DNA from: Sorghum bicolor
Taxonomy: Eukaryota > Streptophyta > Magnoliopsida > Poales > Poaceae
Length of the DNA: 64,000 bases
Assembly: GCF_000003195.3 (NCBI RefSeq)
Contig: NC_012872.2
Coordinates: 50,387,695 to 50,451,694 of the forward strand
Direction: 5' to 3'
The stretch's first letter is position 1. Each line of letters starts with the position of its first letter. Shown piece by piece: positions 1 through 64,000 of this stretch. The notes beneath the pieces were generated by a model. It made no database searches and was not told where the DNA came from. It saw only the letters and a list, made by a program, of their open reading frames with translations. The translations under genes were made by a program, and so were the position numbers.

Positions 1-83
1 ATATTTAATATTTTATGTATATATCGCCATATTTGATGTAATGAGGCTTGAAAAGTCTTTAAGTTTTGGGTCGAACTAAACCA
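1..83. mobile_element. partial MITE end (GGCCTTGTTTAG family)
   Basis: This stretch resembles the right half of the MITE family seen complete at 84-329 and 19259-19502. It has a run like 'tatttaatattttatgtatat', a degenerate 'gatgtaatgaggctt' block, and ends in 'gaactaaacca', close to the family terminus 'aactaaacaaggcc'. Its left end lies outside the window. Assignment is by eye and the copy is diverged. Confidence 0.35.
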
Positions 84-329
84 GGGCCTTGTTTAGTTCA
101 CCCTAAAAATCAAAAAAATTTCAAGATTCTCCGTCACATCGAATCTTTTAGCATATGCATGGAGTATTAAATATAGATGAAAAATAAAAACTAATCACAC
201 AATTTAAGTGTAAATTGTGAGACGAATCTTTTAAGTCTTATTACTCTATAATTATACAATGTTTATCAAATAAAAAACAAAAATGCTACAATATCAAAAT
301 CCAAAAAAAATCGCATCTAAACAAGAGCC
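84..329. mobile_element. MITE, GGCCTTGTTTAG family
   Basis: The element starts gggccttgtttagttc and ends gcatctaaacaagagcc, which are imperfect inverted repeats of each other. It has no coding capacity. The interior carries blocks that recur in the other copies: a 'gattctccgtcacatcgaatctt' type block, 'catgcatggagtattaaatata', and 'aattgtgagacgaatctt'. Related copies are at 19259-19502, 19674-19885 and 28747-28965, so the family is abundant in this gene island. I do not assign it to a superfamily. Confidence 0.7.
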
Positions 330-660
330 AGGCCGAAATGTAAAAGCCACGTGGTAGCAGGGACGTGCGTCGGCGTTGCTGTTTGGTCGTGTTCCGTGCA
401 TGGCCTTGTCTGTCCCACCGAGAAAAATAAAATGTTCTCGGATAATTAATCTCATGCTGAGAAAAGAATATTATTTATTCACTAAAAGTTACTGTTCGAC
501 GTTACAAAGCTCCTAACCTGCTTCAATATTGAGCGTCATTGGTTTAGCTCGTTTCTAAAGCTTCATACAAAATGTGAAAGCCCCTACCTATTCAGCAGTG
601 CAATCATGATTTAGGATGATCCTAAATATATATTTTAGAAAAATATTCGACCCCTGCAAT

Positions 661-837
661 CAGGGACGGATCTAAAGAGGGGTGGGGGGGGGGCTCCAGC
701 CTCCCCGCACCTGGTGCATCAATGGAGATATAGGAGGGTGAGAAAGAAAGGGTGGAGGAAAGAAGAAAAATGAAGAGAAATAGAGAAAGAAGAAAAGACC
801 CCCCCTCCTCTTCGATTCTGATCTACATCCACCACTG
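661..837. mobile_element. hAT-like MITE with 8-bp target duplication
   Basis: The 177-bp element begins CAGGGACGGAT and ends ATCCACCACTG, imperfect terminal inverted repeats of the CAG...CTG kind common in hAT elements. It is flanked by the 8-bp direct repeat cctgcaat at 653-660 and 838-845. The interior is purine-rich with no ORF. The 8-bp duplication supports hAT; the exact family is not known to me. Confidence 0.6.
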
Positions 838-898
838 CCTGCAATCTATGGGTTAAATGGCTAATAAAAAGGGTTAAACAACATTTAAACAAACATAG

Positions 899-1933
899 TG
901 TCGGCGTCTAGACTCGTCGTCTAGGCACAAACAAGTATAAATATGCGTGTCTACCTAAACCCGGATGGTGATGCAAGTGGAACACACAGAATTTATACTG
1001 GTTCGGGCTAAGGATGCCCTACGTCCAGTGTGAGATCAGGGGTCTGTATTGCCTTGCACCCAAAGATGCTTGTAGTAGGGGTATACAAGCAGGTTGCGAG
1101 AGAGGGCTAAGTCCCAAGTCTCGACTTTGTGTGGTGGACAGAGCGCGGTTTGCTACTCTATGCGTGAACTCGCTTGGAGTTATGGTGTGTGGCTTGAGTC
1201 TTGGTTGTCTTGATTGTTGGCCGTGTTGTTCGTGTTGTCCCTTGGATGTGAACCCTGGCTTCCCTTTTATAGTCTTAAGGGGGCACATGATTTTACATGT
1301 GTGTCTGGTGATCTTCCTCTGGTGAGTGGTGAAGCCACAGTCCCGACCCTGTAGAGGCTTGCCCATCCCGTCCTTGAGGCATGGCTGACAGTATGGTTGC
1401 TCCTGTGGAGGGTTACCGAGCCCTGTTGAAGTCGTGGGGGTTGGATCGGTGGCACTGCTGCATGTCCTGTAACAGTAGGAGAAGACAGCCAATAGTAACA
1501 TTGGTTAATTTCCCCCATACCCCTTTTTCTGTGAGGCGGTACACCACAGTGAAAGAGGTAAGGTTGCATAGTGAAAGAGGTAAGGCTACAGCGGCTGGGG
1601 TGGTTGGAATAGTCACCACCATGCCCTGCCATGGTATGGGGATCACAGCGTCCGTCACGTCGAGGGTACGGGCGCCGTGTGTTGGAAGCCTGGCTCCGAG
1701 ATGGGGGCTCGGGCGAGGCGGCGTTGGCGCCCGAGCCCAAGAGGGGCCGGGCGAGGCGGAATTTGTGCCCGAGGCCAAGGGGTCGGGCGAGCCGGGGCTT
1801 ACGCCTGAGGCCAAGGGGTCAGGCGAGCCGGAACCCGCACCCGAGTCCTAGTGATTATGGATGGTTTGCTTTATCTCCTTCTTTGCAATTTTTATTATCC
1901 TGATTTGGGTATCCTTTTTTATGGTAACCAACA
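899..1933 (-). repeat. 3' LTR of element A
   Basis: The 1035-bp LTR begins TGTCGGCGTCTAG and ends GGTAACCAACA, with the TG...CA termini typical of LTRs. It is the same length as its partner at 17235-18269, with scattered substitutions between them. For an element coded on the minus strand this left copy is the 3' LTR. The ORFs seen across it in several frames have no recognisable product. Confidence 0.93.
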
Positions 1934-1953
1934 GTAGCCCCCGAGCCTTTGGA
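1934..1953 (-). promoter_or_regulatory. polypurine tract of element A
   Basis: Read on the minus strand the sequence next to the 3' LTR is ccaaaggctcgggggctac. This purine-rich tract is where plus-strand DNA synthesis would start. Close copies of it lie further inside the element, notably at 5795-5815. Confidence 0.7.
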
Positions 1954-2012
1954 GGGGTGAAGGCACCCTTTCAAAGGTTCTCTCCTAAGGGACAATTTTT
2001 GTTGATTCGGAG

Positions 2013-2570
2013 TGAAAGGATCAAGATGCCCAAGAGGGGGGGGTGAATTGGGCTTCTCTAAAAATTTAAGCAACCTATAAGCTCCAATTCAACCCCTTGT
2101 GCCTAGTGTGACTTAGAGAGCTACCGGATAAAAAGTTTTGCAACCTAGTTCCAATCCTATTCTAGCATGGCAATTCTAAGAATGTAAAAGCACAAAGTAA
2201 ATGCTAGAAAGTAAAGGAGTAGTGGAAGAAAATGCTCGGCGATGTTTTGCCGAGGTATCGGAGAGTCGCCACTCTCCACTAGTCCTCGTTGGAGCACCTG
2301 CGCAAGGGTCTTGCTCCCCCTTGGTCCGCGCAAGGACCAAGTGCTCTCTACGGGCTGATTCTTCGACACTCCGTCGCGGTGAATCACCCAAAACCGCTCA
2401 CAAGCTTGACACGAGCCACCCACAAGAACTTCGGGCGGTCTTCGTGCCTCCAATCACCACCGAACCGTCTAGGTGATGGCGATCACCAAGAGTAACAAGC
2501 AACGAACTCTCACTTGACCCAAACAAGGCTCTAGAGAGTGGTGGATGCACACTTGACTCTTGGAACTCAC
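2013..2570 (-). repeat. truncated 3' LTR of element B
   Basis: This begins TGAAAGGATCAAGATGCCC and follows the right LTR (from 4198) almost base for base until 'cttggaactcac'. After 2570 it diverges into gag sequence, whereas the complete LTR continues 'tagaggaggattc'. The lost part includes the palindrome-rich region and the other terminus. Confidence 0.88.
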
Positions 2571-4148
2571 AAGCTTGACACTTGACCCAAACAAGTCATA
2601 GTTTGCTTTTAGAGTTGTTAGCTCTTCTTTCATTGCTCTATATCTAGTGATAAGCTCATCATGAACACTCTCAAGTTTATCATGTTTTTCTTTGAACTCT
2701 TTTAGAGAGAGTTTGAGCTCCTTGAGTTTAGTGGTCATGATCTCATTTTGATCTCTAAGCTCATCACTAGACTTAAGCTTTGCTAGAAGTGTGTCATTTT
2801 CAAGTTCAAGCTTTTCATTTTCACTTCTAGTTTTTCTTATGACTTTTGTGTATTTGTTAAGCAATTTTACAAGTTCATCATAAGAAGGTGATTCATATTC
2901 ACTATCACTTTCACTACTCTCATCCTCACTTTGTACCTTCCGTTCACCCTTAGCCATGAGGCATAGGTGTGTAGAGGATGTAGACGGTGGTGAAGATGAT
3001 GGTGATGGAGCATCGATGGCAATGGCGGCAACCTTCTCATCATCGCTTTCATTGCCGGAGGAGTCACCACTTGAGCTCTCAATGTCGGTGAGCCAATCAC
3101 CAACAGTGTAAGCTTTGCCATTCTTCTTCTTGTAGTGCTCCTTCTTCTTGCCACCTTTCTTCTTGTATTGCTTCTTCTCATTCTTGTCATCATCACTTGA
3201 GTCATCTTGCTCTTTGTTCTTCTTTTTGTACTTGTCCTTCTTGGGCTTTGGACATTGATGAGCAAGATGACCAAGCTCACCACAATTGTAGCAATCCATC
3301 TCGGAGATGGGCTTCCTTTTGCTACTTGTGAAGAACTTCTTCTTCTTTGAGTTAAAGTTGACTCCATTCTTGTTGAGCTTCTTCAACATCTTTGTGGTTC
3401 TTCTCACCAAGAGGGCAATAGATGCATCATCATCAATTGAAGTTGATGACTTAACTTCAATCTTCTTGGCTTTGCCCTTGTGAGAAGCTTTGAGAGCCAA
3501 GTCCTTCTTTTCTTTCTTGGCCGACAAGGAGCCATCTTGAGGGTTCATGTGCATGTACATCTCATGAGCATTGATCTTCCCCAATATGGTAGTTGGTGTA
3601 GCGGTGGAAAGATCGCCTTGATGAAGCACGGTTACTATGTGCCCATATTTCTTAATGGGAAGCACACATAGTATCTTCCTTGCTACATCTGCCGTACTCA
3701 TTTGTGTGAGCCCAAGTCCATTTAGCTCCTCTACAATGACATTCAAGCGGGAATACATTTCATTAGCATTTTCTTTAGGAAGCATCTCAAATGTATTAAG
3801 CTTGTTCATCACTAGGTGATAGCGTTCCTCGCGTTCACTCTTTGTTCCCTCATGGAGCGCACAAAGTTCCTTCCAAAGTTCATTGGCGGTTTTGTGGCTC
3901 CGAACGCGGTTGAACACCTCTTTGCAAAGGCCTCTAAAGATGTGGTTTTTGGCCTTCGCATTCCACTTCTCATTTTCTTGCTCTTGTGGAGTAAGAGCGG
4001 TGGCTCTTTCCGGAGGGGCAAACCCTTCGGTCGCGGCTTTTAGGCACTTTGTGTCGCATGCCTCAAGGTATGACTCCATTCGTATTTTCCAATACGGGAA
4101 GTCATCCCCATCGAACATGGGTGGCGGTCCATCCCCGTTAGACATCAT
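2469..4148 (-). pseudogene. Sirevirus-like gag polyprotein, 3' truncated
   Basis: The open frame covers 559 codons. The N-terminal half is the Copia gag region (motifs such as FPYWKIRMESYL and LWKELCALHEGT). A CCHC zinc knuckle, CYNCGELGHLAHQC, lies near residue 290 and is followed by long Lys/Asp/Glu/Ser-rich stretches and a predicted coiled coil (about residues 430-520). In an intact element this protein would form the particle and bind RNA. The last 30-odd codons are not gag: the frame crosses the deletion junction near 2571 and continues antisense through LTR sequence. No protease or pol follows. Whether the truncated protein is made is unknown. Confidence 0.85.
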
Positions 4149-4181
4149 TCTCTAGGCGGTGAAGCCTAAATAATGAGCACT

Positions 4182-4197
4182 AGGCTCCGATACCAAT
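4182..4197 (-). promoter_or_regulatory. primer-binding site of element B
   Basis: On the minus strand the sequence just inside the 5' LTR reads TTGGTATCGGAGCCT. This fits priming by initiator methionine tRNA, the usual primer in plant Copia elements. Confidence 0.75.
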
Positions 4198-5745
4198 TGA
4201 AAGGATCAAGATGCCCAAGAGGGGGGGTGAATTGGGCTTCTCTAAAAATTTAAGCAACCTATAAGCTCCAATTCAACCCCTTGTGCCTAGTGTGACTTAG
4301 AGAGCTACCAGATAAAAAGTTTTGCAACCTAGTTCCAATCCTATTCTAGCATGGCAATTCTAAGAATGTAAAAGCACAAAGTAAATGCTAGAAAGTAAAG
4401 GAGTAGTGGAAGAAAATGCTCGGCGATGTCTTGCCAAGGTATCGGGGAGTCGCCACTCTCCACTAGTCCTTGTTGGAGCACCCGCACAAGGGTCTTGCTC
4501 CCCCTTGGTCCACGCAAGGACCAAGTGCTCTCTACGGGCTGATTCTTCGACACTCCGTCGCGGTGAATCGCCCAAAACCGCTCACAAGCTTGACACGAGC
4601 CACCCACAAGAACTCCGGGCGGTCTTCGTGCCTCCAATCACCACCGAACCGTCTAGGTGATGGCGATCGCCAAGAGTAACAAGCAACGAACTCTCACTTG
4701 ACCCAAACAAGGCTCTAGAGAGTGGTGGATGCACACTTGACTCTTGGAACTCACTAGAGGAGGATTCTCTCAAGAAATCACTCAAGTCTCAATCCTCTCT
4801 AGGCTCTTGCTACTCTCTTGCTCCACAACAAGTTTCTCTGGTGTTCAAATGGGCAAGAGACCTCTCATCGACGAGGTGGAGGAGTATAAATACTATCCAC
4901 GAAGTCCAAAGGTCGGCCAACCGTTTTCCACTGAAAACGGGGTCACCGGACGCACATTATGTTGCACCGGACGTACTGCACCGAGCGTCCGGTGCTTCAT
5001 AACGGTTAACTGTACTTCTCTCTGACAAGTCACCGGACGCTAATTTCCAGCGTCCGGTGCACCGTCCGGTGCTCGGGGAAACATTACATGTTCCCTGTGC
5101 ATGGGACCGGACGCTACCCGGTGCGTCCGGTGCTAGCGTCCGGTGCTCAAGGGAACTTTACAAGCTCCCTGGGTATGGGACCGGACGCTACCCAGTGCGT
5201 CCGGTGCTAGCGTCCGGTGCCTAACCCTAAGCACGACACTGTCCCAACGGCTAAGGACCTCACCGGACGCACTCACAGAGCGTCCGGTGCAGCGTCCGGT
5301 GCCCCTTTGGGCACCCAAACTTCGTCGTAACGCGATCGCTACAAAACGAAGTTGGTTCCTCTCGATCTAAGGACTATCTCTGAGCTGCCTAGTGCTAGGT
5401 TTACCAAGTGTGCACCACACCTAAACCTAAAGCCTTGCCTAAGTCAAGCTACTAGATCAAATCCCCTCTTAATAATACGATCAAAGGAAAACAAAGTCCT
5501 AAACTACTCTAAGTGCCCTTCTTCACCATATGGCACTTAGACCTAGTCTAGTCTTGACGATGTCCATCCATCCTTTGAAAACCGAAATGATTTCCACTAT
5601 TAAGTAGGCATGTACGTCCCTATCCATCGAGTACCTATTTACCATGACCTTACCTATGACTTTGCCTCTGCAAAACACACGTTAGTCATAGTAATCAATA
5701 ATGTCATTAATCACCGAAATTACTAGGGGCCTAGATGCTCTTTCA
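4198..5745 (-). repeat. 5' LTR of element B
   Basis: The complete 1548-bp LTR starts TGAAAGG and ends CTCTTTCA. Between about 4925 and 5310 it contains a dense series of ACCGGACGC and GCGTCCGGT units, often arranged as palindromes. The same motif type recurs in the LTRs of E and F. A TATA-like GTATTTATACTCC lies on the minus strand around 4880-4893. Confidence 0.9.
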
Positions 5746-5750
5746 CGGAG

Positions 5751-6870
5751 CTTCATATTTCCTTCGGGGGGTGCGCGCGAGCACACCTGCCGGGTGTAGC
5801 CCCCGAGCCTTTTGGAGGAATGGTGTTCATTCCTTCAAAGGCTTTTACCCCTGAATATCGTAGTCTAGAGTATTCGAGGGATAGGTTGCGTGTTCTTTAC
5901 ACGTATTGCCTGTTCCCATTATGCGAGGAAGCCCCCGAGCCCTTTCCCCACAAGGGTCGATCAGGTTCTTTCTCGTCTTGTAATTACGTCCCTCATTCAT
6001 CCTTTCGCTCGGGGGAGGAGTGGGTGGCACCGTACTACCCTCGATGGGCGAGTGTCGACGTTCCCCGGGAGCTGCAAGCGGGTAAATCCAAGTGGATGCC
6101 CGAGTCCCATTCGATAGGGGTCGGCTGGTGGCCCTATGGGCACATCTCAAAATACCCGAGGGCAGTCACGGTGGATGTCGAAACCGTTCTCTAGGTTCCG
6201 AGGGCTCGGTGCCTCCCTCGATGGGATCCCAGTCGCGTGACACCCGCATGGGTCTCGGATACAACTAGTAAAGATGCGCCGATCCCCTAGGGGGGTCTGA
6301 CCATGGCCTCTATTGTGCTCATCCTCGGTCATCCTTCGCTCGGTTATCCTGAGGCGACTGTTTGAACCCACTTTGTGGGTCAGTCTCGCAACCTCTAGAA
6401 CGTAAGTGGCCATGGCCTGGGGTTTCTTACCTCGAAAGGTTTTAGATCGACCGTAGGGTCGGGCGAGACGGAGTCTGCGCCTGACAGAAACCGCCTTGCT
6501 GCTTATTTCGGGCGCAACATGGGGGCACCAGGGGGTCGGGCGAGACAGAATTTGCGCCCGACGGAGACCGCCTTGCAACTCTTGCTCGGGGTTAGCAGGG
6601 GGTCGGGCGCCGCTTGCCCTGGAAGGAACAACCCTGACATAACTTTTCAGGGTGCCCCTTTTGAGGCGACTCGCGCGGGGAGTCGAAACGACCGTGCCGT
6701 TGTGCACCGGCCGGATGTGACGCCTCATGTGCAAATTTAATGCGCGCGTGCAGCGGGCGTGGGAATCGAAGGAAGTGGGTGCTTCAAGTTTTTCACCTGA
6801 CCAGGGAGCGGGCGACGGTTGCTCTTTTCCCCATTGATCTTCTATGCGGGAGGTGTGGCTGCGTCGTGCT
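5751..6870. other. internal non-coding region of element A, 5' of the antisense gene
   Basis: I see no convincing gene here. On the plus strand the stretch begins a second copy of the PPT-like block (gtagcccccgagccttttgg, 5797-5816), and a third, weaker one is at 5930-5945. From about 6450 to 6620 there are repeats of 'ggtcgggcgagacgga/ttgcgcccgac'. The minus-strand frame at 6147-7007 has no recognisable product and is treated as chance. Confidence 0.5.
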
Positions 6871-6874
6871 CCTT

Positions 6875-6882
6875 CTATAAAA
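6875..6882 (+). promoter_or_regulatory. TATA-like box of the antisense gene in A
   Basis: CTATAAAAG lies about 125 bp before the ATG at 7006, on the strand opposite to gag-pol. The antisense gene of element C has a similar box (CTATAAGAG on the minus strand, 55834-55842) about 100 bp before its ATG. A conserved arrangement suggests an internal promoter; this is inference. Confidence 0.5.
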
Positions 6883-7005
6883 GCAGCCGCGGGGGTCCTG
6901 ATTTCTTTCCACCTGCCCTCACGCGAAAGACGCTCTCGCCTCCTGTTCTTCTTGCCGCCGTCTTCTCCACTCTGCCCCGTAAGCACCCTTCTCCGCTTAG
7001 TGGCC

Positions 7006-10000
7006 ATGGCCGGCGATGATGCGTGGCCCCCTGCAACGTGACGAGGTCCGCGCTGGAAGCGCGTGTGAAGAGCGGGCTCCTCCGCCCTCTCGTGGATGAG
7101 GGGTTGCCGGAGTGGATCGCTCCCCCGGTGAGTGACAGGGAGCCAAACCCGCCTCCGAGCTATGTGGTTTGCTTCCTGTTGTTCCTAGACCGGGGGTTCG
7201 GAACTCCGGTTGGCCGCCTCATCCGGGCGATCCTGCACTATTATGGGGTGGAGCTGCACAACCTCAACCCTAACTCGGTGATGCAGGCGGCCATCTTCGC
7301 CACGGTATGCGAGCGGTTCCTGGGGGTCCCCGCCCACTGGAACCTCTGGCACCACCTCTTCAAGGCGGACATGTCCGCTCGCTATGAGGGAGGGGAGAAG
7401 ATACCCCTGCGGGTTGGCGGTTGCACGCTCTAGCTCCGCCAGTCACGGTCCCAGCAATACATCTAGAGCAGCATGCCCTAGTCGAACCGAGGGTGGCAGA
7501 ACGGATGGTTCTACCTCCGAAACGACGGCGGGCTGCTCCCGGAGTATACCGGGAAGATGGCGGAGTGCCCCGCGAAGTGGGCGTGGGGCACCCCTGCAGA
7601 GGAGCAGAAGAAGCTCGGCCCCCTTCTTGCGAGACTCGAGAAGCTACGTCAAGCCAGGGTCACTACAACCATAGTGGCGACGGCGTTCCATAAGAGGAGC
7701 TTGTTCCCGCTAGCATAGCGGCAGGCGTTCATGTTTGAGATGACTCGGGACGTCCCCTTCGCCGGGACGCGGATGCTGGAGGCGCCGGTGTCGGCGACGG
7801 AAATAGCCACCCGGGTATCGAGGACCACGCACCCGGATCTGAAGAACTCTTGGGTGGTGCCGATGCGCCCTGAGAAAGGCTACATCTCTCTGGTAAGACG
7901 CTGCTTTTTTGATTTTGTGCTTGTTTCCCTTCTTCCTCGCCTTAACCCCGATTGCTGCTCGTTTGCAGGGGAAGGGGATCGTCAAGGACTCCCTGCCTCC
8001 AGTCCCAGAGGACAAGGAGCTCCGGGCAAAAAATCGAGCCCGGAACGAGGAGCAAGCAAAGGAGGACAAGAAGGCGAAGAGCGCAAGGAAGGCGCAGCGC
8101 CGCGAGACCTCCGCCAAGAACCGCCACGAGGCCGAGAAGGCGGGACTCCCTCTGCCCGATTCTCTCGAGACTTCGGTCTCAGAGATAGAGGGCGGGGGAG
8201 ACAACACACATTGGCTCGATGAGCTCGAGGAGGAGGAGGATGACGTGATCCCCCTGTCAGCGGGGGGATTGAGATCCTAGAGGGGTCGAAGGCCTGAGGG
8301 GGTCGGAGACTCCCGAGGGGTCCCAAGCACCGGGGGGCGAACGGATCGCCCCCCATATTATTGTGGACGATGAGGAGGACGGCGCCCCTCGAGAGGGCTC
8401 TATTCCCTCGGGTCCCTAGGAGGGGGAAAGGGCGCCGGGCGGTGGATCCGATGCGCCCCCACAGCCGGTGGTGCCGGAGGGTTCGACCGAGCCCCGCCCA
8501 GCGTCTGGGGCAGAGGCAGGAGGCTCAGCTGAGGCGTCGCGGGCCGAGACCACCGTCGAAGCCCTCGTGCCAACCGCTAGGGAGACGGGGGTCCCCCCGA
8601 CGACCCTGGGTGCTTTGGGAGGCGCTAAGGGAGCTCCGAGCTCTCAGAAGGGTACTGCCCCCCGAGCAAGGTACGTTTTTCGCTTTTTGTCCTTTCTTTT
8701 GATTTTTTGTTTTTCTCTTTCTTCTATCTGGTGTTATCTCCTCATCAGCTGGAAGCACAAAGTGGCTTCAGTGAGGCTAGCACCCCTGAAGGCCGTGAAG
8801 AGAGGGGCGCAGTCGACCCCTGGGTCGGCGAGGCCCAAGTCGCCGCCCCCCTGAGCCGCGAAGAAGGGGGGCAGGAGATGGGGGGGAAGATGCCAGACCC
8901 CCCGGCGAAGGAGGTAGGGATGCCAAGGCCCCAAGAGCCAGAGGAGACGGTCTTGGCCCTCGGGGCTATTCCCCCTTTGGGGGATGCTAGCCTAGAGGGT
9001 CAGGGTCAACTTGAACAGACCGAGGGGAGCCGGGCCGAGGAGGCGCTCATCGTGGTGCCTCCCGAGACGTCCCGTGGGAAGGGGTCGTCCTGACCCGAGG
9101 CCTTAGCTAGGGAGGGGGAAGGGAGCTGGGGCGAGAGTCCCATGGTCTGGCCCAACCCTGACGACCCAGAGGGGAGGGCCAGATTCGTGCTGGACGACCT
9201 GTCAGAGGCCTATCTCTGGCGAGGCCTTGAGGAGTGCGGGCGCGCCAGCGTCGAGGCGCTCAACCGAGCGTCTGAGCTCGTGAGCCGTGACATGTTCAAG
9301 TTTGCTCTAGTATGATCTTTGTCCCCCTTTTGGTAAAGTGTTTTTGCGTTTTTGGGCTAGTTCTTTGCATAACCCTTGAATTCGTAGGCGCTCCAAGCTG
9401 CTTCCTTGGAGAAGTCGATGTTCCTCTGTGGGGAGCAGGACGCATGGGCGACTTGCGACGATGAGAAGGCTGCACGGGAGGTGGCCGAGGGGGAACTCGC
9501 GAAGGAGTGCGAGATCTCTGCCGAGCTTCGCCAGAAGTGCTCGGCCCTCGCGACTGAGGCTCGGGAGGCCCGGGAAAAGGTTGCTCCCCTGGAGAAGAGG
9601 GTTAGCGACCTTACCCAAGAATCCCAAGAGCAGAGGGCCGCCGTCGAGAGGTACAAGAACGAGGTCACTCGGTTGGAAGCTTTGCTTGCCGAGAAAGACC
9701 TTGTCCTCAACCAGGCTCAGGCTGACCTATCTGCGGCTCAGGGCGAGGTGGTCCGTTGGCACCGGAGCTCGGCGGAGAATGAGAAGCGAGCCGAGGGTAA
9801 GAACTGAGTCTTTTATTCTGGCTCTTTGGCATTTGGATTGGTTTTCCTAACTTTGGTCTTCTCATTTTGTTTTTCAATAGAGCTGGAGAAGAAGGTGGCT
9901 GAGGCAGCCTCCGCCGCCGACGCCCTGCAAAAGTCCCTTGATGCCTAGGTTTCGGACCGCTCGGCTCTAGAGGCCGTGGTCGCCTCGTCATGCGAGGGGC

Positions 10001-10347
10001 TCGGGGTGTCGACAGGCGCACCGGGGTCGTTGTTGCGGAGCCGTGTCGAGGCTCTCTACTCCCGGGTCGGGGAGAAGATGAGGGAGGCACTCCACGCCAG
10101 GGTGAAGAAGGCCCTGGCGATGGTGAGCTCTCACTACGTCGGCATCGATCTGCCGGCGGTTAGTGAGGGCTATGTCCTCCCTGATGACGAGGTGGAGGCC
10201 CAAGAGGAGCTGCAGAAGCTTGGAGATGGCGCAGATGCCCCAGGAGATGCCTTGGCCACCTTTTTTGACACCGAAGTGGAGCTTCCCCCCTCGGCGCGCA
10301 GGAACCTGGGGAATCAGGCCCTTGTAGTTAGCTTTTTTCTTTTGTGA
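7006..10347 (+). pseudogene. spliced antisense gene (aORF) of Tat element A, decayed
   Basis: At least five exons can be read on the strand opposite to pol: about 7006-7892, 7969-8671, 8750-9315, 9391-9797 and 9882-10347, with GT/AG borders (for example gtaag at 7893 and ttgcag before 7969). The N-terminal part matches the antisense product of element C (RGFGTPVGRLIRAILHYYG against RGFGVPVHPFLQGLLLYYE) and resembles the Pfam 'putative gypsy type transposon' domain. The middle is acidic and charged, exon 4 is a coiled coil rich in Glu/Arg/Ala, and the last exon holds an SSHYVGIDLP segment also matched in C. Frameshifts near 7020 and 7434 and stops near 7716, 8278, 9091 and 9946 show decay. The function of this family is not known to me. 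Confidence 0.75.
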
Positions 10348-10917
10348 ACATCAAAGTCCAGTGGGCCTTGTTTTCTATATGAAACTTTGATGTTGAATAT
10401 GAATGTTTATATGATTGTTTCCTTTAAGATTTCCATTATGTCTTTTGTTATTTCTTTTTCCCTGTACCGACCTGACCTCGGCAGTGCGGGGTCGGGAGAG
10501 CCTCTTAGGGTCTGCGTTAGTCAGAGCGTCCCGAGCCTAAGTCCTTTTTTCTTCCTTAGTAATTTTTAGAAGTCTGGGTCCGTTCCCCGATCCTAGGGGG
10601 TGAGTGGAGGTCGTCCTTGCCCGTGGGCGCGAATCTTTCCTTGGGCTCACACCTTCCTAAGATTTAGGGGATGGATCCGTGGCCTCTTAAATTCTTTTAG
10701 GAAACAAAAGAAAGACCTTGGGTCGGGGTGCTTTGACTTGCGTGAAAAAAAGAAAAAAGATTCGGAGTTGCCACAGGGGGTTCCCGCCGTGTAGCCCCCG
10801 AGGGAGGCTCGGATTCTGTAAGGCAGAGCCGAGGCTTGCTCTTAAAGGCATAACCATATAATTTGAAGTTCTATTATTCTTTCAAGTAAGTGAACAAATA
10901 GATATGTTTACAAAATT
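10348..10917. other. spacer between antisense gene and pol in element A
   Basis: The two convergent coding units of A end facing each other here. The stretch is AT-rich to about 10580. It contains another PPT-like block on the minus strand (gtagcccccgagggaggctcgg at 10793-10814 on the plus strand). No gene is seen. Confidence 0.5.
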
Positions 10918-13900
10918 CTAAGGATAGAAGCGACGTAGCTGTTCTATGTTCCACGCGTTCTTGAAGACCTCCCCTGCTTCGTTGGCGAGCTTGTAAGTGC
11001 CGGGTCGGAGGACTTCGGCGATGACGAAGGGTCCTTCCTAGGGGGGCGTGAACTTGTGACGACCCTTGTTGCTCTGCCTGAGCCTCAGCACCAAGTCGCT
11101 GACTTGAAAGGTTCGGCCTCGGACTCGTCGCGCGTGGTATCGTCAGAGGGCCTACTGGTATTTGGCGGAGTGTAGGAGGGCTACCTCCCTGGCTTCGTCC
11201 AGCTGGTCCAACGCGTCCTCTTGGAATGTCTTGCAGCTGTTTTCGTCGTAGGCTTGTACCCTTGGAGACCCGTACTCTAGGTCCGTGGGAAGGACAGCTT
11301 CCGACCCGTAGACCATGAAGAACGGGGTGAAGCCTGTGGCACGGCTTCAAGAAGTCCTTAGACTCGAGATCGCCGCTGGCAACTCCTTGGGCCACCTTTT
11401 TCTGAACTTGTCCAACTGAAGATTCTAGGCTTTAGACCCTGGAGGATCATGCCGTTGGCACGTTCCACTTGACCATTGGTCTTTGGGTGAGCAACTGCTG
11501 CCCAGTCCACACGTATGTGGTGCCTGTCGGAGAACTCCAGAAATTTCTGCCCGGTGAACTACGTGCCGTTGTCAGTGATTATAGAGTTGGGTACTCCAAA
11601 TCGGTGGATGATATCCCTAAAAAACAGCACTGCTTGTTCGGCCTTGATCCTTGTGATGGGTCGGACCTCAATCCACTTGGAGAACTTGTCGATTGCGACA
11701 AGCAAGTGGGTGAAGCCCCCAGGTGCCTTTTGCAGAGGCTCGACAAGGTCGAGGCCCCAGACAGCAAAGGGCCAGGTGATGGGAATCGTCTGCAGAGCCT
11801 GAGCCGGGAGATGGATCTGCCGAGCGTAGAACTGGCACCCCTCACAGGTCCGCACGATCTCCGTGGCATCGGCTACGACGGAAGGCCAGTAGAAGCCTTG
11901 TCGAAAGGCGTTTCCTACTAGCGTCCGAGGCGCGACGTGGTGGCCACAAGCCCCCGAGTGTATGTCCTCCACGAGCTTGATTCCCTGCTGACGGGGGATG
12001 CAGCGCATAAGGATGCCCGAGGGGCTGCGCTTGTACATCTCTCCGTCGAGAAGGAAGAAAGTCTTGGCGCGTCGAGCCACACATCGTGCCTTAGCCTGGT
12101 CTAAGGGCAAAGTGCCGTTGATGAGGCGTTGCAGCAAAGGATAGCGCCAATCTGGCGAGTTGTCTTGTGCAGGGGGCTTGGTCTCGATGTCCATGGCCTC
12201 CGGCTCATGAGCCACGGAGACCCCGGGATCGTGGCCTGAGCTTCCTGGGGGCGGATCCGAGCCCCCGTCGTCTTTGTAGTCGACGGAGGACTTGTAGAGG
12301 TCGCTGACAAAGACATCCGGGGGGATCGTGGCCTGCTCGGATGCCATTTTGGCGAGCGCGTCGGCGGCCTCATTGTACTTTCTTAACACGTGGTTAAGCT
12401 CGAGGCCGTCAAATTTTTCCTCCAGGCGTCGGACCGCCTTGCAATACGCGTCCATCTTGGGGTCGTGGCAGCTGGACTCTTTCATGACTTGGTCGATGAT
12501 GAGTCTGGAGTCGCCTCGGACGTCGAGCCGTTTGATCCCAAGTTCGATCGTGATATGGAGACCGTTGACGAGGGCCTCATACTCCGCCACATTGTTTGAG
12601 GCGGGGAAGTGGAGTCGGATTGCATATCGCATCCTTACCCCAAGGGGCGAGATGAAGACAAGGCTAGCGCTGGCCCTAGTTTTCATCAGAGACCCGTCGA
12701 AGTACAAGGTCCAGCACTCGTGCTGGATCTGGGGTGGAGGGAGTTGAGTTCCCGTCCACTCAGCTACGAAATCCACTAAAACTTGGGATTTTATAGCCTT
12801 CCGAGGCTCATAGGTGATCCCGTCACCCATAAGCTCTATAGCCCACTTAGCAGTTCTGCCATTAGCTTCTCGGTTCTGAATCACCTCTCCCAGGGGAAAA
12901 GATGATACCACCGAGATTGGGTGAGATTCAAAGTAATGGCGGAGTTTGCGTTGGGCTAAGACTACCGCGTAGAGTTGTTTTTGGATTTGGGGGTATCGGG
13001 TCTTTGTGTCGGACAGTACTTCACTAACGAAGTACACCGGTCTTTGGACCGGTAGGGAATGCCCTTCTTCCTTTCTTTCGACCACGATAGCTACGCTGAT
13101 CACCTGATCGGTGGCTGCGACGTAGAGAAGTAATGGTTCTCCCTCGGCGGGGGGTACCAAGATGGGAGGGTTGGTGAGCAGAGCCTTGAGCTTGTCAAGG
13201 GCTTCCTGGGCCTCGGGGGTCCAGGAAAAGTGCTCAGATTTTCTAAGTAACCTATACAGAGGTAGTCCTTTCTCCCCGAGGCGGGAGATGAAACGACTGA
13301 GGGAAGCTAGGCACCCCATGACTCTCTGCACTCCTTTTAGGTTACGGATTGGGCCCATGTTTGCGATGGCCGAGACCTTTTTAGGGTTGGCCTCGATCCC
13401 TCACTCAGACACAATGAATCCGAGGAGCATGCCTCGGGGGACCACGAAAACGCATTTTTTTGGGTTCAGTCTGATCCCTTTAGCCCTGAGGCATCGGAAT
13501 GTTTCATCCAGGTCGGCCACAAGGCCGCTTGCTTTCCTGGACTTAACAACAATGTCGTCTACATAAGCCTCTACCGTTTTGCCTATGAGGTCTCCGAAGA
13601 CCTGGAGCATACATTGCTGGTATGTAGCCCCTGCGTTCTTAAGGCCGAAAGGCATGGTTACGTAGCAAAACATTCCGAAAGGGGTGATGAAAGAAGTCGC
13701 AAGCTGGTCGGACGCTTTCATCTTGATTTGGCGGTACCCGGAATAAGCATCAAGAAAAGATAAAATCTCACAACCCGCAGTAGAGTCAACTATTTGATCA
13801 ATACGAGGTAATGGAAAGGGATTTTTTGGACATGCTTTATTTAAACTAGTATAGTCTACACACATCCTCCACTTCCCATTTTTCTTTTTGACTAGTACAG

Positions 13901-14147
13901 GGTTAGCTAACCACTCGGGATGGAATACCTCCTTGATGAATCCGGCTGCCAGCAACTTGTGGATCTCCTCCCCGATGGCCCGACGCTTCTCCTCATCGAA
14001 TCGGTGCAGGCGCTGCTTCACGGGTTTGGAGCCGGCTCGGATGTCCAAGGAGTGCTCGGCGACTTCCCTCGGTATGTCGGGCATGTCCGAGGGACTCCAC
14101 GCAAATATGTCGGCGTTTGTGCGGAGGAAGTCGACAAGCACTACTTC
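10918..14147 (-). pseudogene. Tat-lineage pol (RT, two RNase H regions, integrase) of element A
   Basis: Reading on the minus strand from just after the UAG at 14148-14150, the frame encodes reverse transcriptase ([20 protein letters not shown], core YVDDIV near 13565). Next comes a first RNase H-like region that has lost the usual acidic residues ([20 protein letters not shown]), then a second complete-looking RNase H starting at YFDGSL. The integrase follows, with its HHCC zinc finger (H..H...CEGCQF) and core, and the frame ends LRRFYP-stop at 10918. Breaks include UGA at 13398-13400 and UAG at 11559-11561 inside the integrase core, plus further damage downstream. The order RT-RH-RH-INT is the Tat signature. 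The element cannot make an intact polymerase. Confidence 0.85.
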
Positions 14148-17100
14148 CTATTTGGGGTCGAGGCTCGAGCTGATCCTCAACGCCTTGCCTTCGGAGGTCC
14201 CTGGGTCGAGGAAGACGAGCTTGGTCTCCTCCGCCGGCTCGAAGCTCCCGGCGTGACGCTTGGGGTCGGGGATGTCCTGGTCGCCGTCGCCGAGGCTGGT
14301 GAGGATAGACAGAGACTCAGCCAGAGCCTCGGCCTGCTCGATGCACTCAACGTCGCACTGGTAGGCGTGCTGGCTCGTTGTGCTGACGGTGATGATGTCG
14401 TTTGGTCCCGGCATCTTGAGCTTGAGGTAGGTGTAGTTGGGGACGGCCATGAACTTGGCGTAGCATGGTCGACACAGGATCACGTGGTAGGTCCCTGGGA
14501 ACCCGACCACGTCGAAAGTGAGGACCTCCCATCTGAAGTTGTTGGGGGTCCCAAAGCAGACGGGCAGATCGATCTGCCCGAGGGGATGGGCGCGATGTCC
14601 CGGCACCACTCCGTGGAATGGCGATGCATCATTCCTCAGCTGAGACTTGCGGATCCCCATGAGGGCCAAAGTCTCAGCGTAAAGAATGTTGAGGCCGCTG
14701 CCTCCATCCATCAATACCTTGGTGAGACGAGTCTCGACGATGATGGGGTCGACGATCAGTGGATAGCTCCCGGGGTTGGGGATCCGATCTGGGTGATCCT
14801 GCCGATCGAACGTGATTGCGCTCTCGGACCACTTGAGGTACGAGGGCGCGGCTGTGCTGACTGCGCAAACTTCTCAGAGCTCGCGCTTCCTTTGACTCAC
14901 GATGAGGCGAGCCGCACGTCCCCCAAAGATCAAGAGGCAGTTCTTGACCTTAGGGAAGCCTTCTCCCTCGGGGTCGTCGTCCTTGGGGGGCTCTTCGGCA
15001 CCCTCCTTGACTATGATGTCGGTGTAGTACCAACGCAGGACAGTGCACTCCTCGAGGGTGTGGTTGGTTGGTCCCCTGTGATAGGGGTATGACTTCTTCA
15101 ACATTTCGTCGAAGAGACCGGGGCCAGCAGGGGCCTGCTTGGGGGTCTTGCGATCTGCCGCGGCGACCAGGTTGTCGTCCGACCGACCCTGCTTCCCCTT
15201 GCGACCCTTTTTCTTCTTCTTGGGGTCGCGGGAGCCCGAGGCCTCGGCGGTCTCGGCCTGTTGTTTCCCCTTGGCCGTGCCATCGGAGAAAATGGCACCA
15301 ACTGCCTCTTCGCCCGAGGCAAAGTTGGTGGCGATGTTGAGCAATTGGCTGGTGCTTTGTGGGGTCTTGCGACCGAGCTCGTGTACTAGCTCCTTGCAGG
15401 CGGTACCGGCGATGAAGGCCCCGATGACATCGGGGTCTGTGATGTTGGGGAGCTCGGTGCACTGCTCGGATGATGAGCGGGTCATCGTACGCTCCGCCTA
15501 GCTGGCATGCTAGGCGGTAGTCCGCTAGCCAGAGTTCAGGGTTGGTTTCCCTGAGTACTTGGTGAGGTTAGCGGGCTGTCGGAATTGTGCAGGGAACTTA
15601 GCCCTGCGGATGGCCTCGCTGAAGACGCGGGGGCTCGGAGGCTCCAGCGACGTGCTGCGATCGTGGTCGGGGTCGTACCTCCCGCCTCAGCGCGGTCGAT
15701 AGCGCCGAGACTCGGCCACGTTCCTGTCATGCCGTCTGGCCTCGAGGGTGGCCCGGGCGTCCACGTTGGTCCCGATGCGTTCATGGACAGATGGGGCCTT
15801 GTTGCCTCCTTACGGATTAGGGGGCGGCGGACCCTGCACCGTTGGTGCCTTGTTAGGAGGGGGTTGACCCCTTGGGCGCCTTGTACCGTGGGACTGTGAT
15901 GCAGAACTTTCTGTGTTTTGTACCACGGCCTGCTCCAGGAGGCCGCGCAACCCTTGGCACACCCTTCTCCCCTCAGGAGTCGACGGCTCGGGCATCGCCC
16001 TGAGGAGGAGTGCGGCAGCCATCACATTCTGGCTGGCCGTGCTGAAGACGGGGGGATTGTCTCCCCTTCGTCCTTGATGATGCGGCGGTTGACATCCCAG
16101 GCGCGGCGTCTAGCCTCGCCTCCGTCCCCGCGGGCGGACTGGTCTTAGACTAGGGTCTCGCGTAGTTGGCGGAGGCGTACGCGCTCTTCTTCGAGCCTGG
16201 CCTCTAGCTCATTGAGCTGTTCAAGGTCGGAGCGCCGCCTTTCTGCGGGGGCTGAAGTGGCCCCGCGTGCTCCAGGATGGATCCCGGGAGCCGTGTTGGG
16301 AGATGGAGTGGCGTTCCTTCGCTCAGGAGGTCCTGCACCTCCTTGAGCGTCGGGGGCCGCTCCTCCGACTTCGAGGTTGAAACACTCTCATGATGGATCG
16401 TAGCCGCCGTCGTCAGAGTCGGAGTAGCCGAGGCAGTAGTTGCTAGCCTCAAGAATGCGCATGAAAGTTTGCGGGTCGGCACAACCGGAAAAATCAGCGC
16501 CGGCCCATTCATCTTCCCCTGAGGTAGGGTCCTCAGGGTATGACGAGACGGGCGGTGTAGCAATAAGGTCCAGAGTAGACCTCAGATGGTGCCTTAGAAG
16601 TTGCGCATACGCACTTAGTGAAGTGCTCGCGGAAGAGGCGTAAGTGGCGGCTGTGCTCTCGAGCCCAAAAGGGAGCTTAGGAGGCGCCGCTGTCTTTCCT
16701 CCATCTGTAGGTGGAGGATGACGAGAAGTCGAGACCCCCTGGTCCCTCTTTTGAGGAGGGGGCGGGAGCCGTGCTTTGCCCTTTGACCGAGGCAGAATAG
16801 GAGGTCGCGAAGATCCCCTGTTGGTCCGTGGGACGGAGCTTGATGCTCCGCGGGCCCTTCCTCTAGCGCCTGTCGGGCCAGAAGAATGGGCGATCTGGTG
16901 AGGGATATGTGGGGGCAGGGCTGGACGGACCCTTGCCTCGGTGGTAGGGTCAGAGATCCTAGACCTCTAACGCCCCCACCGCGTACCCCCTACATGATGT
17001 CCCGAGCGCCTCCCACGCACTGGCTGCGGCGGGATCGCCTCGGGGCGCGGCTCGGTGTCACCATGTGGCGGGAGGAGGACCATGTCATAGCCGGAGCCAA

Positions 17101-17170
17101 GCGACATGAACTCCAAACTCCCAAACATCATGATGGTACCGAGGCGAAGTGGGTGGAATCTGTCTGCCAT
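14148..17170 (-). pseudogene. gag and protease of element A, broken
   Basis: Gag probably starts at the ATG at 17170 (MADRFHPLRLGTIMMFG...), but frame changes and stops interrupt it before 15500. The clear C-terminal gag piece (15485-14874) has a helical capsid end, a Lys-rich run and a knuckle-like segment YHRGPTNHTLEEC. The protease piece (14714-14148) begins with the active-site sequence MMDGGSGLNIL and ends ...SSLDPK followed by UAG. That UAG is followed in the same frame by reverse transcriptase, exactly as in element C. The acidic active site is DGG rather than DTG/DSG, which is also true of C. Confidence 0.8.
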
Positions 17171-17213
17171 CCGAGCTTTCTCCAATAGGGAAAGGAGAAT
17201 ACAACGCAAAAAG

Positions 17214-17234
17214 CCCCCTACCTGGCGCGCCAAC
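17214..17234 (-). promoter_or_regulatory. primer-binding site of element A
   Basis: Minus-strand sequence next to the 5' LTR is gtTGGCGCGCCAGGTAGGGGG. The same 19 nt TGGCGCGCCAGGTAGGGGG follow the left LTR of element C at 43993. It is not the initiator Met primer. I have not identified the matching tRNA. Confidence 0.75.
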
Positions 17235-18269
17235 TGTCGGCGTCTAGACTCGTCGTCTAGGCACAAACAAGTATAAATATGCATGTCTACCTAAACCCGG
17301 ATGGTGATGCAAGTAGAACACAGAGAATTTATACTGGTTCGGGCTAAGGATGCCCTACGTCCAGTGTGAGATGAGGGGTTTGTATTGCCTTGCACCCAAA
17401 GGTGCTTGTAGTAGGGGTGTACAAGCAGGTTGCGAGAGAGGGCTAAGTCCCAAGTCTTGACTTTGTGTGGTGGACAGAGCGCGGTTTGCTACTCTGTGCG
17501 TGAACTCGCTTGGAGTTATGGTGTGTGGCTTGAGTCTTGGTTGTCTTGATTGTTGGCCGTGTTGTTCGTGTTGTCCCTTGGATGTGAACCCCGGCTTCCC
17601 TTTTATAGTCTTAAGGGGGCACAAGATTTTACATGTGTGACTGGTGATCTTCCTCTGGTGAGTGGTGAAGCCACAGTCCCGACCCTGTAGAGGCTTGCCC
17701 ATCCCGTCCTTGAGGCATGGCTGACAGTATGGTTGCTCCTGTGGAGGGTTACCGAGTCCTGTTGAAGTCGTGGGGGTCGGATCGGTGGCACTGCTGCATG
17801 TCCTGTAACAGTAGGAGAAGACAACCAATAGTGACATTGGTTAATTTCTCTCATACCCCTTTTACTGTGAGGCGGTACACCACAGTGAAAGAGGTAAGGT
17901 TGCATAGTGAAAGAGGTAAGGCTACAGCGGCTGGGGTGGTTGGAATAGTCGCCACCATGCCCTGCCATGGTATGGGGATCACAGCGTCCGTCACGTCGAG
18001 GGTACGGGCGCCGTGTGTTGGAAGCCTGGCTCCGAGACGGGGGCTCGGGCGAGGCGGCGTTGGCGCCCGAGCCCAAGAGGGGTCGGGCGAGGCGGAATTT
18101 GTGCCCGAGGCCAAGGGGTCGGACAAGCCGGGGCTTACGCCTGAGGCCAAGGGGTCAGGCGAGCCGGAGCCCGCACCCGAGTCCTGGTGATTATGGATGG
18201 TTTGTTTTATCTCCTTCTTTACGATTTTTATTATCCTGATTTGGGTATCTCATTTTATGGTACCCAACA
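17235..18269 (-). repeat. 5' LTR of element A
   Basis: The 1035-bp LTR has TGTCGGCG...CCAACA termini and is paired with 899-1933. The duplicated target site catag follows at 18270-18274. Scattered substitutions relative to the left copy amount to roughly a few per cent by eye. Confidence 0.93.
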
Positions 18270-18274
18270 CATAG

Positions 18275-19258
18275 GCACTAGCCTCACTCTTATAGCGTTC
18301 AAACATGTTGATCGCCTACAACCTCCATCCTGAAACGAATTAAATTCCAGTTATATTCTCAGTTAGATTTTCTAAAAGTTTACATAAAATGTATCTCATA
18401 ATAAATCTAATAGCATTTATTTAGTATATTTTAAATTTTGATACTTTTTTTATTACATCCGTCCTGGAAAAAAAACAAGTTCTGGTTGGCTACTTGGGCG
18501 GATGATGACATTAGATAGCTATACTGCTAAGATATATTCAATGAAGATCTAATCTAATGATATTTTGGTATAATAACCATTGTTACTTTTCTATATAATT
18601 CTTTCATAGAAAAATTCTATATAAATTTAATTAAACTTATTATTCATTTTGACTGGCTACTATGATAGAATTACACTCTTTTATACATATACCTAAAATT
18701 CAGTGGCACCATAAATACCACTAGTCTAATGTACATGGATTCATTCACAGATATTTTGGACACAAAAAGGAGGCTCTCGATCCCGAAAAATCCCATCAAG
18801 GCAGTGATAGGAAATGGGGGCTTGAGAACACTAAACCTGGAGGGTCAATGTCGCCGTGTCTGTCACACTTGTTACATCCATGTGAATGGAAGAGGGTGTC
18901 ATCATCATTTATCTGTATTGGCAAATCGATCGTTTTCACTGAATTACTTAGTGGTCGACACTAGCATCGTCAAGTACTACGCGTTGTATGGCACCATCAA
19001 GAAAGCTGCGCCTGTACGGTACTCCGTCCAAGCAGAAGATGCACGACAGCTGTCATTTGTTAAGCGGTGATGTGTAATTAGTTAGGCCACGGACGGGTCA
19101 TTTAGAGAGATGCAGACAGCTGCACCGCTCCCTTTCTGCAATTTTGTTCCGTGCGACGAGGGAAATGTTCCGAAAGCTGAGTAGGGCGCAACAGGAGGGA
19201 GCGTCTCATCTCACTGTTTGTATACGGCCGATGGATCGGATTTCGATGCGCTGACTGA
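18275..19258. other. intergenic, AT-rich; no supported gene
   Basis: Mostly AT-rich DNA. A remnant 'catccgtcctggaaaaaaaacaag' near 18456 looks like the edge of an old Stowaway-type MITE. A 113-codon plus-strand frame at 18729-19070 has no recognisable domain and no clear codon bias. I do not call it a gene. Confidence 0.4.
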
Positions 19259-19502
19259 GGCCTTGTTTAGATCCAAAAACTTTTTTAATTTTGACACTGT
19301 AGCATTTTCGTTTTTATTTGATAAAAAATATCCAATCATAAAGCAACTAGGCTTAAAAGATTCATCTGGTGATTTACAGGTAAACTGTGCAATTAGTTAT
19401 ATTTTTTATCTATATTTAATGTTCCATGTATGTGCCGCAAGATTCGATGTGATGAAGAATCTTGTAAAGTTTTGAGTTTTTTTGTTGTATGTAAACAAGA
19501 CG
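19259..19502. mobile_element. MITE, GGCCTTGTTTAG family
   Basis: It starts ggccttgtttagatcc and ends gtatgtaaacaagac, a degenerate inverted copy of the start. Internal blocks match the copy at 28747-28965 in the same orientation: ttgacactgtagcattttcgtttttatttgataaa, and 'gtgcaattagttat...tttatctatatttaatgtt'. It is non-coding. Confidence 0.65.
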
Positions 19503-19673
19503 TGAGACTGATGCTGCCGCTTACCAACTACTCCTAGAGCCTTTTTTTTTTTCCTTCTTTTTTGTCTTTTTGAAAGTTAAATAGGAGTAGAGCCTTCTGT
19601 TTGCCACGTGGCAATAGATCGCAAGACCAATGCCGTCCTTCTAGAAACTCTTGGTGTCGATTGAAAGGAGTTT

Positions 19674-19885
19674 GGCCTTGTTTAGTTTGTGAAAGAAAAG
19701 TTTTTAACATATTTATAATTATAGCAATTAGTGTTTAATCATAAACTAGTTAAATTTAAAATATTTATCTCGTAAAATACATATAAACTGTATAATAAAT
19801 TATTTTTTAATATATATTTAATGATCTATATATATATTTAAACATTAATATAATAGGACGAAAAGTTTTTAAGTCAAAGCTACAT
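19674..19885. mobile_element. MITE fragment, GGCCTTGTTTAG family
   Basis: It has the ggccttgtttagtttgtg left end and an AT-rich interior with 'cataaactagttaaatttaaaatatttatctcgtaaa', a degenerate version of the family core. The right terminus is not clear, so the end coordinate is approximate. Confidence 0.4.
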
Positions 19886-19937
19886 AAAGTCTCGCTCTCG
19901 TCCACCAGGCAGGAGACAGGTACGGTTGAAAACACAC

Positions 19938-20167
19938 TCTCCTCATCCCAAATTAAATATCATTATTAATTTTCGTACCATAAATTTAATTTAATTTATA
20001 AAAAGTACGCATAATATTTATATCTTCAAAAAAATTTGTTAAAAAAACTAAATTTCAAAATTTATCTAATAATATTAATTATATATTATAAATACTAATA
20101 TTTTTCAAATACATATTTAATTAAAAATATTTTTAAAAAATAAATAGTTATTTTGGGCGGAGGGATC
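19938..20167. mobile_element. degenerate Stowaway-like MITE
   Basis: The left edge ctcctcatcccaaattaaatatc and the right edge ttattttgggcggaggga are inverted relatives of the CTCCCTCCGTCCCAAA terminus of Stowaway elements. The interior is very AT-rich. It lies about 600 bp upstream of the DCD gene ATG. Confidence 0.45.
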
Positions 20168-20562
20168 GCATCTGAATTACTAGCAGCTGTTGGACTCCGC
20201 GTAGAGTTGGGGGCAAAAGGGTAAAATAGCCCCGAGAGAAAAAAAAAAAAGCCCGCTGGAATACCTTCGCGATGAAGGCGTACAGTAGACTGGACGACGG
20301 GTGTGCCCCCGCGTGCCGCGACATCCACGTCCGACGTCTCGTCACCAGGGCGCGACGCGGTTTGGCCACCTTCCCCGAAGCTTCCCTCCCGCGGCACGCG
20401 GCCACGTCTTCCGGCCTGCTTGCCAACCGACGCCGAACGCACACGAACGATGACGCGGCCCGGTCGAGTCAGCAGTCACACAGTGAGTCCACAATCACCA
20501 CCACCACCACCACGGGGTACGAGACGAGAGACGAGACGCACCACCCACCACCAACCGAAGCG

Positions 20563-20571
20563 GCGATAAAA
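20563..20571 (+). promoter_or_regulatory. possible TATA box of the DCD/NRP gene
   Basis: The sequence gcgataaaacc lies about 185 bp before the chosen start codon. It is followed by a CT-rich stretch (20620-20695) suitable for a 5' leader. No transcription start is known from sequence alone. Confidence 0.35.
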
Positions 20572-20751
20572 CCCCCCGCGGCACACGCGGCGGCACCTCC
20601 ACACTTGCACTTGGTTGGAGCTTCTTCTCCTTTTTTTTTTTCCATTGCTCCTCTGCTTCGCGTCGCCTCGCGTCTCTTCTCTCCCTCCCCCGGCAGGCAA
20701 ACAGACACAGCAGAGCGCAGGAACACAGAGCGAGAGAGATCAATCGAGGCC

Positions 20752-22488
20752 ATGGAGGGCTACGACCGCGAGTTCTGGCAGTTCAGCGACACGCTGCGCC
20801 TGCAGACGGCCGCCTTCTCCGGCCTATCCCTCGGCGACTCCATCTGGTCCCCCGCCACCGGCGGCGCCGCCGCCGGGGCTGACCGGCGCAACAACAGCAC
20901 CAACGACCTCTTCGCCGCATCCGCATCGCCCGCCGACACCACCGCCGCCAAGAACGTCGGCGGCGTCGGCCTCAGACTCAATCTCAACGATGGCGGGCCA
21001 GGCCTCATCGGCTCCGGAAAGCTCGCCTTCGGCGGCAGCAAGGCCGACCGCTACAACAACCTCCCCGCCACCACCGAGAAGGCCGCGTCCGCGTCCGCGT
21101 ACAACAACAACATCAACGTCAACGCCGGCTACGCCAAGAACAACAACAACAACAGCGCCCTGGCGTTCAACAAGATGGGGATCTACGGCTACAACACGAA
21201 CAACAGCAACATCAGCAACAACAGCAGCAGCGGGGAGGTGAAGAGCTACTTCAACAAGTCCGCCGGGAGGGCGGCGAGCAACAACAGCCACGGGCACGGG
21301 CACGCCGGCGGCAAGAAGGGAGGGGAGTACGGCAATAAGAAGAAGCACGGCAAGAACGAGGGCAACAACGGCGGTGGCGGAGCGGGGGCCACGGACAAGC
21401 GGTTCAAGACGCTGCCGGCGTCGGAGGCGCTGCCGCGGGGGCAGGCCATCGGCGGGTACATCTTCGTCTGCAACAACGACACCATGGACGAGAACCTCAG
21501 GAGGGAGCTCTTCGGGCTGCCGTCCAGGTACAGGGACTCGGTGCGTGCCATCCGCCCTGGGCTGCCCCTCTTCCTCTACAACTACTCCACCCACCAACTC
21601 CACGGCATCTTCGAGGTACACTACAATACAGTCGACGATTCGACGAACAAATAATCTCTTCTTCATTTGTACCGCTACAGTACTGATGATGGATTGCGAT
21701 CACCTACCTGCAGGCCGTGAGCTTTGGCGGGACCAACATCGACCCGACGGCGTGGGAGGACAAGAAGTGCCCCGGCGAGTCGCGCTTCCCTGCACAGGTA
21801 CACCACACCTATCTGCTTCAATCCAGTCCCTCTAGTCAAGGCAGATGATCGATCAGCTCAAACCGCACCAGTAGCGTGAATTTTACTACACTTGTTTGAA
21901 TTGTTCAACATCACCGACAGACAAAAGGCTAGCGTTGCGAGCTGCGACGACGTGTGGAATCGCGTTAGATTTTTAGGCCCCGGGATCACACCTCAAGAAA
22001 CTTTTTTAAAATTTGTCTACAAACAAGCAATTGGTTAGTTTAGGTGGAGCGATCGGCCTGTCTGGGGATTAGTCAGCAGAGAGAGGTTAGTTAGGTCAGC
22101 TTTGCTTGGTTCCTAATTTTCGTCTAGTAGGTTGCTTGGTCAGTCGGCAGAGGATCTGGTCGCAGGCTGGAAAGTGCATGCGTCAGAGCATCTAGACGCT
22201 GCAACTGCAAGCGGTGTCACCTGTAGAGCTGCATAGCCTGATCTCACATCTGATCATCTCATCTAGAGGAGTGAAGTTTGTTTGTTGTTGCCGCAGTGGT
22301 TTTCCGAGGTGACTCATGGTTGTGATGTGCAGGTGCGGGTGGCAACGCGGAAGATCTACGACCCCCTGGAGGAGGACGCCTTCCGCCCCATCCTCCACCA
22401 CTACGACGGGCCCAAGTTCCGGCTCGAGCTCTCCGTCACCGAGGCCCTCGCACTCCTCGACATCTTCGCCGACAAGGACGACGCCTGA
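20752..22488 (+). CDS. NRP: N-rich protein with DCD domain (three exons)
   Basis: Exons 20752-21615, 21714-21797 and 22333-22488 join in phase (gag|gtacac, ttgcag-type acceptors) to give 367 residues. The N-terminus MEGYDREFWQFSDTLR is typical of plant N-rich proteins. A low-complexity Asn-rich zone (about residues 115-190) and a Lys/Gly-rich basic stretch precede the DCD (development and cell death) domain, residues about 232-362. Domain landmarks are GYIFVCN, LFGLPSRYRD, LFLYNYSTHQLHGIFE at the exon 1 end, FPAQVRV across the exon 2/3 junction, and a C-terminal LSVTEALALLDIF. DCD proteins act in stress and cell-death signalling in plants. The frame is open upstream to 20272, but that extension crosses the likely promoter and has no family similarity, so I use the conserved Met at 20752. 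The gene looks intact. Confidence 0.92.
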
Positions 22489-23394
22489 TCCTAGATCCTC
22501 CTCATCGGATCGTCAGGGACTCGAGGCTTGGAACTTGGATGAATGAACAATAATGGATGGACATGTATCCCGTCCTACGAGACGGGAGTATACACACCAG
22601 CACGGTGGAGTACTAGTATATTAATTAATAATTAATATAATATATCCACCTTTGTTTGATGTTATGGGCTATGTATGAGGCACGCGTCCAATTGTTTTGT
22701 TTTTATAACACTTGTGCGATGATTGCAGAGAACTAGCCCTCGTTTTTGTAAGATATACTCCCACTAAGATATCTGTATTGTTCGGGTCTAACTGACATGT
22801 ATAAACATCTGTGAAATAATCTGTTCTTGTGCGAATGGTCCGAGTCTTACTCTGTTCAAGCACCAGACGTGTTTCCCGATTGGAATTTGTCCCTGGCGAC
22901 AATTACAAAGCACACCTATAACACTGTCTGAACGCTCCAAAGTCGAAAGCATCAGCTACCTGCCAGAGCATGACTCTGTCCAGGCAGTACAGCAGACACC
23001 ATTGAGAATTCAACCGATTCTAGAAGATACAATTCATCAACTCGCAGCGTCTGGAAGCAGAAGGTAGCTGCACAACAAAGCACGTCAAAGAACATCACAG
23101 TTAGCACCAGATAAATCAAAGTCAGCCGCGAGCCCGCGACCCACAGGGCACCATAACCTTCCATTCACCGATTTAAGTTTTAATAACACCTAAAACACAT
23201 TTGTACAAAACTGCGGAACGCAGATCCAGAGGAGTAATATAAACAAACAGCAGATCCACAACGGAGAAGGGGGGGAAGGGAATCTCTCTTCGAATACATC
23301 CGACAATCTATTTCCGGTCAAGAAGCATACCACACCAAACATTCACCACCGAATTTTCATCCCAAAGGTTTCTTGCTGTTCTTCTCCTCCAGCT
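22489..23394. other. 3' regions of two convergent genes
   Basis: About 900 bp separates the stop codons of the plus-strand DCD gene and the minus-strand SKIP8-like gene. It should hold both 3' untranslated regions. A palindromic AT-rich patch (ttaattaataattaatataat) is at 22620-22640. No coding sequence is supported. Confidence 0.5.
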
Positions 23395-26300
23395 TCACCC
23401 AAACATATTATGCGGAGCAGGGTCAGCCATCAGCGAGCTATGGTGATGGACCATATACCACCTGCCGTTCCAGAGCTCATACACGTTGGTAACATGGAAC
23501 AGCACTGGGTCAACGTCGACATTCGCCTTCATGTTAACCCATGCCACCTCACCGAGCACACGGACACGGACATCCCTTATCTGGAAGGCAATGCCCTGCC
23601 CTCCATCTTGGCCCCAGTTGAATAGCAGGCCCCAGCTCTCCATCACTGCGTTGTATCTGAGAAAGAACGGAAATGGATGGGCGCATTGACACAAGTAAGG
23701 CCTGTTAGATAATGCCTCTTCAACAGTTTGATAAGAAAATCAGTACTCATAAGGGGAAATAAAAGGCTTTTTACAATTTATTAAATACCAAAAATTCATC
23801 CAAAATACAACACAACAATACTGAGGTGTAGATTAGCATCTGTGACCTGACACACCAAGCCTATAGTTTTTGGATTAGTTCTATACTTATATGGTATGGT
23901 TAGCTTGGTTAATAACAGATGGTTAATTACAGCCTACCACAAGCAGCAACCAATGGGTCCCGATACTGCCAAAGCATACCAAATTTAAGTTCTCACAAAA
24001 GAAACGGATATTTCAATGAGCACATCTTCATTTATGTTCACAGGTACAAAGGTTATTCAAAAGTGTACTTCATAAGATGAAAACTACATGTGTGCACACT
24101 GTTTTAAAAGGCAATCCCCCTAGCCCACCTAATAAGAGATGAGGCGCTAGATACCCTTCAGCTGCTTATGTAGCATGTAGTGATTTTTCAGACAGTTGTG
24201 TATGTATAACTAGAAACTAGCACTTTTGTCCTCCCACCCCAAAAAAAAACACTTCAGCATAGTTGCAAGATCTCAACAGTTGGAGCTACTAGAAGGACAA
24301 GCACAAAGGAAAGAACAAAATTTGAATATGAAGAAACTCTACATATAAGGATAATAATAATAACAGAATGGCAGAAATTGGCATACCTATGCATAGGTGT
24401 GACCGTCTAATAGTATTATATATGAAATTATACAGTATAAAAATAACTAAGCTTCACAAGTCACAACCTATTTCTCACAGATATGGGCACAACTCTATGG
24501 TAGGGAAGACTTAAAAAACTACTACTCTAGCCATGGTCTTATACATTGTGTCTAAGCAAGCACGATTCACAGCATGTATGGTCTTATATGCTGTGTCTAA
24601 GCAAGGACAATTCATAGTGGGCATGATTGGTTGGCCGTTTCCAGCCAGCACAGGCCAGGGAGATGAAGCTCCACACAACATGTGCCAGGGCATGGCGTGC
24701 GGCATGCAGCAAGCCTTGGCAAGCCTGGCTGTGGGGAAACGAGAATCAATTCCGTTTCCTCCGAGCCTGGCTCATGGGAGCGTGAGCACGCGCTGTGACT
24801 CTGCGAGAGAGAACAGGTGCAGCTACAAGCCAGAAAGCAGGCAACCAAACAACAGATGTGCTCATCTAGTACGTACTTATACAGCAAAGTTTAAGAAGGC
24901 GCTAGGCGGTTTCTAGGCGCTGACCCATAGCCTAGAGCCTAGGCGAGCATAGGCGTTTCAAGGCGTTTTCCTAGGCGGTAGCTAATACATGTATATATAC
25001 TTAAATATACGTGAAAGAAAAGAAAAAAATTGAAAAATCTGTGGACAGAATGGGGGAAAGAAGAAAAAGCCCATTTAATGGCCCAACTCTCCCTCCACAG
25101 CCCCCACCGAAGCCTTATCCTCTCCCCTGCTCTGTTTCGTTTTCTTCCTTTTCTCTTCCTCCCGAGTCTCGCAACCGCTCGACACGTTCCTTGCAGCCGC
25201 GAGCTGCTCGCTCTTCCTTCCTCCCGCCGCCAGATCCACCACCGTCGGCCTCCTCCCTGTCGCCTCCTCCTCCTCCCCCTCCTCTGCCGCCCGATTCCCT
25301 GCCTCCTCCTCCGCTGCCAGCGGTCTTTGCTGCGCCTCGTCCTCCGCTGCCGGCTCTCTCTGCTGCGCCTCGTCCCCAGGTCATTGGATCTGCACATGGG
25401 GACACCGGGGCGCCACAGTACCCCCTCCACCTCCCCCACCAGCACCGCCGACGAGCTGGCACCACCTAGGGGTCCGCCTACCCCCCTAGGCGAGGCGGAC
25501 ACCCTCCGATTTGCGACTAATCGGGCCTAGGCGGAGCCTAGGCGCTGCCTTTTTGAACCATGTTATACAGTCAACCAAACAAAATGATGTTGCACACAAC
25601 AGGCATGTCCTAGCTCAGCCAAGCTCATAAGAGCGAGCCAGGCTCACCTCAGCACCAAACCAATCAGGCCCAGTGTGTACTCCCTCCGTCCCAAAAAGAC
25701 CGCTGTTCTAGCTTTGAACCTGGACAAACATTTGTCTAGATTCAAAGCTAAAACAACAGTCTTTTTAGGACGAAGGGAGTATATGTTTTTTTCTGAAGAA
25801 CTATCAGCAGAGCTTTTCTTTGCAAAAGAAACAAAATTAATAGTTACAGTAATGCAAAATCATGTGTTGAACCAAAACTTCTCTGCTTCTCCACCAATGA
25901 TTCATACCACGATAGTGTGTAGGGGTGTGTGTGTGTGTGTGTGTGTTTCTGAAGAACTATCAGCAGAGCTTAAAGTTTGTAGAAGAAACAAAACAATCAT
26001 TACAGTAATTCATTGATATGTGTGTATATACCAACTGAAAGCTTCTCTGCTTCTCCACCAATGCAATGCAAGGATACCTATCGGTATCTCTCTAACAGGT
26101 ATGAAATTGTATCAAACAAAATTTACTTCACATTGACCTAACATATGCAGCGAGTTAAAATTAATTTGCTAAGAACCTTATAACATACTCCATTCATTCT
26201 GCAATGTGTCTATGGCCCCCATCGGACACAGAGCAAGGAAACCTAACATCTATGCAAACGAAGCAATACATCAACCACAACTATAGGTGCACACCCCTTG

Positions 26301-28262
26301 GAAGATACAACTCAAGAAGTGTGTACATGCATTGGTTATTCCCTTCCAAATAAACACCTTGCATTTAAAGTCAACAACATAGGAATCATTGAATGGACAG
26401 ACTTGTAAATAAACATAGGCCACATTGGAAAACAGAAGGATTAGAAACCAGAGAATAATTAGAACTTTTGAATCAATCACAGTGAAGTCAGGACATACCC
26501 AGTGCAGAACTCCCCAGTCGCATGAATACACTTGACATAGTCTGCATTAAGCCAAAAACGGCTCATTGCTGGCAAGGCCCCTTCCCTGATGATATTGTAG
26601 AACTCTGCATTAAGGTTAATGATGGCTTTTGTAGCTGCATAGTATGCCTTCCATCCATTAGGAGGATTTATAGTACCCTGCTCCACCGTAAAATCCTGCA
26701 AGAGTTGATTTACATGAAAAGGATGCAAAACAAAGTCAGAAATTATTAAAAAGAATCTTTCACCATAACCACAGGAATTGCCATTTTAAACAGTGAAAAT
26801 GCACAACTTCAGTCACATCAAGGAGTGGAACAAAAGGAGAAATTCAACAAGTTACATCAATAACTTCTTATATCCAATAAAAAGGTCATGTAAATTTGTG
26901 GCAATCAAATGGAACGCAGAAAACTAACCATATATTAAGTTGTGCGGAGAGTTCGAAGGGATGACGGATGACTGTATGATAAACAAACACAGTATTATGA
27001 TTGGCAAGAAGCCTACCCGACAAACAAGGGTACATCCATACATGTGCACAACACAAACTTTCTTGCTTGTAATAGGCAGTCACATGCCTATCGACATGAG
27101 AAGATTGTGAAAACACCAGAGAAGATCCGGAAACTGAAACAATGTTAAGTCTTTCACGTCATATCTGGGTGACTTCCCTTCAGTTCAGAAATGGAAGTAG
27201 ATACCTTGGCAAAGTTCAGGCCATCCTGTGTGTCCAACGAGAGCTATGGATGTTCGCAATGCCTTACCAAAAATTTCAGTTACTGAGTAGGGATGAAAAC
27301 GGTCGGAAATGGTCGGTTATGATACTTACTATGCAGAAACGATTCGCGGTTGGTCGGAAACTCACCATCTTTTCATTTTAACTATTTGTTAATGACATAA
27401 ATGCAGTATTGAAAGAAATTAAAAAAATCAATAGTTAAAATACGGTAATGGTTGAAAACCATCATAAATGATATCACTATTTCAGAATTGAGTCCCCGAT
27501 AAACGGAATCTTCCGTTTTCACTTTCATACCGAACTGAGATAAATCCATATGGGTTCCGGATAGAATAACAGTACAAAGAAAATATCCTATCCCTCCATC
27601 ATATTCAACATGAGCTTTCGAATTAGGTCGTTCCATACCCCCCACCCCTATCCTACCCTCTTTGTCCCTCAATGCAAGCACCCTAACGATATAGTTATGC
27701 ACCAGCAGAAAGGTAATACACCCAAACCTCAAGACAGTGATGGTCCTATTGCAGTGGAAACAAACAGGGACGGATAAACTACATTGCCAATCAGACAGTA
27801 GACCAATCAAGGGGAAGTTCAGGGAGGGTTGTAGGTGCATAAGGCCCAGCAGCACACCTTGTGGTACAGTGCCTTCCAGGCGCCGTCGTCGTTGGCCGCG
27901 CGGCGCATGGCTGAGTTGGTCATGGAGAGACGGCAGAGGCTGGTGTAGTCGAGGTAGCTGAGAGCGTGGGTGGTGATCTCCGGCACGAGCTGCTCCATCA
28001 TGGAGGGCGTCTCAGGCGGAGCCGGCTCCGACGCCTTCTTCTTGTTCTCCCCGCCCACAGCCATGTCGCCGTTGGCGGACTTGGCGTCGCGGCAGCCGCA
28101 GGAGGCGCAGCCGCAGCAGTTGGCGGGAGGGGATTGGTGCTTCTTTGAGGATGCGGGGGAGGAGGAGGAGGAGGAGGAAGAGGAGTGGAAGACCCAGAAG
28201 GCGCAGGCGAGGCAGCAGACGGCGGTGGCACCGGCGGCGATCAGGACTCGGGCGCCGTCCAT
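23395..28262 (-). CDS. SKIP8: F-box protein, SKIP8-like (three exons)
   Basis: Exons 28262-27858, 26695-26499 and 23656-23395 join to 287 residues. The donors are AAG|GTGTGC and GG|GTATGT; the acceptors end TTGCAG and TCTCAG. Residues about 5-26 form a hydrophobic segment (VLIAAGATAVCCLACAFWVF), possibly a membrane anchor or signal, followed by a Ser run and a Cys-rich CCGCASCGC patch. The F-box lies at about 88-135 (MEQLVPEITTHALSYLDYTS). Exons 2 and 3 encode a SnoaL/NTF2-like domain (WLNADYVKCIHATGEFCTG ... VYELWNGRWYMVHHHSS). F-box proteins recruit substrates to SCF ubiquitin ligases through SKP1; the substrate is unknown. Intron 2 (2842 bp) is enlarged by transposon insertions. The gene appears intact and converges on the DCD gene. 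Confidence 0.9.
24533..24622. repeat. 45-bp tandem duplication in SKIP8 intron 2
   Basis: Two adjacent copies with a 45-bp period begin atggtcttata at 24533 and 24578. Both contain gtgtctaagcaag, with a few substitutions. It lies within intron 2 of the SKIP8-like gene. Confidence 0.75.
24885..25562. mobile_element. non-autonomous hAT element in SKIP8 intron 2
   Basis: The 678-bp element is flanked by the 8-bp direct repeat ttatacag (24877-24884 and 25563-25570). Its ends, CAAAGTTTAAGAAGGC and GCCTTTTTGAACCATG, are inverted repeats matching at about 13 of 16 positions. Many TAGGCG/CCTAGGCG units sit near both ends, like subterminal transposase-binding repeats of hAT elements. The centre (about 25080-25440) is CT- and GC-rich with a Pro-rich open frame, possibly captured host DNA. 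There is no transposase. Confidence 0.72.
25680..25779. mobile_element. Stowaway MITE in SKIP8 intron 2
   Basis: This 100-bp palindromic element has ends CTCCCTCCGTCCCAAAAAGAC and GTCTTTTTAGGACGAAGGGAG. It is bounded by the TA target duplication (25678-25679 and 25780-25781) diagnostic of Tc1/Mariner-type Stowaway MITEs. It would fold into one long hairpin. Confidence 0.85.
25789..26063. repeat. direct duplication spaced by a (GT)n tract
   Basis: A block of about 110 bp starting tttctgaagaactatcagcag and ending cttctctgcttctccaccaatg occurs at 25789-25899 and again at 25946-26063. The copies are separated by a short unit and a GT microsatellite (about 25923-25945). The duplication lies just after the Stowaway element in intron 2. 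Confidence 0.75.
27286..27560. mobile_element. possible fragment of a TIR element in SKIP8 intron 1
   Basis: The sequence gtagggatgaaaacggtcgg followed by repeated 'ggtcgg' and 'aacggaatcttccgttttcac' resembles terminal regions of common grass DNA elements that begin GGGATGAAAACGG. I could not find the opposite terminus, so it is called only as a fragment. Confidence 0.3.
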
Positions 28263-28746
28263 GCGGATGCGGACATCCAGGTCGCGGGGGCGACGGCGGC
28301 GGAGGAAGAAGAGGAGGTCAGGGTGTCGGGGTAGGGTTTGGACGGCATCCCATCACACGGAAGAGGAGGCTAGGGTTTTGTCGTTTGGGTTGGGAGGAGA
28401 CGAGATGGGGAATGAGCACGGAGCACGCGGGGTGGGAGGGTGGTTTACTAGTTTTCCGTTTCGGATCGAGGAAGACGAACAGAGAATGGATACGATGCCA
28501 CTTATGAACGGGCTTGGGTTGGGCTTGGGCACTGTCACCGTGGACGCAATCGCCGGATCGGCGGCGTTCGGTTCCGGGAAATCGTCGAATTCGGCGTTAT
28601 GGTCGAGGGTGACAAGTTAGATGTCGACTTAAGTAGAGAGCTAGTAGTAGCAACTCTAGCAATGTCTTTACTTCGAGCCCCACATATGAAATCTTTAGGT
28701 TTTTCTGTCAACACTGTTCGGCTCACTATATTTTAAGGTACGTTAA

Positions 28747-28965
28747 GGCCTTGTTTAGTTCTATTTTTTTTAAAATAAATATTGTATCACTTTCATTTGT
28801 ATTTGATAAATGTTATCTAATTATAGACTAACTAGACTTAAAAATTTATCTTGTAAATTACAGTCAACTGTGTAATTAGTTATTTTTTATCTATATTTAA
28901 TGTTTCATGCATATGCCATAAGATTCGGTGTGACGGAGAATCTGAAAAATTTTGCAAATAGCTAC
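28747..28965. mobile_element. MITE, GGCCTTGTTTAG family, upstream of SKIP8-like gene
   Basis: It starts ggccttgtttagttctat and shares the family core ('attgtatcacttt..tttgtatttgataaa', 'gtgtaattagttattttttatctatatttaatgttt', 'ataagattcggtgtgacggagaatct'). The right terminus is damaged. It lies about 500 bp upstream of the SKIP8-like start codon. Confidence 0.6.
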
Positions 28966-31085
28966 CGGGGTTTAAGTCTCTAACTTAGCATAGGTGCTCC
29001 CATTATCTTAGATTTTTTTTCTAGGATTTAACGGTATTATTCTTTGAGTACTAGACGACGTGTCCATCAACAACAAGGCACATATGGTGACATCATTAAT
29101 CTCGATATTTAAGATTTGCTAGTACAACTCGGTTCTTTGGAGGTGCTCATAGGGGTAAGGTGTGCACACATGCGTTCATATAGGTGAGTATGCGCTCATT
29201 TTGTGAGCGTCTGCTCTCAAAAAAAAGTTTGAGGATATCTTTACACAGAACGATATTTGGATGTAACTCAGTCTCACCAAAAAAAGTTTGAGGGTATCCT
29301 TATATAGAACGATGTTTGGTTCGTACCCTTAACAGATATCTCTAATAGGAGAATATTCTTCTAGTCTAAATAGATGTTGAATGTCCTACCAAAACAAAAA
29401 TATTGTCTAGTTTTCTAATATATGTAATTAAAACTATAAATAATTGAGGATTATTATTTATTAGCATGTTATATAATTGTTTAGTAGTTATGATGGTAAA
29501 ATTAATTTTGATAAATGCTAATATGTTGGTTAGTGCATGTTTTGTATGCCAACTAGGATAATAGTGGTGTTAATTAGCATATTTTAATTGCAATTAGTGA
29601 TTATCATGACAAAAATAGTGATAATACATATTTATCAGTGCATAATTGGCTGTTATTTTTGAATGATATAAATATGATTAGTCAAATATTCTCATCCATC
29701 CACACTCATCCATCTAACCAAACAAAAAATAACTTGCTCCATCCATTCAACCAAACAAGTAGCATGTATATCCATATCCCTAAAATTTATGGATGACCAA
29801 TGGTAGTTTAGTTTTGATAATTGAGTGACTACTTTGATGAACTAATATGTGCTTATGTTGAGATATAACGATGATTAGTCCACAAGTATACTGGTGTAAG
29901 CAACACTTAAAGTCATGATGGATAGACATCTTGGATTGTTGCAAGTGTTCAACTAGTGTGTTGAAAGAACTAATTGCATATGAGCCATGTCATGATGTCA
30001 TGTGGTTAAGTCGATTTGGCTACGATGGACCGAGTTGCAATAAAGAAGATCAACTAGAGGCTTGGGCGTGATGGACCATCAAGGCGGTGAAGCACGAGCA
30101 GAGGGTTCTGGGTGTCGATGGATCGAGGCAATGGTGAAGAACAAGCGAAACTATAATCAATGGACTAATAATACCTCATGATAACATGAAATGGTGAGAG
30201 ATCTAGATAGTAAGTGAACAAATGGCCAACTTGGTTCATCACACAGTGAACTTAGATTAGATCTTATGATTCTAAATAAATTTGTCTCTATACGTATGCA
30301 CTAGTATAAATCCTCACTGTGTGGAAAATCAAGACCTCTCCTATTATAATCATAAAAAAAACAGTTCCTTGACATCCATGCATAACATTCTTGCCAACTT
30401 GATGAGAGATTATATTTACAATGTTTTATAATTTTTTAAAAGAAGTCGTAGAACTTGATATTTAAGTAGCAACGCATGGATAACATAAATATTAATGTTA
30501 TGAATTAATAGGTTAGTGTGCATTCAATGGAAGAATTTTTTTTTGTCAAAGTTATTTTAATTTCATACAAACTTTAAAGGTTACCAACATTAACTTAAAC
30601 TAGGAGGATTTCCCGCACATTGCTGCTGGTATGAAGAGAGATATAAATATGTTAGAATATTAATCACTAAGAATATATATATAGTGTTGGTAATACAACA
30701 ATATATGTTAATAAATAATGTGTTTTGCTAATGTGAATAGCTTGAATAAAGACATTGTCATGTGTTAGTTAGATATGTTAGTGGATGCTGATGTGGACAC
30801 TTTGTATAGCAAGAAGTTGAATGTGCTAGTGGGATGTTCTAGTGGATGCTGATGTGGACACTTTGCATGGCAAGAGAAATAACTATTGAGGTTTATCTTT
30901 ATAAAAGATATATATTATGAATGCCATAATCACGGTAAGATAATAAAAATAGAGTATTAATTAATAGATCTCTGTTGCAACTTAGAGTAACAGACTTCAA
31001 AGAGGCTAAGCAATCTACGTCCATAAGTAGCCAAACACACTAAGGATGATAGAGGTCGGCGGTGAGAAAACTATAAGCGAGCGGG
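28966..31085. other. AT-rich intergenic DNA with old repeat remnants
   Basis: No gene is supported. Short tandem duplications are visible at about 29226-29330 (units with aaaaagtttgagg(g/a)tatc) and 30765-30890 (gtggatgctgatgtggacactttg twice). From about 29805 to 30350 the text (ttagttttgataattgagtgac..., gattagtccacaag) looks like a strongly decayed LTR of the Copia type, but I cannot place its ends. Confidence 0.4.
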
Positions 31086-31093
31086 TAGTGACT

Positions 31094-31582
31094 AAGGATG
31101 GCAACGGGTCGGTTTTGGTTCGGATATCCATGGGTTTCGGGTCCAGCGGTTTTGGTTTTGGTGGTAGTTTTTCGTCCACGGTTTTCGGATTCGGGGCCCC
31201 GAAACCGATCGGGTTTGGTTTCGGGTTTGGTTTTCCACCCGTGGATATCCAATGGATATCCGAAATAAATCATTTGGAATTAAAATTTGTATTTTATAAT
31301 ATGATAATAATAATTTATTTACTTAGATTATTAAATTTATTCAAAGTTAACTCATGAAAATATTTATTATTTGTTACATCTTGTTTATACATGTGAATAC
31401 GTGTCTATATATCCGCGGGTTTTGGATAACCATTCGGGTTTCGGGTATCCGCGGGTTTAGTTTTGGTGTTGAATTTCCACCTGAAACGGTTTCGGTTTTG
31501 GTTTCGGGTTTCGACTTCGGGTTTCGGTTTTGGGTGCATGGAGACTCCACCCGATCCAAACCCGACCCGTTGCCATCCTTAG
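31094..31582. mobile_element. TIR element with 8-bp target duplication
   Basis: The 489-bp element has ends AAGGATGGCAACGGGTCGG and CCGACCCGTTGCCATCCTT, a perfect 19-bp inverted repeat. The 8-bp direct repeat tagtgact flanks it (31086-31093 and 31583-31590), though two extra bases (ag) precede the right copy. The inner arms are rich in GGTTTTGG/GGGTTTCGG units in inverted orientation. The 8-bp duplication fits hAT-like or similar non-autonomous elements. No transposase is present. Confidence 0.72.
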
Positions 31583-31590
31583 TAGTGACT

Positions 31591-32191
31591 TGGAAGATGA
31601 AAGCGATCTGTTGCAATGCATAGGCACTTTTGCTAGTAAGAATATAAATTAGGCAAATATAAATTAGACCGAGCCAAAAAACACTTTATCTGTCCACCAG
31701 CAGTAGTTTTTGTCATTGTTCGTCCATCCAACACCCTTCCCATCGGCCCTGAGATTAAGCCAAACATTAACTCGCATATGCTTACATATTGCATTGGTCC
31801 AAAAAAATGCAATTGTAGATTTGGATAAATCAAACTTTCTTAAGTTTGATTAAGTTTATAGAAAATGATATCAATAACTATATTTTAAAGGTTTATTATG
31901 AAAATATATTTTATAGCTAATATATATTTATTAGGTATCTTGAATGTTAGTAATTGTTTGTATAGATTTAGTTAATTTTGAAATTGCTTGACTTCCCAAT
32001 AGGTGAGAATTGCTTTTTTTAATAGAGATAGTGTACATGTACATCAAACATTATCTAGGGATATATTAGACCTTTTTCTAAAAAAAATCCTCTTATTCTT
32101 AGAGTTAGAGTGAGTCTTTATGCCAAAAAATCCATAAGCTTTGGTGTAAAATTAGAACTTCGATTAGGATCATGCCCGTGCGTTGCAACGG
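31591..32191. other. intergenic flank of element E
   Basis: This is AT-rich sequence without a supported gene. It ends in cccgtgcgttgcaacgg; the aacgg at 32187-32191 is the duplicated target of element E. Joined to the other side (gaac at 63423), the original site reads cccgtgcgttgcaacggg, which can form a small hairpin. Confidence 0.5.
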
Positions 32192-34027
32192 TGGTCCTAA
32201 TATGGTTAGAGGGGGGTGAATAGCCTATTTAAAAATTCTACAAAATCACTAGAGCAAGAGGTTAGTAAATAACAAAGCGAAGCTTTTTGCTCTAGCTCTA
32301 AAGGGGTGTTTGCAAGCCACCTATCCAACAATTTTAGTTGATATAATCACTAGGCACACAATGACTATGTCACTACTTACACTAGAGAGCTAACTAAAGT
32401 TTCTATACAAGTAAGTAAGCTACTCTAGTTTGCAGAAATGTAAGAGAGATGGTTTGATCTTTATACCGCCACGTAAAGGGGATGAACCAATCAATAAAAT
32501 GAAGTCCAATCTCGGGGAGAAATCCAATCAACAAACACAATGGAGACAAACAATTTTTCTCCCGAGGTTCACGTCCTTGCCGGCACGCTACGTCCCCGTT
32601 GTGTCGACCAACACTTGGTGGTTCGGTGGCTAAGAGGTGTAGCACGAACCTCGTCCTCACTAGGACACCACAAGAACCTACCCACAAGTGAGGTAGCTCA
32701 ATGACACGAGCAATCCACTAATGTTGCCTTTGGCTCTCCGCCGAGGTAGGCACAAACCTCTCACAATCACCGGGAGATGACCACGAACAATCACCAACTC
32801 ATGCCAAAGCTCCTCCACAGCTCCAAGCCGTCTAGGTGGCGGCAACCACCAAGAGTAACAAGCAAACCCGCTGCTCAACGATCACTAGTGCCACTAGATG
32901 CTCAAACTCTAAGAAAATGCAACTAGGATCTCTCTCAATCTCACTTTGGATGAACAAAACTTGAACAAGGTAAGTGGGATGTGTGGGAGTATGCTCACAA
33001 GGTGTATCAACAAGTTAGAGAGTCAAGAGCGTGAGCATGAACCAGCCAAGGTATATTTATAGAAGTCCCAACCTTCAACTAGCCGTTGGCAGTTTATCCC
33101 ACAGTCTGCGTTCACACCGAACGCGTCCGGTATGAGCTAGACCAGCATCCGGTGCTCCTGACCGTTAGAAAAGTAGCCGTTGCCTCTGACACTGACAAGG
33201 CACCGGACTCTCGCTTTTGAAAATACCGGACGCGTCCGGTGTGCACCGGACCCAAACTCAGGGAGCGTCGCAAACTTGAGCCAACACCGGTCGCCACACC
33301 GGACCCAAACTCAGGGAGCTTCACACGAAGAACTTGCACCGGACGCTAACTCGGACGCGTCCCGTGTCACACCGGACGCGTCCGGTGTGCACTTGACGCA
33401 AACTCAGAGAGTTTTCACCGAGAAGCGATCTCACCGGACGAAACACACCGGACTCTAGGTGGTTATTGTTCCTGAGTCCGGTGCCTCAACTCGGACGCGT
33501 CCGACCTCATACCGGACGCGTCCGGCCTGAACGCGCTGCACGAAAAGATCCTCAACTTCTTCCCTTGCTTCCATGTGCCAACACCAAAGTGTCTCAACAC
33601 TTGTGCTCGTGTGTTAGCATATTTCAAAAACGTTTTTCAAGGGTTACTTAATTAGTTCACTAGGTCCTAATGCATATGCAAGGAATCCAATCACCTAGTG
33701 GCACTTAGACAACCGTTTTCACAACGAGATTACCCCTCTTAATAGTACGGCTATCTATCCTAAATGTGATCACACCCTCTATGGTGTCTTGATCACCAAA
33801 ACCAAAACCCTAAGCAATACCTTTGCCTTGATCTCCATAGGGTTTTGTTTTTCTCTTTCTTCTTTTCCAAGTTGAGCACTTGATCATTGTGGTCATCACC
33901 ATCATCACCATGATCATCACTTGCTCCATTACTTGGCATGTACCAACCTCATTAAGTCTACACACACTTAGTATAGAGGTTAGTACTAGGGTTTCATCAA
34001 TTATCCAAAACCAAACTAGGGTTTTCA
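32192..34027 (-). repeat. 3' LTR of element E
   Basis: The 1836-bp LTR starts TGGTCCTAATATGG and ends GGGTTTTCA. Its partner begins TGAAAGGTCCTAATATGG, so four bases are missing immediately next to the target duplication here. About 33110-33530 is packed with ACCGGACGCGTCCGGT-type palindromes. Confidence 0.92.
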
Positions 34028-35138
34028 ATCTCCCCCTTTTTGGTAATTGATGACAACCCTTTTTACAAAGATTTTCAATAAAATTTTCTAGGATTCATGT
34101 TGCTTGCCCAAGCATTTTACCATGTGCAAAGGTTATAGACAAGTTTCATAAACCCAAATTGGTAGCAATTGCTCCCCCTACATATGTGCTAAGAGTTTGG
34201 ATTTGAAAGCTTGCACATATGCTTGAATAGGAAATATAGGAGTCAATTTCTACCAAATGATGCTAAGGTGTAAAGAATGGACCTTTGAAGCGTGATACCA
34301 ATCGGAGTTGCCAATGTATACCATCCTTAGCACCATTAGTAACTAGACATTCACAAAGACTAGAACACCTCGTGAGATCAACATTATAAACATTGTTCTA
34401 GTACCACTTGTGAAGTAACTAAAAGTCTAGTTACACTACCTATGCATGCTAGTTCTTCATTTCAACAATCAAGCCTACAACTAGCATACACCACACAAGC
34501 AAGACATTGGAGAGAAAGCTTCTAAAGCTAATGCAAATGCAAGCAACCATATGTGATGCACATACAAATGCAACATACAAGTTTATGAGCTTGCTCCCCC
34601 TACTTGTGTGCTTCAAAATTTTAATTGATCCCCTTCTTTTATTATGTTACTCCCCTATCTTAAATCTTTGGGAAATTTTCTCCCCCTTTGTCATCAATGA
34701 CCACAAAAGGTGAGCTCAAATTTTAGATAGGTTAGTGTGAAACCATGTGAAGTGAGATCATTTTCCCAAATTGGTCCAATCTAGATTACTTGCCTAAGAT
34801 ATTTAACTCGGTTTGATCCAAGGACAAGCTTCTTCACACCTCCAAATAAGGGTTATCTTGTACCACGTTGAGTTAAACACTTATAGCTCATATTCTAGAT
34901 CAAACACTAGGATTGCAAGCCCACAAACATGTCATATGCTACCACTAGATCAAGTGAAGCATAGAAGCAATAGTGGTACCATACAAGCATCAAATTCATT
35001 TGATTTTCATGAAAGATCCTAAGACATGTAAGGAATGACTAGATGCACTAAACAAGTCCTTAGCAAAGATGGATGTCATGTCAAACAATTTCACCTTGCT
35101 TTGCTCGAAGGAGAGGCATGTCATATCATGGGGGTGCA
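34028..35138 (-). other. 3' non-coding region and polypurine tracts of element E
   Basis: The tract next to the LTR (34030-34042) reads AAAAAGGGGGAG on the minus strand and is the presumed polypurine tract. Similar CTCCCCCT blocks (plus strand) recur at 34172-34180, 34593-34602 and 34679-34689. The last shares extended context with the true one (tctccccctt..., then a gatgac/gacc stretch). I find no env-like ORF. Confidence 0.6.
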
Positions 35139-37345
35139 TCAACACATATTTGAGAAGTCAAGTATGTTCAATTCATTCCTTAGCTTGCAAAACCTCTTCT
35201 CATGAAGTGACTTGGTGAATATATTGGTAAGTTGATCATCGGTGCCTATACTCTCAATGCAAATGTCCCCTTTTTGTTGGTGATCTCTTATGAAATGGTG
35301 GCGGACATCTATGTGCTTTGTTCTTGAGTGTTGAACCGGATTGTTGGTGAGCTTCACGGCACTTTCATTGTCACATAGCAATGGCACTTGCTTGAAGTTG
35401 ATTCCAAAATCCTTCAAAGTTTCCTTCATCCATAGGATTTGTGCACAACAACTACCAGCCGCAATGTACTCCGCTTCGGCGGTTGATAGTACAACACTAT
35501 TTTGCTTCTTGGATGACCATGAGACAAGTGATCTTCCCAATAGTTGACATGTGCCCGATGTGCTTCTTCTCTCAACTTTGCATCCTGCATAGTCTGAATC
35601 GGAATATCCAACAAGTTCAAACTTTGCACCGTTGGGATACCACAAACCAACATTTTGTGTATGCTTCAAGTACCTCAATATTCTCTTTGTTGCTTTCAAA
35701 TGACTTTCTCTTGGTGAGGCTTGAAATCTTGCACACATGCATACACTAAACATGACATCCGGTCTTGATGCGGTCACATAGAGTAGTCTTCCAATCATAG
35801 ATCGATACAACTTTTGATCCACCATATTTCCACTTGTATCACTATCTAGGCTTCCATTTGTTCCCATTGGAGTGCTAATTGACTTTGCATCATCCATACC
35901 AAACTTCTTGAGCATGTCTTTTATGTACTTGCCTTGACTCACAAATGTGCCATTCTTCAATTGCTTGATTTGAAGACCAAGGAAGTAACTAAGTTCTCCA
36001 ATCATTGACATCTCAAACTCATTAGCCATCATGTTGCCAAACTCTTCACAAAATTCTTGGTTGGTTGATCCAAATATGATATCATCAACATAGATTTGCA
36101 ACACAAACAAATCTTTGCCAATCTTCTTGGTGAAGAGAGTGGTGTCAACCTTGCCCATCTTGAAACCTTTAGAGAGTAAGAAATCTCTCAATCTCTCATA
36201 CCATGCTCTTGGTGCTTGCTTCAAACCATACAATGCCTTTCTTAGCTTGTAAACATGGTTGGGTTCCTTGTCATCTTCAAAACCGGGAGGTTGCTCAACA
36301 TATACTTCTTCATTGATATAGCCGTTGAGAAATGCACTCTTGACATCTATTTGGTATAGCTTGATGTTATGAGCACAAGCATAGGCCAACAAGATCCTAA
36401 TTGCTTGTAATCTTGCAACCGGGGCATATGTTTCACCAAAGTCAAGACCTTCAACTTGAGTATAGCCTTGTGCTACCAATCTTGCTTTGTTCCTTACAAC
36501 AATCCCATCTTGATCTTGCTTGTTGCGAAAGACCCATCTAGTACCAATGACATTGTGATCACTAGGCCTCTCAACTAATTCCCATACTTGATTTCTCTTG
36601 AAATTGTTAAGCTCTTCGTGCATAGCATTAACCCAATCAACATCTCTCAATGCTTCATCAATCTTCTTTGGCTCAATGTGAGACACAAAGGAGAAATGCT
36701 CACAAAATGATGCTAATCTTGATCTAGTTTGCACTCCTCTTTGAATGTCACCTATGATATGATCCAATGGATGATCTCTTGCAATATTTGTTGGTTGGAG
36801 TATTTGCACTTGATTGCTTGCACTTGGTTGATCATGAGATGATGTACTAGCTTGTTGATCTTGCACTTGTGTACCACTTGTACTAGCTTGATTTTGATCA
36901 TGAGAACCACTAGCTTGCACATTAGAGGTAGGAAGCACTTGATCTTTGTCATCTTCAACATCAATCACCTCTCTAGGCCTTAAATCACCAATGTCCATGT
37001 TCTTCATTGGATCAGCTAATTGAGTGCCTCTCACATCATCTAGATTCTCTTCTTCCTCTTGAGAGCCATTGGTTTCATCAAACTCAACATCATGTACCTC
37101 TTCAAGAGTACCACTAGCCAAATTCCAAACTCTATAAGCTTTGTAGTAGTTGAGTAACCAAGCAAGAAACCTTCATCACATTTCTTTTCAAATTTACTCA
37201 ATCTAGTGCCTTTCTTCAATATGTAGCATTTGCAACCAAAAACCCGAAAGTATGCAATGTTGGGCTTTCTTCCATTCAAGAGCTCATATGGAGTCTTCTC
37301 CATCATTGGGTGACAATAGAGTCGGTTGCTATAGTAGCAAGCCAT
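35139..37345 (-). pseudogene. Copia reverse transcriptase-RNase H and integrase end, element E
   Basis: From 37121 the frame gives 660 codons. The RT starts around WVNAMHEELNNFKRNQVWEL, with the Copia motifs KARLVAQGYTQVEGLDFGET, SAFLNGYINEEVYVEQPPGF and active-site YVDDII. It is followed by RNase H with YSDSDYAGC and a C-terminal KHIDVRHHFIRD. The end of integrase lies in another frame (37345-37110, YSNRLYCHPMMEKTPYELLN), so a frameshift separates it from RT near 37130. RT itself reads through without an internal stop, making it the best-preserved part of E. Confidence 0.85.
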
Positions 37346-37360
37346 GTTGATTTCTTCGGC

Positions 37361-38329
37361 CTAAAAAGAATGACTCACATTGTATTCACTCAACATTGAT
37401 CTTGCCATGCCAATCAAGGTTCTATTCTTCCTCTCAACAAGACCATTTGATTGTGGAGTGTGCTTGGCCGAGAATTGATGCCTAATACCAAATTCATCAC
37501 AAAGCTCATCAACTCTTGTATTCTTGAATTCACTTCCATTGTCACTTCTCACTTTCTTGATGGTTGTTTCAAACTCATTGTGTATTCTCTTGACAAATGA
37601 TTTGAAGGTTGCAAAAGCATCACTCTTGTCACTAAGAAAGAATACCCATGTGTATCTTGTGAAATCATCCACTATCACAAATCCATATTTGTTTCCACCA
37701 ATACTTGTGTATGTGGTTGGTCCAAATAGATCCATGTGCAACAACTCAAATGCCTTGCATGTACTCATGATGCTCTTCTTTGGATGAGTGTTGCCAACTT
37801 GTTTTCCGGCTTGACATGCACTACAAAGCTTGTCTTTCTCAAATGTGACATCTTTCAATCCTCTAACAAGATCATGCTTGACTAACTTGTTTAATTGTTT
37901 CATACCAACATGACCAAGCCTTCTATGCCATAACCAACCCATGCTAGATTTAGTGAGCAAGCATGTTGATAATTGAGCTTCACTGGCATTGAAATCAACC
38001 AAGTATAGATTCTCATATCTAAAGCCTTTGAATATCAAGTTTGAGCCATCTACACTTATGATCTCTACATCATCGACTCCAAATATGCATTTGAAACCAA
38101 GATCACAAAGTTGAGCTACGGATAGCAAGTTGAAGTTCAAGCTCTCTACTAGTAGCACATTGGAAATGCTCAAGTCATTGGATATAGCAATTTTACCGAG
38201 CCCTTTGACCTTGCCTTTGCCATTGTCACCAAATGTGATACTATCAACACCATTGTCATCATTTGAATTGATTGAATTGAACATTCTTGCATCACCGGTC
38301 ATGTGTTGTGTGCACCCACTATCAAGCAC
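37361..38329 (-). pseudogene. Copia protease-integrase segment, element E
   Basis: The 322-codon frame begins with the aspartic protease site LDSGCTQHMTGD. The integrase HHCC finger (H-RRLGHVGMKQL ... CSACQAGK) and the core follow, with the acidic triad segments LHMDLFGP, VRSDNGSEF and NGLVERKNRT. It ends in a UAG at 37361-37363, where the frame continues into the piece at 37345. The stop therefore interrupts integrase. Confidence 0.82.
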
Positions 38330-38371
38330 CCAATGCCTTCCTCCGGCTTTATAGTTTACCTACAAAACAAA

Positions 38372-38896
38372 TCAATGTTTCTTAGGTACCCATACTTGTT
38401 TGGGTCCTTGGAGGTTAGTGACTAAGCTTTTTGGTACCCAAATGGCCTTCTTCTTTGGACCCACAATTGGTGTACCAACAAACTTAGCATGCACACCCTT
38501 CTCACCCTTGGTAAGCACATAACAAGAATCAAAAGGAATGTAAGGTACATTAGCAATTTTCTTGTTCTTGTTCATTTTATTGCAATTAAGCTCTAGGTGC
38601 CCAACTTGCTTGCATTTGTTGCAATACCGACCATGGCTCTTCACAAAGCTAGGCTTGTGAGTTGCAAAGGCTTTCTTGCCCTTCTTGGGGGTATAGCCTA
38701 ATCCCTCTTTGTTGACAGAAAACCTTTGGCTACCCAAGCACTTTAGCAAGCGGGCCTCACCACCATAGGCTTTGCCTAGGGCATAAGTGAGCTCATCCAC
38801 CTCTCTTTTGAGAGTCTCATTCTCAACCTTTAGTGAAGCATCACAAGTGACACTAACACTAGAAGTGGAGATAGAGTTGGTGGTGGTGGATGAAGA
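38372..38896 (-). pseudogene. C-terminal gag segment of element E (left of insertion D)
   Basis: The frame contains a CCHC knuckle, CNKCKQVGHLELNC, preceded by a basic region and followed by GPKQVWVPKKH-stop. It is the continuation of the gag at 61495-59944, separated from it by element D. A stop and about 40 bases separate it from the protease frame. Confidence 0.75.
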
Positions 38897-38901
38897 CCTA
38901 C

Positions 38902-40107
38902 TGTTGACGGTTCTTAAGTATCAATTTTAATTATCAAATAAACAAGAGAAAGGACCAATATGCAACCAACACCTAGAATTAGGGTTTGATCTAACAGAAT
39001 TCCACGAGTTTTGTTGTTTATCTATTTCTGTAGGGGGTTATCAGAAAATAAGGAAGAAAGGCCCACATGTCGGGATTACATAGAGATATCAACGCACCGC
39101 ACGATTTTACATCATCTAGAAGACTCCAGAAGCCACGAGACCGAAGCGGAGGCGAAACTGGGCCAGGCCCAGGGCGCCCGCCCCCCTCTGGAGCCAGATC
39201 AGGACTCTCTTCGCTCGGGATATTCCACCGACCTATTGGATCAAGAAAAACATAGTACCACCTCGCCTATCGACCCAAAAACGCATAGAAGGGGAGGACT
39301 ATATAAGCAAGGCCCCCTGGCCCCTGGAGAAGACATGAAGAAATTATCATAGAGACTGAGGGGTGCCCTCGAAGGAAAACCTCTTCTCTAATTAATGTTT
39401 CTTTTTAGGCTTAGCAATCAATATAAGGTAGAAATAGATCTTCTAGTTTCTACTAGATTGAGAGAGATAGAGTGGAGGTGTAGAGTGGAGGAAGCCCGGC
39501 CTGTCGGTGTCTACTCCAAGCTTGTACCTGCGGGATCAAGTTCTCCTAACCCGAAGCTTGCTCCTAGGATTCTTCAGTAATTCGACTTCTAAATTCTAGT
39601 AAGTTCTTGTTTTATTGTTCTTATGGTTTATGAGTTTACTTTAATCTCTTCGCGTAGAGTTTAGAGTAATCATTGCTGGCGTAAACATGGTGTTTAGGCT
39701 GGGGTACTCATAGATATTCCCTGACTAGCTGGACCGTGGTAGTAGTGAGGAACGTGATAATTCCGAGCTACCTTTGTAGATCACATCTCGTTAGCAGGAA
39801 GGATAGGGTTTATAGGTGCGGGTTGAACATCCTTTGTGGTGTCTAGATTCCGTTAGCCTCCCCATTAGAACAGTAGATCATCCTTACCAAGGTTAGAAGG
39901 AGACTACGGTTGCAGTCTTCTCTATTTATCACTCACATCGAAAGACATTCTTTGTGCCTAAAGGTTAGTAGTAATAGACCGGTTAGTCAAATGCACTCTT
40001 TCTCCTAGTGGTAAAAAAAATAAATACGATACTCTGGATAATTTCTCGGGTGAAGTGCTCACCGATATCCGTGCGCTTGCGGATCAATTCCTTATTGCGT
40101 TCCCAAA
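38902..40107 (+). repeat. 5' LTR of element D, 3' end deleted
   Basis: It begins TGTTGACGGTTCTTAAG and matches the right LTR (58720) with scattered substitutions and indels. It ends at ...gcgttcccaaa, where the right copy continues tatcaaca. A TATA-like 'gactatataagc' lies at 39297-39308. Confidence 0.9.
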
Positions 40108-42404
40108 GCAAAACCACTTTTACATGCCCTTATGGAACATATGCTTACCATAGAATGTCTTTTGGGTTATGTAATGCACCGGCTTCTTTTCAAAGATGCA
40201 TGATGTCTATATTTTCTGATATGATTGAAGAGATTATGGAAGTTTTCATGGATGATTTCTCTGTTTATGGAAAAACTTTTGATAGTTGTCTTGAAAACTT
40301 AGACAAGGTTTTACAAAGATGTGAAGAAAAGCACTTAATCCTTAATTGGGAAAAATGTCATTTTATGGTTAGAGAAGGAATAGTGCTAGGACACTTAGTG
40401 TCTGAAAGAGGTATTGAGGTAGACAAAGCTAAAATTGAAGTAATTGAACAACTACCTCCACCTGTGAATATAAAAGGGATTCGAAGCTTTCTTGGCCATG
40501 CTGGTTTTTATCGTAGATTCATAAAAGATTTTTCATTTATTGCTAGACCACTTACTCTTTTGCTAGCCAAGGATGCTCCTTTCGAATTTTATGATGCATG
40601 TCTAACATCTTTCAATTTATTAAAGAAAGCACTCATCTCTGCACCAATCATTCAACCCCCTGATTGGTCGTTGCCTTTTGAAATTATGTGTGATGCTAGT
40701 GATTATGCTGTGGGGGCAGTATTGGGACAAACTAAAAATAAGAAGCATCATGCAATTGCTTATGCCAGTAAAACTTTGACAGGAGCTCAACTTAACTATG
40801 CAACCACTGAAAAAGAGCTTCTGGCTGTTGTCTTTGCCATTGATAAATTTAGATCTTATTTAGTTGGAGCTAAAATAATTGTTTACACTGATCATGCTGC
40901 ACTAAAATATTTGCTCACTAAAAAAGATGCTAAACCTCGCCTGATTAGATGGATCTTATTACTCCAAGAATTTGACTTAGAAATAAAAGATAAAAAAGGA
41001 GTAGAAAATTCTGTTGCTGATCACTTGTCTAGAATGTATTTTAAGAATCCACAGGAAACCCCCATCAATGATTCACTCCGGGACGACATGCTCTACGGGA
41101 TTAACAGGTCTGACCCCTGGTATGCAGATATTGTTAATTTTATGGTTTCAGGGTATGTACCACCAGGAGCAAACAAGAAGAAGCTTATTCAAGAAAGTCG
41201 TTCACATATATGGGATGAGCCATACCTCTTCCGAGTATGCTCTGATGGCTTACTCAGAAGATGTGTGACCACTGAGGAAGGATGGAAGATCATCGACAGA
41301 TGTCATTCATCACCATATGGAGGTCACTATGGAGCATTCCGTACACATTCAAAGATCTGGCAGTGTGGATTCTACTGGCCTACAATGTATGAAGACACGA
41401 AGCAATATATCAGAAGATGTGGGCCATGTCAAAGGCACGGAAACATAAATACAAGGGATGCAATGCCACTTACCAATAACCTTCAGATTGAGCTCTTTGA
41501 TATCTGGGGAATAGACTACATGGGTCCATTTCCTCCATCAAAGAAGTGTGAGTACATCTTGGTGGCAGTTGACTATGTCTCCAAGTGGGTAGAATCATTA
41601 CCTTGCAAGCATGCCGACAACGTCAGTTCAAAGAGGATGTTTGAAGAAATTATATTTCCAAGATTTGGAGTTCCCAGAGTAGTGATAAGTGATGGAGGAG
41701 CACACTTCATCGACAAACGCTTCAAGCAATATCTATCAAGACATGGAATCCGTCACAACGTCGCTACCCCCTATCATCCTCAGACAAGTGGCCAAGCAGA
41801 GACTTCCAACAAACAAATCAAGAATATTCTTCAGAAGACAGTAAATGAAATGGGAACGGCGTGGAAAGACAAGTTACCCGATGCACTCTGGGCATACCGG
41901 ACAGCATACAAGACCCCAATTGGAATGTCTCCATACCAATTGGTGTACGAGAAGACTTGCCATCTACCTGTTGAACTAGAATTCAAAGCACACTGGGCCA
42001 TAAAGAGATGGAATATGGACCTAGATGCTGCTGGAGATTATAGAAGAATGCAACTATCAGAATTAGAAGAATGGCGAGAGAAGGCATATCACAATTCAAA
42101 GATCTACAAAGAAAGAGTCAAGAGGTGGCATGACAAAAGAATCAAGAAGAAGGGGTTCACACCCGGAGATAAGGTATTACTTTTTAATTCCAGGGTGAAG
42201 CTTTTCGGGCATGGAAAACTCCGGAGCAAATGGGAAGGACCATTCAAGGTAATCAATTCATCATCCCACGGAGCTATCACACTTCAAAATAGCGAAGGTA
42301 CGTTATTCAAGGTAAATGGTCAACGTCTTAAATTATTTTTAGAGCCCAATGAGGAATTTGAAGAAATAGACGTAGTCCATTTTTACCTTCCCATGGAGAA
42401 TTAG
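40108..42404 (+). pseudogene. Athila-like pol: partial RT, RNase H, integrase
   Basis: The frame is open over about 765 codons after the deletion joint. It starts within RT ([21 protein letters not shown]) and has the RT active site FMDD. A single RNase H follows ([14 protein letters not shown] ... [11 protein letters not shown]), then the integrase HHCC finger ([15 protein letters not shown] ... CGPCQRHG) and core ([23 protein letters not shown]), and a C-terminal GPFKVI region. Upstream codons of the same open frame (40008-40107) are LTR sequence. Without the RT N-terminus, protease and gag it cannot act alone, although no internal stop is seen. Confidence 0.85.
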
Positions 42405-42690
42405 AGCCCGACACTTTTGGTTTGATGGTTTTGGGTCATATATATATTTTTCTAAATAATTTCGCATCTAGAAACGCGCTCGGAGAAGTGGGCCCACAGA
42501 GGTGCCAAAGAGAGGGCGGGCGCCCAGGTCAAGTGGGTGGGCGCCCAGCCCCTGTTCCCCCTCGGTCCCGACTTTCTCTGTTATGGAAAATGCACTTAGG
42601 GTGATCCGAATAATCCCTCGGATGGAAAGTTTCGCACGCACATCGACGGGAGCAACCCGAACAACCCATAGAGGCACCCTTTTGACCCCT

Positions 42691-42699
42691 ATATAAACA
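42691..42699 (+). promoter_or_regulatory. TATA-like box before the extra Athila ORF
   Basis: The sequence cctatataaacag lies about 118 bp before the ATG at 42809. The leader between them holds an imperfect tandem repeat (tcaattagagctttattag and tcaattaaagttttattag). This arrangement suggests a separate promoter for the downstream ORF. It is an inference. Confidence 0.45.
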
Positions 42700-42808
42700 G
42701 ACCTCTGACTTCAGTTTTCAAACACCAAGCCACCAAGCTTTCTCTCCTTCAATTAGAGCTTTATTAGCTCTCTTTCAATTAAAGTTTTATTAGTTCCTTG
42801 TTGTTCCA

Positions 42809-43438
42809 ATGGCCGAGAAGTACCACGATGATTGGGAAGTCGTCCCCTTCAACCTCAACATGGAGCCTGTGGAAGACCCCGATGCCCGTGCTCTCGTCCC
42901 GGCCAACACAGAAAGACACCTAGAAGCCATGCCATTACGCCAACGCAGCTCTGCCCAATCCTACCATGCTCAACCAGTTCTCACCGCACCACCACAACCC
43001 CTACTCCTCAAAGGATCATCATCCAAGACGAAGACCACTATCAAGGTGCCAATCGGCACAAGGATCCTTCCACCTAGACCCAATGAGAGGGTCGTTGGAG
43101 TCAAGACCAACCGGAGCGGCGAGATCAGCAGTGTTCGCTACACTACGGAGGAGGAAAGGCCTTACTTTGAATGAATTAGAGCAGCCAAAGTCCGTTTGAT
43201 CCCTCCAAAGGCAGCCCCGAAGCACTCTCTCAATGCTTTTGAGACACCTCCCAAGCGTCGCAAGACTATAATGGATATTGATGAGGAAGTTCGCAGGCTA
43301 GATAGAGTTATCATAGACCTCCAGTCTTCGATTAATTCCCTCACTAGGCAGCTCTCTAACCACAACACCATTATACTAGCCCTTAGGCAGGATCTTGCCA
43401 GTGCCAACAAGAAGATTAAAGAATTAGAGCGCCGCTAA
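42809..43438 (+). pseudogene. extra ORF downstream of integrase in element D, one stop
   Basis: The frame starts MAEKYHDDWEVVPFNLNME and runs 210 codons to the stop at 43438, with one in-frame UGA at 43172-43174. The first part has a basic Pro-rich stretch. After the UGA there is a strongly heptad-like segment (EEVRRLDRVIIDLQSSINSL) that should form a coiled coil. Athila elements often carry an additional ORF at this position, sometimes called env-like. I see no signal peptide or membrane segment here, so an envelope role is not supported. Function unknown. Confidence 0.55.
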
Positions 43439-43532
43439 GTTATCTAGATTAGACCTTGAGGCAATGCATCTTAGTTATCTGTCTTTAAATTCGGTTTAGG
43501 TTTACTATTATCATCAGTTTGCTATCAGTTTG

Positions 43533-43991
43533 TGTGGGGGTATAAACCCCTATACCCTTACGACTGGACTTGGGCCAGGAGGCTTGGCCCATTACGAGAC
43601 GAGTTCAAAGCTTGATCCGACAACCTGGAGTTCCGCGCAAGGAAACAAGATGTGGAGATCAAGCAGGATTTCTGGTCGGTTAGAATAGGAATTGATATCG
43701 AATTATCCATGGCAATTGTAACCGACTAGGATTAGTTTCTAGATCTGTAACCCTGCCCTCCAGACTATATAAGGAGGGGCAAGGGACCCCCTAGGACAGA
43801 TGATCTCTCAACACAATCCAATACAACCAGACGCAGGACGTAGGTATTACGCCAACTCGGCGGCCGAACCTGGATAAAAAGCTTGTCCGTGTCTTGCGTC
43901 ACCATCGAGTTCGTAGTTTGCGCACCGTCAACCGATAAACTACTACCGTGGGTATACCCCAAGGTAGACTGCCGACTAGCTTTCGTCGACA
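43533..43991 (+). repeat. 5' LTR of element C
   Basis: The 459-bp LTR runs TGTGGGGGTATAAACC...TTTCGTCGACA. I see no difference from the right copy. A likely TATA box, gactatataagg, is at 43763-43774. Confidence 0.95.
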
Positions 43992-44011
43992 GTGGCGCGC
44001 CAGGTAGGGGG
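43992..44011 (+). promoter_or_regulatory. primer-binding site of element C
   Basis: TGGCGCGCCAGGTAGGGGG starts one base after the LTR. It is identical over 19 nt to the site of element A, so both probably use the same non-initiator tRNA primer. Confidence 0.75.
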
Positions 44012-44039
44012 TGTGCGTGCAACTTTTCCGGCGAACAAG

Positions 44040-47000
44040 ATGGTCACGATCCCAGCTTCCGCGACCGTGCCCGAAGGCCTCACGTTCACCGTCGGCCAGA
44101 TCACGTGGACGACGTGCAGCGGCGGCTTCGCGACCATGGTTCCGAAAGAGATCCAGATCCGATATGAGATCACGCCGTCTCCGACCACACGCACGACGGC
44201 ACCAAGCGCCCGACCACCGTTCCCATTCTACAAGGGAAAGGAGATCGACTGCTCGGACCTCCTCCAAGCGCTCGATCGCGCTGACTCCAAGCTACTCGAA
44301 GTCTCCCAACTAATAGATGGAGTTCTGCGCCGGCCCGACCAAGCTGCTCGAGCGGATTTTTCGAAATCCCGCCGGCCAACTCGTGTCGCCACACACGAAC
44401 GGCTGGGAACGTCCCTGACGATAACCTCAACCCCCTCAGGACGATCTGTCGAGCTCAAGAAGGAAGACTATCCTTGCGGCCTGAACAACTCGGCCTCTGT
44501 TTACTCACAGCATGTCCAATCCGTTTTCAGCAAGGCGGGTTGGTCGCCGACAAGGAACAATCGTCACCATGTCAACATGGTGACAATCCGAGAGCTACGG
44601 GACGGCCAGGTTTCCAGCACCAACTCAAGCACCGGCTCCGTCCCCACCGAGGTTATAAACACCGAAGACGAGGGCTACGACCTGGATTTTCCTTCACACC
44701 CTCCGGGTTTCGACCGATTCCCGATATTCCCCCCCCCCCGGCGAGGGGATATTGTGTTCAATGTCAGCGCCGACGAACCGGCCGTTGACGGAGAAACAGA
44801 TGACCAGAGGCAACTCCGCGAACAGCGTAACGCCGATCGCGCCCGACGACGTGCGGACGAGCAACAACAGATGCCACCAAATAACCTCAACGATGCCTTT
44901 GACATGGTCGGGGACCAGCCAGTCTACAAAACGCCAAGCGCCAACGTGGCTGTCGCCATGGCTAACCTGGATCGGCTTCCTGACACCCCCGAATGCCAGG
45001 GAGTCCGGACCAGCATCCGAGCACACCTGATCGCCGCAATGGGACAGACAGCCACTCTGCTCAAGAGAGTCCAGGACGTCTCTTATACGGAAGCCGCCTC
45101 CGACCAGACCAATCGTAGCCAGGTCTCACCCAGCAGGCGTCACCGCAGCCGCTCCCCCGACAACCGTCGATGGGACTCGCGGCGCGACGATGGTGGTCGG
45201 GACGCCGATGGCCGCCGCAAGCAGAACCGCATACGCGGCCAAGAAGAAGATCAACACAGGGATCTCCGCCACAACATCCCTTCCAAAGATGCCCGGGACC
45301 GCATCAACAGGCGCGCTGCAGAGAGGGCAGTCCACGAAAACCTGCGCCGCATCGAGTACGATGCAACCCACGGTCCTCCGGGCCTAAGACAGTTCTCCTC
45401 ACACCTCCGCCAGGTCGTGTGGCCCCGCAATTTCAAGCTCGAAAAACTTAAAAAATACGACGGCAAGGAAAATCCAGAGAACTGGATCACCCTCTATGAA
45501 ATCGCCGTCCGATCAGCGGCAGGAGATGAGCACGTCATGGCTAACTACTTCCCCGTAGTCCTCGACCAGGCTGGTCATCAGTGGCTTCTCGGCTTGCCCG
45601 AGGACTCCTTTGACTCTTGGGAAGAGCTACGCCAGGCTTTCATCGACAACTTCATCGCCACATGCGAGCAGCCCGGAAACAAGTATGACCTTGAAAGGAT
45701 AAGGGACAGGAAGAATGAACCTCTGCGCGATTACATCCGACGATTCTCGGATATGCGCCTCAAAATCCCGAAGATTTCTCATGACGAGGCCATCTCAGCC
45801 TTCATCAAGGGCTTGCGTTTCCACGAAGCGCTGAGGAACAAGCTGTTGCGTAAGCGCCCATCAACGGTAGCAGAGCTCCTCGCCACGGCCAAAAATTATG
45901 CCGATGCCGATGACGCAGAAAAACTAATCCGAGACGATGCGAGAGGCCCCGACCAGCCTCCCCGGCGAGATGACGGACGTGGTCGCTACGACAACAGAAA
46001 TCACCGCCGCTCCGACAACCGCGATCACCGAGAGGGTTGGGATCGGCGGCGCGACAGCCGCGACGACTTCAGAGGAAAGCGCCCTCGCGACTACGACCAC
46101 GAAGTAAATACGGTCAAACGTCCCAATGGGCGACGGGACTACCAAGAAGACTACAACAAAACGTTGAAGGGACCATGCCAGCTACACCCAAAGTCCAATC
46201 ATACCATGGAAGAGTGCCGCGTCCTCAAAAGTATCTATACACGGCGGGTCGCCCAAGAGGACTCCGCCAAGAAAAATAACAAGCGCGACGGGCACGACCA
46301 TGAAGATGAGGATGAAGACCAAGATAGGGACCCCCGACACCAATACGTCAGCCCCACTGACGTGGTCCACTCCATTTTCGGGGGCAAGGTCTCCACTGAG
46401 TCCAAGCGAGAAAGAAAGCTGTTAAAGAGAGCCTGCCTCAACATAGACAGCACGGACGGGCTGATCGCAGATCCGAAATTTCCCACGTGGTCCCACAGGG
46501 AGATCTCGTTCAGCAGGAAGGACCAGTGGGCCGCTATCCCAGAGCCGGGTCGTTTCCCACTGATTCTTGACCCCTGCATCAACAGCATCAGATTCGAGCG
46601 CGTGCTCGTGGACGGGGGAAGCTCCATCGACATCCTCTTCCGCAACAGCCTGCCCGCCCTCAAGATATCACCGGCACAACTAAAACCTTACGACGCCCAA
46701 TTCTGGGGGGTTTTGCCAGGTCAAAGTTCAGTGCCCCTCGGACAGATAACATTGCCTGTCCAATTCAGCACACCCGACCACTTCCGGACGGAGTTCATCA
46801 ACTTCGTAGTCGCGGATTTCGACGGGACCTATCACGCCATACTGGGCCGCCCATCGCTGACAAAGTTCATGGCAGTCCCGCACTACTCATACCTGGTCCT
46901 TAAGATGCCCACGGAGAAGGGCGTCCTAACCGTCAGAGGCAACGTCTACACTGCGTACACCTGCGAAGAAGAAAGCTTCAAGATCACCGAGGCAATCGAC

Positions 47001-47183
47001 CTCTCAATCCGCATGGCGGAAACAGCAAACCAAGCCGCACAGCTACCTCCCGACCAGCTCCGATTGCCCGAAGAGGCGACAGCCAGGAAGAACTCAAAAT
47101 CCAAGGAGTACAAAGAAGTGCAGCTGGTCGAAGGCAACCCTGAGAAGACAGCCCTCATCGGGGCCAACCTGGGTCCAAAATAG
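44040..47183 (+). CDS. gag-protease polyprotein of element C
   Basis: The frame has 1047 codons from the ATG at 44040, ending in UAG at 47181-47183. The first ~450 residues are low-complexity and charged, with an Arg/Ser/Asp-rich stretch. The capsid-type retrotransposon gag domain lies at about 460-625 (motifs YDGKENPENWITLYE, NDLERIRDRKNEPLRDYIRRF-like). An Arg/Asp/His-rich region follows, then a knuckle-like CQLHPKSNHTMEEC near 712. The protease, from about 850, has VDGGSSIDILF at the active site and ILGRPSLTKFMAVPHYSYL after it. The stop is followed in the same frame by reverse transcriptase, so it may be read through, as in element A. The gag is uninterrupted. Confidence 0.85.
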   Translation: MVTIPASATVPEGLTFTVGQITWTTCSGGFATMVPKEIQIRYEITPSPTTRTTAPSARPPFPFYKGKEIDCSDLLQALDRADSKLLEVSQLIDGVLRRPDQAARADFSKSRRPTRVATHERLGTSLTITSTPSGRSVELKKEDYPCGLNNSASVYSQHVQSVFSKAGWSPTRNNRHHVNMVTIRELRDGQVSSTNSSTGSVPTEVINTEDEGYDLDFPSHPPGFDRFPIFPPPRRGDIVFNVSADEPAVDGETDDQRQLREQRNADRARRRADEQQQMPPNNLNDAFDMVGDQPVYKTPSANVAVAMANLDRLPDTPECQGVRTSIRAHLIAAMGQTATLLKRVQDVSYTEAASDQTNRSQVSPSRRHRSRSPDNRRWDSRRDDGGRDADGRRKQNRIRGQEEDQHRDLRHNIPSKDARDRINRRAAERAVHENLRRIEYDATHGPPGLRQFSSHLRQVVWPRNFKLEKLKKYDGKENPENWITLYEIAVRSAAGDEHVMANYFPVVLDQAGHQWLLGLPEDSFDSWEELRQAFIDNFIATCEQPGNKYDLERIRDRKNEPLRDYIRRFSDMRLKIPKISHDEAISAFIKGLRFHEALRNKLLRKRPSTVAELLATAKNYADADDAEKLIRDDARGPDQPPRRDDGRGRYDNRNHRRSDNRDHREGWDRRRDSRDDFRGKRPRDYDHEVNTVKRPNGRRDYQEDYNKTLKGPCQLHPKSNHTMEECRVLKSIYTRRVAQEDSAKKNNKRDGHDHEDEDEDQDRDPRHQYVSPTDVVHSIFGGKVSTESKRERKLLKRACLNIDSTDGLIADPKFPTWSHREISFSRKDQWAAIPEPGRFPLILDPCINSIRFERVLVDGGSSIDILFRNSLPALKISPAQLKPYDAQFWGVLPGQSSVPLGQITLPVQFSTPDHFRTEFINFVVADFDGTYHAILGRPSLTKFMAVPHYSYLVLKMPTEKGVLTVRGNVYTAYTCEEESFKITEAIDLSIRMAETANQAAQLPPDQLRLPEEATARKNSKSKEYKEVQLVEGNPEKTALIGANLGPK

Positions 47184-50100
47184 GAAGACGCGCTCGTCAG
47201 GTTTCTAAGGGACAACGTGAGCGTTTTCGCATGGAAACCCGCAGACATGCCCGGTGTTCCACGAAACCTGATCGAGCACTCCTTAAATGTCTCGAAGACC
47301 GCAAGACCAATCAAGCAAAAACTGCGACGGTTCACTCGTGACAAAAAGGAGGCTATTAGGGCAGAAATAACACGGCTTCTAGCAGCCGGATTCATAAAAG
47401 AAGTGTATCACCCCGATTGGCTCGCCAATCCGGTTCTTGTACGCAAAAAGAATAATGAATGGAGAATGTGCGTTGATTACACTGATCTTAACAAACACTG
47501 TCCTAAAGATCCTTTTGGTCTCCCTCGCATCGACGAGGTGGTCGACTCAACGGCCAGATGCGAACTCCTCTCCTTTCTAGACTGCTACTCTGGTTATCAC
47601 CAGATCTCGCTAAAGGAAGAAGATCAGATCAAAACATCCTTCATCACACCCTTCGGCGCATACTGCTACACGACCATGTCTTTCGGACTCAAAAACGCCG
47701 GGGCCACTTATCAAAGGGCCATCCAGCAATGCCTCCACGACGAGATTCGCGATGACCTCGTCGAGGCCTATGTGGACGACATGGTCGTAAAAACAAGGGA
47801 CGCGAGCACCCTAATCGACAACTTAGACCGAACCTTCAAGGCACTCAATAGGTACAAGTGGAAGCTCAACCCCAAGAAATGCATTTTCGGCGTTCCTTCC
47901 GGTCTACTGCTCGGCAACGTCGTCAGTCGCGACGGCATACGACCAAACCCTTCAAAAGTCAAAGCCGTACTCGGCATGCGACCACCGAAGAACGTCAAGG
48001 ACATTCAGAAGCTAACCGGATGCATGGCCGCCCTCAGTCGTTTCATCTCAAGGCTGGGAGAAAAAGGCCTCCCTTTCTTCAAACTATTGAAAGCGTCAGA
48101 AAAATTTTCTTGGACAGAGGAAGCCGACGCTGCGTTCACTCAGCTTAAGACCTTCCTCACTTCACCACCTGTCCTCACAGCGCCTCAACCCAATGAAGAC
48201 CTACTTCTTTACATTGCTGCAACCGACAGGGTTGTTTCCACGACAATAGTGGTCGAGCGAGATGAACCAGGTCACGCCTACAAGGTCCAGAGACCCGTTT
48301 ACTTCATAAGTGAAGTCCTAAATGAGTCCAAGGCCAGGTATCCACAAATACAGAAGCTCATATACGCCATTCTGATAACGTCAAGAAAGCTGAAGCACTA
48401 CTTCGACGGCCATCGAGTCCTGGTGACAACCAGTTTCCCTCTCGGGGACATCCTGCGCAATAAAGACGCCAATGGCAGAATCGTGAAATGGGCGATGGAA
48501 TTGTGCCCATTTTCGCTGGAGTTCCAGAGCCGAACTACGGTCAAGTCTCAGGCCCTGGTCGATTTCATTGCTGAATGGACGGATCTCAATGAGCCTCCCG
48601 TTCCCGATGTCTCAGACCACTGGTCAATGTTCTTTGATGGGTCCTTGAACATCAACGGTGCCGGCGCTGGGGTACTGTTCGTATCACCCAACAAGGACAA
48701 ACTGCGTTACGTCCTTCGGATCCTTTTTTCGGCGTCAAACAACGTCGCCGAATACGAAGCATGCTTGCATGGCATAAGACTAGCCGTTGAATTGGGGGTC
48801 AAGCGCCTCTATGTCTATGGCGACTCCGCTTTGGTCATCAACCAGCTCAACAAGGAGTGGGACGCAACCCACGAGAAGATGGATCTCTACTGCAAAGAAA
48901 TTCGCAAATGGGAAGCCAACTTCTATGGCATAGAATACATCCACGTGGTCCGGGATAAGAACCAAGCAGCAGATGCGTTGTCAAAGTTAGGCTCATCTCG
49001 GGCCCAAATCCCGCGGGGTATTTTCATCCAGGACATCCATGAGCCGAGCGTAGGCTCCTCCCTGGTCGACAAGCAACCCACCGAGGCAATGCTCATAGAC
49101 GACGCCACTCCGACAACCGGTGGGCGTGACTGGCGTACCCCGTTCATCAAATACATATCAGACGGGACAGGTTTTCAGGACAAAACAGAGAACGAGCGCC
49201 TCATCCGACGATCAAAGAACTACATCCTGGTCGACGGAAAACTCATGCGGAAAAACGCAAGCTCCGAAGTACTGCTCAAGTGCATACCCCAAGATGATGG
49301 TATCAAGCTCTTAGAGGACATACATGCTGGATCCTGCGGCAATCACGCCGCATCTAGAACGTTGGTCGGAAAGGCTTTCCGAGCAGGCTTTTATTGGCCA
49401 ACCGCGGTCGGCGACGCAGAAAAACTGGTTCGACATTGCGAAGGATGTCAGTTTTTCGCTAAGAGGACCCATGTACCTGCCCATGAAATTCAAACCATCC
49501 CGTCGTCTTGGCCCTTTGCTTGCTAGGGGCTTGACATGATCGGACCATTTAAACCAGCCCCGGGCAATTTCAAGTTTGTCTTCGTGTTAATCGACAAGTT
49601 CTCCAAGTGGATTGAATACATGCCCATGGTCAAGGCAACCTCCGAGAAGGCTGTCGAGTTCCTCAATCAAATCATACACAGATTCGGCATCCCGAACAAC
49701 ATAATCACCGATCTGGGCACTCAGTTTACTGGCACTACTTTTTGGGACTTCTGCGATGACAGAGGCATAGTCATAAAATACGTGTCAGTGGCACATCCAC
49801 GTGCCAACGATCAAGTTGAACGTGCTAACGGAATGATCGTTGACGCCCTAAAGAAAAGGTTGTACACCGAAAACGACAGAGCACCCGGTCGATGGATGAA
49901 AGAATTGCCGGCGGTGGTCTGGGGCCTCCGAACTCAGACCAGTCGAAACACAGGGGTGTCTCCCTACTTCATGGTGTATGGTGCACAGGCGGTCCTGCCG
50001 TCCGACATACACTTCGGATCTCCTAGAATCGAACACTTCGACCAGGCGACCGCCGACAACGCCAGAGAACTCGAAATCAATTGCATGGAGGAAAAGCGTT

Positions 50101-50369
50101 TAGATTCTTGCCTCCGAACATCAAAATATCTCACGGCAGTCAGGCGATACTACAACAGGAACGTCAAAGACCGTTCCTTTGTGGTCGGCGATCTGGTACT
50201 TCGATGGAAAACAAGCCAGGAGGGAATGCACAAGCTATCCACTCCCTGGGAAGGACCTTTCGTGGTGACCGAGGTCACACGACCCACGTCCTACAGATTG
50301 GCATACCCAGACGGAACACGAGTGCCTAACTCTTGGCACATCGACAAACTGCGACGTTTCTATCCATAA
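47184..50369 (+). pseudogene. pol of element C: RT, two RNase H regions, integrase
   Basis: In frame with gag after the UAG. RT has [20 protein letters not shown] and YVDDMV (about 47768). A first RNase H-like region ([20 protein letters not shown]) lacks the normal acidic pattern. A second RNase H ([14 protein letters not shown] ... [11 protein letters not shown] ... [10 protein letters not shown]) looks complete. This double RNase H is a known Tat trait. Integrase follows with an HHCC finger (H..H, CEGCQFF). A UAG at 49524-49526 then interrupts the frame just before the core; the remaining core and C-terminus (49527-50369) are open and end DKLRRFYP. The core reads ITDLGTQF where related integrases have an Asn after the catalytic Asp. 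Confidence 0.87.
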
Positions 50370-50646
50370 AGTTTTGATAACTTTCCTTTGTAAGTATCTT
50401 ATAATTTTTGATAATGAAATTCTCTATTTTTTGCCTATACCTTGTCGCACACAGCACTCGGCAAAACTCCTGCAATGGATGCTCCTAGCGACTACCGAGA
50501 CGAATACGGTGACACGTCACTCAGATATTCTTACAGCGCTCAAAACAACAGTCATGACAAAAAGCAAACTTTATTACAAACTTTACACACAAAGTTTACA
50601 ATAAATACCCTGACGGGCAGACACTAGTCTATTTCTACAGACTACT
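50370..50646. other. spacer between convergent pol and antisense gene of C
   Basis: Less than 300 bp separates the pol stop (50369) from the stop of the antisense gene (50647). No gene is seen; it may carry both polyadenylation regions. Confidence 0.4.
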
Positions 50647-53600
50647 TTATTGGCCTAGCTGCTCGGGCTGATCACCCGCCTGGCCCTGCTGCCCGGACGA
50701 AGGGGTCGGGGCCACCGGCGCCTGGCTGGTCAAGACCGCAGGCGTCGACCGCCCATCTCCCGCAACGGACGCGCCCGACAACTCCCTGGCCGACCTATCT
50801 GAACTCGGCTGGTCTGGAGGAGTGGCCGTTCCGCACAGATTGATGTCGCCGATCACCGTCGACGACAAGTCCAGCAGACTACCCCGAAGTTCGTCCGCTT
50901 CCTGAGGGCCGACTTCCTTCGGGTACCCCTTCTCCAGCCTACTCAAGTCGACCAGGGGGTAGTGGGCGCGCACCATGCTGAGGACGTGCGCGCCGGCAAA
51001 CTCCCCAGCGTCCTTCACAAACTGCTGGAGCCAGTCCCACGCCCGTTGCGCCTTCTCGACCGGGGTCAACTGCGGCGCGCGGGGCTGGCTCTCCGGGAGC
51101 TCGGGACTGATCAGGTCTAGGACCGGGGACACTCCTTTCCAGATCCTGCAACAGTTGACCTTCCATGAGTCCTGGTCCTTGATCAGATCATCCAGGTGCT
51201 TCTTGGCGTTCACCTTGAGCACTGCAAACGAAACAAGGCGTTATTTTCGGCATACTAAACAAACAAAGGGGCGACAAGCAGCAGCTAACAAGGCGGCACC
51301 CATTACCAGATAATTCCCGGTCCTTTCGGCCCAATTCCTCTCCTGCTCGCCGCCCGGACTCCAGCGCACCGGCGAGCTGTTGGCTGAGCTGCTCCTTCTC
51401 TTGTCGGAGGCGCGCCACCTCCTCCTCCAAGTCTGTGTGAACCATAAACTGGTCAGTAAAGCAAACTACACAAGTACGCAAAGCTGCTCGGAGCGTGTGA
51501 CTAACCTTCTCGCTGCCGGTACTGGTCGGCCAAGCGACGAGTGAGGTCGAGACGACGCTCCTCCTGGACACTCATCTCGGCCACCTTCTCCCCGACCTCC
51601 GAACGCAGCCGGTCTACCTCCGCGGCAAGGGCCTTTGAAAGGTCCAAATGGCTAGAGGGGGGGGGGTGAATAGCCTATTTAAAATTTCTACAAACTTCAC
51701 TAAGCAAGTGAGTTAGTAAAACAAAAGGCGAAGCTATTTTAGCACTAGCACAACTAAGCTATGCAAGCCACCTATACAAGTCTAGTACAAGGCTAAACAC
51801 TAAAGCACAACAACAAGAGAACTAAGCTAAACAAGCTACACAACTAGCAAGGTAAGCAAGTATGTAAAGAGAGGAGAGTGATTGTTATACCGACGTTGTA
51901 GAGATGAGATATATCCAATCAATCACGTACACAATTACAAGAGAGACCTCGGCAAGAGATGACACAAGATTTTTTACCGAGGTTCACTTGCTTCCCGGCA
52001 AGCTACTCCTCGTTGTGGCGATACACCCACTTGATGGATCACGAGCTAATTGGCAATCCAAAGCCAAACCCTCAGCGGGTGCCGCACATCCACTCACAAG
52101 ATGGGGATCCTCCAAGCCACGAGCAATCCACTAGAGTAGCCAATTGCGATCTCCCGCGGGGAAGGCTCAAGAACCCCTCACAAATCACTTGGTGAGGCTC
52201 GAAACAATCTCCAATCACGAGCTCAACACCACCGCTGCTCCAAGCCGTCTAGGGCGTCGGGAAACACCCAAGAGTAACAAGAAATCCGCAGCAAACTCAA
52301 GAATCAAGTGCCACTAAATGCAACTCTCAAAGCAATGCACTTGAATCTCACTCAATCTCACTAGGATGAGCAATCAAGCAAGGAGATGAGTGGAGGGAGT
52401 GTTCTCTAGCTCAATGTATACCTCAAGTAATCAAATGTCCAAGAGAGAGCCTCCCAAAGCCGGCCACCCTTCTATTTATAAGCCCCTCAAAGAAACTAGC
52501 CGTTGGCCACTTTCACTGGGCTGAAATCGGGGGCACCGGACGCTACTAAGTGAGCACCGGACGCTCGACTCCCTGCGTCCGGTGCACTGGAGTTGGCCAC
52601 GTGTCCTCTTTGAATCTCGCGTGTCAGATTCTAACGGTCACCTGCGGACCACCGGACGCTCTGCAAGTCCACACCGGACGGTCCGGTGCTCACCGGACTC
52701 GTGCGCAGAGAGGGTGTCAAACTCGCGACCTCACCGGACGCTGGGCACCGGACGGTCCGGTGCTCACCGGACTCGTACGCAGAGAGGGTTACAAAACCCC
52801 CTCACACCGGACACTGAGCACCGGACTCACTCCAGTGAGTCCGGTGCATACCTGCGCCACAGACACCACACCGGACGCTCTGGACCAGCGTCCGGTGCTG
52901 CCAGCACCAGCGTCCGGTGAGTGTTTCTCAGTGAGAAAACACTCCCGCGACTTCACCAAATTTCCCATCGGCGCAATAGAAAATATACTCTTATTTTTCT
53001 CAAAAGCGCCGAATCCCGCCTCGCAAGCTCGGCGGGAGAGAGAGAGGAACCCACACCCCTCTCAACCCTAGGAACTCCACCTCCTTTGTAAATGTGCTAA
53101 CACCAACAAGTGTCCACCACCAAGGTGCAAGTGTGTTAGCTTTTTCACAAACATTTTCACCAAAGGAGTTAAGTTAGCACTTTACTACATCCTAATGCAT
53201 ATGCTCAAGATATGGACCTAGTAGCACTTGATTCGAGAGATGACCATGATTTCCCCTCTTGATAGTCGGCTATCTATCCTAAACCCGGTCAATCACTTCT
53301 CTACTCATCTTAGACCGGCAAAAGTAAAACCCTATGTTTATACCTTTGCCTTGATAACTTTGCTCCTCGTCTATTATCATGATCTCCACATCAAGCTTCA
53401 TCCCTTTGTGATCGTGTGGCCACCTATCCATGCCACCATGCACCTTCATCACATGTGTTGCTATGCCTAACTCAAATCACTTAAACACAAGGCATTAGCA
53501 ACTTGGTGTCATTAATTACCAAAACCAAACTTGGGCTTTCAGCCTTGTTCTCGGCCATGACGCCTTCTATCTGGTCAAAGCACCGTTTCCGGTACTTTGC

Positions 53601-55733
53601 CGTTTTCATTGCGCCCTACAAAGCGAGCATATAACGACCATGCAAGACAAGGCATAGAATGTACAGCAGTACAAAAAGTCGCTTACCTTGACTTCGTCGA
53701 CGAGGCGTTTGGCCGCGCGCTCCACCCTGGCGGCCTCTTCGGTCTCGGCGAGCTCCTCATGCCCGATAAAGTGATCCCCGCGTTGGCGCCACACATACAC
53801 GTGTTGGCGGCCATCACGGGGACGACCCTCAATCTCTTCCACCTCATCATCGGAGGCCGCCCGGGTTTCCTCCTCCTGTGCTGCGTCACCCCCGGTGGTG
53901 GTCCCAGGTATTACTGGTCCTCGGACCAGATCTGGGGAGCCCGCAGCCGAAGAGGCTCCTGCTCGGGGCGGCGTGGGGACTTCACTCCCCCCGGCAGGAG
54001 GAGCGGTCGGAGATCTTCCCTCCTCTGAGGAGCCAGTTGGGGGAGCCTCTCCAGCCCTGGTCGGGCTGCCTGCCGTAGTCGGTGCCGCGGTCGGGAGCCC
54101 CTCGGTGCTCCCAGGCGCGACTGCAGCTGTTGGCTGCTCTGTGGTCTGGGGGGCCGTATCCTCAGCAGCGTGGACTGGCTCGCCCGTCCCCTGGCTGGCA
54201 GCCTGGCCGGGGTCGACATCCGACGCCGCACTACAGGAACAAAAGTGTAATTTCAAAAAAAAAAAAATTCAAAGAGGAGTCCAAAATACGTAAGTCGAAC
54301 ACTTACAGGTCTGATCGACGGTGGGTGGCGGTGAACCTCCTCCTCGCCCGGCCGGTCGGCACCTGCGCCCCCATCTCGACAACTTGCGGTGCATGGGCGT
54401 CGCTGGCCACTCGATCAGTAGCGGCCGGCGCAATATCTGGGCGGCCCCGGGGCCGTCGGACCAACGACGGCGCAGCCTCCTCGTCGTCGTCGTCGTCGTC
54501 AACGATCCGCACGAGCCGACGACGCTTCGGTGCTTGGCTGCTCTCCGCCGGTAGATCTGCCGGCAGCTTCGGTGTCGGCAAAGGATCTGCCGGCAATGGC
54601 CTCTTCCCCGCTACCCTCTCCTCGGAGGTCGGGACGGGGCGGGCTTGGTCCTCTTCACTGCTGGTGTAATGAGTACACCGAGCAGCGTCCTCCTCTGGCA
54701 GGTCTTCTCCCGCAGGATTTTCCATCCCCGGTGCCAGTGATACATACACTGTGCACCAGTCGACATCGCCGATCTGCAAAAGCAACAGAGATGAGTCAGC
54801 TGCCGACGATATACGAATGCTAAAACAAAATAATCTGCTACATACCTTTGGTGCTGGTCGTCCTAACTTGAAGGCTTGCACCCGATCACTGCCACGGATG
54901 AAGCCTCCGTCCGCGAAGTTAAACAGCTCGTTCAACAGCTGTTGTACCTCCGCTTTCTCCAAGATCTCTGGCCGCATCCTGGTCGGGTCCACGCTTCCGG
55001 CATACTCGTACGCCGAGTGCACCCTCTTCTGGCAGGGCATCACCCGACGACAAATGAAGTTGCCGACCACGCCAAGCCCGTCCAGGCGCGACCAGTCGAT
55101 CAGCTTCATGAGATCCGCCACTGGACCGTCGAACTCCGGGCGGTCGGTCCAGCTCATCCTCTTCTCAGGAATGTATCCCACGTCGCAGAATGTGGAGCTG
55201 CCCGGTTCCTCCCTGATGTAGAACCACTTCCTGTACCATTCGGTCAAGGAAGTGTTCCATGGACAGTGCAGGTAGCGATTCTTCATTCCATCACGAAGGT
55301 TGAGGTATACTCCACCTGCAACCTTGGAGCCTCCAACTGCTCCCTTTTTCCTCAAGCAGAAAAGATACCGAAAAAGATCGAAGTGCGGCTCTATGCCAAC
55401 ATAGGCTTCGCACAGGTGGATAAAAGTGGAAATGAGGAGAATTGAGTTCGGGTGCAGATTGCAAATCCCGATCTCATAGTATAAAAGAAGACCTTGAAGA
55501 AAAGGATGAACAGGAACACCAAAGCCCCTCTTAATGAAATCTTCAAATACGACGATCTCACCGGCGCGAGGGTCGGGGTAGCTCTCCCCCTCCGGTGCCC
55601 TCCAGCCGCCGAGCTCCGGGCTGTGAAGAAGCCCCATATCGACGAGGTCACCAAGAGATTTCGTGGTGCTGCGAGACTTCTTCCACTCCCTGGCCATCAG
55701 TTCGGCCCTCTTCCTGGAGTCGCTCTTCGCCAT
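50647..55733 (-). pseudogene. six-exon antisense gene (aORF) of Tat element C, interrupted by solo LTR F
   Basis: Exons on the minus strand are 55733-54846, 54773-54307, 54230-53687, 53615-53542 continued at 51630-51506 (F lies between), 51432-51307 and 51221-50647. All introns have GT/AG ends and all phases agree, totalling 2799 nt or 932 codons plus stop when F and one target copy are ignored. The product starts MAKSDSRKRAELMAREWKKS. The N-terminal domain (about residues 25-290, for example RGFGVPVHPFLQGLLLYYE, CNLHPNSILL) resembles the Pfam 'putative gypsy type transposon' family. A basic RRLVRIV stretch and an Asp/Glu/Ala/Pro-rich middle follow, then a coiled coil (exons 4-5) and a C-terminal part with RAHYPLVDLSRLEKGY. 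The homologue in A has the same order. Role unknown. The strand and introns mean it needs its own transcript. Confidence 0.82.
51636..53541 (-). mobile_element. solo LTR F (Copia/Sirevirus-like) inside the antisense gene of C
   Basis: A 1906-bp LTR with ends TGAAAGGTCC and GGGCTTTCA is flanked by the perfect duplication gcctt (51631-51635 and 53542-53546). There is no internal domain or second LTR, so it is a solo LTR from recombination between the two LTRs. From 52530 to 52920 it carries CACCGGACGCT/GCGTCCGGTGC palindromes. On the minus strand a TATA-like CTTATAAATAG is near 52473-52483. It breaks exon 4 of the antisense gene. Confidence 0.9.
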
Positions 55734-55833
55734 TAGAGGTGCGAATGTGGGCTTGAGTTAGGAAGATGCAGGCGATTGGGGGAGATGAGAGCGGAAGGTT
55801 TGAAGGCAATGGCAGGGTAAGCAGTACAGGTGG

Positions 55834-55842
55834 AACTATCAG
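55834..55842 (-). promoter_or_regulatory. TATA-like box of the antisense gene in C
   Basis: On the minus strand the sequence GCTATAAGAGCC lies about 100 bp before the ATG at 55733. Its position matches the box before the antisense gene of element A. Confidence 0.5.
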
Positions 55843-56144
55843 GCTCTTATAGCCCGCAACTCCACCTCTCCCACTTCCCGTATTCTCGGGAAGTGGGCAG
55901 GCCATGCGGCGGATGCGGCGTTTCGGTTTACAATGATTATAGACAATTAATGCGGCGGATTTTTCGTACCAATTGATGGTTTCCTTTTCTCAAACCATGC
56001 AAAGGGCGGCTGCACAGTTGCCAGGCGCAACTTTTCATGCATCCGTCTGACACCCCGTCAGGAGGCCTCGTCACGTCAACTTTAACTGGAAAGATCTTTT
56101 CAAAAAACAAGAAGACACATACGCCAGAGAGTCAACAATCCGAG

Positions 56145-56424
56145 GACTGCGCCGACCACCGAGCATTCGATGCTCGGGGACTGGTCGCCCAGTCTATCAG
56201 CTCGGAACTTCAAGGACTGCGCCGACCACCGAGCATTCGACGCTCGGGGACTGGTCGCCCAGTCTATCAGCTCGGAACTTCAAGGACTGCGCCGACCACC
56301 GCGCACTCGACGCTCGGGGACTGGTCGCCCAGTCTATCAGCTAGAAGCTTTAAAGAACTGCACCGACCACCGAGCACTCGATGCTCGGGGACTGGTCGTA
56401 CAGTACAGCAACTCAGAATTCTAA
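56145..56424 (+). repeat. four 70-bp tandem repeats upstream of the 3' LTR of C
   Basis: Copies start at 56145, 56215, 56285 and 56355 (ga(a)ctgc(g/a)ccgaccaccg). The first three are nearly identical and the fourth is diverged. Each holds a short palindrome of the type gagcattcgatgctc followed by tcggggactggtcg, which resembles the polypurine tract of the element. Confidence 0.85.
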
Positions 56425-56934
56425 AAAGCACTTGGTGCTTGGTGACTGGTCGATTAATCTATTCAATTGCAGTCAGACTGGTAAATTCAACTTTTTAGAC
56501 CTTGCTACAAGGCTCATACTTCGCCTTCCAGCAAGCTCGGGGACTACATCGGTACGATGCATCTGGCGATGCATCTCAGTTACAGAATTTCTTTGAGGAC
56601 TTTTGTTTTGACCCTGGCACCACGTGCCTGCGTCACCTGCTACCAGGCTCGGGGACTAAGTGGGCACACTTCACCTTGCGGTGAATTTGCTTGCTTTTTT
56701 GATGATTATACCTTTCAAAAAAGTAAAGTGGGCACACTTCACCAGGAAAGAAATCTTTTTTAATTTAGAGCACCATGCTTTCTTCGAACAACCTGCTTTT
56801 TCGATGTCAATGTTGATCAACTGTCTTTTGAGTTGGTCAAAATACCGTTGCAACTGTTCGGGCAACTTTCCTGAAGACGTCAAGCCTCACTGATCGAAGA
56901 AGCTCAAGACGGCGTGTTACATCATAATACATGG

Positions 56935-56949
56935 TGCTTGGGGACTAGC
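56935..56949 (+). promoter_or_regulatory. polypurine tract of element C
   Basis: gtgcttggggactagc is directly next to the 3' LTR. Similar 'gctcggggact' blocks occur earlier at about 56172, 56242, 56312, 56383, 56534 and 56650. Confidence 0.65.
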
Positions 56950-57408
56950 TGTGGGGGTATAAACCCCTATACCCTTACGACTGGACTTGGGCCAGGAGGC
57001 TTGGCCCATTACGAGACGAGTTCAAAGCTTGATCCGACAACCTGGAGTTCCGCGCAAGGAAACAAGATGTGGAGATCAAGCAGGATTTCTGGTCGGTTAG
57101 AATAGGAATTGATATCGAATTATCCATGGCAATTGTAACCGACTAGGATTAGTTTCTAGATCTGTAACCCTGCCCTCCAGACTATATAAGGAGGGGCAAG
57201 GGACCCCCTAGGACAGATGATCTCTCAACACAATCCAATACAACCAGACGCAGGACGTAGGTATTACGCCAACTCGGCGGCCGAACCTGGATAAAAAGCT
57301 TGTCCGTGTCTTGCGTCACCATCGAGTTCGTAGTTTGCGCACCGTCAACCGATAAACTACTACCGTGGGTATACCCCAAGGTAGACTGCCGACTAGCTTT
57401 CGTCGACA
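56950..57408 (+). repeat. 3' LTR of element C
   Basis: The 459-bp LTR is followed by the target duplication gtttg. I see no base difference from the 5' LTR. Confidence 0.95.
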
Positions 57409-57413
57409 GTTTG

Positions 57414-58719
<1,306 letters not shown>

Positions 58720-59938
58720 TGTTGACGGTTCTTAAGTATCAATTTTAATTATCAAATAAACAAGAGAAAGGACCAATATGCAACCAACACCTAGAATTAG
58801 GGTTTGATCTAACAGAATTCCACGAGTTTTGTTGTTTATCTGTTTCTGCAGGGGGTTATCAGGAAATAAGGAAGAAAGGCCCACATGTCGGGATTACATA
58901 TAGATATTAACGCACCGTGCAATTTTCTACCATCTAGAAGACTCCAGAAGCCACGGGATCGAACGGGAAGGCAATCGAGCCCGGGGCCAGGCCCAGGGCG
59001 CCCCCCCTCTGGAGCCAGATCAGGACTCTCTTCGCTCGGGATATTCCACCGACCTATTGGATCAAGAAAAACATAGTACCACCTCGCCTATCGACCCAAA
59101 AACGCATAGAAGGGGAGGACTATATAAGCAAGGCCCCCCTGGCCCCTGGAGAAGACATGAAGAAATTATCATAGAAACTGAGGGGTGCCCTCGAAGGAAA
59201 ACCTCTTCTCTAATTAATGTTTCTTTTTAGGCTTAGCAATCAATGTAAGGTAGAAATAGATCTTCTAGTTTCTACTAGATTGAGAGCGATAGAGTGGAGG
59301 TGTAGAGTGGAGGAAGCCCGGCCTGTCGGTGTCTACTCCAAGCTTGTACCTGCGGGATCAAGTTCTCCTAACCCGAAGCTTGCTCCTAGGATTCTTTAGT
59401 AATTCGACTTCTAAATTCTAGTAAGTTCTTGTTTTATTGTTCTTATGGTTTATGAGTTTACTTTAATCTCTTCGCGTAGAGTTTAGAGTAATCATTGCTG
59501 GCGTAAACGTGGTGTTTAGGCTGGGGTACTCATAGATATTCCCTGACTAGCTGGACCGTGGTAGTAGTGAGGAACGTGACAATTCCGAGCTACCTTTGTA
59601 GATCACATCTCGTTAGCAGGAAGGATAGGGTTTATAGGTGCGGGTTGAACATCCTTTGTGGTGTCTAGATTCCGTTAGCCTCCCCATTAGAACAGTAGAT
59701 CATCCTTACCAAGGTTAGAAGGAGACTACGGTTGCAGTCTTCTCTATTTATCACTCACATCGAAAGACATTCTTTGTGCCTAAAGGTTAGTAGTAATAGA
59801 CCGGTTAGTCAGATGCACTCTTTCTCCTAGTGGTAAAAAAAAATAAATACGATACTCTAGATAATTTCCCGGGTGAAGTGCTCACCGATATCCGTGCGCT
59901 TGCGGATCAATTCCTTATTGCGTTCCCAAATATCAACA
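58720..59938 (+). repeat. 3' LTR of element D
   Basis: The complete 1219-bp LTR runs from TGTTGACGG to TATCAACA and is followed by the target duplication cctac. It differs from the 5' copy at a few dozen sites, including a clustered difference around 58905-59010. Confidence 0.93.
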
Positions 59939-59943
59939 CCTAC

Positions 59944-61495
59944 AAGAAGAGTTAGTGGCAACAACAATAGGTGGGTTGGGTGATTCTTTAATTAAGTCAC
60001 ATGTTGTGCCCACATCACATGATACAACAACCTTTTCCTTGTCCTCTTCTAATAACAAGGAGTGAGCTTTTTCAAGCTTGGTGTGAGCTTTGCCAAGCTT
60101 TTCATGGGCTTCCACTAGCCTCTCATGATTAGCATTGAGCTCATCAAAGGATTGCTCAAGAGCTTTTAACTTCTTGGCCAATTCTTTGCACTTCTTGTTT
60201 TTAGATTGAATAAATGAATCGGCTTGTTCTAGCATATCCATGAGTTGTTCATTAGTGAATTCATTTTCATCATCACTATCACTATCATGTTCATGTTCAC
60301 TTTCACTTTCACTCTCATCATATTGTACCTTGTGGCCCTTGACCATGAAGCATGAAGGAGTGTCGAAGAGTGATGATTTGTTGATAGCAATGCTTGTAAG
60401 CGCCTTCTTCTTGGATGATTTGTCATCATCGCTTGAATCATCATCCGAAGAAGCATCACTATCCCATGTTACAACATAGGATCCACCCTTCTTCTTCTTC
60501 TTGAAGACCATCTTCTTCTCTTTCTTTTCTTTCTTCTCCTTCTTGTTCTTCTTGTCATCCTCATCATTGTCACTATTGTAAGGACAATCCGCCACAATAT
60601 GATCGGGGCTTTTACACTTGTAGCATAGCCTCACATGCTCCTTGTTCTTGAAGTGATCTCTTCTCTTTCTTGTGTGATAGCCCTTCTTCTTCATCATCTT
60701 GCCAAACTTGCGGACGAAGAGTGCTAGTGCTTCATCATCACTATCATCATTGGAGCACTCCTCATCACTTGATTCTTCCTTCTTGGCCTTGCCCTTGTTC
60801 TTGCTCTTGGATGAAGAGCTAGCTTTGAATGCTACACTCTTCTTCTTCTTGTCATCATCATCCTTCTTCATGACCTCATCATCATCATTGTCATTATATT
60901 GATCTTCGGTCATGACATCTCCAAGTACCTCATTGGGAGATACACCCGTCAATCCTCCTCTAAATATGATGGTTCTCAATGTCTTGAACCTCTTGGGCAA
61001 GCACATCAAGAACTTGTGAATGAAGTCCTCATCCTTCACTTTCTCACCAAGTCCCTTGAGATCATTGATGATGACTTAGAGCCTATAGAACATCTTCGGG
61101 ATTGACTCATCATCCTTCATCTTGAAGCTGGATAGCTTATCCTTGAGCATATACAACTTGGCACTTTTTACCGTTGTAGTGCCCTCATATGTTTCTTCAA
61201 GCCTTGTCCACACTTCACTAGCCTTCTCAAGATCTTTGACTTGCTCAAACACCTTTGAATCAATGCCATTGTATATTGTGTTGAGAGCCATAGTATTGCA
61301 TTGCTTGTTTGCTCTCTCATTGTTGGTGGGGTTAGCGGGGTCAAGAATCACAAAGTCATTCTTCGTGACTTCCCACACTCTATCATTGATTGATCCAAGG
61401 TACATCTTCATTTTTCTCTTCCAATAGTCAAAGGAACTTGTGCCATCAAAGAACAGTGGTTTGCCCCAAACATGGTTGAACACTATTTGAGCCAT
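59944..61495 (-). pseudogene. gag of element E, N-terminal part with one stop
   Basis: The frame starts MAQIVFNHVWGKPLFFDGTSSFDYWKRK and is read through a UAA at 61076-61078 into the long piece ending at the D insertion. It holds the Copia gag region (VWTRLEETYEGTTTVKSAKLY), a CCHC knuckle CYKCKSPDHIVADC, strongly acidic and Lys-rich stretches, and a coiled coil (about 60080-60240). The C-terminal remainder is at 38896-38372. Two zinc knuckles spaced along gag and the long coiled coil fit Sireviruses. Confidence 0.82.
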
Positions 61496-61538
61496 AATTT
61501 GAGCACCGAGGTTGTTAAGCCTTCACAAACGGTGACCG

Positions 61539-61554
61539 CGGCTTTGATACCACT
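61539..61554 (-). promoter_or_regulatory. primer-binding site of element E
   Basis: On the minus strand, two bases inside the 5' LTR, the sequence is TGGTATCAAAGCCG. This fits initiator methionine tRNA as primer. Confidence 0.75.
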
Positions 61555-63417
61555 TGAAAGGTCCTAATATGGCTAGAGGGGGGGTGAATAGCCTATTTAA
61601 AAATTCTACAAAACCACTAGAGCAAGAGGTTAGTAAATAACAAAGCGAAGCTTTTTGCTCTAGCTCTAAAGGGGTGTTTGCAAGCCACCTATCCAACAAT
61701 TTTAGTTGATATAATCACTAGGCACACAATGACTATGTCACTACTTACACTAGAGAGCTAACTAAAGTTTCTATACAAGTAAGTAAGCTACTCTAGTTTG
61801 CAGAAATGTAAGAGAGATGGTTTGATCTTTATACCGCCACGTAAAGGGGATGAACCAATCAATAAAATGAAGTCCAATCACCGGGAGAAATCCAATCAAC
61901 AAACACAATGGAGACAAACAATTTTTCTCCCGAGGTTCACGTCCTTGCCGGCACGCTACGTCCCCGTTGTGTCGACCAACACTTGGTGGTTCGGTGGCTA
62001 AGAGGTGTAGCACGAACCTCGTCCTCACTAGGACACCACAAGAACCTACCCACAAGTGAGGTAGCTCAATGACACGAGCAATCCACTAATGTTGCCTTTG
62101 GCTCTCCGCCGAGGTAGGCACAAACCTCTCACAATCACCGGGAGATGGCCACGAACAATCACCAACTCGTGCTAAAGCTCCTCCGCAGCTCCAAGCCGTC
62201 TAGGTGGCAGCAACCACCAAGAGTAACAAGCAAACCCGCTGCTCAACGATCACTAGTGCCACTAGATGCTCAAACTCTAAGCAAATGTAACTAGGATCTC
62301 TCCTAATCTCACTTTGGATGAACAAAACTTGAACAAGGTGAGTGGGATGTGTGGGAGTATGCTCATAAGGTGTATCAACAAGTTAGAGAGTCAAGAGCGT
62401 GAGCATGAACCAGCCAAGGTATATTTATAGAAGTCCCAACCTTCAGCTAGCCGTTGGCAGTTTATCTCACAGTCTGCGTTCACACCGGACGTGTCCTAGT
62501 TCACACCAGACACGTCCGGTCTGAGCCAGACCAGCGTCTAGTGCTCCTGACCGTTAGTAAAGTAGCCGTTGCCTCTGACACTGAAAAGGCACCAGACTCT
62601 CGCTTTTGAAAATACCGGACGCGTCTGGTGTGCACCGGACCCAAACTCAGGGAGCGTCGCAAACTTGAGCCAACACCGGTCGCCACACCGTACGCGTCCG
62701 GTGTGCACCGGACCCAAACTCAGGGAGCTTCGCACGAAGAACTTGCACCGGACGCTAACTCGGACGCGTCCCGTGTGCACCTGACGCAAACTCAGAGAGT
62801 TTTCACCGAGAAGCGATCTCACCGGACGAAACACACTGGACTCTAGGTGGTTACTGTTCCTGAGTCCGGTGCCTCAACTCGGACGCGTCCGACCTCATAC
62901 CGGACGCGTCCGGCCTGAACGCGCTGCACGAAAAGACCCTCAACTTCTTCCCTTGCTTCCATGTGCCAACACCAAAGTGTCTCAACACTTGTGCTTGTGT
63001 GTTAGCATATTTCAAAAACATTTTTCAAGGGTTACTTAATTAGTTCACTAGGTTCTAATGCATATGCATGGAATCCAATCACCTAGTGGCACTTAGACAA
63101 CCGTTTTCACAACGAGATTACCCCTCTTAATAGTACGGCTATCTATCCTAAATGTGATCACACCCTCTATGGTGTCTTGATCACCAAAACCAAAACCCTA
63201 AGCAATACCTTTGCCTTGATCTCCATAGAGTTTTCTTTTTCTCTTTCTTCTTTTCCAAGTTGAGCACTTGATCATCTTGTGGTCATCACCATCATCACCA
63301 TGATCATCACTTGCTCCATTACTTGGCATGTACCAACCTCATTAAGTCTACACACACTTAGTATAGAGGTTAGTACTAGGGTTTCATCAATTATCCAAAA
63401 CCAAACTAGGGCTTTCA
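61555..63417 (-). repeat. 5' LTR of element E
   Basis: The 1863-bp LTR runs from TGAAAGGTCC to GGGCTTTCA. CCGGACGCGTCCGG palindromes cluster at 62475-62920. A minus-strand TATA-like CTATAAATATACC is at about 62418-62430. It differs from the left LTR by substitutions and several indels. Confidence 0.92.
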
Positions 63418-63429
63418 AACGGGAACAAG

Positions 63430-63638
63430 TGAGAGGTCCAAATAGCTAGAGGGGGTGAATAGCCTATTTAAAATTATACAAACTTCACTAAGCAAGTGTG
63501 CTAGTAAAACATAAGGTGAAGCTATTCTAGCACTAGCTCAACTAAGTTATGCAAGCCATCTAAAGTCTAGTACAAGGCTAAACACTAAGTCACAACAACA
63601 AAACACAACTAAAGCTTACTACACTCCTATCTAAGAAG
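63430..63638 (-). mobile_element. partial Sirevirus-like LTR G
   Basis: TGAGAGGTCCAAATAGCTAG and what follows match the first ~200 bp of solo LTR F (gtgaatagcctatttaaaat, cttcactaagcaagtg, ctagtacaaggctaaacac). It is cut at 63638 by the start of LTR H. Confidence 0.7.
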
Positions 63639-64000
63639 TGAAAGCCCTAGTTTGGTTTTGGATAATTGATGAAACCCTAGTACTAACCTCCATACTAAGT
63701 ATTTGTAGACTTAATGAGGTTAGTACATGCCAAGTGATGGAGCATGAAATGATCATGGTGATGACCACAAGATGATCAAGTGCTCAACTTGAAAAGAAGA
63801 AAGAGAAAAACAAAACCCTATGGAGATCAAGGCAAAGGTATTGCTTAGGGTTTTTGTTTTTGGTGATCAAGACACCATAGACGGTGTGATCACATTTAGG
63901 ATAGATAACCATACTATAAAGAGGGGAATTCTTTGGCTAAGCGGTTATCGAGTGCCACTAGGTGTCAACTTAACTCCCTCGAAGAAAATGTTTGTGAAAA
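63639..64000 (+). mobile_element. partial Sirevirus-like LTR H, opposite orientation, runs off the window
   Basis: TGAAAGCCCTAGTTTGG onwards is the reverse complement of the end of the E LTR (63417 downwards), with small differences. Examples are the catgatcatggtgatgac block and the 'ccctatggagatcaaggcaaaggtattgcttaggg' block. The TG terminus at 63639 and the break in G suggest insertion of H into G. The right end is outside the window. Confidence 0.72.

What the first reader, a model, noticed from the sequence alone, without database searches (positions are those of the whole stretch)
50647..55733. A complete spliced gene lies antisense to pol inside a young Tat retrotransposon
Seen: six minus-strand exons with GT/AG borders whose phases all agree and sum to exactly 933 codons including the stop, with a TATA-like box about 100 bp before the ATG. 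Only solo LTR F breaks it. Known: Tat-lineage elements may carry additional ORFs near the 3' LTR, sometimes antisense. Inferred: this is a selected, separately transcribed gene with a DCD-unrelated N-terminal domain, acidic/Pro middle, coiled coil and a conserved C-terminal domain. Its role (particle, RNA export, targeting or silencing suppression) is open.
Basis: partly seen in the sequence, partly recalled or inferred. Interest (0 to 1): 0.85.

Follow-up and report, generated by a model that had tools for sequence, protein, structure and literature searches.

The report
Spliced antisense gene in sorghum retrotransposon
A sorghum jumping gene carries a naturally selected six-exon gene on its opposite strand; it belongs to a known family of accessory genes of unknown function, and the copy in this window is broken by another insertion.

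Summary
Six minus-strand exons (55733-50647) with GT/AG borders total 933 codons including the stop; a 1,906-bp solo LTR splits exon 4. It is not chance. In up to 34 other copies from the same genome (709 Mb; most probably Sorghum bicolor) the ten splice sites keep GT/AG in 313 of 315 cases, although intron lengths run from 61 to 92 nt. On divergent copy pairs dN/dS is 0.09-0.34 per exon, against 1.19-2.63 in the wrong frames and 0.05 for integrase. A conserved upstream block and a TATA box suggest an own promoter.

It is a selected, intron-containing gene, but not of unknown kin: exon 1 holds the Pfam domain Transposase_28/TRP28 (PF04195). Antisense TRP28 genes between pol and the 3' LTR are published for 97% of Retand-lineage clusters (PMC11963269), and Grande gene23 has its own promoter (PMC7264820). 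The gene lies downstream of pol, not across it.

What I did not find in the papers read is the exon-intron structure, which joins TRP28, linkers, coiled coil and C-terminal domain in one protein. No RNA was examined; function is untested.

The parts
43533..57408 (+). host Ty3/gypsy element of Tat/Retand type; LTRs 43533-43991 and 56950-57408 (459 bp, TG...CA, identical), target duplication GTTTG at 43528-43532 and 57409-57413
43980..50369 (+). gag and pol: three open frames between stops (43980-47183, 47184-49526, 49527-50369) with gag, RT, RNase H-type and integrase matches
54846..55733 (-). exon 1, ATG at 55733, 296 codons; Transposase_28 (PF04195) at residues 61-128
   Evidence: dN/dS 0.09
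54307..54773 (-). exon 2; NLS-like PKRRRLVRI, acidic run, RRPRGRP
   Evidence: dN/dS 0.24
53687..54230 (-). exon 3; acidic, Pro/Ala/Thr/Ser-rich
   Evidence: dN/dS 0.34
53542..53615 (-). exon 4, upstream piece
51636..53541 (-). solo LTR of another element inserted in exon 4, duplication AAGGC at 53546-53542 and 51635-51631
   Evidence: no gap at this place in 33 of 33 copies measured
51506..51630 (-). exon 4, downstream piece
51307..51432 (-). exon 5, coiled-coil-like heptads
50647..51221 (-). exon 6 with stop; conserved C-terminal domain, predicted helical at low confidence
55846..55851 (-). TATA-like box TATAAG, 118 nt before the ATG
   Evidence: TATAAR within 170 nt of the ATG in 30 of 31 copies
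55870..55897 (.). inverted repeat, 11-bp perfect arms and 6-nt spacer, just upstream of the TATA box
   Evidence: core pattern at 682 genome sites against 0 for the reversed pattern
55859..56033 (-). conserved upstream block (-300 to -126 from the ATG), candidate own promoter
50570..50575 (-). AATAAA downstream of the stop (a second AATAAA, 50651-50646, overlaps the stop codon)
   Evidence: an AATAAA between the stop and +150 in 30 of 30 copies, which may be either one

Best explanation
It is the antisense accessory gene (aORF-3R, TRP28 family, in the manner of Grande gene23) of a young Tat/Retand-type element in sorghum. Shown here by comparison: six coding exons, conserved splice sites, purifying selection on every exon, a conserved upstream block and a TATA box. 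Inferred: an own promoter drives a spliced antisense mRNA that ends near AATAAA, and the product (about 930 aa in unbroken copies) is nuclear, dimerises through the coiled coil and acts through the TRP28 domain. The introns can persist because on the genomic (sense) RNA they read backwards and are not removed before reverse transcription (inference). Most likely role, inferred (about 0.4): a nuclear regulator of its own element, acting on the element's non-coding DNA (upstream palindrome or 3' tandem repeats) to keep it expressed, rather than a particle protein. The copy in the window is broken. The confidence given is for the gene, its splicing and its kinship; the role alone is about 0.4.
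For: PF04195 E = 5e-23 in exon 1. Splice dinucleotides kept in 313 of 315 site-by-copy cases, with intron lengths 61-92 nt, often not multiples of three. dN/dS 0.09-0.34 in frame against 1.19-2.63 in shifted frames; integrase 0.05. NCBI Sorghum models skip the same introns: E1/E2 in P0008; E3/E4, E4/E5 and E5/E6 in P0009. TATAAR in 30 of 31 copies, AATAAA in 30 of 30. Upstream block -300 to -126 at 0.09-0.15 substitutions/site, against 0.24-0.48 from -125 to -1 and 0.41-0.44 from -400 to -351. KRRR in exon 2 in 32 of 34 rows. Published: TRP28 in 97% of clusters (PMC11963269); gene23 antisense transcription from its own upstream promoter and nuclear product (PMC7264820).
Against: No RNA was examined. 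No spliced copy of the gene was found in the genome (0 for each of 3 junctions; 700 unspliced E1/intron-1 borders): neutral for splicing, no direct proof. P0009 is an odd model that repeats the same segments three times, and P0008 and P0010 use other donors at E2/E3 (by eye). Intron 1 of this copy can be read through in frame. dN/dS pairs share ancestry, and recombination mixes subfamilies: 4-fold rates vary from 0.03 to 0.66 along the gene. The stretch -450 to -401 is also slow (0.14-0.17, many gaps), and the TATA box lies in a fast bin (0.32) outside the slow block. The E1 and E6 models are poor (pLDDT 37 and 54) and no solved structure matches usefully, so the role rests on inference.
Confidence: 0.88

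Rival explanations
1. The protein is a sequence-specific anti-silencing factor of the VANC kind: it binds its element's non-coding repeats and removes silencing marks. (A special case of the favoured role.)
For: The element has a 70-bp tandem array and a palindrome in a conserved block upstream of the gene; VANC targets often form tandem repeats (PMC5735166, abstract).
Against: No sequence relation to VANC was tested; tandem arrays occur in only about half of the Retand elements surveyed (PMC11963269), while TRP28 is nearly universal there.
Confidence: 0.2
2. The protein carries the replication complex to the nucleus or exports genomic RNA, in the manner of retroviral accessory proteins or of CERV of Cer1.
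For: NLS-like basic run in exon 2; CERV, encoded by a spliced mRNA of an LTR element, is required for genomic RNA export (PMC10309623, abstract).
Against: Pfam found no domain other than Transposase_28 above cut-off in the exon pieces. Whether the sense RNA is spliced, and so needs an export factor, was not tested.
Confidence: 0.2
3. The antisense transcript matters as RNA (dsRNA and siRNA control) and the reading frame is incidental.
For: Proposed as a possible function in PMC7264820.
Against: In-frame dN/dS 0.09-0.34 on every exon, with shifted frames above 1, and splice-site conservation show that the protein is selected; a role of the RNA in addition is not excluded.
Confidence: 0.03
4. 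Chance: open frames and GT/AG borders picked by eye in a decaying element.
For: 20 of 35 fetched copies fail a simple integrity test, so many copies are decaying.
Against: Conservation across subfamilies; NCBI models with the same junctions.
Confidence: 0.01

Closest known systems
TRP28 (PF04195) antisense ORFs of Retand-lineage elements (Vicient 2025, PMC11963269)
   Same: Same domain, antisense, between pol and 3' LTR, with tandem repeats nearby; LTR and region sizes in the published ranges
   Different: The paper counts single ORFs (104 antisense ORFs) and its text holds no word 'intron'; here the antisense frames are exons of one six-exon gene
Grande gene23 of maize (Gomez-Orte 2013; seen only through PMC7264820)
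   Same: Antisense, between pol and 3' LTR, own promoter and nuclear product as reported there
   Different: Original paper not held, so exon structure and sequence could not be compared
Antisense ORFs of RIRE2 (rice) and Retand (Silene)
   Same: Position and orientation; Retand ORF4 carries Transposase_28 (PMC7264820)
   Different: Sequences not compared here
VANC proteins of VANDAL elements
   Same: Possible analogy only: element-encoded factor acting on repeats of its own element (PMC5735166, abstract)
   Different: Another kind of element (VANDALs are DNA transposons: recalled); homology not tested

Membership tests
Tat/Retand-lineage LTR retrotransposon | RT falls in the Retand clade | not tested
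   No reference RTs were aligned
Tat/Retand-lineage LTR retrotransposon | gag, RT, RNase H and integrase domains | tested here: met
   Retrotrans_gag, RVT_1, RT_RNaseH_2, RT_RNaseH, RVT_3 and rve above cut-off; no protease family was listed (some published clusters lack it too)
Tat/Retand-lineage LTR retrotransposon | LTR 315-1,194 bp; pol-3' LTR region 2.9-6.6 kb | tested here: met
   LTR 459 bp; pol-3' LTR 6,580 bp as it stands, about 4.7 kb without counting the solo LTR; ranges from PMC11963269
Tat/Retand-lineage LTR retrotransposon | antisense ORF with TRP28 between pol and 3' LTR | tested here: met
aORF-3R / TRP28 accessory gene | PF04195 above the curated cut-off | tested here: met
   81.5 bits against 26.2
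aORF-3R / TRP28 accessory gene | present in many copies with constraint like that of pol | tested here: met
   dN/dS 0.09-0.34 against integrase 0.05, so somewhat weaker; 150 PF04195 places over cut-off, 150 being all that were scored of 4,325 candidates
aORF-3R / TRP28 accessory gene | own antisense promoter | tested here: inconclusive
   conserved block and TATA box; no RNA
aORF-3R / TRP28 accessory gene | nuclear protein | not testable with these tools
   only an NLS-like run
VANC-type anti-silencing protein | binds motifs in the element's non-coding DNA and lowers methylation | not testable with these tools
   candidate target sequences only

The most novel reading that the evidence does not exclude
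The scattered antisense ORFs reported in Retand elements are exons of one old spliced gene, and its product is a sequence-specific regulator that acts on the palindrome upstream of its own TATA box (682 sites in this genome): an LTR retrotransposon with a self-targeted nuclear control circuit encoded on the strand opposite to its genome RNA.
Probability: 0.15. Interest if true: 0.75.

Novelty: new member of a known kind. Interest (0 to 1): 0.4.

Why it matters
Antisense TRP28 genes occur in nearly all of the recently active Retand elements surveyed in PMC11963269, yet their role is unknown. An exon map shows which protein to express and test, suggests how introns survive in an element that copies itself through RNA, and names a promoter block and a palindrome that can be tested directly.

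Tried and rejected
Structure: AlphaFold models of exon 1 (9 sequences, mean pLDDT 37.1) and exon 6 (36 sequences, 54.2) are too weak for a fold search, so none was run. Profiles of both against solved structures: 0 hits and one chance-level hit, E = 0.43. Spliced genomic copies as proof of splicing: 0 for each of 3 junction patterns with up to 3 mismatches, against 700 places for an unspliced border. The C-terminal profile against the five distant TRP28 loci L017-L021 gave no hit better than E = 0.54, so the six-exon layout is shown only within this clade. Palindrome elsewhere in the window: only the one site (up to 3 mismatches), so none in the LTR. Homology searches gave 12 proteins (only 7,995 candidates scored), 9 and 425 (120 listed, 35 aligned); of the 12 proteins, whose letters I saw, 7 carry intron 1 as protein, i.e. 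are frames read from genomic DNA, so they say nothing on splicing. Rejected: overlap with pol; antisense RNA as the sole function; chance.

Papers: parts 1-3 of 5 of PMC11963269 and passages; parts 1-2 of 3 of PMC7264820; passages of PMC6317226, PMC3091746, PMC11728184; abstracts and outlines of PMC10309623, PMC5735166, PMC10398659. Gomez-Orte 2013 and Steinbauerova 2011 are not held. That I did not find the exon structure in print covers only the papers named here and the listings.

Full report
Setting. The window is G000:C3:50387695-50451694 of a 709-Mb genome. Its contig C5 has the length 71,854,669, which is also the contig length given for the NCBI Sorghum bicolor proteins P0008 and P0009, so the host is most probably Sorghum bicolor. 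The element runs 43533-57408 with two identical 459-bp LTRs and a 5-bp target duplication GTTTG. It lies between older repeat pairs (38902-40107/58720-59930 at 96.7% and 32193-34028/61560-63418 at 94.5%), i.e. probably nested insertions. Gag, RT, RNase H-type and integrase matches are on the plus strand up to 50369.

The observation. The six exons, five introns and 933 codons are as described. The solo LTR lies inside exon 4 with the duplication AAGGC on both sides. The gene converges on pol with 277 nt between the two stops; it does not overlap pol.

Is it real? I fetched 40 stretches from the same genome. In 34 of them exon 2 was found, in a 35th (L051) only later exons, and five (L017-L021) are distant relatives in which only exon 1 was recognised. 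Splice sites (each counted only where the alignment reaches the border): E1 donor 33 of 33 GT; E2 acceptor 33 of 33 AG; E2 donor 33 of 33; E3 acceptor 30 of 30; E3 donor 33 of 34; E4 acceptor 29 of 29; E4 donor 27 of 28; E5 acceptor 32 of 32; E5 donor 33 of 33; E6 acceptor 30 of 30; together 313 of 315. Start ATG 31 of 31; a stop codon at the end of E6 in 25 of 26. Intron lengths run from 61 to 92 nt and are often not multiples of three. The copies were picked by similarity to the gene, so badly damaged copies are under-represented.

Selection. On pairs less than 95% identical (the window copy included as one row), dN/dS is 0.09 (E1, 280 pairs), 0.24 (E2, 385), 0.34 (E3, 361), 0.12 and 0.21 (two parts of E4, 262 and 365), 0.20 (E5, 269) and 0.16 (E6, 84); the same pairs read in the two wrong frames give 1.19 to 2.63. 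Copies with an internal stop: E1 3 of 30, E2 3 of 33, E3 2 of 32, E4 1 of 33 and 4 of 32, E5 1 of 32, E6 5 of 29. Integrase gives 0.05 on 33 pairs from 17 of 20 copies plus the window; three copies were dropped for short coverage and 4 of the 17 have stops. Pairs are not independent and subfamilies recombine, so these are summary figures, not a test on a tree. 15 of 35 copies have every exon aligned over 95% or more with no stop (a coarse measure by tblastn).

Splicing. NCBI models from sorghum join the same exons: E1/E2 in P0008; E3/E4, E4/E5 and E5/E6 in P0009. P0009 is an odd model that repeats the same segments three times. P0008 and P0010 use other donors for E2/E3 (by eye). Whether RNA supports these models is not shown. 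The genome holds no spliced copy (0 for three junctions) while the unspliced E1/intron-1 border occurs 700 times. That fits an element that copies only its sense RNA, in which these introns read backwards, but does not prove splicing.

Expression signals. TATAAR lies 111-130 nt before the ATG in 30 of 31 copies, and an AATAAA lies between the stop and +150 in 30 of 30; one AATAAA of the window overlaps the stop itself. Substitutions on E1-divergent pairs are 0.09-0.15 per site from -300 to -126, 0.24-0.48 from -125 to -1 (the TATA bin itself 0.32), 0.17-0.21 from -350 to -301, 0.41-0.44 from -400 to -351, and again 0.14-0.17 with many gaps from -450 to -401. The 4-fold sites of exon 1 give 0.19-0.42 on the same pairs. 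In the slow block lies a perfect inverted repeat, 11-bp arms with a 6-nt spacer, at 55870-55897. Its core pattern occurs at 682 genome sites and the reversed pattern at none. Some listed sites sit where expected before a listed TRP28 match (C1:4259918-4259943 beside C1:4259397-4259600 on the minus strand), but this was not checked for all. The whole block is slow, so the palindrome does not stand out within it.

The protein. Exon 1: Transposase_28, PF04195, E = 5e-23. Exon 2: basic run PKRRRLVRI (KRRR in 32 of 34 rows), an acidic run, then RRPRGRP in 19 of 34 rows (often PRSRP in the others), which resembles an AT-hook (label recalled). Exon 3: 44% Pro, Ala, Thr, Ser. Exon 5: heptad hydrophobic pattern reached by 2 of 2000 shuffles; the downstream part of exon 4 is not significant (451 of 2000), nor is the start of exon 6 (461 of 2000). 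Exon 6: 425 relatives at E <= 0.001, ten invariant columns among 36 aligned, predicted helical but with low confidence.

What is known. Vicient 2025 (PMC11963269) finds antisense TRP28 ORFs in 97% of Retand clusters and suggests DNA binding and regulation. The 2020 review (PMC7264820) reports antisense transcription of Grande gene23 from its own promoter and a nuclear product, and asks that antisense and spliced transcripts be looked for. So the kind is known. What I add is the exon map with conservation, dN/dS per exon with frame controls, the upstream footprint, and the view that separate antisense ORFs are exons of one gene, shown for this sorghum clade only.

How it may work. Shown: a selected, intron-containing gene. 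Inferred: own promoter, spliced antisense mRNA, nuclear dimeric protein. Committed guess, about 0.4: regulator of its own element through the element's non-coding DNA. Rivals are anti-silencing of the VANC kind (a special case of the same), and nuclear import or RNA export.

Noticed in passing
55870-55897: Perfect 11-bp inverted repeat just upstream of the TATA box; its core pattern occurs at 682 genome sites and 0 times reversed.
   Followed up: partly
56143-56423: 70-bp tandem array between gene and 3' LTR; the motif GCTCGGGGACT recurs six times between 56172 and 56657, and a near copy sits at 56936-56946, next to the 3' LTR where the polypurine tract is expected.
   Followed up: no
32193-63418: Repeat pairs at 94.5%, 96.7% and 100% identity from outside in: probably nested LTR elements whose order of nesting fits the order of age.
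   Followed up: no
50500-50646 and exon 6: On E1-divergent pairs the 3' flank of the gene (0.04 substitutions/site) and the end of exon 6 (0.03 at 4-fold sites) are far more alike than exon 1, which suggests recombination between subfamilies.
   Followed up: partly
57456-57500: Run of TAT repeats just beyond the element's 3' LTR.
   Followed up: no
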